A DNA stretch of 64,000 nt from Marinobacter sp. (GCA_018066865.1 JAGPVT010000056.1:1-64000), one strand, 5' to 3'; numbered from the stretch's first letter, positions 1 to 64,000 are shown. Notes: generated from the letters alone by a model not told the origin. Numbers and translations are program-made.

Positions 1-974
1 GGCCAGAACAACAGCACACCAATCACGTTAAACAGTGTCTGGAACATGGCCAGTTGCAAAGGTGTGTTAGCTCCTGCTCCAAACACTACCATCGACGTTT
101 GGGCGACCCATGCAAGCGGCGATAACAGCAGGAAGGTGACCGCACCGGTAAGGGTATTGAACAACACGTGCACCAGCGCCAACCGCTGCCCGCTACGGTT
201 GCCCCCCAACCAGCCCACTATGGCCGTGGTAACGCTACTGCCAATATTGGCGCCGATTGCGATGGCTATACCCTGCCAAAGCTCTATCTGGCCCCCGGCC
301 AAGGCAGCCAGGGCAAGCATCAGGGTGGCGTGACTGGATTGCAAAACCGCCGTTAATACCAGACCAATAGCAAGAAAGCCGAGCTGTACCATGAAAGTAC
401 TATCCACGGGCCCGGCAAGATCAATCACGCTGTCAAACCCGGTGAAACCACCTTTAATCTGATCAATACCCAGAAAGATGAAGGCGATTCCCAACACTAT
501 GCGCCCAAAGGCCTTACCTTTCGGGGAACTGAAACCGGCGAGCACACCGAACACCAGCAGCGGCAACGCCAAAGGGCTAAGACTGAGATCCTGGCCGGCT
601 GCCGCCAGTAGCCAGATGCCTCCGGTGGTGCCCAGATTAATACCCAATAAAATCGAGATACCGCCCGCCAGATGAATCAACCCGGTACTGATGAACGCGA
701 TGGTTAACAGGGACATCAGAGTGGTTGACTGCAGAATCGTGGTGCCACCCACACCAAACATCAGCCCTTTGAGAGGCGTAGCCGTGCTGCGCTCAAGCAG
801 CTGTTCCAGCCGGCTTCCCGCGAGTTCCTTCAGCCCCTCTTCAAGACATTGCATCCCGAACAGAAACAAAGCCAGGCCAGCGCACAGCTGCAACCAGCCA
901 CTGCTGTACCAGAAGCTTATTGACAATATCGCCAGTGCAAGCACCGGCAGTACAAACGATTTCATTCTGGCCAT
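1..974 (-). CDS. Na/Pi cotransporter family protein (partial, runs off left edge)
   Basis: Open minus-strand frame absent from the ORF track because its end lies outside the window. Starts MARMKSFVLPVLALAILSISFWYSSGWLQLCAGLALFLFGMQCLEEGLKELAGSRLEQLLERSTATPLKGLMFGVGGTTILQSTTLMSLLTIAFISTGLI; QSTT/QSSHAT motifs typical of NptA/YjbB-type Na/Pi symporters. Confidence 0.88.
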   Translation of the reverse strand, partial: MARMKSFVLPVLALAILSISFWYSSGWLQLCAGLALFLFGMQCLEEGLKELAGSRLEQLLERSTATPLKGLMFGVGGTTILQSTTLMSLLTIAFISTGLIHLAGGISILLGINLGTTGGIWLLAAAGQDLSLSPLALPLLVFGVLAGFSSPKGKAFGRIVLGIAFIFLGIDQIKGGFTGFDSVIDLAGPVDSTFMVQLGFLAIGLVLTAVLQSSHATLMLALAALAGGQIELWQGIAIAIGANIGSSVTTAIVGWLGGNRSGQRLALVHVLFNTLTGAVTFLLLSPLAWVAQTSMVVFGAGANTPLQLAMFQTLFNVIGVLLFW

Positions 975-1104
975 TTATGCAAAACCCGGAGTTGGCGCCA
1001 GCGCGGCAGCATGTCGATACCCATCGCAGAAGCGGAACAACTCCAATTCACTCAGTTCGCGCTAGACTGGTGGGTATGAATAATAGATATGCTCTGGAGA
1101 TCAT

Positions 1105-2232
1105 TTGAAAAAGCTACTCCTGATTTGTGCCATGGCTCTGCTTATGGCGGCTGTTTTCAGCACTATAGCCCAGCCCGTTCCCATTGAGCAGAAACTGATT
1201 AACATTCACGCCAGCGACGTGCTCGGTGATTTCCAGGGCATTGAGCACGAATCTGTTGAAATTCAGGCAATACTGCTGGATATGTCGGATGATCCCCTCC
1301 TGCTTTTGAAAGCTCAGGCTGCATTCATACGTTACCCGGACATGGCCCGAAATCTGTTTCCACTTTACGCAGCAGAACCCGAGTTTCAGAATGTATTGAG
1401 GCGCTATGGTGAGGACGTTCTGCCGCCCATTCAGCATTTTGTAAGCCAACCCATCAGTACCATTGAATGGATGAACAAAGCATCTCGTCAGTATGAGGCC
1501 GCTAAACGGTACTTTACCGACGTTCCAGAGGCGTCAGAGCCTGATAGCCAGCCACCCGACAAGCGCGAAGAGCTGTCACCGGAAGAGCGGGGCTGGTACG
1601 CCATTAATTTCATTCAAAGCGAAGGCCACGACTTCCTGGGTCAGTTTATTGTCGACAACCAGGGCGTCACCCAGTGGATCGGCACCGAACGGGTGCTGGA
1701 AGGTGTTAATCAGTTTTTTGCCAGCGGCATTCGTGGCCTGGAAAGAAACTACCGTTCCGGAAATGAGATCACCGCCGGCGACATTGGCTGGGCATCGGTG
1801 GACATGCTGGTTTTTGCCAGTGCCGTAAAAGTACTCCGTGTGGGGCGCGTCGCTGCCGTCACCACCAGGAATGCAAGCCGCGGCACACGTTCTGCCGCTC
1901 TGGTCGCCCGAGTTACACGCAGTGGGAAAATGGTGCTGAGTAGCGCCCGTTACGCCAAATGGCCCGTTATTATCGGCGCCGGCTACCTGGTTATTGCCCA
2001 CCCCAGCATTATCAATGACCTGTTCGCAGGTGTGGCGGATGTACTCGGCTATCCCGTGGTCGCAGTTCAGTTTGTGGGCTGGCTGCTACTGCTCATTCCT
2101 GCGCTTTACCTCGGCAGTTGGCTGTTATGGCTGCTGGCTCCACTCTTGATGGCGCTGTTCCACGCCTTGAGTCATCTGGTGGCAACCCTGAGCGGCCGGC
2201 GGCATCGCCATTCCGGATACGATAAGCTATAA
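1105..2232 (+). CDS. hypothetical membrane protein (signal peptide, C-terminal TM segments)
   Basis: 375 aa ORF, probable TTG start, N-terminal signal-like segment and hydrophobic C-terminus; family not recognised. Confidence 0.7.
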   Translation: MKKLLLICAMALLMAAVFSTIAQPVPIEQKLINIHASDVLGDFQGIEHESVEIQAILLDMSDDPLLLLKAQAAFIRYPDMARNLFPLYAAEPEFQNVLRRYGEDVLPPIQHFVSQPISTIEWMNKASRQYEAAKRYFTDVPEASEPDSQPPDKREELSPEERGWYAINFIQSEGHDFLGQFIVDNQGVTQWIGTERVLEGVNQFFASGIRGLERNYRSGNEITAGDIGWASVDMLVFASAVKVLRVGRVAAVTTRNASRGTRSAALVARVTRSGKMVLSSARYAKWPVIIGAGYLVIAHPSIINDLFAGVADVLGYPVVAVQFVGWLLLLIPALYLGSWLLWLLAPLLMALFHALSHLVATLSGRRHRHSGYDKL

Positions 2233-2269
2233 CGCAACCATAAAGCCTCATCATCCGGAACCGCTGACA

Positions 2270-3115
2270 ATGGCACTCCCCTATTTTCTTGGCTGCCCGC
2301 AGTGGCAACACCCCGCATGGAACAGCGGGCTACCGTCGGGCAAAAGCCCGCTGAACCGCTACAGTCAGGTGTTTAACTGTGTTGAGGGCAACACGACCTT
2401 TTACGCCACACCCAGCCGGGAGCAGTGCCAGCAATGGCGCTTGCAGGTACCAGACGACTTCCGTTTTCTGCTCAAGTTTTCCCACCTTATCACTCACGAC
2501 CGACTGCTCTCTGGCGTAGACGCTGGCATGCGGGACTTTCTGGAGGTTGTTGCGCCACTGGAGGACGTACTTGGCCCTTTCCTCTTGCAGCTTCCCGCTG
2601 CGTTCGGGCCACAGCACCTGAACAATCTATGGCGTTTTGTTGATGCCTTGCCAGCGCCTTTGGAGTGCACCGTCGAAGTTCGCAATAGCGCTTTTTTCAG
2701 CAAAGGCGAAGCCGAAAAAGCGCTGAACCGTGGCCTCCGTGAACGCTGCGTATCACGCGTGTGCATGGACACCCGGGCTCTGTTTGCGGCCACTCCGGAT
2801 AACGAAATTACCATTGAAGCCCAACGCAAGAAACCTCGAGTGCCTGTGCACTTGCTTCCAGGTGACGCAGCTCCGGTAATCCGCTACATCGGCCACCCGG
2901 ATCTGGAAACCAACCGGCGCTATCTCGCGCCCTGGGTTGAGCGAGTTGCCAACTGGATAGAGGAAGGACGTCGCCCTTATTTTTTCCTGCACATGCCGGA
3001 TATTGGCGATGCTCTCTCCCTCACCGAAATCTGGACTGGGCTTTTGAGCAAACGTGTAGATGGACTGGAACCCCTGCACTTCAATGAAAAACAGCCCCAG
3101 ATAGGGCTGTTTTAA
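2270..3115 (+). CDS. DUF72 (YecE-like) family protein
   Basis: PYFLGCPQWQHPAWNSG...LNRYSQVFNCVEGNTTFYATPS typical of DUF72. Confidence 0.9.
   Translation: MALPYFLGCPQWQHPAWNSGLPSGKSPLNRYSQVFNCVEGNTTFYATPSREQCQQWRLQVPDDFRFLLKFSHLITHDRLLSGVDAGMRDFLEVVAPLEDVLGPFLLQLPAAFGPQHLNNLWRFVDALPAPLECTVEVRNSAFFSKGEAEKALNRGLRERCVSRVCMDTRALFAATPDNEITIEAQRKKPRVPVHLLPGDAAPVIRYIGHPDLETNRRYLAPWVERVANWIEEGRRPYFFLHMPDIGDALSLTEIWTGLLSKRVDGLEPLHFNEKQPQIGLF
3087..3114. terminator. putative bidirectional intrinsic terminator
   Basis: AAACAGCCC...GGGCTGTTT stem flanked by A and T runs, at the end of the DUF72 ORF between convergent genes. Confidence 0.65.
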
Positions 3116-3211
3116 AACGACATTTCTGTATCCACGCACAGCGAACGCGGGGGTACTCCATCGTCATTGTTAATCAACAGATTAATGTGGCCAAACCGCT
3201 CCCCCGCTCTC

Positions 3212-4933
3212 TCACTGGCACTGCCCCTTCTCGAACACGCCCTCTGAGGTTTCCTTGACCCAGGCGTAGCCACCCGGGAAGGCTCCAAGGTAATCGTCGC
3301 CTCCAGTGCTGTAGTAACCACCGGCGTAATAGGCGCGCGAAGCCATGTTGTGGCTCAGGTTGCTGGCATTCCAGTCCTGACAGACAAACGGATCGCCACC
3401 ACCGTTGCCGCTACATGCAGCGGGCTCGCTGGCGAACCACTGGCCCGGATCACCCTCATACAGCAGCACACTGCTCCAGCTATCGAACGAACCACCGATA
3501 TCGACATCATCACCATTCGCATAAGTACGAAGATTGTAGCTGCCACCTGCGTAGGCGCGGCCTGCAGAAATATGGGCACTGGGTGATGCTGTCACCTGTT
3601 CGCAGGTTTCCGTGGGCGCATTCGGATCTTTTACGTCAACCTGGCGCTCTGCCGTGGTCACATTGGTGTCGCTATCCGTTGCGGTGTACACACAGGAATA
3701 GGTGCCTACGGCAGATGCATTGACTGAACTGCAGTCTGCCGTTACCGAAACGGATCCGTCTTCCGCATCTTCAGCTGTAGCTCCCGGATCGGTAAAGGAG
3801 GTATTCAACGCAACGGACATGGGGTTGTCTCCAATCAGAGTTATGATTGGAAACCCTTCGGGAGCGCTGCCATCACGACTGTGCGCACTGAAAAAGCTCC
3901 AGATAATATCGGGATAACTTGGCCCAACTCGTAGAGCCCATTTGCCATTGCTGCCTTGCTCGCCTCCAACCCAGTAGTGGCCGTGATCAGTATCCTGGGA
4001 GTTAGGCGTAGCCAAGGGCCCATCGAAATAAACGGTCTCAACCAGCGACCGGGAACCACTGGTGCCGTTCTGGGTGTAACGGGTACGAATACAGCCGTAG
4101 TTATTCTGGTAATAAGGCGAGCAGGTAACCGATTCGGCCTCCGCTTCAGCCGGCGTATCGAAAGCAGGATCACCAAACGCTTTCAGGTGCGCGTCACGGA
4201 TGAGATCAGCAGAAGCTTTTATAACAGTGCAGTCATTCTTGTTCTGCAGCACCATCAACGGGATGGGATAGGCATCATCCAGCTCGGCGTCCATGTCGGA
4301 GACCACCCGGGCCAGGCTGTGAAATGTCGCACTGCCCGGGCACTGGCCGGATAACGATACCGAAGCCGCGTCCTCTCCATAAGGGATTCCAGCCGCCGGC
4401 GCAGCTGCGGCCCAGTACTCGTTGTGCGCTACGGCGGCGATAACTGCCATCGCTCCGCCGGATGACAGGCCTGTGATATAGCGGCGCTGTGAATCAATGG
4501 CGTAGTTACTTTCAACTGCCAACGCGATCTGATGAAGATCCTCGACTTCCCCGGCACCCTGGTGGCGGTGTTGCTCAAACCAGAAACCCCAGCAGTTCTG
4601 ATTGCGCAGCCCGTCATAGCTGGTGATATAAGGCGCAACGAGAATAAAGCCATACCGATCCGCAGCTGCCTTCAAGCCCCAGTCATTCAATACATCGTTG
4701 TTGGTCTGTTTACAGCCATGCAGCGCCATAACCATAGGTGCCGGCGACTGGATATTATCCGGGACGTACACCTTGTATTCCCGGGCACGGGACTGGTTAT
4801 AGCTTTGCTGTGGCAGGGTATAGGAATCGGTCTGGCCAGCACTGACAGGCAGCGAGGGCAACATGAGCGCGATAGAAATCGTCAACGCCGGCATAGCGAC
4901 GCGACGAATCCAGTTGAACGAAACGTTCGACAT
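3212..4933 (-). CDS. extracellular PHB depolymerase family esterase with C-terminal repeat modules
   Basis: Signal peptide, lipase box GLSSGG, MALHGCKQTNNDV motif, Ig-like/HYR-like domain, two Cys-flanked C-terminal repeats; start moved from 4966 to the ATG at 4933. Confidence 0.88.
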   Translation of the reverse strand: MSNVSFNWIRRVAMPALTISIALMLPSLPVSAGQTDSYTLPQQSYNQSRAREYKVYVPDNIQSPAPMVMALHGCKQTNNDVLNDWGLKAAADRYGFILVAPYITSYDGLRNQNCWGFWFEQHRHQGAGEVEDLHQIALAVESNYAIDSQRRYITGLSSGGAMAVIAAVAHNEYWAAAAPAAGIPYGEDAASVSLSGQCPGSATFHSLARVVSDMDAELDDAYPIPLMVLQNKNDCTVIKASADLIRDAHLKAFGDPAFDTPAEAEAESVTCSPYYQNNYGCIRTRYTQNGTSGSRSLVETVYFDGPLATPNSQDTDHGHYWVGGEQGSNGKWALRVGPSYPDIIWSFFSAHSRDGSAPEGFPIITLIGDNPMSVALNTSFTDPGATAEDAEDGSVSVTADCSSVNASAVGTYSCVYTATDSDTNVTTAERQVDVKDPNAPTETCEQVTASPSAHISAGRAYAGGSYNLRTYANGDDVDIGGSFDSWSSVLLYEGDPGQWFASEPAACSGNGGGDPFVCQDWNASNLSHNMASRAYYAGGYYSTGGDDYLGAFPGGYAWVKETSEGVFEKGQCQ

Positions 4934-5110
4934 GGTGTGCTCCTTCTTGGATTTATTGTTTAGCATCCAAACAAGAAGAAAAAATCATGCCACATGGATA
5001 ACACTTTAATTTAAAAGCACTATCCTTTATGAGTAAGATGAAAACTGACCGGGCAGCCAGACAGGGCGTCCGGGAACTACGACACCCGCTGTGCGCACAA
5101 GGAGAATTTC

Positions 5111-5314
5111 ATGGCAAGCTCAAAACTCGTCGGTATCGTCTTACTCGTAGTAGGCATTGCCCTACTCTACTTCGGTTATCAATCTACACAGTCTGTTGGT
5201 GACCAGATAAGCGAGACTCTGACCGGGCGTTTCACTGATAACACCATGTGGTATCTCATCGGTGGCGCGGCATTGATCGCAGCCGGCGGGTTCCTTTCAT
5301 TTTTCAGAAAATAA
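5111..5314 (+). CDS. DUF3185 family small membrane protein
   Basis: KLVGIVLLVVGIALLYFGYQSTQSVGDQ...GRFTDNTMWYLIGGAALIAAG. Confidence 0.85.
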   Translation: MASSKLVGIVLLVVGIALLYFGYQSTQSVGDQISETLTGRFTDNTMWYLIGGAALIAAGGFLSFFRK

Positions 5315-5329
5315 TCACCGAGGACAATT

Positions 5330-5473
5330 ATGACACTTCAACTGGAACTCGCCCCGCTTATTAGCCTGGGTGCAGGCATTGGCATTCTGGTATTCCCGCG
5401 CCTGCTTAACTACATTGTCGCAGGCTATTTGATTACACTTGGTGTGCTGGGGTTACTGGGACACTCGCTGTAA
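5330..5473 (+). CDS. DUF3096 family small membrane protein
   Basis: MTLQLELAPLISLGAGIGILVFPRLLNYIVAGYLITLGVLGLLGHSL, preceded by a GAGGA RBS; below the ORF track size cutoff. Confidence 0.8.
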   Translation: MTLQLELAPLISLGAGIGILVFPRLLNYIVAGYLITLGVLGLLGHSL

Positions 5474-5847
5474 CGTATCGGATTCGCCGATAAGGTCCGA
5501 GCCTACGTTGCCTGTAGGAGATATCTCACAAGTCAGCGAGTCAATCTCCGGTATCCTACAAGTACACTCCCGCTAGAATAAACAGCGTCAGGGATGACAA
5601 GCCGGCAAGGAACGTTGGCTCAAGGATGAAGCGCTCAGGATGAGCAACAGCCTGAAGGAACAGGCGGGGGTCAGCCACGGAAAATCGGGGATCACATGGA
5701 ATGTGGTCCTTGTCCGTGCACTGCACCTCACAGACAATCTGTTTTTTCTTCGCATTTCTTCCTGAACCCGAAAACCTTGCTCCTGCTGTTCTTGCGCTCT
5801 GACTCATAACCATAACGACGCATTTCATCCTCAGGAGTCATGTTCTC

Positions 5848-6117
5848 ATGAAGCACTCATCTTTTTTTGCCACACTCGTACTGCTATTCAGCCTTGCAAC
5901 CGGATTTGCGTACGCAGATCAGTCCGCCATTAATATCAATAGTGCAGACGCTGCTACTCTCGCGAGTCTTGACGGTATTGGTGACAGCAAAGCCGAAGCG
6001 ATTGTCGCTTACCGCGAAGCCAACGGACCCTTTGCGACAACACAGGACCTTTCCAATGTGAAAGGCATTGGAGTACGCACCGTTGAGAAAAACGCCGAGC
6101 GCTTAACGGTAAAATAA
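5848..6117 (+). CDS. ComEA-family helix-hairpin-helix protein (secreted)
   Basis: Signal peptide then ININSADAATLASLDGIGDSKAEAIVAYREANGPF. Confidence 0.92.
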   Translation: MKHSSFFATLVLLFSLATGFAYADQSAININSADAATLASLDGIGDSKAEAIVAYREANGPFATTQDLSNVKGIGVRTVEKNAERLTVK

Positions 6118-6277
6118 GTGGCCAGAGGACAACCTCCCTCTATCACAATCAGAGCGATGGCATCGGGCTACCGCTCTGCATTTTCATCCCCATGTCCCAC
6201 GAAAGTATTCTGGTAACAACACTTCTGCCGCCCTATGATTACCGGACAAGAATTCCAACCGGCTCGAGTGGCATGCT

Positions 6278-7057
6278 ATGGCTGATCCCATTAAGATTTA
6301 CCCGCCCAAACCCTCCCATGTTTATTTTTACGCAACCTGTCTGATCGACATGTTCTACCCGGATGCGGGTATGGCTGGCATCCAGCTACTTGAGCGTGAA
6401 GGCATTAAAGTCATCTTTCCCGAAGACCAGACATGCTGTGGCCAGCCGGCTTATACCTCCGGTTACCATGATGAAGCCCGGGCGGTTGCAAAGGCCCAGC
6501 TCAATCTGTTCCCGGAAGACTGGCCCATCGTCGTGCCCTCTGGTTCCTGCGGTGGAATGATGCGCAAGCACTACCCGAGTCTGTTCAAGAAGACCGATCA
6601 GGAGGCAAAGGCTACTGAAATTGCTGCCCGAACCTGGGAGCTGACGGATTTTCTTCTGAACGTGTGCCACATAAAGCTGGAAGATCTGGGCGAGCCAACC
6701 ACGGTCGCCATGCATACCTCCTGCTCCGCACGCCGTGAGATGGGCATAGCTGAGGTTGGCCCTCGATTGATAGGGCAGCTGCAAAACGTAAACCTGGTTG
6801 AACAGATTCGCGCTGAGGAGTGCTGTGGGTTTGGGGGCACTTTCACCGTTCGTCACCCGGAAATTTCCGGAGCCATGGTCAGCGAAAAAGTGGATGCCCT
6901 TACCGATACCGGAGCCGGAGCCTTCGTGACAACAGACTGCGGCTGCATGATGAACATTGCCGGTTTCGCCGAGAAGAACAACAAACCCCTCGAAGGCCAG
7001 CACATCCTGAGTTTTCTCTGGGAACGCACAAGTCCGACCAATGGAGGTGGGTCATGA
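6278..7057 (+). CDS. lutA: lactate utilization protein LutA, (Fe-S)-binding
   Basis: Two cysteine-rich CCG motifs (TCCGQPAY, ECCGFGGTF); operonic with lutB and lutC. Confidence 0.93.
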   Translation: MADPIKIYPPKPSHVYFYATCLIDMFYPDAGMAGIQLLEREGIKVIFPEDQTCCGQPAYTSGYHDEARAVAKAQLNLFPEDWPIVVPSGSCGGMMRKHYPSLFKKTDQEAKATEIAARTWELTDFLLNVCHIKLEDLGEPTTVAMHTSCSARREMGIAEVGPRLIGQLQNVNLVEQIRAEECCGFGGTFTVRHPEISGAMVSEKVDALTDTGAGAFVTTDCGCMMNIAGFAEKNNKPLEGQHILSFLWERTSPTNGGGS

Positions 7058-8493
7058 ATCAATCCACCGCAGAAGACCCGCACCACATCGACGTCAAGGA
7101 ATTTCACTCCCGTGCCCGGGCGGCCATTGCGAATCCCAAGATACGCCAGAATTTCCGCAAAGCCATGGACGGGCTGATCACCAAGCGCAAGGACGCTTTT
7201 GAAGGCTGGGATCTGGAAGCTCTGAGAGATCTGGGCGCCAATGTCCGCTTGCGGGCGCTGGCAAACCTGCCGGACTTGCTCGAGCAGCTTGAGACAAAGC
7301 TCACCGCAAACGGCATCAAAGTGCATTGGGCAATTGATGGCGATGAGGCCTGCCGAATTGTCCGGAATATCTGTGTGGCCAGGAATGCCAAAACGGTGAT
7401 CAAAGGCAAATCCATGGTGTCTGAGGAAATGGAGCTGAACCATTACCTTGAAGAACGGGGTATTGAAGCGCTGGAATCGGATCTTGGCGAATACATAGTC
7501 CAGCTTGCAGGAGAAACACCCTCTCACATCATCATGCCCGCGATTCACAAGAATACCGGTGAAATTTCCGAGCTGATGCATGAAAAAACCGGCACCGACC
7601 TTTCCAACGATGTGGAATACCTGACCGCCAGCGCCCGCCTTCAGTTACGTGAAAAGTTCATGAATGCGGATGTGGGTGTCACCGGCGTGAACTTCGCGGT
7701 TGCCGAAACCGGCACGCTTTGTCTGGTCGAGAACGAAGGCAACGGTCGCATGACCACCACGGTGCCACCCTGTCATATCGCCGTTACCGGCATAGAAAAA
7801 GTCGTAGGCAATCTGGAAGATGTAGTTCCTCTTCTGGCGCTATTGACCCGATCTGCCACCGGGCAACACATCACTACTTACTTCAACATGATTTCCAGCC
7901 CGCGCAAACCGGGAGAGCTCGACGGCCCGGAAGAAGTCCATCTGGTGCTGGTTGATAACGGTCGCTCGTCCATCTATCAGGACGACGAACTGCTGGACAC
8001 CCTGCGCTGCATCCGATGTGGCGCCTGCATGAATCATTGCCCGGTTTATACGCGCGTGGGCGGCCACACTTATGGCACCACCTACCCCGGCCCTATTGGC
8101 AAAATCCTGATGCCTCACCTTATCGGGCTGGATGAGGGCCGGCACCTGCCCACCGCTTCAAGTCTATGCGGCGCCTGTGGCGAAGTGTGTCCGGTTAAAA
8201 TTCCGATACCGGATCTGTTGGTGCGCCTGCGCCAGGAATCCGTGGACGGCGATAAGCTCAACCCCGCCAAAATTCGCGGCCACGGCGCGAAGCGAGGCAC
8301 AGTGGAAGCAATGATCTGGAAAGGCTGGAGCTGGATGCACGCACGCCCTGGCGTTTACCGGTTTGGAACAGCAATCGCCGCACGCCTGCGCAAGCTGCAA
8401 CCAAGGCAGCTTGGTGGCTGGACAAAATACCGTACGGCACCAAAACTGGCGGCCAAAACACTCCACGAACGCATGAAGGAGCGTGGCCAATGA
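7054..8493 (+). CDS. lutB: lactate utilization iron-sulfur protein LutB
   Basis: LUD domain plus 4Fe-4S motifs CIRCGACMNHCPVY and CGACGEVCPV; ATG at 7054 overlaps the lutA stop, so the 6820 ORF start is over-extended. Confidence 0.93.
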   Translation: MNQSTAEDPHHIDVKEFHSRARAAIANPKIRQNFRKAMDGLITKRKDAFEGWDLEALRDLGANVRLRALANLPDLLEQLETKLTANGIKVHWAIDGDEACRIVRNICVARNAKTVIKGKSMVSEEMELNHYLEERGIEALESDLGEYIVQLAGETPSHIIMPAIHKNTGEISELMHEKTGTDLSNDVEYLTASARLQLREKFMNADVGVTGVNFAVAETGTLCLVENEGNGRMTTTVPPCHIAVTGIEKVVGNLEDVVPLLALLTRSATGQHITTYFNMISSPRKPGELDGPEEVHLVLVDNGRSSIYQDDELLDTLRCIRCGACMNHCPVYTRVGGHTYGTTYPGPIGKILMPHLIGLDEGRHLPTASSLCGACGEVCPVKIPIPDLLVRLRQESVDGDKLNPAKIRGHGAKRGTVEAMIWKGWSWMHARPGVYRFGTAIAARLRKLQPRQLGGWTKYRTAPKLAAKTLHERMKERGQ

Positions 8494-9143
8494 GTTCCCG
8501 GGATACGATTTTACAGCGCCTGCGTAATCGAAGCGGCGGCGAGCTGGTCATACCAGATTGCGACTTCTCGGTACTGCAGCGGCCACTTTCCTCAGTGGCT
8601 GAACGCATTGATCAGTTTGAGAAAACCATAGAATCGGTGCATGGAGAAGTGCACAGGTGCACGCGGGAATCCTGGATTGCGCGGCTTGCCGGCATCCTCT
8701 CATGCCGCGGCGCCCGCAACCTACTGGTTCCTGCTGCACACCAAATCGGTCGTGCATTGCGTGATTCCGGGCGGGATGACCTGCCGGAACTGCTGATCTA
8801 TGACGAGCCGATCGGAAGCTGGCAACCGCACCTGTTCAACGAAGTGGATGCCAGCATCACCTCCACCCGCGGTGGCATAGCGGAAACAGGGTCACTGATT
8901 CTGTGGCCAACACCAGATGAGCCTCGCCTTATGAGCCTTGTGCCTCCCATCCATATTGCAGTGCTGGAAGCCTCCGGACTCTACTCAACCTTCCACGAAG
9001 CGATGCACGAGCAGAACTGGGCGTCTGGCATGCCGACAAACGCCCTGTTGGTATCCGGGCCATCCAAAACTGCCGACATTGAACAGACTCTGGCTTATGG
9101 TGTTCACGGCCCCAAAGAATTGATTGTACTGGTTGTAGAATGA
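8490..9143 (+). CDS. lutC: lactate utilization protein LutC, LUD domain
   Basis: STRGGIAETGSLILWPTPDEPRLMSLVPPIHIAVL LUD motif, overlaps lutB. Confidence 0.92.
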   Translation: MSSRDTILQRLRNRSGGELVIPDCDFSVLQRPLSSVAERIDQFEKTIESVHGEVHRCTRESWIARLAGILSCRGARNLLVPAAHQIGRALRDSGRDDLPELLIYDEPIGSWQPHLFNEVDASITSTRGGIAETGSLILWPTPDEPRLMSLVPPIHIAVLEASGLYSTFHEAMHEQNWASGMPTNALLVSGPSKTADIEQTLAYGVHGPKELIVLVVE

Positions 9144-10096
9144 TTCGAGGCGCCCTGCTAATCGCCCTGGCAGCCCTGCTCTGGGCGACCACGGGGATCG
9201 TTGCAAAATCTCTGTTTACCGGAACGGAGCTGCAAGCCATCACTTTGGCCTTTCTCAGGCTGGCCACTGCCTTGCCGTTTTTCTGGTTGCTGATGCGCCG
9301 GGAGCAACAGCAACTTCGAAACGCCGATGCCAATGCACCCGGCAGCTCGCTGCGGCAACTGAATTTGAGATCTCTTGTGCCCCTTGCGGCGCTTGGGCTC
9401 TTTCAGGCTATCTACCAGGGCAGCTATCTGCTTGCAGTGGATTTGACCGGGGCGGGCATAGCCACGCTGATTGCCTTGTGCCTGCCGCCTGTGCTGGTGG
9501 TGATACTGGCGGCTCCGTTGCTTGGAGAAAAGCCGGGGCTGGTGACCATTATGGCTCTGATTACTGCGGTTATCGGCACCACCATGCTGGTACTCAGCGA
9601 TATGGATACCAGCGGCACATTGCGCCTCGCGGGCATACTCATGGCACTCCTGGCAGCGCTGGTGTACACCGGCTTCACACTGACAAGCCGCTACAGCTCC
9701 ACCGGTACATCCGTCTTTACCACCGCCTTCATCTGCTTTTTTACAGCGGCGCTTATTCTGCTGCCCGTGGTGGTGCTCAGTGGTGGCTTTGAGGGAATTC
9801 AAGAACTTGAACTACGGCATTGGCTGATGGTGGCCTTTATCGGCATCGTGCCCACTTGCATCGGCTACGTATGTTTCTTTGCAGGCATGAAAACCACGCC
9901 AGCCACGCTTTCCAGCATCATTGTCACGCTGGAGCCACTGTTTGTCGCTTTGCTTGCCTGGATCATTCTGGAGGAGGTTTTGGGGCCGATAGGCATAGCA
10001 GGCGCACTGATACTCACTGCCGCGGTGATCGTGGCGTCGCTCTATGGTGGGAAATCCGGTGCCGCCCCGAAGGACGACACACAAACATCAGCCTGA
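9140..10096 (+). CDS. DMT family (EamA) transporter
   Basis: About 10 TM EamA-type repeats; overlaps the lutC stop. Confidence 0.9.
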   Translation: MIRGALLIALAALLWATTGIVAKSLFTGTELQAITLAFLRLATALPFFWLLMRREQQQLRNADANAPGSSLRQLNLRSLVPLAALGLFQAIYQGSYLLAVDLTGAGIATLIALCLPPVLVVILAAPLLGEKPGLVTIMALITAVIGTTMLVLSDMDTSGTLRLAGILMALLAALVYTGFTLTSRYSSTGTSVFTTAFICFFTAALILLPVVVLSGGFEGIQELELRHWLMVAFIGIVPTCIGYVCFFAGMKTTPATLSSIIVTLEPLFVALLAWIILEEVLGPIGIAGALILTAAVIVASLYGGKSGAAPKDDTQTSA

Positions 10097-10663
10097 TTAG
10101 CTGTTTTTGCGCTGTTTCTCCAGCATGTCCGGCTGCAGTATTTCAATCCAGTAGCCGTCCGGATCCTTGATAAAAGCCAAGCCTTTCATCTTGCCGTCAT
10201 CGGGCTTTTTGACGAATTCAACATCCAGGCTTTCGAATCGTTCGCAGGCATTGTAGACGTCAGGTACTGCGATTCCGATATGGCCGAAGCCCTGGGGCTC
10301 GTCGTTGCCGTTGTGGTAGGCAAAATCGTTGTCGTTTTCCGTGCCCCAGTTATGGGTCAACTCCAACATGGCCTCGCGCCCGAACGTGTAAGTGGTTCGG
10401 TGGGCGTCATCCGTGGGCACACAGCCGGCTTGCCGGTCATCAAGGTAGCCCAGGAAATAGAGGGTAAACTTCATTTCCGGGAAGTCCAGCTTACGCACCA
10501 GCCTCATTCCCATCACCCGGGTATAGAAGTCCATGGAGCGCCCAGGATCTTTGATGCGCAACATGGTCTGGTTGAATACATAGCCTTCCGTTTCAGGAAC
10601 CGGTTCTTCATGCAGGCCGGGGGCTTGTTCAAAGTGCTTGGGCATCGGAACTCCCTTTTTCAT
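10097..10663 (-). CDS. gloA: lactoylglutathione lyase
   Basis: [40 protein letters not shown]; conserved glyoxalase I; actual start may be 10645. Confidence 0.93.
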
Positions 10664-10844
10664 CTTGAAAAGTTAAGAGTATATATCTGCGTGCGTTTTG
10701 GCGGAATTTCAAGGGCTCTGCGATCACCTGCGGGAGGCTCTTGGGCAAATCACGGGGTGTGATAAACTCGCGCCATATACTTTCCCGCCGCAGCGGAGCC
10801 GACTTTCGGATCGCCGGCCTTCAAGACCTGCTCAGAGAACCTTT

Positions 10845-11507
10845 ATGGATTTCAAGGTGCCTAATACCCTGGCAGAGCAAATCGCCAATTACCTGGCAGA
10901 ACGGATCATGACCGGGCAGATACAGCCTGGCAATCGCATTCAGGAAGCTACGCTGGCCGGTGAACTCAAGGTCAGCAGGGCCTCTGTCAAAGAGGCGCTG
11001 TACACTCTTGAGCGCTGGCATCTGGTGGAAATTACTCCCCGCAAAGGCGCATCTGCCTCAAGGCTGGATGCCAATCATGCCTCGGAGCTTTACGACGTTT
11101 ACATGCATCTGCTTCTGATGCTTGCGGCAAGGCTCTGTGAGCGTTGGCAGGAGAGCGACAGGGAACGCATGCTGGCTGTGGTCGCAAGTGCTGTTGAGCA
11201 AATGAAGAAGCCGTCGGCAGATATCGCGGCGGTGGTGGAGGCCAGTTTTGAGGTGATGGAGGCTTGCTGTGAGCTGGTGGGCAACCCGTACCTCACGGAG
11301 GCGCTTTCAAACTTCAAACCGGCGGTCAGCCGCGCTTATTATCTGAGTGCGGAGCGTTATCGCCACGGGCTTACTCAGACAAGCCAGTTTTTCACTCGCC
11401 TTCCGCAGGCGGTTCTGGATCGGGATGTGGAAAAGGCCCAGGCTGTTATTCGGGAGTTTGCTGAGCATCAGAGGGTGATGATTCAGCGGGCTCTGTCTTC
11501 TACTTAG
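10845..11507 (+). CDS. GntR family regulator (FCD-type)
   Basis: wHTH AEQIANYLAERIMTGQIQPGNRIQEATLAGELKVSRASVKEAL; ATG at 10845 preferred over 10698. Confidence 0.88.
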   Translation: MDFKVPNTLAEQIANYLAERIMTGQIQPGNRIQEATLAGELKVSRASVKEALYTLERWHLVEITPRKGASASRLDANHASELYDVYMHLLLMLAARLCERWQESDRERMLAVVASAVEQMKKPSADIAAVVEASFEVMEACCELVGNPYLTEALSNFKPAVSRAYYLSAERYRHGLTQTSQFFTRLPQAVLDRDVEKAQAVIREFAEHQRVMIQRALSST

Positions 11508-11634
11508 TCCGTGTCGGCAAGCCAGCGGGAACGCCCATTCAAAACACTCTGTGAATACTTCCACAGACACCACCATGTTGGTTTATGGCCACTAGTATCC
11601 TGTAAACTGCCCGTCTTATTCTGACGGGCAGCCC

Positions 11635-12693
11635 ATGACTGACAACACCGACACCAGCTACCAGCCACGAACCTCAGCGCGACGCCTTATCCTGTTCAGC
11701 CTGCTCTTTATTGCGCTCACAGCGGCGGGGCTTTACGCCGTTTACGATCAGTTCGCAGAGCGCAGTATCAGTTTTGATATCCAGCTGATTGCACCACAAA
11801 CCCTTGTGGCCGTTGCTGCTTTGCTACTGGTGTATTTCGTCTCTGACGGCCTGCGCTTGCATTTCACGCTGCGAGCCCTCGGGCACCGCTTGTCCTTTCC
11901 GGCAATATTTCGTCTGGTTTTTATCAATCTGTTCTTTTCTAACGTCACGCCTATGGCCACCGGCGGTGGGTTCGCGCAGATCTGGTATCTGAATCACCAT
12001 GGGGTTCCTGTGGGCAGAGCCACGGCTGCGACGACGATCAGAACTGTGCTGGCCGTGCTTTTCATCTTCTCTCTCACGCCAGTTTTTCTGCTGACACTGG
12101 ATGCGTTTGACGGCCAAACCATCACCGGCGGCCTGGGCTTCGCTCTGGCCATCTTCATTCTTCTGTATCTCGGTTTTTTCATTATCCTGCTGTTTCGCAC
12201 ACGCTGGCTCATCGGGCCGCTCAGTGGCCTGCTCAAAACGCTTAACCGCTGGCACCTCATAAGCGATACCCGCCATCAACGATGGCAGTTCAAGGCACGG
12301 CGGGAGATGCTGCGGTTCTCGCACAGCTTTCGTGACTACCTTAGGGGCAGGCCGCTGTTCGTTGTTCTCTCAGTCCTTTTCACAGCCGTATTCCTGCTCA
12401 GCCTGTTCAGCTTCCCTGCTCTGCTGATTTACAGCCTGGGTTACGATGTTGATTATCTGATGTCGCTGGGGTTGCTGGTTGTGACAACGTTTATTATGTA
12501 TTTCTCGCCAACTCCCGGCGCATCCGGCATTTCCGAGGGTGTCTTCGGCAGCTTTTTCAGCGGTATCCTTTCAGGGAACCACCTGATTCTGGTTATTGTA
12601 AGCTGGCGCCTGATCACCATTTATTTCGGCATGATCATCGGCCTGGTCGTGCTGCAAAGAGAACTGATTAAAAGTCGCAGGAACCCCGGATGA
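11635..12693 (+). CDS. lysylphosphatidylglycerol synthase TM-domain (UPF0104/YbhN-type) protein
   Basis: INLFFSNVTPMATGGGFAQIWYLNHHGVPVGRATAATTIRTVLAV and PTPGASGISEG motifs. Confidence 0.88.
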   Translation: MTDNTDTSYQPRTSARRLILFSLLFIALTAAGLYAVYDQFAERSISFDIQLIAPQTLVAVAALLLVYFVSDGLRLHFTLRALGHRLSFPAIFRLVFINLFFSNVTPMATGGGFAQIWYLNHHGVPVGRATAATTIRTVLAVLFIFSLTPVFLLTLDAFDGQTITGGLGFALAIFILLYLGFFIILLFRTRWLIGPLSGLLKTLNRWHLISDTRHQRWQFKARREMLRFSHSFRDYLRGRPLFVVLSVLFTAVFLLSLFSFPALLIYSLGYDVDYLMSLGLLVVTTFIMYFSPTPGASGISEGVFGSFFSGILSGNHLILVIVSWRLITIYFGMIIGLVVLQRELIKSRRNPG

Positions 12694-14927
12694 TTTTCCG
12701 AAACCCGCTAAAACTGCTGTTCTATCTTTGTCTGCTGATCGTGATATTGCTGGTGGGCTACAAGGCCTACCTGAACTTTTTCATGGAAGACTTCGCGGGC
12801 GTTCATACCGAGCAGGTTGAGCAGATTCATAGTGACTTGTCCGCCACAGAACCCTTCAGCTTTGCCGTCGTTGGCAACATCAACAACTCGGTCGGTATTT
12901 TTGAAGAGCGCATTATTCCGGAGCTCAACGCCTCGGGTATGGACTTCCTGATATCGGCCGGCAATGCCGTCAGCAGTGGTGGCGAAGACAAATACCGCGC
13001 CCTGTACGGAACCCTCAGCCATCTGGACATTCCGTATCTGCTTACATTTGGCGCTCATGAGTACAGCAATTTCGGCAGTTTCCGTTTTTATGACCACTTC
13101 GGGCCGCATTTCTTCAGTATTCAGGCTGGCAGCACTCGGCTGTTTTTTCTGGACAGCACCGGCAAAACGCCCTGGCAGTGGCAGATCCGCTGGCTGGACG
13201 ATCTTCTCAGCCAGGACACTTCGAAAGCCAGAATCCTGTTTATCGGGCACCCTCCGCTAAAGCCCGAAGCAGATGTTCTGTTCGACCGGCCAGAGGATTA
13301 TCTTGCGCCGCCTGAATTCCGGAGCGCGCTTCTGGAGGCAGCCAAAGAACACAACATTGATCTGGTGTTCTCCGCAAATCTTTCGTTGTACTCAGAGCAA
13401 CAGCTGGGCGACACGCGCTTCATCACCACCGGCGGTGCCGGCGGGCTGATACTGAACGATGACACCAGCTTTTATCATTACGTGCGGGTGAACATAAGCC
13501 CGGAAGGCGAAGTCAGCCACTCACTTCAACAACTCGAAGTCGGTCAGCATCCGGTTCTGAAACGACTCGAAAGCCTGTGGTTCTTCGTCTATTCATTGTT
13601 CTATACCGGCTATCTCAATTTCATTCTGATTGTAGCCATCTTCGCAGCGATCACCATCAAGCTCTACGCCACTATCTTTGTCGGCAAGGACTACTACCCG
13701 GACTACGATCTTGACCCTACGCCATGGCTGGAGAAACCGTTACGAGTGGTCATGTTCACCAACAACTATCTGCCGTTTATAGGTGGTGTACCCATTTCCA
13801 TTGCCCGGCTAATGCGAGGACTGGAACAACTTGGCGACAGACTGCTGGTTGTGGCACCGCGCTACAAGGATCAGCCGGAGGCTGAAGAGCACGTACTCCG
13901 GGTTCCTTCTCTGCTCGCCATGGGCGAGAAGCGCGAATTCCGCCTGGCCAACATCTTTCTTGGCCGCATCCGCAAACGGGTGCGGGCTTTTCATCCGGAC
14001 ATCATTCACATGCACCACCCGTTCTGGCTGGGCTCGCTCGGACTGTTCATGGCGCGCAGGCTCAAGGTGCCCGCGATTTACACCTACCACACCAGGCTCG
14101 AGCACTACGCTCACTTTGTGCCACTACCAGGCCTGATCTTCCGTAATCTTATCTCCCATGCGCTGATCAAACGCTTCGCCAACAAATGCGATGGCGTTAT
14201 CGTGCCGACCTACTCAACCGAGGAGTACCTCCGGATGATCGGCGTGAAAACACCCACCTTCGTGCAACCCACAGGGATTGAGTACAAGCGTTTTCAAACG
14301 GTAACGGACGACGAAGTTGCTGAGCTTCGCAAGACTCTGAAACTGAACGATGAGGTGGTCTTCATCAGCGTGTCGCGGCTGTCGAACGAGAAAAATATCG
14401 ATTTCATGATCGAGGCGATCAGCACATTGCGACAGGAAACGAACAAACCCTTTCACTTCCTGATGATCGGTGACGGCCACCAGAAAGATCGGCTTCAAAA
14501 CAAGATTCAGGAACTTGGCCTTGAAACCTGCATTACTCTGGCTGGCGCGGTACCGCCAGATGACATGGCTGTCTGGTATCGCCTGGGCGACGCCTTTCTG
14601 TTTGCTTCCAAATCCGAAACCCAGGGCATGGTTATTCTGGAGGCAATGGCAGCAGGCCTGCCTGTGGTCGCCGTGCGCTCCAGTGGTATCGACGACGTTA
14701 TACGCCACGGTTTTAATGGTTTCAAAACTCCGGAAAGGCAGGATCAGTGGTGCGCACAGGTAAAGCACTTGCTGGAAGATGACGACCTGAGGAATACGCT
14801 TTCCACACAGGCTCTGGCATTCGCCAAAGACTTTTCAGTGGAACAGTTTGCCAGTGATGTTCGCGAGATTTACGCTACTACTCTGGCACTCAACGATAAA
14901 AAGCTAAGAAAACGGAGAGAAGCGTGA
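12690..14927 (+). CDS. fusion: membrane-anchored degenerate metallophosphoesterase domain plus GT4 glycosyltransferase
   Basis: N-terminal TM, calcineurin-like fold pattern lacking canonical metal ligands, internal TM, then GT4 domain (FTNNYLPFIGGVPISIARL...SEVISV-type core, SKSETQGMVILEAMAAGLPVVAV). Confidence 0.88.
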   Translation: MIFRNPLKLLFYLCLLIVILLVGYKAYLNFFMEDFAGVHTEQVEQIHSDLSATEPFSFAVVGNINNSVGIFEERIIPELNASGMDFLISAGNAVSSGGEDKYRALYGTLSHLDIPYLLTFGAHEYSNFGSFRFYDHFGPHFFSIQAGSTRLFFLDSTGKTPWQWQIRWLDDLLSQDTSKARILFIGHPPLKPEADVLFDRPEDYLAPPEFRSALLEAAKEHNIDLVFSANLSLYSEQQLGDTRFITTGGAGGLILNDDTSFYHYVRVNISPEGEVSHSLQQLEVGQHPVLKRLESLWFFVYSLFYTGYLNFILIVAIFAAITIKLYATIFVGKDYYPDYDLDPTPWLEKPLRVVMFTNNYLPFIGGVPISIARLMRGLEQLGDRLLVVAPRYKDQPEAEEHVLRVPSLLAMGEKREFRLANIFLGRIRKRVRAFHPDIIHMHHPFWLGSLGLFMARRLKVPAIYTYHTRLEHYAHFVPLPGLIFRNLISHALIKRFANKCDGVIVPTYSTEEYLRMIGVKTPTFVQPTGIEYKRFQTVTDDEVAELRKTLKLNDEVVFISVSRLSNEKNIDFMIEAISTLRQETNKPFHFLMIGDGHQKDRLQNKIQELGLETCITLAGAVPPDDMAVWYRLGDAFLFASKSETQGMVILEAMAAGLPVVAVRSSGIDDVIRHGFNGFKTPERQDQWCAQVKHLLEDDDLRNTLSTQALAFAKDFSVEQFASDVREIYATTLALNDKKLRKRREA

Positions 14928-15871
14928 ACGGCATTCCTGTGGGAATCAGCACTTGTCTGCTGGGCAAAGAAGTTCGCCATGACGGCGGCCATAAACATTC
15001 CCGTTATTGCACGCAAGTGTTGTCACAGCACTTTGATTTCCAACCCATTTGTCCGGAACTGGAAGCCGGCTTGGGCGTACCCCGCCCGGCCATTCATTTA
15101 CGGGAACATCCAGACGGTGTGCGCCTGATCGAAACAAAAGGCACTGCCGACCACACGGGCGCCATGCAGGAGTTCACAAGCCGGATATTGCCTGAGCTGG
15201 CCCACCTGCGCGGTTACATACTGATGGCCAAATCCCCAAGCTGCGGCATGGAGCGCATCAAGGTTCATAACCCGGAAGGCCAGGTGGTTCGGCGTGACGG
15301 GCAAGGAATGTTTGCCAAGGCGCTGATGCGCGCTTACCCGTTACTGCCGGTTGAAGAGGAAGGCCGGCTGAACGATGACGCACTCCGGGAGAATTTTATT
15401 GAGCGGGTGTTTGCCTATGACGACTGGATGCAAAATGTTGCTGGCGAGAACCTCTCTGCAAAAGCACTGATCGAATTTCACACCCGTCACAAGTTCCAGT
15501 TACTGGCGCACTCCGAGAAAATCTACCGACAGCTTGGCCCAATGCTGGGTGACCTCAAAGCGGATGCCCTGGAAACCATTGCGAGCCGCTACATTCAGGC
15601 GTTTACGGATGCGATGACTCAAAAGGTAAGCCGTGGCTCACACATGAATGTGATGCAACACCTGATGGGTTATCTGCGGGATGCAATGGGGAACGAGGAT
15701 CGCAAGGTTCTGGTAGAGCAGATTGAAGCTTATGGCCAAGGCGAGGTGCCGCTGGTTGTACCTATGACGTTACTGAGAATGGCACAACGCAGGGAGCCGG
15801 TGGATTACCTGCGCCTGCAACAGTACCTGAGCCCCTATCCGGACGAATTGGGGCTCAGGAACAAGGTCTGA
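14924..15871 (+). CDS. DUF523 + DUF1722 protein (YbgA-like)
   Basis: GISTCLLGKEVRHDGGHKHS and C-terminal DUF1722 FHTRHKFQLLAHS. Confidence 0.92.
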   Translation: MNGIPVGISTCLLGKEVRHDGGHKHSRYCTQVLSQHFDFQPICPELEAGLGVPRPAIHLREHPDGVRLIETKGTADHTGAMQEFTSRILPELAHLRGYILMAKSPSCGMERIKVHNPEGQVVRRDGQGMFAKALMRAYPLLPVEEEGRLNDDALRENFIERVFAYDDWMQNVAGENLSAKALIEFHTRHKFQLLAHSEKIYRQLGPMLGDLKADALETIASRYIQAFTDAMTQKVSRGSHMNVMQHLMGYLRDAMGNEDRKVLVEQIEAYGQGEVPLVVPMTLLRMAQRREPVDYLRLQQYLSPYPDELGLRNKV

Positions 15872-15887
15872 CGCCGTGCGTGAGGGC

Positions 15888-16643
15888 TCAGAAACCGTAT
15901 AGCAGTGTGATAGCCGTCTCCGTATCCGTAGAGTTTTTGCCCGGCGGCGCGTCGGATACGTGCTTCACTCGGTAGGCCGCTTTCATGGAAAGGTTGCCGA
16001 CAACATTGGCCTTGATAGCGGTCTCTGACTGGCTGATAGCATTGTTGTCATCCAACCCGATTTCCGTACTCAATTTCTGCCGAAACAGCGCGTTCTCAGA
16101 AAGCGCGTAGTTGAACTGGGCCGCCAGGCGCCCGATCGGCTCCTCTTCAACGTCTTCACCGTCGGAATTCACAACTTCCAGCTTGTTATAGCGATAACCG
16201 GCACCGATCGACAGATCAAGGAATGAGCGCTCGCCGCGCTGCCAGACCCGGTTGCCGTAACCGGTGGTGGCTGTAGATTCAAAATCGTAGCCGGAAAAAC
16301 GATCTTTCTCGTAGGTGCCACGCAGAAACCAGTACTGGCTTTCATCAAACTTGTAATTGGTTTCGAGAGCCGCTTTATACTTCTCTGCTGTGGTTTGGTC
16401 CTCGCCCGTCGTTTCATCTTGAGCTTCAGAGTAGTTGGAGCTGAAATCTGCAATATTGCGCCAGTCTACTACCTCATGAACCAAGCCGAGGCGCCCATTT
16501 ATATTGGTTTCTTCAGTATTGCCGGAGGTCATAAGCACACCGAGCTCTGCCTCGCCCTCCCAGTCTTTCGCACCTTGGCCGTAAGCCAGTGGTGCAGCTG
16601 AAATAGCAATAATGGCAACTGTTTTCTTAAAACTCATGAACAC
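15888..16643 (-). CDS. DUF481 family outer-membrane protein (YdiY-like)
   Basis: Signal peptide, WEGEAELGVLMTSGNTEETNINGRLGL, beta-barrel pattern ending in LLYGF. Confidence 0.9.
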   Translation of the reverse strand: MFMSFKKTVAIIAISAAPLAYGQGAKDWEGEAELGVLMTSGNTEETNINGRLGLVHEVVDWRNIADFSSNYSEAQDETTGEDQTTAEKYKAALETNYKFDESQYWFLRGTYEKDRFSGYDFESTATTGYGNRVWQRGERSFLDLSIGAGYRYNKLEVVNSDGEDVEEEPIGRLAAQFNYALSENALFRQKLSTEIGLDDNNAISQSETAIKANVVGNLSMKAAYRVKHVSDAPPGKNSTDTETAITLLYGF

Positions 16644-16677
16644 TCCTTGATAACGGGTTCAGGCCGATTGATTCAGG

Positions 16678-17691
16678 TTACCGGGCGGTGCTTCTGGCTT
16701 CACCTTCCACGTTTTTCTCCGCCTGGCGTTCACGCTCTGACTTTTTGCGTGCTTTGCGTTCAGCAATAAAGCGGGCAGCCTCACCGCCTACATGCGTTTC
16801 GCCACGGGCATCTGCCAAGCGAATCTGGCGCTCCCGCTCCGCAAAACGCGACTTCTGCTCTTCACTCAGCGAGTCAATACACCGGTGACAACTCACACCC
16901 TGCTGATACTCGGGAAACTGCTTCTCAGCTTCGGTAATCGGACGGCGGCACGCATGGCACTGGTCGTAACCGCCGCGCTCCAGACGATGATTAACCGTAA
17001 CCCGGTCGTCAAATACAAAACATTCACCTTTCCAAAGACTCTGCTCTTCCGGCACCTCCTCCAGGTACTTCAGAATGCCGCCCTTGAGATGATAAACCTC
17101 TTCAAACCCCTGCTCTTTCAGGTACGCCGTGGACTTTTCGCAACGAATTCCGCCGGTGCAGAACATGGCAACCTTTTTATGTTTTGCCGGGTTGAGGTTC
17201 TGCTTCACATAGTCCGGAAACTCACGAAAGGTTTCTGTAGCGGGGTTAACGGCATGTTCAAAGGTACCTATTTCAACTTCATACTGATTGCGAGTATCAA
17301 CAAGAAGAACGTCCGGATCCGAGATCAGATTGTTCCACTCTCCAGGTTCCACATACGTACCCACAATGCGCTTCGGATCAATGCCGTCGACGCCCATGGT
17401 GACAATTTCCTTCTTGAGCTTCACCTTGGTGCGCTTGAACGGCTGGGTATCTACGAACGATTCCTTGTAATCAATACCGTTAAAGCGCTCATCGGCGGCC
17501 AGCCAGGCCTGCACCGTATCAATACCGCTACGGCTTCCGGCAATCGTGCCATTGATGCCTTCCCGGGCCAGCAACAGAGTGCCGTGCACACCATTGGTCA
17601 GCATAATGTCCAGTAGAGGCTGGCGAAGGGTTTTGTAATCATTCAGAACAGCGAACTTGTAAAGCGCGCAGACAACAACGTTGTTGCTCAT
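16678..17691 (-). CDS. trhO: tRNA uridine(34) hydroxylase, rhodanese domain
   Basis: [44 protein letters not shown]. Confidence 0.95.
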
Positions 17692-17829
17692 CGGGTTCTC
17701 CTGCGGGCCGGATCGTAAATCCGGAGCGTGGGTTTGTTTATCTGGAAGGTGTAAGCCAGAGAGGACGCAGATTTTAACCCACTCTGGCTTATGTTCAAGT
17801 CCGGGCTGACCGTGGCCGGAACCCGTTGC

Positions 17830-18561
17830 TTATTTGCTGGCGCTGGAAAGCTCCCTCTCCACAAGGGCCGAAAGCTGGCCCCAACCCGGGCGGGTAAGGC
17901 GAATGTTGTCCACCAACACGGTTGGCGTGCTGGTCACTTGCAACTGCATAGCAACGCGACGGCTTGCCTCAACCGCTTCCCGGTGCAACTCTGTGGTCAT
18001 GCAACGGCGCAAACGGCGCTCTTCCAGACCCAAATCCTCACCATAACGCGCAAAGGTTGCAACCGGGTCGTTCGAACCACTCCATTCTGTCTGCGAATCA
18101 TAAAGGCGTTCGTGCATTTCCCAGTACGCTCCCTGGTCGCCGGCACAACGAGCGGCCTGAGCAGCGGGGAAGGCATTCTGGTGCTGGCGCAACGGCAGGT
18201 CGAAATATACAAACCGAACCTTTCCCGCCTCAACATACTCCTGTTTAAGGCGCTTGCTGGCTTCAGAAAATGCTCCGCAAGCCGGGCACTGATAATCCGC
18301 AAACTCGCGCACAACAACCGGTGCATCCTCAGCACCCACAGAAACACCGTACTGATCCAGTTGCGCTGGAAACGCTGCCGCATTGGGCGCAGCAACCGGC
18401 AGCTCATCCGAGGTCGGTTTGGGCGCTGCGGTAAGGAATACAACACCCAGAACAATTGCGGCCAGAACCAGCACTGTTACTCCGATTGCCAGAGGCTTTC
18501 GGGAATTGGCTTTTCGCGGTGCTGGCGTTCCCGCTTGTTCGCGACGTTTTTTTTCACCCAT
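17830..18561 (-). CDS. DsbA family thioredoxin-fold protein, membrane anchored
   Basis: N-terminal TM and VVREFADYQCPACGAFSEASKRLKQEYV. Confidence 0.9.
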   Translation of the reverse strand: MGEKKRREQAGTPAPRKANSRKPLAIGVTVLVLAAIVLGVVFLTAAPKPTSDELPVAAPNAAAFPAQLDQYGVSVGAEDAPVVVREFADYQCPACGAFSEASKRLKQEYVEAGKVRFVYFDLPLRQHQNAFPAAQAARCAGDQGAYWEMHERLYDSQTEWSGSNDPVATFARYGEDLGLEERRLRRCMTTELHREAVEASRRVAMQLQVTSTPTVLVDNIRLTRPGWGQLSALVERELSSASK

Positions 18562-18689
18562 TACTTACTCCTTGTTGTTTTCCAGACGTAGCCCAATATT
18601 TGTTAGCAGGCGAACATTCACACAATCGTTCAGGCAGGCTAAGATCCTTTATATCCTACAAAAGTTCCAATACAAATTAGGGAGATCTC

Positions 18690-19655
18690 ATGTCACGTGC
18701 CGCTTTTCGCATGGATTCGCTAAGCCTGCCCCTCGTCGCAGCCCCGATGTTCCTGATTTCGGGCCCGGAGCTGGCGCTTTCATGCTGTCGGGAAGGCGTC
18801 GTCGGCAGCTTTCCTGCTTTGAACCAGCGCACGAGCGAAGGTTTTGAAGAGTGGCTGGTCCAGATGAGCGAAGGCCTCGGGAAGCTCAAGGAAGAGAACC
18901 CGGAAGCCAGCATTGCGCCCTATGCCGTCAACCTGATTGTGCACCGCTCCAATCCACGCTGGCAGGCCGATCTGGAGCTCTGCGTAAAGTATCAGGTGCC
19001 CATCGTCATCACATCGCTGGGCGCTGCCAGCCAGGTGGTAGAAGCCGTGCACAGTTATGGTGGCGTAGTGTTCCACGATGTGACCAACCAGAAGCACGCC
19101 CGCAAAGCAGCCGAGGCTGGTGTGGACGGCGTTATTGCAGTTGCCGCCGGCGCCGGCGGCCATGCGGGTACCATCAACCCCATTGTTCTGGTTCACGAAA
19201 TCCGTGAAGTGTTCGACGGCACCATTTTGCTGGCCGGCGGGCTCTCCCATGGCGAAGACATCCTGGCAGCACAGGCCTTGGGGGCAGACCTTGCCTACAT
19301 GGGAACACGCTTCATCAACACCACAGAATCCCAGGCAGAGGATGCTTATCGCACCATGATTATTGAATCTGTATCCAGCGACATCATCCATACCCCTGCC
19401 GTTTCTGGCATCCCTGCAAGCTTCATGCGCCAAAGCCTCGAGGCCGCAGGTTTTCAGATGGACAAGCTAAACCAGTCCGGCGAGATCAATTACGGTGAAA
19501 AGCTCAAACCGATTGATGATGAGGCCAAAGCCTGGAAAACCGTATGGTCAGCTGGGCAAGGCGTGAGCCAGATTACCGATGTGGTCAGCGTTGAAGCTCT
19601 GGTCTCAAGACTGAAGCAGGAGTACCAGGCGGCCCGTACGCGGCTCTGCAGCTAA
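18690..19655 (+). CDS. nitronate monooxygenase family protein
   Basis: LPLVAAPMFLISGPELALSCCREGVVGSFPALN, AAGAGGHAG, LAGGLSHGEDILAAQALGADLAYMGTRF. Confidence 0.93.
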   Translation: MSRAAFRMDSLSLPLVAAPMFLISGPELALSCCREGVVGSFPALNQRTSEGFEEWLVQMSEGLGKLKEENPEASIAPYAVNLIVHRSNPRWQADLELCVKYQVPIVITSLGAASQVVEAVHSYGGVVFHDVTNQKHARKAAEAGVDGVIAVAAGAGGHAGTINPIVLVHEIREVFDGTILLAGGLSHGEDILAAQALGADLAYMGTRFINTTESQAEDAYRTMIIESVSSDIIHTPAVSGIPASFMRQSLEAAGFQMDKLNQSGEINYGEKLKPIDDEAKAWKTVWSAGQGVSQITDVVSVEALVSRLKQEYQAARTRLCS

Positions 19656-19993
19656 ACTGGCGAAACAAGCCTCGACGGTTGCCTCAAGCCCGATGCCTCC
19701 AGACGCAGGGCATTTACCGTCTCGCTGATGCGCGCCTGTGTGTCTGTTCCCATATCCGCCAACTGCTACAGCCTGCTGGAGATCAGATTTTTCAAAAATC
19801 GAGAGGCCATAAAAAATCCCTCATTCATTTATTCCGGCACCCAAAACGTTTGTTGTTTATTCATTGAAATGCTTAGAGACGTAGTTGTAGCAAAACACGC
19901 CAGAAAGGGAGATTTCTTTATGTAGGGTTTTGTAGCAGGTTTTCAAAAGATGGAAAAGGGGTTGCCCCGGCTGCTTTGCCGGGGATGTTCGTA

Positions 19994-20395
19994 TCAGATT
20001 TCATCGTTGTGTCGCCGGCCCGCACTTCGTCCCGGGCTGTGCTTTTGCCGCCTCACCTTGGGCGATGATTCAAATCCCGGAACATCATGCACATAGGTGC
20101 TCCGCCGGAGCAGCACATGGCCACTCTCAAGTTGCTCGACCACGCCTTTTCGCAACAACTCGTTGAGAATTACAGAGGGGGCATAACCCGGATTAACAGA
20201 TTGCACGAGTTGGCTGAAGGAGGGCTCACTTTGATTATTCACTGCCAGCAAAACCGGGTGTTGATTCTCATCAAGAAACGCCAAGGCACTGATCCAGTGG
20301 CTCACGACTTCACGACCGGGGCCAGACAATATAGTGCTTGCAAGTTCGGTTGGTTCCCAGCGAGTAATGAACTCAGGCTGGATACTGAAACTCAT
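19994..20395 (-). pseudogene. DUF6502-like fragment (truncated copy 2)
   Basis: REVVSHWISALAFLDENQHPVLLAVNNQSEPSFSQLVQSVNPGYAPSVILNELLRKGVVEQLESGHVLLRRSTYV matches the middle of DUF6502; N- and C-terminal parts missing. Confidence 0.6.
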
Positions 20396-20905
20396 GATGT
20401 CTTCTCTCTTTTGGAACCGGGCGGGGTACTTCCGTAAAAGGTGCTTCTTCAAAACAGAAGACACTGACTCCGGTTCGAAACGATTCCTGCGATGAGCCAT
20501 CAGCCTGGTCGCCAGACACATCGCGAACTTGTGGCCCCAGCCAGGCCTCCATGACTTCGGGAGGAATATTGTTGTAAGTCAGCGTGCGCTGGAACAACGG
20601 CTGTCGACCGCCTTCGCCACAGGCCAGATTGTAATCAACTGTGCCTATGAGATCTAATACGTCCTCAACGAAGATTTGGAGCATTTCTTTACTGCCCCTG
20701 CGGGCACATAGGCTCTTTGTTTCAGTGTCAGCTTACCCGTGTCGCTGGCCACGGATACCACGCCAACTCTCAACAGCTCATCCAGCACAGAACGCGGGAG
20801 GCTCGATTGATGTGCAGAACTTCCGATTTATCTGTGTGCTGCCCCGCAAGAGGTCTCAGAATGCGAAACAGGGCCTGATGGAGTGGGTTGGTCAAAGGAT
20901 TATTC
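20373..20905 (-). pseudogene. DUF6502-like gene, frameshifted (copy 1)
   Basis: Minus-strand pieces in several frames: MNNPLTNPLHQALFRILRPLAG, then VLDELLRVGVVSVASDTGKLTLKQRAYVPAG, then MLQIFVEDVLDLIGTVDYNLACGEGGRQPLFQRTLTYNNIPPEVMEAW...RTGVSVFCFEE. Confidence 0.65.
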
Positions 20906-20919
20906 ATGATTGGGATTGT

Positions 20920-21105
20920 ATTCCCATTTCAATACCAAAAGCCAGAAGGGCAGTTGCATCCCAGGTCTGGATGGAACCGGGCCACATAGTATGTCGTCGC
21001 GGGAGACAGTTTTTGCTTCGCCCTCACCCTGGCGGCCCCATTCGCCCTTCACCCTCAGGATCATGCCCTTCTCAAGCTGGGTTTCGAGGCCAATGCCTGT
21101 TTAAT
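20920..21105 (-). pseudogene. DUF5666-like C-terminal fragment
   Basis: Minus frame LETQLEKGMILRVKGEWGRQGEGEAKTVSRDDILCGPV resembles a DUF5666 repeat upstream of the decayed DUF6502 gene. Confidence 0.4.
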
Positions 21106-21168
21106 TTATGAACTTTCAGACAGACTCAACGTAAAGTTGAGAACACAAACGTTAAAAGAGACTAAAAA

Positions 21169-21342
21169 ATGCTGGGATTTTTGAAGGGTGACCCGAAGAA
21201 AAAGCTGCAGAAAGCGTACGAGGACAAACTGGCAAAAGCGCTGCATGCGCAGCGCAACGGCGACTTGCGGAGCCACGGAACCCTGATGGAAGAGGCTGAA
21301 AAGATTTACGCCGAGATCAGGGCGCTCGACGAAAACCGATAA
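21169..21342 (+). CDS. DUF6435 family small protein
   Basis: MLGFLKGDPKKKLQKAYEDKLAKALHAQRNGDLRSHGTLMEEAEKIYAEIRALDENR; below the ORF track cutoff. Confidence 0.8.
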   Translation: MLGFLKGDPKKKLQKAYEDKLAKALHAQRNGDLRSHGTLMEEAEKIYAEIRALDENR

Positions 21343-21363
21343 AGCGGGGTTTACGAAAGCGTC

Positions 21364-21711
21364 TTACCATTCTCTCGTCAGTTGCTGTAGCTGTCGGCTA
21401 AGGCGATCCACCTCCCGGCGCATATCCTGAACTTCGTCGAGAAGTTCCAGCGACATGGCAAGGCCTGGCAGGTTCATCTTCAGATCCCGCTGCAAGCGTC
21501 TGGCCTTGTGCAATCGCGCCAGCGCCGCTACATCAAACAGCCATTGGCGCGCTTCAACTGTCGGCTCTACGGGCGCAATAATGCCGTAACTCACCAGCTT
21601 GATCACAAACTCTGCGTGGCATTCACCTCGCTCGCATACTTCGTGAAGGGTGAAGGTGCTGCCATCGGAGTCCATCACTTCAACGGTCAGAATACTGTTG
21701 TTATCACTCAT
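21364..21711 (-). CDS. cbpM: chaperone modulator CbpM family
   Basis: Small MerR-like protein with FVIKLVSYGIIAP, next to cbpA. Confidence 0.82.
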   Translation of the reverse strand: MSDNNSILTVEVMDSDGSTFTLHEVCERGECHAEFVIKLVSYGIIAPVEPTVEARQWLFDVAALARLHKARRLQRDLKMNLPGLAMSLELLDEVQDMRREVDRLSRQLQQLTREW

Positions 21712-21726
21712 CCTTTACTCTCCCCT

Positions 21727-22689
21727 TCACAGATGGAGTTTGCTGCGTGGGTTGAACGCTTTCTCCGCTTCGGCAAGCTGCTTATAGAGCTTTTCTGCCT
21801 CCGCGGAATGTTGCTCCGGTATGGCTATCTGCAGGATAACAATCTGATCGCCCGGGTGCTTGCCTGGTAGCCCCTTGCCTTTGAGGCGGAGCTTGCGCCC
21901 CGAAGAGGTTCCCTTCGGCACTTTCACATTCACCTTTGAGCCCACGGTAGGCACGGTGATTGTCGCACCCAACGCGGCCTCCCAAGGTGCCACTGGAACG
22001 GTAACCACAACATCCCGGCCTTCGACACTGAACAGCGGGTGCGGTGCCAGTTCTACCTCAACCAGCAAGTCACCCGGCGCGCCTCCGCCAATACCGGGAG
22101 CCCCCTGGCCCTTCAGGCGCAGATGCTGCCCCTCGCGCATACCGGCGGGAATTTTCACCTTCAGGGTTTTCTGACGCGCAACGATGCGACCCTGTTTATC
22201 CGCCTCATGCACTGCAAAAGAAACCTGTTTCTCGGTTCCGTTAAACACTTCTTCCAGGAACAGCGGCAACCGCGCTCGAACATCCTCACCGCGCATGCGC
22301 ACGTTCTGACGGAAGCCGCCGCCCGCGCCGCGACCAGGACCCTGCCCCCCACCAAACATTTGCTCAAAAAAATCACTGAACTGACGGGAATCTGCATCGG
22401 TGTAACCACCGCCGCCAAATCCGGATTCACTGTGCCAGCCCGGAGGTGGCTGGAAGGAGCCATCGGCCTGCGCGCCGTATTTACGCAGTTGGTCGTACTC
22501 GCCACGCTTCTCCGGATCCTTCAGTACTTCGTATGCCTCGCCAAGATCCTTGAATTTCTCGTCGGCATTACCTTCCTTACTGACATCTGGATGATACTTC
22601 CGTGCCAGCTTTCGGTAGGATTTTTTGATTTCCTCGGGGGAGGCAGACTCGCTCACACCGAGCACGGCGTAATAGTCTTTGAAGTCCAT
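21727..22689 (-). CDS. cbpA: curved DNA-binding protein CbpA, DnaJ family
   Basis: J domain [32 protein letters not shown] with HPD; DnaJ C-terminal domain. Confidence 0.94.
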
Positions 22690-22836
22690 TGAACTCCTCG
22701 CTTTTGGTCAAAGATTGTTCTCTGGGTCTATATAATTGGCGCAAACGGCAGGAATACAAGCTCTGCCCGATGCTTTCATAGATGTAGTACCCTCATCAGC
22801 AACCTTAGCTTAAAACCAACACAGAGAAAGGATGCC

Positions 22837-23346
22837 ATGCCTGAAAAGCCGTCCAAATCCGTATCCGCATCGGCCATTGAGAAGCACGTATACAAAGTCT
22901 TCCCCAATGACATGAACGCTCACGACACCGTGTTCGGCGGCATGATCATGGCAAAATGCGATCGCCTGGCACTGGTAGTAGCCGAGCGCCACTCCGCTCA
23001 TGTTTGTGTGACCGCTGCGGTGGATTCCATTCACTTCCGCGCGCCGGCAAAAGGTAACGACACTCTGCTGTTCAGTTTATCGCTGAACCGCAGTTGGGGT
23101 TCGTCTATGGAAATTGGCGCCCGCGTAGTTGCGGAAAACAGTTATACCGGCGAGACCCGCCATATCCTCTCTGCCTTTTTCACATTTGTAGCCCTGGACG
23201 AGAACGACAAGCCCATAGATGTTCCCGCAGTCGTTCCGGAAGACCGCAGACAGAAACGTCGTTTTGACAACGCAGAAATTCGCCGTGAGGGGCGACTCAA
23301 AACACGGGCACAGCTGGCGAAAGTGACCGAGGACGATAGGGATTAA
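22837..23346 (+). CDS. hotdog-fold acyl-CoA thioesterase
   Basis: VFPNDMNAHDTVFGGMIMAKCDRLALVVAERHS; YciA-type. Confidence 0.9.
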   Translation: MPEKPSKSVSASAIEKHVYKVFPNDMNAHDTVFGGMIMAKCDRLALVVAERHSAHVCVTAAVDSIHFRAPAKGNDTLLFSLSLNRSWGSSMEIGARVVAENSYTGETRHILSAFFTFVALDENDKPIDVPAVVPEDRRQKRRFDNAEIRREGRLKTRAQLAKVTEDDRD

Positions 23347-23433
23347 CCGGCCTTAGATTCTGTAAAGCGGTGAGCTATGTTAGGGTCTCGCTGATCCAAT
23401 CCTCCCCTGTCCATCTTATTTTAGGAGAACTCC

Positions 23434-23877
23434 ATGATCTGGACTGTGTATCTCTCTGGCGAAATCCACACTGACTGGCGTGAGCAGATTCAGGCTGGGG
23501 CAGAAGCTGCCGGGTTGCCGGTGGAATTCACCGCGCCTGTGACCAACCACGAAGCCAGCGATGCAGCGGGCGACATGCTGGGTAAGCCGGAAGTGGCATT
23601 CTGGCGTGATCACCAGTCATCCAAGGTGAACGGTATCCGCACCAAGACCCTGCTTGAGCAATGCGATCTGGCGGTGATTCGCTTTGGTGACAAATACAAG
23701 CAATGGAACGCAGCCTTTGATGCAGGGTTCTGTGCCGCTATGGGCACACCTTATGTCACGCTGCACAACGACGACATTATCCACCCACTGAAGGAAGTCG
23801 ATGCATCCGCCATGGCATGGGCGCAAACTCCCGAGCAAGTGGTTGAGATTCTGAAGTACGTTACGACGGCGCAGTAA
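23434..23877 (+). CDS. YtoQ family protein
   Basis: WTVYLSGEIHTDWREQI...FTAPVTNHEASDAAGD. Confidence 0.88.
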   Translation: MIWTVYLSGEIHTDWREQIQAGAEAAGLPVEFTAPVTNHEASDAAGDMLGKPEVAFWRDHQSSKVNGIRTKTLLEQCDLAVIRFGDKYKQWNAAFDAGFCAAMGTPYVTLHNDDIIHPLKEVDASAMAWAQTPEQVVEILKYVTTAQ

Positions 23878-23885
23878 AAACCCAA

Positions 23886-23928
23886 GCATCTGGCGAACAG
23901 CCAAGCCAACAGCTATTTCGCCAGATGC
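23886..23928. terminator. stem-loop between convergent genes
   Basis: GCATCTGGCGA / TCGCCAGATGC 11-bp perfect arms; minus-strand reading followed by TTGGGTTTTT. Confidence 0.65.
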
Positions 23929-24350
23929 CCAACGTAAGCTGCAATGAACGCAGTCTCCTGAAACACCTTCAGGCCGGTCTCAGTAAACGGTACAGGCAAC
24001 GGATTCGAGGCAAGTGTCGATTTGATGGTCGCAGGTGAGAGCAGAGAAACCTCTACATCCGCTACCGACATCAACTGAATAGCTGCCTCCAGCTTGAAGC
24101 TGATCGCACCACCGGCAAACTTGCCTTTAGGCATGCGTTCTTTGATCGCAACCTTCTTGACGCCGTTTTCCATCACAAACTCTGCAAACGACGTCTGAAA
24201 CTGCTGCAGGTCTTCACGCGTGTGATTTTTCTTCAGCGTAATTTTACGAATCTTGCTTTCCGGCAGGCTGAACTGCCCCGTGTCCTTGTTCAGAAGACAC
24301 ACCACGGCATCACTGCCACTCAGCTCAACACCACAAATAAGCATGGGCAT
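23913..24350 (-). CDS. DUF3010 family protein
   Basis: ICGVELSGSDAVVCLLNKDTGQF...IKERMPKGKFAGGAISFKLEAAIQL. Confidence 0.85.
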   Translation of the reverse strand: MPMLICGVELSGSDAVVCLLNKDTGQFSLPESKIRKITLKKNHTREDLQQFQTSFAEFVMENGVKKVAIKERMPKGKFAGGAISFKLEAAIQLMSVADVEVSLLSPATIKSTLASNPLPVPFTETGLKVFQETAFIAAYVGHLAK

Positions 24351-24380
24351 TCCTTTTCTGTGGATAAGGTTTTCTGTGGA

Positions 24381-24731
24381 TCAGCCACAACACTTCTTGA
24401 ATTTCAGACCACTGCCGCAGCTGCAAGGGTCGTTTCTTGAAGGCGTTTTGGTCTGAGTAATGGTTCCGCCCTTATTCAGCATAGCGGTAAGCTCTGCAAC
24501 AGACTCGACAGCGCCCTCTCGTGTATCGAGTGTGATATCCGCATGCAATTGAGCCTCTGCCACCAAGGCCTCAACCTCTTGTTGGCGGGCTTCACTGGTC
24601 ACCACAAGCTTCAACGGGTGTTTTTTGCTACCACTTTTTTGACTGGCGTTGGTCTGGAAGCCGCCATAGGCCGTGTGGTGCTGGCGTGCATCCTGCCGGC
24701 CTTTGAAGAAAAACTTGTCTGACATGCTCAA
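24381..24731 (-). CDS. SEC-C motif protein (PBPRA1643-like)
   Basis: MSDKFFFKGRQDARQHHTAYGGFQTN and terminal SEC-C motif NDPCSCGSGLKFKKCCG. Confidence 0.85.
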   Translation of the reverse strand: MSMSDKFFFKGRQDARQHHTAYGGFQTNASQKSGSKKHPLKLVVTSEARQQEVEALVAEAQLHADITLDTREGAVESVAELTAMLNKGGTITQTKTPSRNDPCSCGSGLKFKKCCG

Positions 24732-24767
24732 ATTCCGGGAAAGAAAGGGCCCTCACAATAACATTGC

Positions 24768-25373
24768 CTATGGTCTCGAGGCGATCAGCAAAAACACTGG
24801 GTAATCGCCGGTTTCCCTCTCGATTATGCTAGCAGGCACCACTTCCACGTTTTCAAAGCCTGCCTGGGTAGCTGCCGAACCGATCTCTTCCCGGTCGAAC
24901 CCGAAATGGAACACCCCGGTATCTTCGGTATGAAAGGAGCCGTCCTCCTTGTCCAGATCCGATATAGCAATAAAGCCTCCCGGTTTCACCATCTCATGGA
25001 AGCGGCGAAACATGGCGCCGACGTCCCGCACGTGGTGCATGGTCATGGACGAAATAATGCCATCGAACTGGCCCTCTACAGCCTGACCTTCCAGATCCAG
25101 CTGCAGGATCTCCAGCTCGCAGGCCAGTTTGTCCTGCTTCTCCGCAAGCTGCTTGTTCATGGCAGACGAGATATCCACCGCAGTGATCTTCCTCACATGA
25201 TGCGCAATCCGCTCCAGCAGCAGCCCCGTCCCGGAACCGAAGTCCAGCAAGTGCATAGACGGCGCCAACTTCATTTTATCAAGGATGGCGTTGGCGATAT
25301 TGGTTACGTTATCGACTCGGTCGGGGTTCTGTTCGTAGATGTGGGCCTTGTGGGCGAAAAAGTCTTTGCTCAT
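24768..25373 (-). CDS. class I SAM-dependent methyltransferase
   Basis: LLDFGSGTGLLLERIAHHVRKITAVDIS. Confidence 0.93.
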   Translation of the reverse strand: MSKDFFAHKAHIYEQNPDRVDNVTNIANAILDKMKLAPSMHLLDFGSGTGLLLERIAHHVRKITAVDISSAMNKQLAEKQDKLACELEILQLDLEGQAVEGQFDGIISSMTMHHVRDVGAMFRRFHEMVKPGGFIAISDLDKEDGSFHTEDTGVFHFGFDREEIGSAATQAGFENVEVVPASIIERETGDYPVFLLIASRP

Positions 25374-25602
25374 GGGTACCTCAGCAGTTTGATGTTTTCA
25401 GCCCCCTTTATACCCGTTTACGCAGCTTGCGTTCCATACCATACCGGTACGGCCATAGCCGAATTCATTGAAAGCGATCAGTTTGCCCGCCATCTGTGGC
25501 GAGTAATGCAAATTCTGGACGGTCTTGTTCTTTCGCATTTTTGATTTGATCAATTGCAGTTATGCTGAGTAAGCAACATATTTTGATGGCAAAGGAGTCA
25601 AC

Positions 25603-26745
25603 ATGACAGACCACATGCCGGATGACTTGTCCGCAGCCGGCCGTGACTTGAGGGCTTACACCGACGAGCTGCGCCCCAAACATCCCGTCGTGCGAAATAC
25701 CAAAGGAGAGTGGGTGCTACTCCGGCACGCTGATGTTCTTGCCGCAGCGCAGGATCAAGAACGATTCTCCAGCCAGGTCTCTCGCCACCTGCACGTACCT
25801 AACGGTCTCGATGGCGAAGAGCACACCCGTTTCCGGGAAGTGATCGAACGACATCTCAGCCCTGACGCGCTGGAGCCGTTTATACCCGTCTTCAAGCGAG
25901 TCGCTGCTCAGCTGGTGGCGGAGCTGCCAAAAGGCGTGGTTCTGGACGCGGTAAGCGACATCGGCTCTGTGTTCGCGGTGCGTGCCCAATGCGCATGGCT
26001 GGGGTGGCCAAGCGAACTGGAACCGAAGCTGCTGGCCTGGATGAAACAGAACCACGCCGCCACGCGCTCCGGTGACCTCGCCCGGACAGCGGAGGTAGCC
26101 GCACAGTTCGATGAGATCATCCGTTCGCTTATACAGCCGCGACTGGCAGCCGGTGACAAGGCGCCCGACGATCTAACCACCCGGCTTTGTCGCGAAACGG
26201 TGAACGGGCGCCAACTCTCGGAGCCGGAGGTGGTTTCCATATTACGCAACTGGACCGGCGGTGACCTGGGATCCATCGCGTTATGTGTTGGCGTACTTAT
26301 AGCCCACATAGCTCAGCAGCCGGGTCTTGTGGAGCAATTGAGTGCGGCCCCTGATAATGAAGTGGAAGCGGTCATCGATGAAGTGCTGCGCTTGGACAAC
26401 CCGTTTGTTTCCAACCGACGCGTCACCACCTGCCCTGTTCACATCGGTGGCCAGAATATTCCGAGCGGTGCCCGAATCAAACTGAACTGGACATCCGCAA
26501 ACCGCGACGAGGCAGTCTTCGGCAATAACGAATTCGATCCCGAGGGCAACGCAGCAGACAACCTCGTTTACGGAACTGGAAAGCACGTCTGCCCTGGCAG
26601 GCAGCTGGCCACCTGGGAGCTGCGAATCGCGCTACAGACGTTGCTGGCCTCGGTGCAGACCATTGAACTGGTGCCAGACCAACCGCCAGAGCGAGAAGTG
26701 GCGCCAGTCGGTGGGTATCATCGGGTGCCCGTGGTGCTGATCTGA
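25603..26745 (+). CDS. cytochrome P450
   Basis: Heme-binding YGTGKHVCPGRQLA, RLDNPFVSNRRVTT, I-helix NWTGGDLGSIA. Confidence 0.92.
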   Translation: MTDHMPDDLSAAGRDLRAYTDELRPKHPVVRNTKGEWVLLRHADVLAAAQDQERFSSQVSRHLHVPNGLDGEEHTRFREVIERHLSPDALEPFIPVFKRVAAQLVAELPKGVVLDAVSDIGSVFAVRAQCAWLGWPSELEPKLLAWMKQNHAATRSGDLARTAEVAAQFDEIIRSLIQPRLAAGDKAPDDLTTRLCRETVNGRQLSEPEVVSILRNWTGGDLGSIALCVGVLIAHIAQQPGLVEQLSAAPDNEVEAVIDEVLRLDNPFVSNRRVTTCPVHIGGQNIPSGARIKLNWTSANRDEAVFGNNEFDPEGNAADNLVYGTGKHVCPGRQLATWELRIALQTLLASVQTIELVPDQPPEREVAPVGGYHRVPVVLI

Positions 26746-26766
26746 AGTTCCGGAACTGGCAATGGC

Positions 26767-27300
26767 TTATCGAACGTCGGGATGAACTGGCCTTTCGACG
26801 CTCTGGCATTTATTGAAAGCGTATCCTCTGGTGCCACCACCTCTCATTTGGTAGGGCGCGAAACATCGTTGGCTTTCCCTGTATCGCGCCATCTCCGCTT
26901 CATAATTTTCCATGCGCTGCTTTCGCGTCAGTCGCGCTTGCCCAGGTTGCAGTTGGTTTGGTGGTGCCTGATCGGCAACCCTGTTCGGCGTAATCACTTG
27001 ATCGGTTTGTTCTGAATCTCTTTCAAGACGCTTGCCTTCCACAAGCCGCCGTTCACGCGCTGATTCAGCTGCATGCCGGATTGATTCCGCCACCGCCTCG
27101 GCGTTCTGGCGGTCTGCAGCCGACGGCTTGCGCACGGGGACATCGAGAGTTTTTCCTGTCTGCCGGTATTGTTCCGGAAGACTGTCCCCGAAATGAACAT
27201 TGCCTGCGTCGTCTACCCATTTAAACACTTCGGCCGAAACACAGGACAATGGGAGAATTACGAATAAGGCCCCAGCCAGAACCCTTCCAAAAAACAACAT
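26767..27300 (-). CDS. DUF4124 domain-containing protein
   Basis: Signal peptide then EVFKWVDDAGNVHFGDSLPEQYR; ATG at 27300 preferred. Confidence 0.85.
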   Translation of the reverse strand: MLFFGRVLAGALFVILPLSCVSAEVFKWVDDAGNVHFGDSLPEQYRQTGKTLDVPVRKPSAADRQNAEAVAESIRHAAESARERRLVEGKRLERDSEQTDQVITPNRVADQAPPNQLQPGQARLTRKQRMENYEAEMARYRESQRCFAPYQMRGGGTRGYAFNKCQSVERPVHPDVR

Positions 27301-27389
27301 GTCATACACCCTGTTGCTGAGATGGCACTTGTGATTTGAATATAGGCCGAACTTCACAAGACGCCAACCTGAGACAAGCAAGCGATAGT

Positions 27390-27767
27390 TTACAAAGTTG
27401 GCGTGAGACAGTTAATCAAGGTAATCGAAACATCCCGAAAAACCGCATCCGAGGCTACGACGCTCGGAAAGCGGTCATACACTCCGCGTCGGCAAGCCGA
27501 AGTGCGCGCTTCTGCGCTCTTGACGCAGCTGGCATGGGCCTCGGCACCCGCTGCCTGGCCGGTAGCTTGTTCACAAAGCGAGGGAACCTGCGTAATCACC
27601 CAGTCCACGGTTGTACTGAGCTTTACGGGATTTGCCTTAAGGTTGGTAAACCGGCTCGCATCCACCGCCTGCGGCTGTTCGCGGGTTTGATCCCAGAGTA
27701 CGAACAACAGTGCAGCTGAAACCAGGGTGACGGTGACTATGGGGAATTTCATTCGAGTTTTTGACAC
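27390..27767 (-). CDS. hypothetical protein
   Basis: 125 aa, N-terminal TM anchor; no recognised family. Confidence 0.55.
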   Translation of the reverse strand: MSKTRMKFPIVTVTLVSAALLFVLWDQTREQPQAVDASRFTNLKANPVKLSTTVDWVITQVPSLCEQATGQAAGAEAHASCVKSAEARTSACRRGVYDRFPSVVASDAVFRDVSITLINCLTPTL

Positions 27768-27927
27768 CTTATTTCACCGCCGGGTCAGATTCAAAAAATC
27801 CATAGATAAACCTCGTTATCGAACTGGATAAAGTGACTATGGCAAAATCGATTCCTATCCTATCACTAGGTGGTTATCGACTAGGGTAACGCAAGGCGCT
27901 AAAGCACAGTTTAGTGACCACTTCGAC

Positions 27928-28227
27928 ATGGCACCTGAAACCCGGCGTTGGGCTTATCCCATCTGCCGTTTCGGGTTAATGATTCGCGGTTTGGTATTCA
28001 TGATTGTTGGCACTTTTTTTATCATTGCGGCGTATCGCGTAAATCCCAACGAAGCTGGTGGCATCGCTGAGGTATTCGACACGTTTCGAAAACAGCCCTT
28101 CGGGACACCGTTGATGGTATTTGTCTCAGTGGGACTATTTGCTTTCGGTGCATACAGCATACTGGAGGCGTTTTATCGCCGCGTGAATCCACCGTCCGGC
28201 ACCGACGGACTTACAATGAAACTGTGA
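27928..28227 (+). CDS. DUF1206 domain-containing membrane protein
   Basis: RFGLMIRGLVFMIVGTFFIIAAYRVNPNEAGGIAEVFDTF...LMVFVSVGLFAFGAYSILEAFYRRV. Confidence 0.82.
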   Translation: MAPETRRWAYPICRFGLMIRGLVFMIVGTFFIIAAYRVNPNEAGGIAEVFDTFRKQPFGTPLMVFVSVGLFAFGAYSILEAFYRRVNPPSGTDGLTMKL

Positions 28228-28236
28228 TCGCGCAAC

Positions 28237-29709
28237 TCACCAATATCCCAATAGCTTCCACCAGACACCGCCAACCACCACCCAGACAGCCAGGTTGACG
28301 ACGCTCATCACAAACCCGACTTTCCACCACTCCACCAAGCTCACGTAACCAGAGCTGAATATAACCGGTGACGTGCCAGTGGCGTAATGGGTCAGTGTCA
28401 TCATAATAGAGGACGTGGCCGCCATCATTAGCACAAAGGCCATGGGCGGTGCACCAAGACTCAGGCCAACGACCAGAAAGGCCCCCATCATCGCAGTGAT
28501 TTGAGCCGTGGTGCTGGCGAAAAAATAGTGAGAATACAGAAACACCAGCACCAACAGAGCTGTGGCGGCGGGCCATGCCAGGCCGGTGCTGGCAATGCCG
28601 TCCTGAATAGCGCCAGAAAACCAGCCGATCACCCCCAGCTTGTTAAGCTGAGTGGCCATCATCACCAGTGCACCGAACCAGACCAGCGTATCCCAAGCAC
28701 TTTTTTCGGATAGCACATCCTTCCAGTTCAAGACTCCGGTGACCAGCAGAATCGACAGCCCGACAAAAGCGGTGGTGGTTGCATTCAACTTGTACGAGGC
28801 CCCGAAGATCCAGGCCGGTATGTCCGCCCAAAGCAGCAGCAGCACCACAAACACTCCCAGCATAATGCCTTCATCGCGGGTCAGTTTGCCCAGCCGTCCC
28901 AGGCGCTCATGTGCAAAGCTAACGGCATCGGGTGTAGCCTTGATCTCCGGCGGATACATCAGATAAATCACCAGAGGCATCAGTGCAATGGCGACGAGGC
29001 CAGGCAGCAACATGGCCAGAGCCCAAGTCGTCCAGCTCAGGGTGATCGCAGCACCAGTGGCATCGGCAATCAGCTTGACCGTCAGCGGATTGGGCGCGGT
29101 TGCCGTAATAAACATTGCAGAAGTGATGGGGTTGGCGTGGTAATTAACCAGTGCCAGGTACTTGCCAATCTTGTTGGTATTTTCATTGTCTGGAGTACAG
29201 CCATAACTCTGTGCAATCGACAGCATGATCGGATGAATAATCGCACCACCACGTGCGGTGTTGCTGGGCGTGACCGGTGCAATCACCAGTTCCGAAAGGG
29301 CCAGCCCGTAACCAATGCCGATGGTTCTTTTGCCAAAGACTGCAATGAAATAATAGCCAATGCGCTCGCCCAACCCGGTTTTGATTAACCCTCGGGAAAT
29401 CATGATCGCTATCGCTATCAGCCAGATCAGCGAATTATTAAAACTGCCCAGTGCATCGCGAATGGCTGTGCCAGGGTTGTCGCTGGTAACTCCGCTAACG
29501 GCCACTACCGTAATTGCAACGATCGAAATAGCGCCAATCGGCATAGCCTTGCCAATGATGGCTGCAATCGTCGCTACGAATATGGCCAGCATCAGCCAGC
29601 CTTGAGCAGAAACACCTTCCGGCGTGGGGATAAACCAGATTGCAATCCCAATGGCAACCGCAACAAGTGCAGGCAAAAAATTAAAATCAGATTTAGAGGA
29701 GGTCATCAC
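28237..29709 (-). CDS. DASS family anion/dicarboxylate symporter
   Basis: About 490 aa polytopic; TPSNTARGGAIIHPIMLSIA and HYATGTSPVIFSSGYV motifs. Confidence 0.92.
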   Translation of the reverse strand: MMTSSKSDFNFLPALVAVAIGIAIWFIPTPEGVSAQGWLMLAIFVATIAAIIGKAMPIGAISIVAITVVAVSGVTSDNPGTAIRDALGSFNNSLIWLIAIAIMISRGLIKTGLGERIGYYFIAVFGKRTIGIGYGLALSELVIAPVTPSNTARGGAIIHPIMLSIAQSYGCTPDNENTNKIGKYLALVNYHANPITSAMFITATAPNPLTVKLIADATGAAITLSWTTWALAMLLPGLVAIALMPLVIYLMYPPEIKATPDAVSFAHERLGRLGKLTRDEGIMLGVFVVLLLLWADIPAWIFGASYKLNATTTAFVGLSILLVTGVLNWKDVLSEKSAWDTLVWFGALVMMATQLNKLGVIGWFSGAIQDGIASTGLAWPAATALLVLVFLYSHYFFASTTAQITAMMGAFLVVGLSLGAPPMAFVLMMAATSSIMMTLTHYATGTSPVIFSSGYVSLVEWWKVGFVMSVVNLAVWVVVGGVWWKLLGYW

Positions 29710-29866
29710 GAAAAACCCGGATAGAGCTGAAAGGAGTAATCATAGGCTAATCCCAAACGTTCACCTCTGCAAACAATCCAGGCTCAGAACCGAAAGATGT
29801 CATAGCCCAGGCTCAAAACAGCTATTCTTAGCCGAGAGCTAATTAAAACCTTTTGGAGCACACCTG

Positions 29867-31363
29867 ATGATAAAACCTGAACTCCCGAAATTTCCAAAGC
29901 TAAAACTGGATGTTGGCCAGCGCATACCGGCCTCTTGGGATTTCGACATCGGCGTGAGTCTTATACTTTTGGTGCCTGAAGCAGAACGCAACGCCCTGGC
30001 CAAGTCTCCCTGGGCTGACTTCCTTAAGCTTCGTCTTGCCGATTTCCCGGCGACTTCCAACCCGATAGTAATTTCAGGCCCCAAAGGAACTCGCACTGCC
30101 GTTGCATTTGTGCAGGATGATGTTGGCGGTTTCAAGGCTCTAAGCCAGGCGCGCAAACTGATTGCACCACTGTTGGCTGAGCGCACCCGGAAGATCAATG
30201 TAATATCGCTCCTTCACAAGGCACAGGCGGCCTGCGTTATGGCCGAAGCCCTGGTATCCGCAGCCTTTTCAGCACTGTTCCAACTGCCGAAAATTTCCGG
30301 CGAAACTCCTGACAAGCCACCCCTGGCAGCCATGAACTTCTTTGGCGAGTTCGATGCGGCTGACTTTCGCTACGCCAAGGCCACTGCAGAAGGCAATAAC
30401 CTGGCCCGCTGGCTGACCCACCTGCCGGGGAATTATCTGACACCCGGGATTTATCGCGATTTCGCCGAAGCACTGGCGGCTGTCGAAGGATGGGAAGCCG
30501 ATTTTTACGATCTGGACCGGCTGGAACAACTCGAAGCGGGCGCTTTTTTATCCGTAGTTGAGGCCAGCCCCATTCGTGACGCCGGTATACTGCGGCTGAG
30601 TTATCGGCCGAAGGGTTCCAGAGAACAACCGCTCGCCCTGGTCGGCAAAGGTATATGCTTCGATACAGGCGGCAGCAATCTCAAGGTAAGCGGCAGCATG
30701 CTGGGCATGCACGGCGACATGCAAGGCAGCGCCGTGGCGCTTGGGACTATGCTCGCCCTCACGCGCCTCACATTTTCCCACCCCGTGGACTGCTGGCTGG
30801 CTTTGGCTGAAAACCACATCGGCCCAAAGGCGGTCAAGTGCAATGACGTTATTACCGCGCTGAATGGCACCACCATTGAGTTGATCAACACCGATGCCGA
30901 AGGTCGCATGGTGCTGGCCGACACCCTTGCCCTGGCTTGCCGAGAAAAGCCAAGAGCCATCCTGGATTATGCCACCCTGACCGGTGCCGTAATCTCGGCT
31001 CTGGGCCAGCGTATGGCCGGCGCGATCACCAACCGGCGACAGTGGGTGGAACCCATCATCCAGGCTGGAGAGCATTGTGGAGAGCGGATCTGGCCTTTCC
31101 CCTACGAAGACGATTACGACGAAGATCTGAAGTCTGATGTTGCTGATACGCTCCAATGTCGGACAGCAGGAGCAGGCGATCACATCTATGCGGCGCGTTT
31201 TCTTGGAAAATTCGTGGATAAGGACGTTGACTGGGTTCACGTAGACATGGCCTCAAGTGGCACCCACAAAGGCGGCCTCGCGCACATCCCCACCGATCTT
31301 CAGGGCTTCGGCGTGCGCTTTGGCGTCGAATGGCTAAGCCGCATTGCGCAGGAGTCTCGGTAA
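29867..31363 (+). CDS. leucyl aminopeptidase family protein (M17)
   Basis: KGICFDTGGSNLK, NTDAEGRMVLADTLALA. Confidence 0.93.
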   Translation: MIKPELPKFPKLKLDVGQRIPASWDFDIGVSLILLVPEAERNALAKSPWADFLKLRLADFPATSNPIVISGPKGTRTAVAFVQDDVGGFKALSQARKLIAPLLAERTRKINVISLLHKAQAACVMAEALVSAAFSALFQLPKISGETPDKPPLAAMNFFGEFDAADFRYAKATAEGNNLARWLTHLPGNYLTPGIYRDFAEALAAVEGWEADFYDLDRLEQLEAGAFLSVVEASPIRDAGILRLSYRPKGSREQPLALVGKGICFDTGGSNLKVSGSMLGMHGDMQGSAVALGTMLALTRLTFSHPVDCWLALAENHIGPKAVKCNDVITALNGTTIELINTDAEGRMVLADTLALACREKPRAILDYATLTGAVISALGQRMAGAITNRRQWVEPIIQAGEHCGERIWPFPYEDDYDEDLKSDVADTLQCRTAGAGDHIYAARFLGKFVDKDVDWVHVDMASSGTHKGGLAHIPTDLQGFGVRFGVEWLSRIAQESR

Positions 31364-31397
31364 ACCCACAGGTCAGCTTGCCCTGCAACAACGTACT

Positions 31398-31418
31398 CTG
31401 TATGGAAATTCCATACAG
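31398..31418. promoter_or_regulatory. perfect 21-bp palindrome, candidate operator
   Basis: CTGTATGGAA-A-TTCCATACAG, ending 27 bp before the ADH start. Confidence 0.7.
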
Positions 31419-31445
31419 AAGCTGAGAAAACTGGAGGCCATTGAA

Positions 31446-32453
31446 ATGAAGCGCATTACTCTTTCCAAACCGGGCGGACTGGACCAACTGCACCTGGATG
31501 ACGGCCCGCCGCCAGGCGAACCGGGACCAGGCGAGATGCGCGTGCGCATTCATGCCTGCTCCCTTAACTTCCACGACTACGCGGTAGTTGCCGGAGCAAT
31601 CCCGACTGAAAACAACCGCACCCCCATGGCCGATGGCGCCGGTGTTGTGGAAGCCATCGGCCACGGTGTCACCGAATTCAGGGTTGGTGATCGCGTAGTG
31701 TCGACCTTCTTTCCCCAATGGCTGAATGGGCCCGCGCCCATTGACAATTTCACTACCACTCCCGGCGACGGACAGGATGGTTACGCACGTGAGCAGGTGA
31801 TCCGCCCGACAAACTGGTTTACCCACGCGCCAAAGGGCTACAGCCACGCCGAAGCCGCCACACTCACCACCGCCGGCCTGACCGCCTGGCGTGCATTGGT
31901 CATCAACGGAGGCCTGAAAGCAGGCGATACCGTCCTGACCCTGGGTACCGGCGGCGTGTCCATCTTTGCCCTGCAATTTGCAAAAATGATGGGCGCACAA
32001 GTGATTTCCACTTCGTCCTCGGACCAGAAGCTGGAACGGCTCAGAGAGCTGGGTGCAGACCACACTATCAACTACAAAACGACACCGGCTTGGGGCGAGA
32101 AGGTCCAGAAACTGACCAATAGGCAGGGAGTCGACCATGTCATTGAGGTTGGTGGCCCCGGCACACTGCCGGAATCCATTGATGCCGTGCGCATTGGTGG
32201 TCACATCTCGCTGATAGGCGTTCTTACCGGTCGGGCTGGCGATGTGCCAACCGCAAAACTGATGGCCAAACAGGCCCGCCTGCAGGGCCTGATTGTAGGC
32301 AGCCGGGCTCACCAGCAAGAGATGATCCGGGCGATCGAAGCCAACAACATGCACCCGGTCCTTGATCGGCCCTTTGCACTGGAAGATATCGCTGATGCCT
32401 TCCGGCACGAGGAATCCGGCAAGCACTTCGGCAAAATCTACCTGGAGTTCTAA
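31446..32453 (+). CDS. zinc-type NAD(P)-dependent alcohol dehydrogenase (MDR)
   Basis: NFHDYAVVAGAIP, TLGTGGVSIFALQFAKMMGAQVISTSSSDQKLERLRELGAD. Confidence 0.92.
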   Translation: MKRITLSKPGGLDQLHLDDGPPPGEPGPGEMRVRIHACSLNFHDYAVVAGAIPTENNRTPMADGAGVVEAIGHGVTEFRVGDRVVSTFFPQWLNGPAPIDNFTTTPGDGQDGYAREQVIRPTNWFTHAPKGYSHAEAATLTTAGLTAWRALVINGGLKAGDTVLTLGTGGVSIFALQFAKMMGAQVISTSSSDQKLERLRELGADHTINYKTTPAWGEKVQKLTNRQGVDHVIEVGGPGTLPESIDAVRIGGHISLIGVLTGRAGDVPTAKLMAKQARLQGLIVGSRAHQQEMIRAIEANNMHPVLDRPFALEDIADAFRHEESGKHFGKIYLEF

Positions 32454-32510
32454 CCCGGGCCAACTTGTAAAACCGGCTTAATTCCTTTGCAGCCCCCTAA
32501 AGAGCGCTTT

Positions 32511-33131
32511 ATGCCAGAAGATATCCATTTTTACGAACCCGCCAATGGCCACGGGCTGGCCCATGACCCGTTCAACGCCCTGGTGGCGCCACGCCCGATT
32601 GGGTGGATATCATCCAGAAGCCGTGACGGTGTGCTTAACCTGGCACCCTACAGCTTCTTCAATGCCTTCAACTACCATCCTCCCATCGTCGGATTCTCCA
32701 GCATTGGCTACAAGGATTCCGTCCGTAATGCCGAAGAGACCGGCGAGTTCTGCTGGAACCTGGTGACGCGCTCACTCAGTGAGGCCATGAACAAAACCTG
32801 CGCCGCGGTAGGGCCGGAAGTTGATGAATTTGCCCTCTCTGGCTTGGCGCCAAAGCCCTCCCGGGTTATCTCGGTGCCGCACGTAGCGGAAAGCCCGGTA
32901 ACCCTGGAATGCCGGGTTACCCAGGTGCTCCAGCTTGCGGGCGCAGATGGGCAGAAAGTGGACACCTGGATGGTATTTGGTGAGGTGGTCGGTGTGCATA
33001 TCGCGCAACACCTGCTTAAAGATGGAATCTACGATACTGCTGCGGCAGAACCGGTAATGCGAGGCGGCGGACCAGCCGACTACTTTACAGTGGACGGGTC
33101 ACAAAAATTTCAGATGTATCGACCCGGTTAG
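32511..33131 (+). CDS. flavin reductase family protein
   Basis: NALVAPRPIGWISSRSRDGVLNLAPYSFFNAFNYHPPIVGFSS. Confidence 0.92.
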   Translation: MPEDIHFYEPANGHGLAHDPFNALVAPRPIGWISSRSRDGVLNLAPYSFFNAFNYHPPIVGFSSIGYKDSVRNAEETGEFCWNLVTRSLSEAMNKTCAAVGPEVDEFALSGLAPKPSRVISVPHVAESPVTLECRVTQVLQLAGADGQKVDTWMVFGEVVGVHIAQHLLKDGIYDTAAAEPVMRGGGPADYFTVDGSQKFQMYRPG

Positions 33132-33192
33132 ATCCAGGTAAACCAGAGACAGAGACGGGCAAAGTAATCCAGGAGACCTTTACCAGACCATC

Positions 33193-34401
33193 ATGCAAGC
33201 ATCAACTACCCACACAGACCCTCGCAGTTTATCAACATTTCTGGTTTTTCTCGGCGCTGCCTTCGCATTCAGCGTCGTGATGATCGGCACCACTATGCCG
33301 ACTCCGCTCTACCCCATCTATCAGGATACCTTCGGGTTTTCCCAGTTAATGATCACTATTATCTTCGCGGCGTACGCATTCGGTGTCATTGCAGCACTGG
33401 TGATCACTGGGCGCTGGTCTGATCAGTTGGGTCGCCGACCGTTGTTGTTTGCTGGCCTTGCGTGTTCGATCATCAGCGACCTGGTATTATGGCAGGCCGA
33501 CGGGCTGGCAATGATTCTTGCAGGCCGTGTACTGTCCGGGCTCTCCGCAGGTATTTTTACCGGCACCGCGACCGTGGCCGTGCTGGAACTGGCGCCACCA
33601 CATTGGCGTGAGCGGGCCACGTTTTTTGCCACCGCCGCGAATATGGGCGGGCTGGGCCTTGGCCCTATGCTTGCGGGCGCACTTTCACAACACCTACCCT
33701 CTCCACTGGAATTGACCTACCTGATACACATCGCGCTCGCCCTACTGGCACTCATCTGCATCTGGCGGGCCCCGGAAACAGTAAAAAGACCGACACGCCC
33801 GAAACTATCACTTCAGCGCCTGAATGTGCCCATGGAAGTGCGCGGTGTGTTTGTACCTGCCGCCATCGCGGGCTTTGCTGGTTTTGCGGTTTGTGGTTTC
33901 TTCACCTCGATTGCGCCGGCGATGATGGGCAATGTGTTGGGTTATGACAACCGTCTGCTGGTCGGCGTTGTCGCGGGCAGTATCTTTATTGCCTCAACAC
34001 TCGGCCAGTTCCTGCAGGATAAACTGCCGCTGCGCCTGCGTTTACCAATCGGGTGCGCCACGCTCGTTGCCGGCGTGACGCCCGTAGCGCTCGGCATCCA
34101 TTTTCAGTCGCTCACCCTGTTCATGGTCGGTGCGGTCATCGCTGGCATGGGCCAAGGTATCGCTTTTCGCGCCGGCATGGGCGCTATAAACGCGGCAAGC
34201 CCGCCGGCGGAGCGCGCCGCGGTAACCTCCACCTTTTTTATTATCGCCTACATTGCCATATCAGTGCCGGTGATTGGCATCGGCTTGATGGCCAGTCTGC
34301 TCAGCCTTAAGGCAACCGGTATTATCTTCTCCGTCTTCGTTGGTGCTATGGCGGCCGTAGCCTTACTGATGCTCTTGTGGCGCAACCACCGTACAAACTG
34401 A
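33193..34401 (+). CDS. MFS transporter
   Basis: About 12 TM; GRWSDQLGRRPLL motif A. Confidence 0.92.
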   Translation: MQASTTHTDPRSLSTFLVFLGAAFAFSVVMIGTTMPTPLYPIYQDTFGFSQLMITIIFAAYAFGVIAALVITGRWSDQLGRRPLLFAGLACSIISDLVLWQADGLAMILAGRVLSGLSAGIFTGTATVAVLELAPPHWRERATFFATAANMGGLGLGPMLAGALSQHLPSPLELTYLIHIALALLALICIWRAPETVKRPTRPKLSLQRLNVPMEVRGVFVPAAIAGFAGFAVCGFFTSIAPAMMGNVLGYDNRLLVGVVAGSIFIASTLGQFLQDKLPLRLRLPIGCATLVAGVTPVALGIHFQSLTLFMVGAVIAGMGQGIAFRAGMGAINAASPPAERAAVTSTFFIIAYIAISVPVIGIGLMASLLSLKATGIIFSVFVGAMAAVALLMLLWRNHRTN

Positions 34402-34640
34402 CGGACCATATACGGGTCGCTCTTAGTGCCCAGATAATGACCAGCGTTCCATTCCAGGGCAGACAGCAGAAGGGGTATGCCTGCAAAGCGCGTAGCGGGC
34501 ACAAAATTTGCTTACTACCCACCTCACAAAATATGCCAGGTTAATAGTCACTATCCCCCAAGAATCACCGGGGCATAGGCGCTGTCCCCGAAAGGGACTT
34601 CTACTGAGACCGCGCCTCGAAAACGACCATCAGGTGATGC

Positions 34641-35215
34641 ATGAGCCCATTATCCCGCATTCCCGGTTCACGCAGCGTTGCCTCTGCCTACGATGTGTTC
34701 GGAGATCTCACCCAACGTTACGCGAAACCGGCTTTCAACCTGCCTACAACCTTCTGTGACGGCCAGCAAGTCGACGTTCATGAAACCATCGTATGCCACA
34801 AACCGTTTGCGCAACTCAAGCTGCTTCAAGCGTGACGTTGCGCGGCCCGATGACCCAAAACTGCTGATTGTAGCCCCGTTGTCTGGCCACTTCGCCTCGC
34901 TCCTTCGTGGCACCGTGGAGGCCATGTTGCCAGACCATAACGTGTACATTACCGACTGGCGCGATGCCTGCAAGGTTCCGCTGTCGGACGGTGATTTTGG
35001 TCTTGATGATTACATCGACTACGTTATTGACTTTATTGACCACCTTGGGCCGGACACCCACGCGCTGACAGTCTGCCAACCGGTGGTACCCGTGCTTGCG
35101 GCTACGGCCATCATGGCCGAGGATGACCACCGCGCCCTGTAAAGTGGCCACCGAACACAACCTGGCATGGTTCAAGCGCAATCTGGTCCACCCGGTATCC
35201 GCGCCGCCTGACCGG
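34641..35215 (+). pseudogene. decayed intracellular PHA depolymerase (phaZ) copy
   Basis: Near-identical reading to the intact 40230-41447 gene but with a frameshift near 34833, a deletion plus stop near 35140, and loss of the C-terminal half. Confidence 0.92.
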
Positions 35216-35370
35216 TTGCGGTGGCCCTCTTCCTCCCAGTGCCGAAAGAGGGCGTGTAAGCGCTAAAAAAATAACCAGGTTATAGCCCTGATATTTATCA
35301 GCTAGAACCTGGTTCTTCTGCAGTTCTCTACAATCACTATCGTTTTTAATTTCTTATACAACGCCTGACA

Positions 35371-36429
35371 TCAGGTATGGACAATGATCTTCACGGCTGA
35401 TTCGTTGTTATGAATCAGCCGTTCGAAGCCTTCAGAAACCAGATCATCCAATTGAATTCGCTGAGTAATGAAAGGTTCCAGGTTCACCTTGCCTTCCTCT
35501 ACCAGCTTAATGGTTTCTTCATGATTGTTGACATAGGCAATGGTGCCGCGAACATCAAGCTCCTTCATCACCACGCTGTGAACATTGACCGTTGCCGGGT
35601 GGCTCCAAATGGAGACGATCACAACGGTTCCACCGGGTTTTGTCGTCTCAACCAATATATCCAATACTTCATTGACACTGGTGCATTCGAAAGCAACATC
35701 GACGCCGCGATTCTCGGTAATCCGCATAACCTCTTCGATTACGTTGACTTCAGAGGGGTCTAAAATAAAATCTGCAACGCCTGTTTCTTCCGCTTTTTCT
35801 TTACGCTTTGCACTCAGTTCGGTGAGGATAACGGTTATTCCCTTTGCCTTTAGTACGGAAGACAACAGCAAACCAATAGGGCCACCACCACCTACCAACG
35901 CAGTATCACCCGCTTTTGCACCGCTGCGAACAAACGCGTGATAGCCAACGGCAAGAGGCTCAATCAACGCCGCCTGGTCGAGGGGGATTTTGTTGGAAAT
36001 AGGATGCACCCAGCGGCGCTTAACCGCGATTTTTTCTGATAAACCACCACCGCGGCCGCCCAGGCCAATAAAGTTCATATTTTTTGACAAGTGATAATTC
36101 TCACCCGGGCCGGTGTCCACATCATCCGCAATAATATAAGGCTCAACAACAACATGCTGACCAATTTCAATGTCGTCGACACCGTCACCAACAGCGTAAA
36201 CCACACCTGAAAACTCATGTCCCATTGTTATCGGCGCAGACTCCCCTGAGACCGGGTGGGGGTGGCCGCACGGAGGAATAAAGATGGGCCCTTCCATAAA
36301 CTCATGCAAGTCTGTACCACAGATACCGCACCAGGCTACATCTATGCCCACCGTACCAGGCTCTACCGTCGGTTCGGGGATGTCTTCAACGCGAATATCA
36401 CCTTTGTCATAAAAACGAGCCGCTTTCAT
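35371..36429 (-). CDS. 2,3-butanediol dehydrogenase-like zinc alcohol dehydrogenase
   Basis: MKAARFYDKGDIRVEDIPEPTVEPGTVGIDVAWCGICGTDLHEF; start at 36429, not 36543. Confidence 0.9.
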   Translation of the reverse strand: MKAARFYDKGDIRVEDIPEPTVEPGTVGIDVAWCGICGTDLHEFMEGPIFIPPCGHPHPVSGESAPITMGHEFSGVVYAVGDGVDDIEIGQHVVVEPYIIADDVDTGPGENYHLSKNMNFIGLGGRGGGLSEKIAVKRRWVHPISNKIPLDQAALIEPLAVGYHAFVRSGAKAGDTALVGGGGPIGLLLSSVLKAKGITVILTELSAKRKEKAEETGVADFILDPSEVNVIEEVMRITENRGVDVAFECTSVNEVLDILVETTKPGGTVVIVSIWSHPATVNVHSVVMKELDVRGTIAYVNNHEETIKLVEEGKVNLEPFITQRIQLDDLVSEGFERLIHNNESAVKIIVHT

Positions 36430-36590
36430 TTGAATCTCCTTGCCTTTAATTAAAATGCGGCCGTGCGCATTCATGCGATCGAACACATGGTGCTGAATTG
36501 GCCCACCGGTATTTTCAAAATACACATCAATGCCATTCGGCACCAGTTCATCCAGTTTCGCGCCCAGGCCTTCCCTTAATGTGCTTCACC
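36430..36590 (-). pseudogene. remnant of MDR/CurA-type NADP-dependent oxidoreductase
   Basis: LREGLGAKLDELVPNGIDVYFENTGGPIQHHVFDRMNAHGRILIKGKEIQ, a core MDR segment in frame ahead of the butanediol dehydrogenase start. Confidence 0.7.
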
Positions 36591-36604
36591 TAATGTGCTT
36601 CACC
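36577..36604. repeat. 14-bp tandem duplication
   Basis: TAATGTGCTTCACC repeated twice head-to-tail. Confidence 0.9.
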
Positions 36605-36791
36605 AGATTGATCGCTTTATTAAGTGCTCATAAACAAGTCTCTCCTGGAATGATTAACGGGATCACTAGACGTTAAGGCATCTGACCGCGAAACACTATT
36701 GTCATCAAGACACAATTAACGGCATCGGAATGGGTTTTAACAAGAGGGCTCGGCGAGAGGTCAATCTGCCCTGTTTTTTTGGCTTGGGCTT

Positions 36792-38672
36792 TTAATCCTT
36801 GTCAGAAGGTGTCCATAGAGGAACATCCTCTGGCTTTGGTGCGTCCCAGTCCCGCTGCATGGAAGTGCTCAATGCTTCTTCAAGCTTCATGAACAGCTCG
36901 CCGTAGCGGGGGCTGAAGTTAATGCCTTCCTCGATTTCCTTCCAGGCTTCGAATAACTGTGCGTCGTGGGCCCGCTCATTTTCGACGAAGGCCCAGGTCA
37001 TCTGCTTTGCCTGCATGGGGTGCACACCCATCGCCGTCAGTGCATGGCCGCCCAGCTCCAGAGCAGAGTGATAGGTTTCGCTCATTACATCATCAGCACC
37101 CGCCTCCAGAAGCTGATACCCATGGCCACGGTCGAAGGCCCGCGCCAGCACCCAAACAGCGGGAAAAAACTTCTTTACGTGTTTCACCATCGCCACGGCC
37201 CGATCCCGATCATCAATCGCCACAATCAACAAGCGAGCCTGTTCAATACCCGCCTTTTCCAGCAAATCGGGGCGACTGGCATCACCGAAGAAACTCTTGA
37301 TGTTGATTCGTCGAACATTTTCAATCTGCTCGAGCTCATGGTCGAGCACCACGATGGGGATGCTGTTAGCCCGCAGCAAACGGCAGACAATCTGCCCGAA
37401 CCGCCCCACGCCGGCTACAATGACCGATGCCTGCTCATCAATGGTGTCCGCTTCCCGTTCATCATTTCTGGAGCGTCGGTAGCGCGGCAGCACGATGCGG
37501 TCATAAACGATAAACAACAGTGGCGTGAGGAACATGGACAGTGCGACAACCAGCGAGAGAATCTGAGAAATTTCTGGCGGAATTACACTGTTTTGCACGC
37601 TATAAGTGAGTAACACGAAACCGAATTCACCCGCCTGCGCCAACCCCAGCGTAAACAACCAGCCGTTGCTGCTGCGAATTCCGAATACCTGTGCAAGGAC
37701 AAGCAGAATCAGTGCCTTGACTGCCATTACGGCCACGCCCAGAGAGACAACGGTGCCCCACTCCGCCACCAACACCTCGAAGTTGATTCCTGCACCCACA
37801 GTGATAAAAAACAGGCCCAGCAAAAGGCCCTTGAACGGCTCGATATTGGCTTCCAGCTCGTGGCGGAACTCGCTATTGGCTAATACTACACCGGCCAGAA
37901 AGGCCCCCAGGGCCGGCGAGAGGTTTACGAGGCTCATGAGCGCGGCAATACCAATAACCAGCATCAGCGCCGTGGCGGTGAAAACCTCCCGCAGCCCGGA
38001 CTTCACCACATAACGGAACAACGGACGGCTCAGGTAATAGCCGCCCACAATCACTGCAGCGATTGCGCCCACGACGACCAGAGCATGAGCCCAGCCCGGC
38101 AGCCCGACAACCAGGCTCAAGCCCAAGTCATCACTGGGCATAGAACTACCTTTCAAGCCCGGCAACGCCAACAGCGGAATCAGGGCAAGCATGGGGATAA
38201 CGGCGATATCCTGAAACAGCAAAACTGCAAACGTATTGCGCCCGCCTTCCGTCTTCGACAACCCTTTTTCATCCAGGGTTTGCAGCACAATCGCGGTAGA
38301 CGACAGCGCGAAAATAAGGCCAACCGTCAGCGCCGTCTGCCACTGAAGCCCGAGCCACCAAGCCACCGCCATTCCGGCTGCCGTCGTCAGAGTCACCTGT
38401 AAACCGCCGAGACCTAAAAGGCGAACCCTCATAGCCCATAGCGCCTTCGGATCGATTTCCATGCCGATCAGGAACAACATCATGACAACACCGAATTCCG
38501 CAAAATGCTGGATGGTGCTGGTTTCCTGCCCCACGAGGCCCATAACCGGCCCGATCACCACGCCGGCGACCAGATAACCCAGCACGGAACCCAGGCCAAA
38601 GCGTTTTGCCAATGGCACAGTGATCACTGCAGCCAAGAGATAAATAAAAGCCTGAATGAAATAGGTGGTCAT
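36792..38672 (-). CDS. CPA2 family K+/H+ antiporter (KefB/KefC-like) with RCK domain
   Basis: GLGSVLGYLVAGVVIGPVMG, FLAGVVLANSEFRHELEANIEPFKGLLLGLFFITVG, VAGVGRFGQIVCRLL; start moved to 38672. Confidence 0.93.
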   Translation of the reverse strand: MTTYFIQAFIYLLAAVITVPLAKRFGLGSVLGYLVAGVVIGPVMGLVGQETSTIQHFAEFGVVMMLFLIGMEIDPKALWAMRVRLLGLGGLQVTLTTAAGMAVAWWLGLQWQTALTVGLIFALSSTAIVLQTLDEKGLSKTEGGRNTFAVLLFQDIAVIPMLALIPLLALPGLKGSSMPSDDLGLSLVVGLPGWAHALVVVGAIAAVIVGGYYLSRPLFRYVVKSGLREVFTATALMLVIGIAALMSLVNLSPALGAFLAGVVLANSEFRHELEANIEPFKGLLLGLFFITVGAGINFEVLVAEWGTVVSLGVAVMAVKALILLVLAQVFGIRSSNGWLFTLGLAQAGEFGFVLLTYSVQNSVIPPEISQILSLVVALSMFLTPLLFIVYDRIVLPRYRRSRNDEREADTIDEQASVIVAGVGRFGQIVCRLLRANSIPIVVLDHELEQIENVRRINIKSFFGDASRPDLLEKAGIEQARLLIVAIDDRDRAVAMVKHVKKFFPAVWVLARAFDRGHGYQLLEAGADDVMSETYHSALELGGHALTAMGVHPMQAKQMTWAFVENERAHDAQLFEAWKEIEEGINFSPRYGELFMKLEEALSTSMQRDWDAPKPEDVPLWTPSDKD

Positions 38673-38677
38673 GTGGG

Positions 38678-38881
38678 TCAGAGCTCGAAAAATCTGGGGG
38701 TGAGCATAAGTACAATACCCACAGCCACCAGAGCAAGCGTGTTCGTTACCAGATATGGGTACAGAATCAGGGCAATACCACAGTACCGAGCAACCAGATT
38801 CGACTGCCGCCTCCCGTAGATAAAATAGCCGATGCCAATGGAGCTGAAAATCAGCCCCCAAATCAGGTTAGTAGTTTGCAT
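38678..38881 (-). CDS. small hypothetical membrane protein
   Basis: MQTTNLIWGLIFSSIGIGYFIYGRRQSNLVARYCGIALILYPYLVTNTLALVAVGIVLMLTPRFFEL, abuts the antiporter start. Confidence 0.72.
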   Translation of the reverse strand: MQTTNLIWGLIFSSIGIGYFIYGRRQSNLVARYCGIALILYPYLVTNTLALVAVGIVLMLTPRFFEL

Positions 38882-38946
38882 AGCGCGAAAAGTCTCCAGC
38901 GAAAAAACCCGGCCACCCCCCAACAGCAGTGTCAAAATCGGCCAAA

Positions 38947-40047
38947 TTACTCATAAACATGAAGCAGCGTCAGCTTCTCCAAATCCGGAGCCACACCCAA
39001 CCCCGGACGATCACTCAGCGTCATCCTGCCGAAAGAGACCTCAGGCGCTCCGGTTGCCAACTGGGAGGTATTGTAATTGTGGAGATCCGTTGTAGTCAGC
39101 AAAGCTTTTAACGGAGTGCTGGCTGCCAGATGCGCATAGGCTGCCGTGGCTATTCCACTACCCCATGCATCTTCAATGGTCATGGCTATACCGGCATCCA
39201 CACACACGTCGCGAATGATCCGTGACGGCGTAAGACCACCGACCCTACTGACCTTCAGGGCCATGGCGTCCATGGCATCATCGCGCAATGCCCTTTGCAC
39301 ATCGGCCAGGGAGTTCAGGCTTTCGTCCAGTTTGACCGGGTGGCGGATTCGACGGCGAACCGAGAGACACTCTTCATAGCTGTAACAGGGCTGTTCAAGA
39401 TAGATCTCCAGATCTTCAAGTGCCCGTGAAAATCGCACGGCCTCATCCTGCCGCCAGGCCCGATTGATGTCGCACATCCAGATCTCATCCGCATGTTTGA
39501 TCTTGCTCAGCGTGCGAACAAGATCGATATCTTCCTCAACACTGTGCCCCAGCTTGATCTGGATACGGCGAAATCCTTCTGATCGAAACTGGCGCAAAGA
39601 CTCTTCCATCTCATCCGGTTTCGCCAATGGAACATTCCGGTGCAGCGGCATGGACGGAGAAAGCAGCCCACCGAGCAAGGCATATACTGGAAGCCCGGCA
39701 TGCTTGCCCAGCAAATCCCAGCAGGCAATATCAATGGCCGCTTTGGCAACCGCATGCCCGGTCAGCGCCTGATCCATGCAGTCGTGGATACACGTGGTGT
39801 GGGTGGGGTCCTCACCTATCACACTGGGCGCCAGCAGCGACAGGCAGGAGGGAATTCCTTCCGAGAAGGCCGCCATATAATTGGGGCCACAAGGGCAGAC
39901 TTCGCCGTAGCCTTCCAACCCCGTATCCGTGGTCAGCACTACCACGGTGCTGGTAAACACCTGATGCGATCTCCCACCGGCAAAAGCATACGCCTTGCCC
40001 GTGTACGTTAAGTCGGCGGCATACACCGCAATACTCTGGATACGCAT
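38947..40047 (-). CDS. mandelate racemase/muconate lactonizing family protein, possibly cis-3-hydroxy-L-proline dehydratase-like
   Basis: Enolase-superfamily pattern AAIDIACWDLLGKHAGLPVYALLGG, IQIKLGHSVEED; subfamily assignment tentative. Confidence 0.85.
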   Translation of the reverse strand: MRIQSIAVYAADLTYTGKAYAFAGGRSHQVFTSTVVVLTTDTGLEGYGEVCPCGPNYMAAFSEGIPSCLSLLAPSVIGEDPTHTTCIHDCMDQALTGHAVAKAAIDIACWDLLGKHAGLPVYALLGGLLSPSMPLHRNVPLAKPDEMEESLRQFRSEGFRRIQIKLGHSVEEDIDLVRTLSKIKHADEIWMCDINRAWRQDEAVRFSRALEDLEIYLEQPCYSYEECLSVRRRIRHPVKLDESLNSLADVQRALRDDAMDAMALKVSRVGGLTPSRIIRDVCVDAGIAMTIEDAWGSGIATAAYAHLAASTPLKALLTTTDLHNYNTSQLATGAPEVSFGRMTLSDRPGLGVAPDLEKLTLLHVYE

Positions 40048-40229
40048 GATGCAACTCCTTGAGCAGCAACGTTCAGTAACTTTTCAGCATAGCCGACACA
40101 AACGGGTGGTGCCGATATTCTCCGCCTCGGATTTCGCCTCACCAAAAACATGCTAATGTAACGTTCACGGTTCCCTAAGGCTCACTGGGACGATGCCGCA
40201 ACCCAGAAGAACTCAAGCAGGAAAAAGCT

Positions 40230-41447
40230 ATGATGTATTTCGCTCACGAGATAGGCCGGGCAGCGCTAACACCTGTACGTATGTTGACCGGTGCTCAGGC
40301 CGCCTTGCTCCGGCACCGCCTAAGCCCCTTATCCCGAATTCCCGGGGCTCGCAGCATTGGTTCGGCCTACGGGGTGTTCAGAGACCTCACTCAGCGTTAC
40401 CCGAAGCCGGCCTTCAATCTGCACACAACTACCTGTGATGGCGAACAAGTTGACGTCCAGGAAGAGATTGTTTTGCGTAAACCGTTTGCGCAGCTAAAAC
40501 ATTTCCAGCGCAGCGTGACGCGGCCCGATGACCCGAAGCTGCTGATCATCGCGCCGTTGTCCGGCCACTTTGCTTCGCTGCTGCGTGGCACCGTGGAAGC
40601 CATGCTTCCCGAACACGACGTGTACATTACCGACTGGCGCGACGCCTGTAAGGTTCCGTTGTCACAGGGCGATTTTGGCCTTGATGATTACATCGATTAT
40701 GTCATCGATTTTATCGATCACCTTGGGCCCGACACACACGTGCTGGCTGTATGTCAGCCAGTGGTGGCTGCACTCGCAGCCACTGCCATCATGGCGGAGG
40801 ATGGCCACCCGGCGGCACCTCGATCACTGGCGTTGATGAGTGGCCCCATAGACGGCCGCGTAGACCCCACCGCGCCCTGCAAGCTGGCGACCAAACACAA
40901 GCTTTCATGGTTCAAGCGCAACCTCGTGCACCCGGTACCCGCGCCTTACCCCGGAGCCATGCGAAAGGTTTATCCAGGGTTCCTGCAGCTGACCGGGTTT
41001 GTGAACATGAATCTCGGGCGCCACGTTAAGGCCTACCGCGAGCTGTTCCGGTCCATTCGCGATGACAAAACCGACAAGGTTATCCGCCACCGCGATTTCT
41101 ACGACGAATACCTGGCGGTGATGGACCTGCCGGCAACCTATTATCTGGACACTATCCAGCGTGTTTTTCAGGAGTTTCACCTGGCACGAGGCTGTTTCAA
41201 GCATCGCGGACGTCTGGTGAATCCGGCCGCTATCCACAACACTGCCCTGATGACGATCGAAGGTGAGAAGGACGATATTTCCAGTCCGGGCCAGACCCGG
41301 GCCGCCCAGGATCTGTGTATCAATGTGCCGGACTCCCGCCGGCTGCATCACCTGCAGCCGGGTGTTGGCCATTACGGAGTATTCAATGGTAGCCAATGGC
41401 GCGAATCCATTGCGCCGCGTTTACGGGATTTCATCCGTGCCGCGTGA
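40230..41447 (+). CDS. phaZ: intracellular polyhydroxyalkanoate depolymerase
   Basis: LIIAPLSGHFASLLRGTVEAMLPEHDVYITDWRDACKVPL...VLAVCQPVV. Confidence 0.93.
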   Translation: MMYFAHEIGRAALTPVRMLTGAQAALLRHRLSPLSRIPGARSIGSAYGVFRDLTQRYPKPAFNLHTTTCDGEQVDVQEEIVLRKPFAQLKHFQRSVTRPDDPKLLIIAPLSGHFASLLRGTVEAMLPEHDVYITDWRDACKVPLSQGDFGLDDYIDYVIDFIDHLGPDTHVLAVCQPVVAALAATAIMAEDGHPAAPRSLALMSGPIDGRVDPTAPCKLATKHKLSWFKRNLVHPVPAPYPGAMRKVYPGFLQLTGFVNMNLGRHVKAYRELFRSIRDDKTDKVIRHRDFYDEYLAVMDLPATYYLDTIQRVFQEFHLARGCFKHRGRLVNPAAIHNTALMTIEGEKDDISSPGQTRAAQDLCINVPDSRRLHHLQPGVGHYGVFNGSQWRESIAPRLRDFIRAA

Positions 41448-41602
41448 CCGGTTTTTTACTTGACACCTTGAGATGTCGCGGGGCCTCTGCTAGCTTCAAA
41501 TCAGGTCTGTCTATCAGCAGCCCCGCGCGCAGAATTGATGTTTTCGACGGACAACAATAATTAATCAGAGTGAAGTACCAACATTATCCCAAGGAGAGTG
41601 CC

Positions 41603-42346
41603 ATGCAAGACTTAAAAGGCAAGGTAGCCATCGTTACCGGTGGATCTCGTGGTATCGGCCGGCATATCGCACTTCAGCTTGCCCAACGAGGCGCCGACGT
41701 CGCAATCAACTATCGCTCACGCCAGTCTGATGCAGACGAAACCCTCAAGGAGATTGAGGCGACCGGCGTCCGGGCAATAGCTATCAAGGCGGACCTCTCA
41801 AAAATGCCAGAGGCCCGCAACGTGATTAAAAAAGTTCACGAACAGTGGGGGCGCATCGATATCCTGGTGAACAACGCCGGTATCACCAAGGACAAGTCCA
41901 TGAAAAAACTCACCGACGACGACTGGAACGATGTTCTCGATACCAACCTGGGAAGCGTTTACGCGACCTGCTCCGAAGTGCTGAACATCATGCTGGAGCA
42001 GAAATTCGGGCGCATCATCAATATTACCTCCTTCGTCGGCCAGGCCGGCAACTTCGGCCAGGCTAACTACGCGGCCAGCAAGGGTGGCATTATCGCGTTC
42101 ACCAAAACCATGGCACTGGAAGTGGCCAAGCATAACATTACCGTCAACGCCATTGCCCCAGGCTTTACCGAAACCGAAATGCTCGCTCAGGTGCCCGAGA
42201 ACATCCGCGAAAAAATCGTTGCACGAGTGCCGATGGGCCGTTTTGGTCAACCCGAGGAAATCGCCCGGGCCGTGGTATTCCTGGCAGCGGAAGGCGACTA
42301 CATCACCGGCCAGCAGATTAACGTTAACGGCGGCGTGTATATGTAA
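41603..42346 (+). CDS. phaB: acetoacetyl-CoA reductase
   Basis: SDR VTGGSRGIGRHIA, YAASKGGIIAFTK, adjacent to phaC; RBS AAGGAG. Confidence 0.93.
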   Translation: MQDLKGKVAIVTGGSRGIGRHIALQLAQRGADVAINYRSRQSDADETLKEIEATGVRAIAIKADLSKMPEARNVIKKVHEQWGRIDILVNNAGITKDKSMKKLTDDDWNDVLDTNLGSVYATCSEVLNIMLEQKFGRIINITSFVGQAGNFGQANYAASKGGIIAFTKTMALEVAKHNITVNAIAPGFTETEMLAQVPENIREKIVARVPMGRFGQPEEIARAVVFLAAEGDYITGQQINVNGGVYM

Positions 42347-42355
42347 TACCACGCC

Positions 42356-42388
42356 GCGGTAGACGCATGGAACAGATGCGTCTACCGC
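42356..42388. other. strong hairpin between phaB and phaC
   Basis: GCGGTAGACGCAT-GGAACAG-ATGCGTCTACCGC, 13-bp perfect arms, no following T tract. Confidence 0.75.
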
Positions 42389-42439
42389 CGTTTCTGACAG
42401 ATCTGCGGCTCACGCGGCTGCAGAGCGGAGGCCCTGTAA

Positions 42440-44233
42440 ATGTCTGAAAAACCCGTTAAAGCAACACCCAACCCCGAAATTGAGCCCAACGATATACCCC
42501 GCTCCCTGAAGCGTGTAAGCGTACACGGTAGCAATCTACTGAAACGCTCGATAATGCGCCGGTTACGCGGCAGCCGTCCCAATCCGGTCAGCATCAAGAG
42601 CATAGCCAAACCCTTTGTTTCCCTGACCGGCAAGCTCGTCACCCAACCGGACACCCTGATCCTCGCGCAAGTGCGGCTTCTCAGGGACACCACCAAATTC
42701 TGTGCGGGCCTGGTGTCCAGCCGCATACGCAAAAAGCCACTGGCCGTGATAGAGCCAGAACAGGGTGACAAGCGCTTTCTCGACCCAAGCTGGAACGATG
42801 CAATGGCGTTCAATGCCATCAAGCAGGCGTACCTGCTCTCGAATCGCTGGATTATAGACACCATCGCTGATGTGCGCGGGATGGACAAACCTACCAGGCG
42901 CAAGCTGCGGTTCTACACCAGCCAGATGACCGACGCTCTCGCCCCGAGCAATTTCGTCTTGAGCAACCCCGAAGTACTGCGCACGACGATCCAGACCCGT
43001 GGCATGAACCTGCTGCGAGGGATCGCTAACTTGCTACGCGATCTGGACGAGGGCGAGGGGCCCATGCCATTTCGCATGTCCGACCCAGACGCTTTCGTAG
43101 TGGGTGAAAATCTGGCCAATACCCCGGGCAATGTTGTTTTCCAGAATGAGCTGATGCAACTGATTCAGTACAAGCCAACCACCGACACCGTGCACCGCCG
43201 GCCGCTGCTGGTGATACCGCCCTGGATCAACAAGTACTACATCCTCGATCTGGGAGAGAAAAAGTCGTTCATCCGCTATTGGGTAGAACACGGCCACACG
43301 GTGTTCGTGATTTCCTGGATTAATCCCGGGCCGGAACTGGCGCACAAGAGCTTTGAAGATTACATGCTTGAGGGTCCCATCGCCGCCATGGACGCCATTG
43401 AGCAAACCACCGGCGAGCGTGAGCTCAATACCGTCGGCTACTGCATTGGCGGCACCCTGCTCGGCTGCACTCTGGCCTGGCTGGCCGCCCGCGAAGACGA
43501 CCGCGTTAAAAGTGCGACGTTTCTCAACAGCATGATGGACTTCTCCGACGTCGGTGACCTGGAAGTGTTCATCAATGAGGATTCCGTCAGCAAACTTGAG
43601 AAAGCCATGGACAAGCAGGGCTATCTCGACGGTGCCTCCATGGCGACCGCCTTCAACATGCTGAGGGCCAACGGCCTGATATGGTCATTCTTCATTAACA
43701 ATTACCTGCTGGGGCGCGATACCGCACCCTTCGACCTGCTGTATTGGAACGCAGACGCCACCCGAATGCCTGCGGCCATGCACAGCTTTTATCTGCGCAA
43801 CATGTACATGCACAACCGGCTGCGTGAACCCGGCGGCATTGAACTGGCCGGCACCCCGATTGATTTGGGAAAAGTCAAGGTGCCGAGCTACTTCGCCTCG
43901 GCCATTGAAGACCACATAGCACCCTGGGTTTCCAGTTATGAGGGCTCCCGCTGTCTGGCCGGCCCGGTGCGCTTTGTACTCGGCGGCTCAGGACACATCG
44001 CTGGCATCATCAATCCGCCAGACCGGAAAAAGTACGGCTACCGCCTAAACGATGACAGCAGCCTGGAGCCGGATGCCTGGTTAGCGGGCGCTGAACAGTT
44101 CGAAGGTTCCTGGTGGCCAGACTGGATCACCTGGGCTCAAAAGTTTGGTGGTGGCAAGGTAAAAGCCCGCAAGGCTGAGGAAGGAAAACTGCCGGTAATC
44201 GAGCCGGCGCCCGGAACCTATGTGCAGGATTAG
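42440..44233 (+). CDS. phaC: class I poly(3-hydroxyalkanoate) synthase
   Basis: Lipase-like box GYCIGG, NKYYILDLGEKKSFIRYWVEHGHTVFVISW, HIAGIINPP. Confidence 0.95.
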   Translation: MSEKPVKATPNPEIEPNDIPRSLKRVSVHGSNLLKRSIMRRLRGSRPNPVSIKSIAKPFVSLTGKLVTQPDTLILAQVRLLRDTTKFCAGLVSSRIRKKPLAVIEPEQGDKRFLDPSWNDAMAFNAIKQAYLLSNRWIIDTIADVRGMDKPTRRKLRFYTSQMTDALAPSNFVLSNPEVLRTTIQTRGMNLLRGIANLLRDLDEGEGPMPFRMSDPDAFVVGENLANTPGNVVFQNELMQLIQYKPTTDTVHRRPLLVIPPWINKYYILDLGEKKSFIRYWVEHGHTVFVISWINPGPELAHKSFEDYMLEGPIAAMDAIEQTTGERELNTVGYCIGGTLLGCTLAWLAAREDDRVKSATFLNSMMDFSDVGDLEVFINEDSVSKLEKAMDKQGYLDGASMATAFNMLRANGLIWSFFINNYLLGRDTAPFDLLYWNADATRMPAAMHSFYLRNMYMHNRLREPGGIELAGTPIDLGKVKVPSYFASAIEDHIAPWVSSYEGSRCLAGPVRFVLGGSGHIAGIINPPDRKKYGYRLNDDSSLEPDAWLAGAEQFEGSWWPDWITWAQKFGGGKVKARKAEEGKLPVIEPAPGTYVQD

Positions 44234-45480
44234 TCTGCGGAGAAAAAACGAATACTGTTGGTGCCCGAGCTTTTGGCGGCATACATTGCCGTATCAGCAT
44301 TTCTGATTAGATTACCGGATGTTTGTCCATCGGCAGGGAACATGGCAATGCCGATGGACACTCCTATCTGGAGCACTTCGCCAAGAACCTCTACTGGCTT
44401 ATTAATCGAGCTGACAATACGGTTCGCCACATTGGAAATTTCATCTTTCCCGAGTGGGTTATTCAGGATGAATATGAACTCGTCGCCGCCCACACGGGCA
44501 ACCGTATCTGACCCACGCACCAACGCCTGCAAACGTTTTGCCACATCTTTTAACAGATCATCCCCAACGTTATGGCCCAACTGATCATTGACGAGCTTGA
44601 ACCCGTCAAGATCAAGAAACATCAACGCAAAATGGCTCTTTTCGCGTTCGGAATGAAGAAGCTTCTGATCAATCCGGTCCATCAGCAACGTACGATTAGG
44701 CAGGTCAGTCAGGGCATCGTGAAAAGCCAGATGCTTGATGTGCTCATCTTTACGCCAGAGCGCCGTAATGTCGCTGAATACCGAGACATAACGCATGGGT
44801 TTGCCGTCATCGTCAGGCACCATGCTTATGGTCATGCGTTGCAAGTATAGTTCTCCGTCTTTACGACGGTTCCATATCTCGCCATACCAGCGACCATTGG
44901 CATTTATCTCCTCCCACATCAAGGCATAGAAGGCTTTGTCGTGTTGCCTGGATTGCAGAATACGAGGAGTTTGTCCGACAGCCTCGGCAGCTGTGTAGCC
45001 CGTTATGTCTATGAATCCCGGGTTAACCGACAGGATAATTCCATTAATATCCGTGATCAGAACGCCATCGAGTATGTTCTCAAAGACACACGCCGCCAGC
45101 TTGAGTTTCGCCTCGGATTTCTTGAGAAGCGTCACATCGTTGGCCTGAATAGAAAACCCCCTCACCTTACCATCAGCACCAACATCAGGAATGTAGTGCC
45201 CGATGATATGCCCCTGGCTTCCATCGGCTTTATTCAGAGTGCGCTCAAAGCGTTGTGGTTCGCCAGCCAGGGCTGCGCGAATATGAGGTTCATTCAGGGC
45301 GAACAACTGCTCGCTTACCAGATCCTGAAACCGGATCCCGATGATCTCCTCGGGCGGCATTCCAAACCACTCGCTGTAGGCAGCGTTAGCATAGCGGCAG
45401 CGTAATTCTCTGTCCCAATAGCCCATCATATTCGGCGCACTATCAATGATGGTTCTTATGAATTCCTCACCTTTGATCAT
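44230..45480 (-). CDS. PAS-PAS diguanylate cyclase
   Basis: Two PAS domains, HDALTDLPNRTLLMDRI, ARVGGDEFIFIL (intact GGDEF); longer start at 45546 also open. Confidence 0.92.
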   Translation of the reverse strand: MIKGEEFIRTIIDSAPNMMGYWDRELRCRYANAAYSEWFGMPPEEIIGIRFQDLVSEQLFALNEPHIRAALAGEPQRFERTLNKADGSQGHIIGHYIPDVGADGKVRGFSIQANDVTLLKKSEAKLKLAACVFENILDGVLITDINGIILSVNPGFIDITGYTAAEAVGQTPRILQSRQHDKAFYALMWEEINANGRWYGEIWNRRKDGELYLQRMTISMVPDDDGKPMRYVSVFSDITALWRKDEHIKHLAFHDALTDLPNRTLLMDRIDQKLLHSEREKSHFALMFLDLDGFKLVNDQLGHNVGDDLLKDVAKRLQALVRGSDTVARVGGDEFIFILNNPLGKDEISNVANRIVSSINKPVEVLGEVLQIGVSIGIAMFPADGQTSGNLIRNADTAMYAAKSSGTNSIRFFSAD

Positions 45481-45520
45481 AGCCCTGGCCTGCGACCAGG
45501 CCGATAACTGCGAGTATCCA

Positions 45521-46105
45521 TCACTGTTTATCCGGGCGCTGCGCAAACAGCGACACCAGAGCCAGATACGCCGACCCTGCCATCAGCAGCACTGAAGCCG
45601 CATTTAATACCGGCGTTGAGCCTTCCCGCAGCCGGTCAAACATGGCGATGGTGAGCGGAGTGTCGGAACCCGCCAGCATCAAGGTGGTGTTGAAGTTTTC
45701 AAACGACATCAGGAATGCCACCACACCGGCACCAAGCAGAGCGGGCTTCAGGAATGGCAGAGTCACGGTTGCGATGGCCGTCATCCGGCTGGCGCCAGGG
45801 TTCATAGCGGCCTCCTCCTGGGTAATGTCGAATTTGCGCAGGCGTGTGGAAATCACCAGGGTAGCAATGGTTGTGATGAAGGCAAACTGACCGAGAGAGA
45901 CTAACACGAGGCCTAACCTGGGCGCATTCTCACCCAAGTACCAGTCCCAGGTAAAGCCATTCCACCGCAACGACGGGAACAGCGAATCGTTAAACGAGAA
46001 TGCCGCCACAACCAGCAGTGGCGTGATCAAAAAGATAAAAAACAGTACCACGTAACACAGGTAAGACACCCGATAAAAACGGCTACTGGAGATAGAGGGG
46101 ATCAT
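45521..46105 (-). pseudogene. PotC-type ABC transporter permease, internally deleted
   Basis: N-terminus VVLFFIFLITPLLVVAAFSFNDS and EAA-loop TQEEAAMNPGASRMTAIATVTLPFLKPAL present, but the TM core between them is missing; no ATPase, partner permease or binding protein nearby. Confidence 0.72.
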
Positions 46106-46242
46106 GACATCAGCCGTGTAAACGACTGTTTGGTGACTTTTAGACCCAACCAGACAATGAACGACGAGAAGCAATTTTGGGGAATTCATGATCTTAAATG
46201 TAGTGTGTTACCGGTTTTTGACAAGGTGCTGACTCGTTTCGC

Positions 46243-47373
46243 TCACTGACCAAAGCGCTGTAACTGCATTTCCCGCAAGCGACTCAGAGTGCGGCGGAAC
46301 GGAAAAGCCAGCGCACCTGTGCTGTAGAGCTCGCTCAACGGCACTGCCGCTTCCAGGTACAGAGGAATACCTCGGTCGTAGCACTCATCTACCAATGCAA
46401 TAAACCGGCGTACGCCGTCATCCTGATGGGTCAATGCCGGCAACTTGCGATCTCCCGCCGCCACCTGAGTTACGCCATCCTCGGTTCCGCGAGCAATAGC
46501 CGTTTGCTGTCCGCCGCCTGTGAGCCGAGGCACTTCGCTTAAAAAAACATGGGAAAACCGATCACACAACTCGATAAAATCCGGCGCCGCCAGCTTCTGC
46601 TCGCATAGATCGCCATAACGGCACCATAAAACATGCTGGCTGCGCTGCACTACCTTGATATCACGGTGCCCAAGTCGTAAGGGCTCGCTGTGTGCCGGCT
46701 GCGGCCCCTCATTGAGCAATTTATTAAATGCGACTTTCAGAGCCCGCGGCTGGTTAACCCAATAGCGTTGATGCCGTTCTCCCGGATGCAGGCGGTGGTC
46801 CTCGCCACCATCAACACTGACTACCTCCATGCGCTTGTTGAGTGCTGCAATGGCTGGCATCAGCCGTTCACGATTAAAACCGTCTTCGTACAAATCATCG
46901 GGTGGCTGGTTAGATGTAGCCACCAATACCAAGTCTTGCGCAAAAAGTTTCTGAAACAATCCGCCTAACAACACCGCATCGCCGATGTCGCTGACAAACA
47001 ACTCGTCCAGACAAAGCACCCGCGCCTCGGCCGCCAACTCCTGCGCGAGCACACCAAGGGGATCCTCTTGCCCGGTTAACTGAAACAGGCGTTGGTGTAC
47101 CCAGCGCATAAAGTGGTGGAAGTGTTGCCTTCGTGCAGGCACAGCTAAAGCCTGATGAAAACGGTCCATCAGCCAGGTTTTTCCGCGCCCAACCGGGCCC
47201 CAAAGATACACTCCCTGGATGTCAGGCTGGCCAGCCTGCAATTGTTCATAGCAACGCTGCAAGCACAGGGTCGCCTGATGTTGGGCGAGATCATTTTTAA
47301 AGCCGGAGGTCAGTGCCTGTTGGTAGGCTTCGTAGGGAGAAAGCGCCGTTACCGTTGAGCTGAAAGGCTTCAT
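46243..47373 (-). CDS. zapE: cell division protein ZapE (AFG1-type ATPase)
   Basis: GVYLWGPVGRGKTWLMDRFH Walker A, VLCLDELFVSDIGDAVLL. Confidence 0.95.
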   Translation of the reverse strand: MKPFSSTVTALSPYEAYQQALTSGFKNDLAQHQATLCLQRCYEQLQAGQPDIQGVYLWGPVGRGKTWLMDRFHQALAVPARRQHFHHFMRWVHQRLFQLTGQEDPLGVLAQELAAEARVLCLDELFVSDIGDAVLLGGLFQKLFAQDLVLVATSNQPPDDLYEDGFNRERLMPAIAALNKRMEVVSVDGGEDHRLHPGERHQRYWVNQPRALKVAFNKLLNEGPQPAHSEPLRLGHRDIKVVQRSQHVLWCRYGDLCEQKLAAPDFIELCDRFSHVFLSEVPRLTGGGQQTAIARGTEDGVTQVAAGDRKLPALTHQDDGVRRFIALVDECYDRGIPLYLEAAVPLSELYSTGALAFPFRRTLSRLREMQLQRFGQ

Positions 47374-47541
47374 ATTGCGGCTTTTCCTTCCAAAATAGAC
47401 ATCTTGTTCCCGACCTTCAACAGATGAAAGAAAAGCACATCAAGAGATTAGTCGAACGGGGCGATCCAAAAAATGAAGGCCATGGTCCAACGACTAAACT
47501 ATTCTATAGAGAGTACCTGAATTCGAGAAGAAGGAAGGGAC

Positions 47542-49431
47542 ATGCCTGAATCTGAAGCGGCATCGAAACCTGGTCGCTCTGCGGTCGGCCTGGCAGTACT
47601 GGGCATCGTTTACGGCGATATAGGTACCAGCCCGATCTACGCCTTGCGTGAGTGTTTTCGCGGGATCAGTCCTGTGCCTATCACCGAGGCTAACATTCTT
47701 GGCATCCTGTCCTTGATCTTCTGGGCGCTTATCATTGTCATCTCTCTGAAATACATGATTTTTATCCTCCGCGCCAATAACCATGGCGAGGGCGGCATCT
47801 TCGCGTTGCTGGCTCTGTTACGGCCAGATCAGGATCAGGACAGCCGGTCCCGCCGCACATTAATTCTGATTGGCCTGTTCGGCGCTGGCCTACTCTATGG
47901 GGGCACCATGCTGACGCCGGCCATCTCGGTGCTCAGTGCTGTGGAGGGGCTGGAGGTCGCAGCACCGTCGCTGCACAAATACGTGTTGCCGATAACAATT
48001 ACCATTCTGGTGGTACTGTTTGCCATGCAGAAATTTGGTACCGCCAAGGTAGGGGCGATGTTCGGCCCAATCATGGTGGCCTGGTTTCTGACCCTGGCGG
48101 CGCTGGGACTGAACAGCATTATCGGGCATCCGGAAGTGCTCAATGCCGTGGCACCCTGGTACGCGGTGCAGTTTCTCGCGAGCAATCACTTGGCGGGCTT
48201 TCTGGCGCTGATAGGCGTATTCCTGGTGGTCACCGGCGGGGAAGCCCTGTACGCGGACCTGGGGCATTTTGGGGTAACTCCGATACGACTGGTCTGGTTC
48301 TGCTTCGTGTTACCGGCCCTGTTGCTGAACTATTTCGGCCAAGGGGCCTTGCTGCTGGACAAACCCGACGGATCCCTGCAGCCATTTTTTCATCTGGCAC
48401 CAGACTGGGCGCTGTTGCCACTGGTGGGCCTGGCCACGGCGGCGACCATCATTGCCTCACAGGCAGTGATCACCGGTGCCTTCTCTCTCACCCGGCAGGC
48501 GGTGCAACTCGGTTTTATGCCGCGTCTGCAGGTTCAGCAAACCTCCGAGTATTCCCACGGCCAGATTTACATGCCGGGTATCAACTGGTTTCTGATGATC
48601 GCAGCGATTGCCCTGGTGCTGACGTTCCGCTCATCCAACAACCTGGCGGCTGCATATGGTGTCAGTGTGAATGCCACCATGCTGGTGACCACCATTCTGG
48701 CCTTCAATGTGGCCCGGGAGCGAGGCGGCTGGAGCTTGGCCAAGGCGAGCGTTTTTCTGCTGGTATTCCTGACGGTTGACCTGGCGTTCCTCACCGCCAA
48801 TGCGGAAACCATTCCGCGTGGTGGTTGGTTTCCCGTGGCCATGGGGGCCATTATCTTCACCGTAATCGTGACCTGGCGCCGTGGTAACGAGCTTCTGCTC
48901 CGGTCCTACGAAGCCAATGCCATTACCATTGAAACCCTGCTGGGGCGCCTCGAACACGATCCACCCCAACGTGTGCCCGGTGCCGGCGTATTTTTTACCG
49001 CCCGGTCGGAAGAAGTCCCCATTGCCCTGATACAGCTAAAAAAACACAACATGCTGTTGCCTGAGACAGTCGTGATCGTCAACGTGAAAATGGCGCGTAA
49101 TCCGCGAGTACCCAATGATGAGCGCATGCAGGTCAAGGCATTCGGTCAGGGCCTGTATGAGGTCAAACTCAACTACGGCTTTATGCAGGGATTCAATATT
49201 CCATCGGATCTGTCCTACTGCATTGAACATCGCAGTTTACCGATAGATCTGGACGACACTACCTATTTCGTGGGCCGGATATCGGTGATTGCTGACCGAA
49301 AAAAAGACGGCATGATGGCCTGGCGCGACAAACTCTTTGCGTTCATGGTCCGTAATACCCTGCATGCGACATCGCTTTACCGGATTCCCTCTGGCCGGCT
49401 GATTGAAATCGGGCTACCGTTGGGTATTTAA
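47542..49431 (+). CDS. kup: KUP family potassium transporter
   Basis: GIVYGDIGTSPIYALRECF, NNHGEGGIFALLAL. Confidence 0.96.
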   Translation: MPESEAASKPGRSAVGLAVLGIVYGDIGTSPIYALRECFRGISPVPITEANILGILSLIFWALIIVISLKYMIFILRANNHGEGGIFALLALLRPDQDQDSRSRRTLILIGLFGAGLLYGGTMLTPAISVLSAVEGLEVAAPSLHKYVLPITITILVVLFAMQKFGTAKVGAMFGPIMVAWFLTLAALGLNSIIGHPEVLNAVAPWYAVQFLASNHLAGFLALIGVFLVVTGGEALYADLGHFGVTPIRLVWFCFVLPALLLNYFGQGALLLDKPDGSLQPFFHLAPDWALLPLVGLATAATIIASQAVITGAFSLTRQAVQLGFMPRLQVQQTSEYSHGQIYMPGINWFLMIAAIALVLTFRSSNNLAAAYGVSVNATMLVTTILAFNVARERGGWSLAKASVFLLVFLTVDLAFLTANAETIPRGGWFPVAMGAIIFTVIVTWRRGNELLLRSYEANAITIETLLGRLEHDPPQRVPGAGVFFTARSEEVPIALIQLKKHNMLLPETVVIVNVKMARNPRVPNDERMQVKAFGQGLYEVKLNYGFMQGFNIPSDLSYCIEHRSLPIDLDDTTYFVGRISVIADRKKDGMMAWRDKLFAFMVRNTLHATSLYRIPSGRLIEIGLPLGI

Positions 49432-49478
49432 TTGGGCCCAACATATAAACTCTCAGTCGCCGCTATTCTGGTGGCGAG

Positions 49479-51947
49479 ATGTCTGACGCAACTCACGATA
49501 CAAAAGGTGCAGAAATGGCGGAAGCCAGTCCCGGACAAAAGTTCCAAGAACTCAGAACCCGGTACATTGCCGGCCTGCCCGACCGCATGGGAAAACTTGG
49601 AGATTCCTGGAACCGACTCCTGTACGTCAGCTGGAACCCAAAGGCGCTGGAGTTCATGTACCAAAGCGCCCACAAGCTGACCGGGAGTGGCGCCACCTTT
49701 CAATTTCCAGAGATCAGCAATACAGCACGAATACTTGAAGAACAGCTACAGGTGTTACTGGCAAAATCCGATGCCACCTCCACGGAGCGTCAGCAAATCG
49801 AAAACTCACTCAAAGCGCTCGAACGCGCCATTGAGGAGGCCTCTCGCGCGGGCCCCAACAATGAGATGCCCGCTTTCGTGTCACAAACCGTCATGGAGAA
49901 ACACCAAACGCACCGCATCGCCGTTATTGAAGACGATGAAAACCAGGCCGCTTACCTGAAGAACTGGCTGGAACAACAAGGTTATTACGCTGAAACGTTT
50001 GAGGACCCAGAGACCTACACCCAGCGAATCGGCGGCCACTTTCATCACCTGATTCTACTGGACATCAGCTTTCCCCAAGACGCTCTGGAAGGCATCGACT
50101 GGCTGGAGCGCATGAAATGCCAGGCAGGCACCAATACTCCGGTGATTATGATGTCTGCCCGAAGCGATATGGTCGCGCGCATGCGGGCGCTCCGCGCTGG
50201 CGCAGACATCTACCTGACCAAACCTATCGACATGGGAGTGCTCGAAAAGCGCATCCACCAGTTGCTGGATAACGCCCGCCCCGTCCAACCAAGGGTGCTC
50301 TGGGTGGACGACGACACCGACCTTCTCGCTTACTACAAATCCATGCTGTCCGAGGAAGGCTATGAAGTAGAGGGCCTGAGCCAACCGGTGCGCGTTTTGG
50401 AGCGCATCGAACAATTCCAGCCGGACGCCATCGTACTGGACCACGACATGCCCGGCTGCCAAGGCATAGAGTTGGCAAAGGTGCTCAGGCAGGATGCCGA
50501 CTACATGACCATTCCGATTCTTTTCGTATCGGCCTCGCCAGAAGCACGGGAGCTGCTCGAACAGCACAGTATTGCAGGCAACGATTTCTTCCAGAAGCCG
50601 CTGGAAAATGAACTGTTCCTGAGCTCATTGCGCCGTCACCTGATGAACGCCAAACTTATTGCCGCACGCATCAATCTGATCAGCCAGCGCAAGGAATCCC
50701 GCGGCCTGCAGAACTACGACTACTTCCTGACCGAACTCGTGGACCTTCTGGCCAAAATCGAAAGCGACCAACAGGATCAGGCGCACTACCTGGTGCAGGC
50801 AAGCGTAGACCGGCACGAGTATCTGCGGGCCCAGCATGGTGCCCGCGCCATGGCGAACCTGAGCGCACGCATGGAAAAGCATTTCGCGGAACAACTCGCC
50901 GTTGGGGATTCGGGCTGTGCTCTTGGAGGCGGCAGCTTCCTGTTTCTGGTGACAGCGCGTGCTGCCGATGATTGCAAAACCTTCCTCGAGCGCTTCCATC
51001 ACAAATTGAACAATCCCGCCTGGGCTATAGAAAATACCTCCGACCCCGTCACCCTGAGCCTGGGCGCGCTGACCCTGAATCATGCCATGGATGAAGACAA
51101 GGCACTGATCGAGGTGGAAAAAGCCTGCAGCAAAGCCATGCAGTCCGGTAGCAACAATCTGATATGGCAACAGGCGACCGAACGGCCACCCGAATCCAGA
51201 TTGGATGATCACATCAAAGAATTGATAGCGGCGCAGGCCTTCAAGCTTCACTACCAGCCCATCGTCAACATGGAAACGGGCGGCACCCTTTTTGAGGCAC
51301 TCGTGCGATTGGTAGACGAAGACAATGCGGTGTATTTGCCCGGCCAATTCCTGCCGTGGTTACCTGAAGGCAGCAGGGGCCCATTCTACGCGCTGGATCG
51401 CTGGGTGATTCAACACGCTGTAGAAGGCCTCACACACTTGGATGGCAAAGCCTCCGCCAGCTATTCGGTAAGCGTAAAACTGTCCTCCCCCATGGTTGAC
51501 GTGGAACATTTGCTGACGGTGCTCAGTAGCGCGATACGCGAAAATCGCATTAAGGGCAATCGTCGCATCTACCTGGCATTGTCGAGTCCGACCGTATTAA
51601 AAGATGTGCCCAGAGCAAAAAAGATAGCGAAACTGGTCCAGGCCATGGGCTGTGGGCTGGTCATCGAACACGTTGCCACGGATACCGCCTCGGTGGAGCT
51701 ACTAAAAGAACTGGGCTCAGTGGATTTCGTGAAACTAGTACCGGCACTCGGCGCCAGTGCCCAACAAACTCCGGCTCTGGAGCAACTGCTGCACCAACTC
51801 AAAAGCGCCTTCAGCTCCAACCTGCAAATTGTTGTAACCGGCGTAGAAGACGCCAAAGCGCTGTCCTGGTTCTGGGAGCGTGGCATTCGCAACTTCCAGG
51901 GATACTTCATCCAGGAGCCGAAGGGGGCAATGAATTACGAGCTATGA
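49479..51947 (+). CDS. Hpt-REC-REC-GGDEF-EAL signalling protein with degenerate output domains
   Basis: Hpt SAHKLTGSGATFQF; REC1 LLDISFP...LTKP; REC2 VLDHDMPG...FQKP; degenerate GGDEF CALGGGSFLFLV; EAL FEALVRL with missing downstream catalytic residues. Confidence 0.88.
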   Translation: MSDATHDTKGAEMAEASPGQKFQELRTRYIAGLPDRMGKLGDSWNRLLYVSWNPKALEFMYQSAHKLTGSGATFQFPEISNTARILEEQLQVLLAKSDATSTERQQIENSLKALERAIEEASRAGPNNEMPAFVSQTVMEKHQTHRIAVIEDDENQAAYLKNWLEQQGYYAETFEDPETYTQRIGGHFHHLILLDISFPQDALEGIDWLERMKCQAGTNTPVIMMSARSDMVARMRALRAGADIYLTKPIDMGVLEKRIHQLLDNARPVQPRVLWVDDDTDLLAYYKSMLSEEGYEVEGLSQPVRVLERIEQFQPDAIVLDHDMPGCQGIELAKVLRQDADYMTIPILFVSASPEARELLEQHSIAGNDFFQKPLENELFLSSLRRHLMNAKLIAARINLISQRKESRGLQNYDYFLTELVDLLAKIESDQQDQAHYLVQASVDRHEYLRAQHGARAMANLSARMEKHFAEQLAVGDSGCALGGGSFLFLVTARAADDCKTFLERFHHKLNNPAWAIENTSDPVTLSLGALTLNHAMDEDKALIEVEKACSKAMQSGSNNLIWQQATERPPESRLDDHIKELIAAQAFKLHYQPIVNMETGGTLFEALVRLVDEDNAVYLPGQFLPWLPEGSRGPFYALDRWVIQHAVEGLTHLDGKASASYSVSVKLSSPMVDVEHLLTVLSSAIRENRIKGNRRIYLALSSPTVLKDVPRAKKIAKLVQAMGCGLVIEHVATDTASVELLKELGSVDFVKLVPALGASAQQTPALEQLLHQLKSAFSSNLQIVVTGVEDAKALSWFWERGIRNFQGYFIQEPKGAMNYEL

Positions 51948-51983
51948 TCTTCGCAGAGAGTCTGCGACCTAAACCCAAAGTGC

Positions 51984-53000
51984 TCAATACCCACTCCCCC
52001 CCGGGCCAGTGAGGCCTCCGGGCAGAACAGAAGCCTCCCCAACAGACGTATTGCGGGGCGCATGCTTCCGGATCGTCCAGAGCACCCCACTGATCATCAG
52101 GGCAATCGCAACCATCTCCAGCACTCTTGGCGCCCGGGCCTCGTACACAAATCCATAGAACAGTGCGAACAGAGGCTCAAACACAAACACCTGCCCCGTT
52201 AAGGTCAGCGGGAGACGCCGGGATGCGCCATTCCACAAAGCGTTCGCAACCAACGAGCCGGCAATGCCGATACCACCGCTGACCAGCCAGAACACTTGCC
52301 CGTCCCGGTGCACGACGATCTTCTCTAATACGTCGGCATGAGGTTCCGCGGCCGAAGAACCACCGCCCCAAATCACTCCAGCCAGCACCAAAGCCCAAAG
52401 CCCAGACGCCAGGCCCGTCAGGTAGGACCATTGTTGGCTGGAAACACCCGTAACAGACTTAAGTGCCCGAGCGTTCAGCACTGCAAACAGGCTCCAGCTT
52501 GCCAATGCAGCAAAGGCAAAGGTTAGCCCCAGAACAACATCAATCAGATTGTTTGGTGTGGCCGAGATACTGCCCAGCACATCCAGGTTGATACAAGCCA
52601 CGCCGGCGAAGATCAGTACCAGGGGCCACGCCAGTTGCCGGAGGGGGACAGCGCCGTGATCATGTCGCCCCCATACCGTCACCACCACCGGCACAAGACC
52701 AACGATCAGAGAGGCAGGTGCAATGCCTACCTTCTGGATCGACGCCGCCAAGAGTGCAAAAAAGGCAACATTTCCACAGGCACCAAGCAACAACAGCAAC
52801 CTAACATCGGATGCGGTGAGACGCTCCGGTAAGGTACGGACGAACGGAAGCAGACAGACCAGTGAAACCGCTCCATAAACCAAAAACCGGCCAGCGGCAA
52901 TTTCAAGAGCGCTGAACGCACTCAGCACCAGCGGGCTTAAAAAAACCAGACCCCAGCAGGCTCCGGCCGCAGCACCCAGCAGCACTCCCGTTCGAATCAT
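51984..53000 (-). CDS. DMT family (EamA) transporter
   Basis: About 10 TM EamA pattern; ATG at 53000 preferred. Confidence 0.9.
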   Translation of the reverse strand: MIRTGVLLGAAAGACWGLVFLSPLVLSAFSALEIAAGRFLVYGAVSLVCLLPFVRTLPERLTASDVRLLLLLGACGNVAFFALLAASIQKVGIAPASLIVGLVPVVVTVWGRHDHGAVPLRQLAWPLVLIFAGVACINLDVLGSISATPNNLIDVVLGLTFAFAALASWSLFAVLNARALKSVTGVSSQQWSYLTGLASGLWALVLAGVIWGGGSSAAEPHADVLEKIVVHRDGQVFWLVSGGIGIAGSLVANALWNGASRRLPLTLTGQVFVFEPLFALFYGFVYEARAPRVLEMVAIALMISGVLWTIRKHAPRNTSVGEASVLPGGLTGPGGSGY

Positions 53001-53081
53001 GTTTACTACCCCTCGGATTGGATAATCAAGAAGGAGTAACTCTACCGGCTCTGGCCCTGTGGTCAGTAGCGACAATACAGC

Positions 53082-54071
53082 ATGGGGGTATGCCATACTG
53101 GCATGGCTGGAGGGCTGTCTTTCCAGGCATCACTGGCGCAAAATAATCAGCAGACATTCACTCACCACCGCCCCAGGATCTACCTGTTGATCACCAAGCT
53201 TAAACGTCTTCCGCCAATCCATGCCCTGTCAGCGTTTGAGGCAGTCGCCCGGCACGGCAGCTTTTCCTCAGCGGCCGAGGAGCTTCACCTCAGCCAAAGC
53301 GCTGTCAGCAAACAAGTCAGGACACTTGAGAAGCACACCCGCTCGCCGGTTTTTCGCAGGCACGCCCGGGGCATTGAGCTAACATCCACCGGCACCGCCT
53401 TACTGCAGGAAATCCAGCCCGCGTTGGCACAGTTATCCAGCGGTATTGAACGAATTCGTCAGCGGCACGATGCCAATACGGTAAACGTGATTGCAACCCA
53501 CGCGGTATCCCATTACTGGCTGTTTCCGAAGGTCATTGCGTTTAATCGTGAGCACCCGGACATCACAGTGAGCATCCAGTCCGACAATGCCATTTCGCCA
53601 GCGGTCATTAACGAGTATGACTTCGGCATTATCTTTGGCCGCGGAGGTTGGCCAGGCTTGGATGTGCAGCCCTTATTCGCTGAACGCGTCTATCCAGTCT
53701 GCCGTTCGGACCTTGAGCTACCGGAACTCCAAACGTTGGCGGACTTGAAAGAACTGCCGCTGATCGAACTGGATTCCAGTGCCTGGGATTGCATCGACTG
53801 GGTGGATTGGTTCGCCCACTTCAACGAGGAGTACACGCCTCGACCCCACAGCCTGAAATTCAATCAGGTATCCCTCAGTTACCGCGCCGCACTGGAGGGC
53901 CTGGGCGTGAGCCTCGGTTGGGATTTCATGGTTGCCCAAGCAATCAGCGAAGGTCGGCTACGACGGGTGGGCGAGTTTGTTTACGACTCCGGTAAGTATG
54001 ATTTTTTGGTGCACGGGATCAAGGAGCCGCTGAAGCCGGCCGCACAAACTTTTAAGGAATGGCTGTCATAA
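53082..54071 (+). CDS. LysR family (GcvA-like) transcriptional regulator
   Basis: RLPPIHALSAFEAVARHGSFSSAAEELHLSQSAVSKQVRTLE; real start probably near 53186-53204. Confidence 0.9.
   Translation: MGVCHTGMAGGLSFQASLAQNNQQTFTHHRPRIYLLITKLKRLPPIHALSAFEAVARHGSFSSAAEELHLSQSAVSKQVRTLEKHTRSPVFRRHARGIELTSTGTALLQEIQPALAQLSSGIERIRQRHDANTVNVIATHAVSHYWLFPKVIAFNREHPDITVSIQSDNAISPAVINEYDFGIIFGRGGWPGLDVQPLFAERVYPVCRSDLELPELQTLADLKELPLIELDSSAWDCIDWVDWFAHFNEEYTPRPHSLKFNQVSLSYRAALEGLGVSLGWDFMVAQAISEGRLRRVGEFVYDSGKYDFLVHGIKEPLKPAAQTFKEWLS
53090..53104. promoter_or_regulatory. candidate LysR (T-N11-A) binding site
   Basis: ATGCCA-TAC-TGGCAT inverted repeat in the EamA/LysR divergent gap. Confidence 0.55.
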
Positions 54072-54088
54072 TTGCTGGTTGGGGTTTT

Positions 54089-55222
54089 TTATTTCAGCCC
54101 TGAAATAAGCCTGGCCAGTTGTTCGGTCGTGTTCTCGAGGTAGAGCGCGGCGTTAGCGATAGCGTCGTCTTTACTGATTGGCCCCGGGGCGATCGAGAAA
54201 ACCGCCGTAATGCCTGCTTCATGAATGGCTGTCATATCGCCCTCCCCCAACTTGCCAGCAAGGCCAATAACAGGCACATGGTAGTGTTGTGCCAGTTTGG
54301 CGACACCTGTTGGTGTTTTTCCCGACGCGCTTTGGCCGTCAATAGCCCCTTCGGCCGTAATCACCAGATCGGCTGCCTGCATGTGTGCTTCCATATCCAC
54401 GGCTGACATCACCAACTCAATGCCGGGCTTCAGGAGCCCACCGAGGATACCAGCGACGGCTCCGCCAATACCGCCGGCAGCGCCACTTCCTGCAAAGCTT
54501 CTTATGTTGTAACCGCTTTTCTCCACGCACTGGGCGAAATGGCAAAGATTGTTGTCGAGCACCCTGACATCGTCTGGCGAGGCACCTTTTTGCGGCCCGA
54601 ATACCGCCGCAGCACCCAGATCACCGAGCAGGGGATTAGTAACATCACAAGCCACCACGATGCGTATACCCGCCAGACGGGCCTTAGCTTCGGCAAGATC
54701 AAAGTGGCTGATATGCTGTAGCCCCTCACCACCGGGTGGTATGGGGTGGCCGTTGTCGTCCAGCAGTTGCGCGCCCATCGCCTGCAGCAAACCCGCACCA
54801 CCATCGGTGGTGGCACTGCCACCAAGGCAAACGATGAGCGTCTCTGGCTGGTGTTCCAGGGCGGCCATGATGAGCTCACCGGTGCCATAACTGGATGCTG
54901 TCATCGCATTGCGGTCTGCTTCGGCCACACAGTGCAGGCCGCTGGCCTCAGCGACTTCAACAATGGCGGTTTTCCCATCCTCTATCAGTCCGTAACTGGC
55001 GTTGACAGGAGCGCCGGAAGGCCCGGTTACGCGTGTTCGGTGCAGTGTGCCGCGCATTGCCCCCACAAGAGTGGCTGTCGTGCCTTCGCCGCCATCTGCC
55101 AGAGGTATTTTAACCACCTGATCAGCCGGAGCACCGCGCAACCAACCGGCGGCAATGGCATCAGCGACGGCTTCTGCCGTTAGGCACTCTTTGAATGAGT
55201 CAGGGGCAATGAGTACACGCAT
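54089..55222 (-). CDS. garK: glycerate kinase
   Basis: MRVLIAPDSFKECLTAEAVADAIAAGW, PLADGGEGTTATLV, CLGGSATTDGGAG. Confidence 0.95.
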   Translation of the reverse strand: MRVLIAPDSFKECLTAEAVADAIAAGWLRGAPADQVVKIPLADGGEGTTATLVGAMRGTLHRTRVTGPSGAPVNASYGLIEDGKTAIVEVAEASGLHCVAEADRNAMTASSYGTGELIMAALEHQPETLIVCLGGSATTDGGAGLLQAMGAQLLDDNGHPIPPGGEGLQHISHFDLAEAKARLAGIRIVVACDVTNPLLGDLGAAAVFGPQKGASPDDVRVLDNNLCHFAQCVEKSGYNIRSFAGSGAAGGIGGAVAGILGGLLKPGIELVMSAVDMEAHMQAADLVITAEGAIDGQSASGKTPTGVAKLAQHYHVPVIGLAGKLGEGDMTAIHEAGITAVFSIAPGPISKDDAIANAALYLENTTEQLARLISGLK

Positions 55223-55267
55223 GCTGCGTCCTTACCAGTAAGTTGTTTAAAGTATCGCTAAGGGCGC

Positions 55268-56331
55268 TTACAGCACCATCATTGATACCAGCCACACCGC
55301 ACTAATTGTCACTAACCCCATAAACAGCGTTGCTGCTGTGTGTGAGCGATACGCCGTTGCGACGTCCATTTTACTGAACTGGGATACTACCCAAAAATAG
55401 CTGTCGTTCGCGTGGGAAACGGTCATGGCACCGGCGCCGAGACAACCAGACCTTTTTCGGTGTGACGGGCAAACTCTTTGAGCTTTTCGTTGCCTTGAAT
55501 CAACAGCAACGCAAACCCAAGGCCAATCAACAAGGCATTCAGTGGCTTACCGAGAAAGTTCAGTACTTCATACAAAGCACCATCACCCAAGGGGGCGGTG
55601 GGGTAACTGGCTACTGAGCCCAGACAAATCAGCGCGATAGGGACAAAAATAGGGGCAAAAGCTTTCCAAGGGCCAGGCAGTTCGCCGTAATGCTCTTTGC
55701 CTTCCTGAAATGCTTCCTCTGCCAGTTCAAGTTCTGTACTGAGCAGGTTACGTGAAAAATACGCCCAAACCAAACCCGCTATCGCCGCGATTATGGCAAA
55801 ACCAAGGCCGACGCCAATAACCAGGCCCAGATTGCCCGCTGCCGCAATCGGACCGGGTGTGGGTGGTACCAGGGTATGGGTTGCAAACAGACCCGTCGAA
55901 AGCGCCACCGTCATGGCTACGGGGGATACGCTCAAGGTTCTCGCCATAGAGCGCTTCAGACTGTTTAGAATGACGAAACCGGAATCACAAAACACCGGAA
56001 TGGACACAATAAAACCAACGATGGACATCGTCATCGTGGGAAACTTCTTGCCCAAAAACTTAATGATGGTTTCAGCCATCACAATAGCGGCACCGGTGCG
56101 CTCAAGAATGACGCCTATGATGGTACCCAAAACAATAACAAGGCCGATGTAGCCGAGAATTTTGCCAAAACCACCACGTATCGTTGATTCAATGGAGTCG
56201 AAGGGTAGGCCAAATGCAAAAGCGGCGATGAACGATGCCAGCAAAAGCGTAATAAAAGGGTTGAGGCGCAATTTACTCGTTGCGAACACAATGAACGCAA
56301 TAAGAGCGATTAAAATTAAAACCATGTACAT
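55268..56331 (-). pseudogene. GntP family permease, internal deletion and frameshift
   Basis: 302 aa N-terminal part, then in another frame GAGAMTVSHANDSYFWVVSQFSKMDVATAYRSHTAATLFMGLVTISAVWLVSMMVL*, the authentic GntP C-terminus. Confidence 0.9.
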
Positions 56332-56481
56332 AGGAAATCTCCGGCATCGCCTTAATTATTATTTTTCCGATGAGGGAACTTGGTTCAAGCCCTGAGCTTA
56401 GAAGCTGAGCGAAGATTCGTCTTTAGACAGACGGCCTGATATTCAAGCAATCAGTTGCCGATTTCTGTGCATCTGTACAAA

Positions 56482-57043
56482 TCAACGGTTGCTTGGGTGG
56501 CTATCAGAGTTCAGCGCCAGATACAGATGGATAAGTTCCGGGAGCCGGAATGGAGACAGCCCGGTCAGTTGTTCAATGCTTTTCAGACGATATCGAATGG
56601 TGTTCCGGTGTAAGTGCAGAGCCGTCGCACATTTTTGCACATCACCATTGGCGTCAAGAAACGCATGCAGAGTGCGCACATACAAAAGGTGACGGGGGTG
56701 CGCCTGCAGCGCTTGCAAGGGGCGCAACAGTTCCCGCTGCTGCCAGCCAGGATGCAGGCTCTCCGGAAATACCAACAACGGCTACAATCTGATGGCCAGC
56801 AGTGATAGGGACGTTAACGCCATGGCGAACTCCGGGAAATTGTTCCGCATTGTCGGCATCAACCGCCAAGGGCTCTCCCCGCAGCGCCACATGACGTGCG
56901 CCCTGGTGAACTTCACCAACGCGAAGTGGGTCTCCCGACGCGATGATGATTCCGTCTGGGGTCATCACATTTACCGAGTGGCCAATAACCTGCATCGCCC
57001 GGTCTACAATACGCTGAGCGGTGGCGTGGTCGAGGGTGATCAT
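56482..57043 (-). pseudogene. CdaR-type sugar diacid regulator, internal deletion and frameshift
   Basis: N-terminal VNVMTPDGIIIASGDPLRVGEVHQGA...VVGISGEP in one frame; C-terminal PESLHPGWQQRELLRPL...CATALHLHRNTIRYRLKSIEQLTGLSPF in another. Confidence 0.9.
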
Positions 57044-57095
57044 GAGCGTGTCATTTGCGAAAAAAGTCCATTATTACCAATGAAATTTAACGTTT

Positions 57096-57263
57096 CTGCA
57101 ACAGCTGGGCGATGCGTCGCTTGCGCCGGAGGCTTTCCAGCATTACCTGAAGCAGGATTACCTGTTTCTGATCCAGTTTGCCCGTGCGTATGCCCTGGCT
57201 GATGTTTCCCCCGCCAGGTTCAAACAACTCACCCGGATATTCAGCTGCGCCACAACACTTGAA
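57096..57263 (+). pseudogene. tenA/thiaminase II fragment
   Basis: LQQLGDASLAPEAFQHYLKQDYLFLIQFARAYALADV is the conserved TenA N-terminal motif; no start codon, short tail then stop. Confidence 0.85.
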
Positions 57264-57464
57264 ATTGATTTCCGATAAGTTCGTCTGACGACGAGCCATC
57301 GGTGTCTTCAACTATCCGGCGTGAGAGTCTGGATAGCTCCTCGTATTGGCTTCAGAAGGCGCTATATACCGTTGGTTGTTTCCTGCTACAAGCAGAGCGC
57401 ATATCTGGTATCGTTATGTCCGGTTATGCCAAAGTTCTGCCATTATTATCTGAGCTCAGGCCAC

Positions 57465-58862
<1,398 letters not shown>

Positions 58863-58875
58863 CAGGAATTATCGC

Positions 58876-59481
58876 GTGGGTAAGCTGGCACTGAATAAAA
58901 GCACCCTTAACAAGGAAGGGCGCAAGGTCAAAGCCTACAAGAAATTTGTTCCGGCACTTGATCTCAAGCGTAAGCAACTTCTGGCCGAACGTGCGGCCTC
59001 AAAACGAGCGCTTTCCGATCTTGATCAGACCCTTGATGACGTGCGTCTGCGCGTTAAAGAGCAGTTGCCTATGCTGTCTAACTTTAAAGGCAGCGTTGAT
59101 CAGCTGGTTGAGATTGAGGATTTCAGTCTCACTCAGGTCAACCTCGTGGGTATTCGCCTGCCTGTGCTGGAAAGTCTGTCGCTAAAAATTCACCCCTACT
59201 CAGCGCTGGCCACCGAGCATTGGCTAGACCCCTTAGTGATCTTGCTCAAACAAAGCGTCGAATTACAGCTCAAACAGCACGTGTTGAACAAACGCTTAGA
59301 GCTGCTTGAAGTAGGCCTACGAAAGACAACCCAGCGTTTAAATCTGTTTGAGAAGGTTTTAATCCCGCAGGCTGAGGAAAACATTCGCAAAATCCGTATC
59401 GCTCTCTCCGACAGTGAGCGTGCTGGCGTAATCATCTCTAAAATTGCCAAGAACAAGCGGCTGAAGGCAGGCGTGGCATGA
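58876..59481 (+). CDS. ntpD: V/A-type ATP synthase subunit D
   Basis: LALNKSTLNKEGRKVKAYKKFVPALDLKRKQLL; GTG start. Confidence 0.92.
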   Translation: MGKLALNKSTLNKEGRKVKAYKKFVPALDLKRKQLLAERAASKRALSDLDQTLDDVRLRVKEQLPMLSNFKGSVDQLVEIEDFSLTQVNLVGIRLPVLESLSLKIHPYSALATEHWLDPLVILLKQSVELQLKQHVLNKRLELLEVGLRKTTQRLNLFEKVLIPQAEENIRKIRIALSDSERAGVIISKIAKNKRLKAGVA

Positions 59482-61259
59482 GTATCCTCCAGCTTAAAAA
59501 AGCCTCCATTGTCGGGCTAAGTCAGGATAAAACCGACATCCTGGACGCCCTTCAGGGCTTAGGTCTATTACACATTATTCCTCTTCAGGATGTGAGCAGC
59601 CGTCGTGTAAACGACACGGAAGATACCAACCCGGAGTTGCTGAAGCGCTCCCTGCAGTACTTATTAAGCAGTCCGCAAAAACGCCGGCAGGTGACCCGTG
59701 AACAGCAATTTGATCTTGATAAGGTGCTGCATGAAGTGGATCACAACCGCCAACACCGTATTCGCTTAAGTGAAAAACGCGACTTTCTGGATAAACGGAT
59801 CAAGGATTTGGAGCCTTGGGGCGAGTTTACCCTGCCCGATCTGGCTGATTTGAACCATGAAAGGCTGTGGTTCTATCTGGTGCCCAACTACAAAATACAG
59901 GATGTGGAGCAATCGCATCTGCCGTGGACGGTGGTGCACCGCGATAACCGGCACGCCTATGTTGTCGCCATTGCGGAACAAGAGCCGCAGGCGAGTATCA
60001 TGCCGGTGCCGCGTACCCACACCGGCCATATCCCATTAAACCAACTGAAAGAGCAACTTGAAGATGCGGAAATTCAGTTGGAAGCGGTTGAAGCAGAGCG
60101 AGAAGCCCTGACCCGCTGGATTTTCCTGCTGCAGCAAAGCGTTGCCAGCACAGAAGATAAAGCGCTACTGGATGATATTTCTGATCAAACCCAAAACTAT
60201 AACGAGCTCTTTGCACTTCAAGGCTGGGTTTCTGTAAGGGATAGCGCCCAGCTGGAGGCGTTTGCCGAAAACAAAGGCTTGGTACTGCTGTTAGATGACC
60301 CTATAGACTCTGAAAATCCCCCAACCTTGCTGAAAAACTCCATAGCGGTAGGTGGTGGTCAGGAAGTGGTGAGTTTCTTTCAAACACCCAACTATCGTAG
60401 CTGGGACCCATCCCGCGTTGTGTTTTTCTCCTTCGTTAGCTTCTTTGCCATCATCATGTCTGATGTGGGCTACTCACTCCTGTTTGGTGCAATTTTAGCC
60501 TGGTACTGGAAATCGATGGCGCGCTCAGAAAGTGGTCGTCGCCTGCGAGCCATGGGCGTAGCTCTAACCGGTGCCGGTGTGTTCTGGGGCGCTTTGGTCG
60601 GTAGTTACTTTGGTGCCTCTGCACCCATCTCCGCCTTGGGGCAGTTAAAGGTGTTCGATCTGAACGATTTTGACAGCATGATGGCCCTGTCGGTCAGTAT
60701 CGGTGCGCTGCATTTGATTCTTGCCAACCTTGTAATGGCCTGGGTGCGAAGAAGTTCAAATCAAGCACTCTCCTCCGTGGGTTGGGCAGTCTCAGTTGGG
60801 TCTGCCCTAATGGGCTGGCTTACCGACTTTACCATGACTCACTGGGTTGTTTTTGGTCTGGGCCTGACGCTGGTGTTGCTGTTTTCAACACCAGCCAAAG
60901 GCTTTGGGGTGGCTCGGCTTATTTCAGGCTTACTGGCATTGGCCAATGTCACCAAGATTTTTGGCGATGTTTTAAGCTATTTGCGTTTGTTCGCTTTAGG
61001 GCTTGCCAGCGCCTCATTGGCCATCACCTTTAACCAACTGGCGGCGGATGTTGGCGATGCGCTACCGGGTATCGGTTTTCTGCTGCATATTCTGATTTTA
61101 CTGGCAGGACACCTGCTGAATTTTGTTTTAACCGTCGTCAGCGGTGTTATTCACGGCTTACGTTTAAATCTGATCGAGTTCTATAACTGGAGTTTGGCTG
61201 ACGAAGGCTACCCCTTTCAGCCGTTTTCAAAACAGGAGGTAACACCTTGGATAACCTGA
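59478..61259 (+). CDS. ntpI: V/A-type ATP synthase subunit I (a-like)
   Basis: Soluble N-terminal half, C-terminal membrane half with DVLSYLRLFALGLASASLAITFNQLA. Confidence 0.93.
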   Translation: MSILQLKKASIVGLSQDKTDILDALQGLGLLHIIPLQDVSSRRVNDTEDTNPELLKRSLQYLLSSPQKRRQVTREQQFDLDKVLHEVDHNRQHRIRLSEKRDFLDKRIKDLEPWGEFTLPDLADLNHERLWFYLVPNYKIQDVEQSHLPWTVVHRDNRHAYVVAIAEQEPQASIMPVPRTHTGHIPLNQLKEQLEDAEIQLEAVEAEREALTRWIFLLQQSVASTEDKALLDDISDQTQNYNELFALQGWVSVRDSAQLEAFAENKGLVLLLDDPIDSENPPTLLKNSIAVGGGQEVVSFFQTPNYRSWDPSRVVFFSFVSFFAIIMSDVGYSLLFGAILAWYWKSMARSESGRRLRAMGVALTGAGVFWGALVGSYFGASAPISALGQLKVFDLNDFDSMMALSVSIGALHLILANLVMAWVRRSSNQALSSVGWAVSVGSALMGWLTDFTMTHWVVFGLGLTLVLLFSTPAKGFGVARLISGLLALANVTKIFGDVLSYLRLFALGLASASLAITFNQLAADVGDALPGIGFLLHILILLAGHLLNFVLTVVSGVIHGLRLNLIEFYNWSLADEGYPFQPFSKQEVTPWIT

Positions 61260-61693
61260 TCCTGGCCCTGGGATGGGCAGGCTTGTATGGCCCTATGGCA
61301 CTGGGTGCAATAGGCAGCATGATCGGCTGCTCTATAGCCGGTCAGGCCGCTGCAGGAGCGCTACTGGAAACTGAAACGGGCCACGGTCGCTATATTGGTA
61401 TTTCAGCGATGCCTTCCTCACAGTCTATTTACGGCATCGTGGTGATGTTTGCCCTGAACCGGGAGCTGACGTTGGGCAACGCGCCCGGCTTGGCCGCCAT
61501 TGGTCTGCTGTGTGGCTTGGCGCTTATGTTCAGCGCTATTTACCAAGGCCGTAGCTGTGCTTCCGCGATTAACGTGTCAAAAATTCGCCCTGAGATCTTT
61601 GGTATGTCGCTAGCCCCCGCTGCGATTGTTGAGGGTTTTGCCGTATTTGCCTTTATCTTTGCTCTAGTCCTCAGCGCTGGTATACCTGCCTGA
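61247..61693 (+). CDS. ntpK: V/A-type ATP synthase subunit K (c ring)
   Basis: Four-TM double hairpin; SAMPSSQSIYGIVVMFA and SAIYQGRSCASAI...AAIVEGFAVFAFIFAL. Confidence 0.93.
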   Translation: MDNLILALGWAGLYGPMALGAIGSMIGCSIAGQAAAGALLETETGHGRYIGISAMPSSQSIYGIVVMFALNRELTLGNAPGLAAIGLLCGLALMFSAIYQGRSCASAINVSKIRPEIFGMSLAPAAIVEGFAVFAFIFALVLSAGIPA

Positions 61694-61722
61694 TCACTGT
61701 GTGACATAGGAAGAAGCACGTT

Positions 61723-62406
61723 ATGACAGATATTGAGAAAAACCAGGCCTCCTCAGGTATCGAAGCACTTATCGAAAAACTGCGCCAAGAGGGCGTTAAT
61801 AAGGGGCGTACAGAGGCTGATCAAATTCTGCATGACGCGAAAAAAGAGGCTGACCTTCTGTTACGTCAGGCCCGTGAAGCAGCGGATGCCATGGTTAGTA
61901 AAGCAAGGCGTGACGTAGCCAGGAAGCAGCAAGCCGGTGAAGATGCGTTAAAAATGTCGGCTCGTGACCTTCTACTCGACGTTAAAGAGAACCTTGCCCA
62001 CAGCTTTACCGATCAGGTGGAACGCCTGATCGAGCAGCAGATGGATAATCAGGAGTTCATGCAACAAATGATCCTGGAGCTTGTCGGTCGCACCCGTAAA
62101 AGCGCCGGTCTTGAGCAAGCGGAAAAAATTGACGTGCTGCTACCCGAAAGCTTTATCGGGCTCGATGAGCTGCGCAAAAATGCCGACGAGTACAAAACAG
62201 GCCGTTTAAGCCAGTTTGTACAGTCTTTGTCCGTTGAGTTGCTGCGGGAAGGCGTTAGCTTTAACACCCATAGCGGATCTGGCATTCGTGTTCATCTTGT
62301 AGGCAAAGAGGTGGAAGTGGATCTCACCGATACCGCGGTGGCCAAACTCTTGCTGCGTCACCTTCAACCCCGTTTCCGCGCACTATTGGAAGGGGTCATC
62401 CGCTAG
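61723..62406 (+). CDS. ntpE: V/A-type ATP synthase subunit E
   Basis: Long charged N-terminal helix and subunit E C-terminal pattern; operon position. Confidence 0.88.
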   Translation: MTDIEKNQASSGIEALIEKLRQEGVNKGRTEADQILHDAKKEADLLLRQAREAADAMVSKARRDVARKQQAGEDALKMSARDLLLDVKENLAHSFTDQVERLIEQQMDNQEFMQQMILELVGRTRKSAGLEQAEKIDVLLPESFIGLDELRKNADEYKTGRLSQFVQSLSVELLREGVSFNTHSGSGIRVHLVGKEVEVDLTDTAVAKLLLRHLQPRFRALLEGVIR

Positions 62407-63101
62407 TGAGCTACTACACCCTGATGACCGCGCTGCCGGATTTGCCTCCTCTTGCCAAGTGTAAACAGTTACCCATCTCCAGAATCGCCCTGGAGCGTCG
62501 GTTAACCATGCTTGAGGAGGAAGATCTGAAGCAACTGCAACTGGCAGAAAGCCTTTATCATTTTTCTGAGAGCCCGCAGCCAGCCGTGTCTGATCAGAAG
62601 TTGGTCTATCAGTGGCAGTCTCAGCTTGAGCAGATCCACTCCACGGTTATCCGGGAATGCGTTCAGCTCCGGCTTGAGTGGCAAAGCGTGATTGCGGCGA
62701 TGCGCCAACGCCAGCAGGGCGATAAAGGCCCAGAGCAGTATTTTGGTTTGGGCCGTTGGACAACCCGCATTCGCCAGCACTGGCAAGAGCCCGCTTTTGG
62801 CCTTGAAGATGCCATGCCCTTACTGAGCGAACTACAGCCACAGATGCAAAAGGGCGCCGCCGGTGAAGTTGAAGAGCAGATTAATACCTGGCTGTGGCAA
62901 AACCTGTTTCAGGTGGAACGCAGCCATGCCTTTCAACTAGAAACCGTTATCTGCTTTGTTTTACGCTGGGGTATCGCGGAAAAACAGATCGAAAATGATG
63001 CCGACCAGGCACTGGACGCCTTTGAATCTATGGTTGAGACGCTGATTTCAGCGCCTGCTATCACGGAACACATAGAATCAGCCTTTGAGGAACTTTCCTG
63101 A
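62406..63101 (+). CDS. DUF2764 family protein (subunit C-like in V-ATPase operons)
   Basis: YYTLMTALPDLPPLAKCKQLPISRIALERRL; between E and A genes. Confidence 0.85.
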   Translation: MSYYTLMTALPDLPPLAKCKQLPISRIALERRLTMLEEEDLKQLQLAESLYHFSESPQPAVSDQKLVYQWQSQLEQIHSTVIRECVQLRLEWQSVIAAMRQRQQGDKGPEQYFGLGRWTTRIRQHWQEPAFGLEDAMPLLSELQPQMQKGAAGEVEEQINTWLWQNLFQVERSHAFQLETVICFVLRWGIAEKQIENDADQALDAFESMVETLISAPAITEHIESAFEELS

Positions 63102-64000
63102 TGAAGGATGTACAGGTTACAGCACGCGTAACCGGCGTGCGGGATGATATCGTTACCCTGCGGCTGGAAAGGGATGAACAAGATAATTTTTACCCACTGA
63201 TTAAAAACGAAGTGGTTTACATCTGCCCAACGCGTACCCCCGAGGATAACCGCCAGGAATACCTTCAGGCCGAAGTACTGCGGATTCGTCACGGTCAAGC
63301 CGATGTACAGGTATTTGAGAGTACCCGTGGTGTCGCCATTGGTGACCCCGTGCGCCAATCTGGCCAGATGCTTTCGGTAACCTTAGGCCCCGGCCTACTG
63401 GGCCAAGTGTATGACGGGCTGCAAAACCCACTTGAAATTATTGCCGGTCAGCACGGTTTCTTTTTGCCGCGCGGGCTGAAAGTAGAAGGTATCGACAGCC
63501 AGAAACAGTGGGCCTTTCAGCCAACGGTTAAAGCGGGCGCACGCCTGAAAGCCGGTGATCCTCTGGGTCACGTACAGGAAGGCCGCTTTAAGCACAAAAT
63601 TATGGTGCCCTTTAACCAGGTCGGTAAGGTTGAGGTTACGTGGATTCAAGAAGGCACCTTCTCCACTACAACGCCCATCGCCCGCATCAAAGACCACAAG
63701 GGTGAAGAGCGCGGGCTGACCATGCAGCAGAAATGGCCCGTGCGTATTCCTGTGTGTCAGCCGCTATTAGCCCAGCGCTATAGCGAGCGTGAATACCCAG
63801 AGCAACCGCTTTTCACCTCGATTCGCTTGATCGACACCTTTTTCCCGATTGCCAAAGGCGGCACCGCCTGTATTCCGGGGCCGTTTGGCGCTGGTAAAAC
63901 CGTATTGCAGGGGCTGATTTCACGCTTTTCTGATGTCGATATCGTGATTATTGTGGCCTGTGGTGAGCGCGCCGGTGAAGTGGTTGAGACCATTACCGAG
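63101..64000 (+). CDS. ntpA: V/A-type ATP synthase subunit A (partial, runs off right edge)
   Basis: MKDVQVTARVTGVRDDIVTLRL...RLIDTFFPIAKGGTACIPGPFGAGKTVLQ (Walker A GPFGAGKT). Confidence 0.95.
   Translation, partial: MKDVQVTARVTGVRDDIVTLRLERDEQDNFYPLIKNEVVYICPTRTPEDNRQEYLQAEVLRIRHGQADVQVFESTRGVAIGDPVRQSGQMLSVTLGPGLLGQVYDGLQNPLEIIAGQHGFFLPRGLKVEGIDSQKQWAFQPTVKAGARLKAGDPLGHVQEGRFKHKIMVPFNQVGKVEVTWIQEGTFSTTTPIARIKDHKGEERGLTMQQKWPVRIPVCQPLLAQRYSEREYPEQPLFTSIRLIDTFFPIAKGGTACIPGPFGAGKTVLQGLISRFSDVDIVIIVACGERAGEVVETITE

Follow-up and report, generated by a model that had tools for sequence, protein, structure and literature searches.

The window, by which I mean the whole stretch of 64,000 nucleotides of Marinobacter sp. 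DNA analysed here, carries at 12690-14927 on the plus strand an ATG-initiated open reading frame of 745 amino acids that was confirmed as real; about 110 loci carry an orthologue with the same domain layout, and the closest species record is M. maritimus (94% identity). It encodes, in order, a transmembrane segment (TM1), a calcineurin-like metallophosphoesterase (MPP) fold, a second transmembrane segment (TM2) and a GT4 glycosyltransferase (GT). The fusion overlaps the preceding gene (11635-12693) by 4 nt (ATGA) and the following gene (14924-15871) by another 4 nt (GTGA), which makes co-transcription of all three probable. The features of the locus are:

11607..11631, plus strand: possible 5' leader hairpin, a 9-bp perfect inverted repeat CTGCCCGTC N7 GACGGGCAG (from the sequence)
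11635..12693, plus strand: flippase-like gene, UPF0104 / LPG_synthase_TM, 352 aa, first of the pair (PF03706, TIGR00374)
12690..14927, plus strand: pseudo-metallophosphoesterase / GT4 fusion, 745 aa (ORF, Pfam, orthologues and model)
12705..12779, plus strand: TM1, residues 6-30 (hydropathy 2.2-2.35; helix 6-30 in the model)
12825..13550, plus strand: predicted periplasmic pseudo-MPP domain, residues 46-287 (Foldseek; profile match to purple acid phosphatase, E 3e-5)
12873..12890, plus strand: GNINNS, altered GDxH, residues 62-67 (N63 in 104/108 and E in 4; N66 and S67 in 108/108)
12954..12965, plus strand: SAGN, altered GD (bridging Asp), residues 89-92 (N92 in 109/109)
13050..13061, plus strand: GAHE, altered GNHD, residues 121-124 (A122 variable, H123 H or N, E124 in 109/109)
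13245..13256, plus strand: GHPP, with H187 the only canonical ligand His that is mostly kept (H in 94/108)
13371..13385, plus strand: SANLS, altered GHxH, residues 228-232, aligned to intact MPPs and purple acid phosphatase (N230 in 99/109, S232 variable)
13428..13445, plus strand: TGGAGG glycine loop, residues 247-252 (G249, G251 and G252 in 109/109)
13551..13682, plus strand: amphipathic helix and TM2, residues 288-331 (single model helix 288-331; hydropathy peak 311-331)
13743..14894, plus strand: predicted cytosolic GT4 (GT-B) domain, residues 352-735 (Pfam PF00534, PF13439 and PF13692; Foldseek)
14616..14642, plus strand: E-x7-E catalytic motif of GT4, E643 and E651 (both in 109/109)
14924..15871, plus strand: DUF523 (2-thiouracil desulfurase type) + DUF1722 gene (Pfam PF04463, PF08349)

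The inverted repeat, which ends 3 nt before the flippase start, is kept in many Marinobacter orthologues with a few compensating changes. I rejected it as an operator, since the genome holds only one exact copy and a single-copy element is not a regulon site. The DUF523-DUF1722 gene is an operon partner of the fusion in most Marinobacter only and was not found beside it in the Idiomarina, Halomonas or plasmid loci. A PHROGs search gave no match.

By its fold, the N-terminal half of the fusion belongs to the calcineurin-like metallophosphoesterases (PF00149). Pfam Metallophos scores on this half run from 19.5 to 21.9 bits around a cut-off of 21.5, and the window protein itself, with 19.5 bits over residues 75-228, falls slightly below it. 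AlphaFold modelled the N-half (71-row alignment) with a mean pLDDT of 81 and the full-length fusion (60-row alignment) with a pLDDT of 83 and a pTM of 0.54, too low to trust how the two halves are positioned against each other; four rows from plasmid loci were left out of the structure-prediction alignments. The modelled elements are a helix at 6-30, an alpha/beta domain at about 56-281, a long helix at 288-331 and a GT-B fold from 352. The best Foldseek matches of the N-half, namely Rv0805, purple acid phosphatase (PAP), GpdQ, GAP50 and Vps29, are all calcineurin-like (E about 1e-12 to 1e-10 for Rv0805, PAP and GpdQ, the best being 1.8e-12), and its sequence profile reaches the PAPs (E 3e-5) and GpdQ. 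Rv0805, GpdQ and the PAPs are the nearest solved folds but, unlike the N-half, have intact metal sites. GAP50 and Vps29 resemble the pseudo-MPP in offering a calcineurin-like fold as an anchor or adaptor, but they are eukaryotic and carry no glycosyltransferase fusion. Hydrophobic helices flank the MPP domain at 6-30 and about 298-331, and the charges around TM1 (two K/R and no D/E before it, four D/E and no K/R after it) point to a cytoplasmic N-terminus, a periplasmic MPP domain and a cytoplasmic GT. An earlier note on this DNA had proposed just such a calcineurin-like domain, probably periplasmic, between two TM segments. The structure prediction (an MPP fold in the N-half and GT-B in the C-half), the Foldseek matches and the profile match to PAP agree on that layout, and the modelled helices and the charge pattern are consistent with that topology.

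The canonical metal site of this domain is lost throughout the family. In an alignment of 109 homologues (36-94% identity) from Gammaproteobacteria, roseobacter plasmids and Desulfobacterota, the metal-site aspartates D63 and D92 each occur in 0/109 rows, and no row retains more than two of the seven canonical ligands; the GDxH, GD, GNH(D/E) and GHxH ligands of a catalytic MPP are thus not in place. Together with N92 and E124 in 109/109 rows and N66-S67 in 108/108, this pattern lies well outside what chance would give. The motifs were compared with those of intact bacterial MPPs from the search and of kidney-bean PAP: one intact bacterial enzyme (L130) reads GDTRE, GDIV, GNHD, CHVP and GHNH, whereas the window protein reads GNINN, GNAV, GAHE, GHPP and SANLS. 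The GHxH histidines are replaced by Asn and Ser in most rows, and H187 is missing in the Halomonas group and others. The earlier note had quoted the motifs correctly (G62-N-I-N65, G91-N92, G121-A-H-E124 and S228-A-N230-L-S232), and its view that the phosphoesterase half looks catalytically dead is supported by the loss of metal ligands across the alignment. The most divergent members, from Desulfobacterota at 36-42% identity, share the signature G-[NE]-x-x-N-S / G-N-[AS]-V / G-x-x-E / T-G-G-x-G-G. The metal site was therefore lost before any of the members found diverged. No fusion with an intact site appeared in N-half searches of 399 and 369 genomes, in a full-length search of 395 genomes of the phylum Desulfobacterota or in plasmid records; apart from dead-site fusions, these searches returned only distant MPPs that stand alone and keep an intact site.

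The altered domain is under purifying selection, with a pairwise dN/dS against ten orthologues of 0.03-0.09, compared with 0.045-0.10 for the GT and 0.05-0.10 for the flippase (some dS values being close to saturation). The MPP domain overall varies more than the GT, and its pocket positions N66, S67, N92, E124, D155, Q165 and W168 are invariant or almost so (E124, N92, D155 and Q165 in 109/109). A nearly invariant altered pocket, together with a dN/dS like that of the GT half, indicates an old, selected pseudoenzyme domain and not one in decay. The conservation of a dead domain makes the non-catalytic role suggested in the earlier note a sensible reading, and the sensor or scaffold that it named would be one form of it. 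Pairwise distances in the MPP and GT halves are correlated (r = 0.89, with shared ancestry not corrected for). The fused GT domains group as one clade to the exclusion of 13 unfused GT4s (support 96/96, with several outgroup branches long), which would fit one fusion event.

The GT half has the GT-B fold, the E-x7-E motif and the Arg/Lys donor-site residues of GT4 enzymes (R563 and K568, both 109/109), with strong Pfam GT4 matches over residues 364-708. Since E643, E651, R563 and K568 are invariant, the GT should be active. Its best NCBIfam model, matched over the full length, is the alpha-monoglucosyl-DAG synthase Mgs (NF049988), but the score of 209.6 bits is half the curated cut-off of 400, and Mgs contains neither an MPP nor a TM portion. 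The GlcNAc-PG synthase GpgS (NF053787) scores 123.9 bits against a cut-off of 480, and GpgS-like sequences form a clade separate from the fused GTs, so that the fusion GT is not a GpgS orthologue. The GT thus appears to be a relative of lipid glycosyltransferases that belongs to neither the Mgs nor the GpgS family, and its earlier description as a cytosolic GT4 resembling diacylglycerol glucosyltransferases holds, even though the Mgs score lies below the cut-off. Foldseek matches of this half are MshA, BshA, PimB' and PimA. The nearest unfused GT4s have 30-36% identity, and two of them are found in operons that also encode a VTT-domain protein and a Phosphodiest / Exo_endo_phos protein.

The overlapping gene at 11635-12693, which the earlier note had left aside, scores 126.7 bits with PF03706 and 103.1 bits with TIGR00374, both above the cut-off, and 40.9 bits with the GlcN-PG flippase model NF053789, below its cut-off of 320. 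This flippase adjoins the fusion in most Marinobacter, in all ten Idiomarina, Pseudidiomarina and Marinospirillum loci, in four other Gammaproteobacteria and on three roseobacter plasmid types, and the adjacency persists while the remaining neighbourhood changes. Furthermore, all plasmids with a related flippase (32/32) belong to fusion-carrying genera. Some fusions, among them those of G106, G800-G803 and the Halomonas PA16-9 plasmid, have no detected flippase homologue; the hosts without one are a Halomonas-like group, P. taeanensis, Halopseudomonas pelagia and two Desulfobacterales MAGs. The MAGs are incomplete and the PA16-9 search covered one replicon. These cases weaken the idea of obligate flippase docking, and the flippase is thus not an obligate partner. 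Just 3' of the fusion in Halomonas PA16-9, on the opposite strand, is a VTT-domain gene whose product could replace the flippase. The named hosts of the fusion are mostly marine or saline bacteria, and its plasmid copies show horizontal spread. Two roseobacter plasmids have Ca/Na antiporter genes beside the pair and CorA or TerC a short way off, and a link to salt or divalent cations is, from these two plasmids, only a lead.

What known systems does this arrangement resemble? The literature searched, which covered few subscription journals, held no description of the fusion. Genes for modules of a sugar-modified-lipid synthase and a flippase have been assigned only lately: hexSDF in 2023, a synthase, deacetylase and MprF-like flippase with an adjacent two-component system (PMC10128005), and gpgSDF in 2025, responsible for GlcNAc-PG and GlcN-PG synthesis in P. 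aeruginosa and E. coli (PMC12713373). GpgSDF of Pseudomonas aeruginosa (a GT4, a COG3233 deacetylase and a UPF0104 flippase) is like the fusion locus in placing a GT4 and a UPF0104 flippase in one operon, but the fusion GT belongs to another GT4 clade and comes with a pseudo-MPP ectodomain and two TMs. HexSDF of Clostridioides difficile shares the logic of a synthase, a deacetylase and a flippase, but HexS is annotated as MurG / MGDG-synthase-like, with no MPP domain described. A two-component pair, a further likeness to HexSDF, adjoins the fusion in locus L162 and lies a few kb off in L160.

The likeness to GpgSDF is closest in the Desulfobacterota. In genomes G965 and G991 an LPG_synthase_TM gene lies directly upstream of the fusion. 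The G1104 genes run fusion, deacetylase, LPG_synthase_TM and VTT-PAP2-LssY protein, all on one strand, and in G886 a deacetylase and flippase adjoin the fusion on the opposite strand. Both deacetylases, absent from the earlier note, exceed the GlcNAc-PG deacetylase cut-off of 280 (338 bits in G1104 and 353 in G886), and the G1104 LPG_synthase_TM gene, a truncated fragment, gives 140.7 bits with the GlcN-PG flippase model over 226/327 positions. No separate GpgS was found in either genome at E<=1e-50, and these two loci read as a gpgSDF arrangement with the fusion apparently in place of GpgS. In the Marinobacter genome (assembly 88% complete), neither GpgD nor GpgS was detected, so that of the GpgSDF-type parts only the flippase stands beside the GT. 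The Marinobacter product may therefore differ from that of the Desulfobacterota and, with no deacetylase detected, it probably carries a sugar other than a free amino sugar. Some Desulfobacterota and Halomonas copies of the fusion have lipid A acyltransferase, VTT (DedA-like) and PAP2 genes in their vicinity.

With somewhat more confidence than doubt, I propose that the genes at 11635-12693 and 12690-14927 together constitute a glycolipid synthase-flippase module whose pseudo-MPP binds without hydrolysing. For GT activity, donor and acceptor, flipping and the pseudo-domain ligand, I infer the following. TM1 and TM2 would keep the GT4 at the inner leaflet, where it would glycosylate a glycerolipid (phosphatidylglycerol or diacylglycerol) with a nucleotide sugar as donor, an activity for which its family and context argue; the UPF0104 protein would then flip the product into the inner membrane's outer leaflet, as the gene linkage supports. 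The periplasmic pseudo-MPP shares its fold with phosphoester-binding enzymes; its metal ligands being gone, it would bind the headgroup of a lipid or a partner protein and not hydrolyse it, a role suggested by its conservation, and may couple that binding across the membrane to synthesis or export, reporting or handing over. Flippase adjacency, the gpg-like loci, the invariant GT residues and N92, the low dN/dS, the parallel divergence of the two halves, the single clade of fused GTs and the lipid-GT models as best matches count in favour of the module. Against it count GT scores below both lipid-GT cut-offs (400 and 480), the separate GpgS clade, the failure to detect GpgD or GpgS in Marinobacter, the fusions that lack a flippase and the presence of BshA and MshA, with their soluble acceptors, among the nearest GT folds.

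The earlier note had placed the fusion in phosphate-stress lipid remodelling of the PlcP-Agt kind, in which the GT would make glucosyl-DAG at low phosphate and the dead half would sense phosphate or phospholipid. PlcP and Agt are indeed a known pair of an MPP and a GT4 (PMC8528852; PMC8231724), and the fusion matches them in both superfamilies and in its proposed lipid acceptor; the best GT model is a glucosyl-DAG synthase, the hosts are marine and one plasmid copy has a gene for a PhoD-like alkaline phosphatase in its vicinity. However, PlcP is a separate, active Mn-dependent enzyme in PhoB-controlled operons (PMC8528852, PMC8231724), whereas the domain here is fused and metal-dead, and the Pho box sought upstream of 11635 was not found: loose matches in the whole window number 5, where 4.9 would be expected, and upstream regions of orthologues score close to shuffled sequence. 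Pho-box control was accordingly rejected, there being no site beyond chance. A PlcP-Agt operon elsewhere in the genome was rejected as well, since 0/8 other MPP genes share a contig with another GT4. The flippase and deacetylase contexts are also foreign to PlcP-Agt, and the N-half fold is nearest to Rv0805, PAP and GpdQ in a comparison made without PlcP. I thus regard a phosphate-stress role as quite improbable. Somewhat less doubtful, though still unlikely, is a polyprenyl-phosphate or lipid A type acceptor, with UPF0104 flipping a sugar-carrier that the pseudo-MPP presents for envelope decoration. UPF0104 is a broad family, GT4 includes LPS and polysaccharide transferases, and the lipid A acyltransferase, VTT and PAP2 neighbours would suit such a pathway, but the Marinobacter locus has no polymer or lipid A glycan cluster, glycerolipid GTs are the closest models and the GlcNAc-PG deacetylase context points elsewhere.

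The pocket itself bears on two further explanations. It could hold a single cation (Ca2+ or Mg2+) through E124, N92, N63/E63 and D155, making the domain a cation sensor or a weak residual hydrolase; the complete conservation of E124, N92, D155 and Q165, the choice of N or E at position 63 and the antiporter, CorA and TerC neighbours agree with this. I nevertheless consider it very unlikely, as no pocket His is kept family-wide (H187 94/108, H123 54/109), both bridging-site Asp are gone in all rows and the plasmid context amounts to two cases. That the pseudo-MPP is a passive anchor or folding scaffold holding the GT at the membrane without any ligand has a precedent in the PAP-fold membrane anchor GAP50 (PMC8949495; PDB 3tgh). 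A passive anchor would not need an invariant pocket, however, and N66, S67, N92, E124, D155, Q165 and W168 are invariant while the remainder diverges, which leaves the anchor-only explanation highly improbable.

In the synthase-flippase module that I favour, the fusion joins a synthase to a metal-dead periplasmic domain with an invariant pocket, and thus offers a tractable case for inside-outside lipid coupling. The pseudo-MPP also illustrates cleanly how a pseudo-phosphatase can become fixed in bacteria of two phyla. More tentatively, and as a speculation that I would not yet lean on, these proteins may be an undescribed family of transmembrane glycolipid synthases whose pseudo-phosphatase ectodomain senses the outer leaflet or the periplasm (candidate cues being a phospho-headgroup, the flipped product or a divalent cation) and controls the cytosolic lipid GT across the membrane, with a dedicated flippase. 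If true, this would be a built-in feedback device for lipid composition, spread by plasmids among salt-water bacteria.

The fusion of a pseudo-metallophosphoesterase (pseudo-MPP) to a GT4 glycosyltransferase shares an operon in two Desulfobacterota with two gpgSDF-type parts, a GlcNAc-PG deacetylase and a GpgF-like flippase, and with a VTT-PAP2-LssY protein:

L160 5965-12092 (G1104), operon with all four genes
L161 (G886), the corresponding locus

A few kb from the L160 operon there are also genes for a two-component system and for a lipid A acyltransferase. Another fusion-bearing genome, G106 (L168), encodes GpgS elsewhere (599 bits, above the NCBIfam cut-off), but I found no match to the GlcNAc-PG deacetylase in G106.

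The nearest unfused GT4s belong to a conserved operon of their own, which comprises a VTT protein, an ORF of 760-800 aa with zero Pfam matches, the GT4, and a protein in which Phosphodiest is fused to Exo_endo_phos:

L175 4877-11559, operon around an unfused GT4
L176 6482-13183, the same operon

Two copies of the fusion gene are not intact as sequenced. That of L117 (G035) is broken into two frames at residue 164, which is a frameshift or a sequencing error. The other has lost most of its MPP half, retaining only the final MPP strands, TM2 and the GT, and adjoins recombinase and Tn3 genes:

L122 4926-6485, shortened fusion gene, Desulfosarcina ovata plasmid

Within the window, two features flank the flippase-fusion gene pair:

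11607-11631, perfect inverted repeat (9-bp arms, 7-nt loop), ending 3 nt short of the flippase ATG
14924-15871, DUF523-DUF1722 gene

In most Marinobacter the latter gene and the fusion overlap by 4 nt; outside this genus it is not retained beside the fusion. The repeat, a single copy in the window's genome, is retained across many Marinobacter with a few compensating changes, and no obvious Shine-Dalgarno sequence precedes the flippase ATG in this region. The repeat could form a 5' leader hairpin that controls translation.
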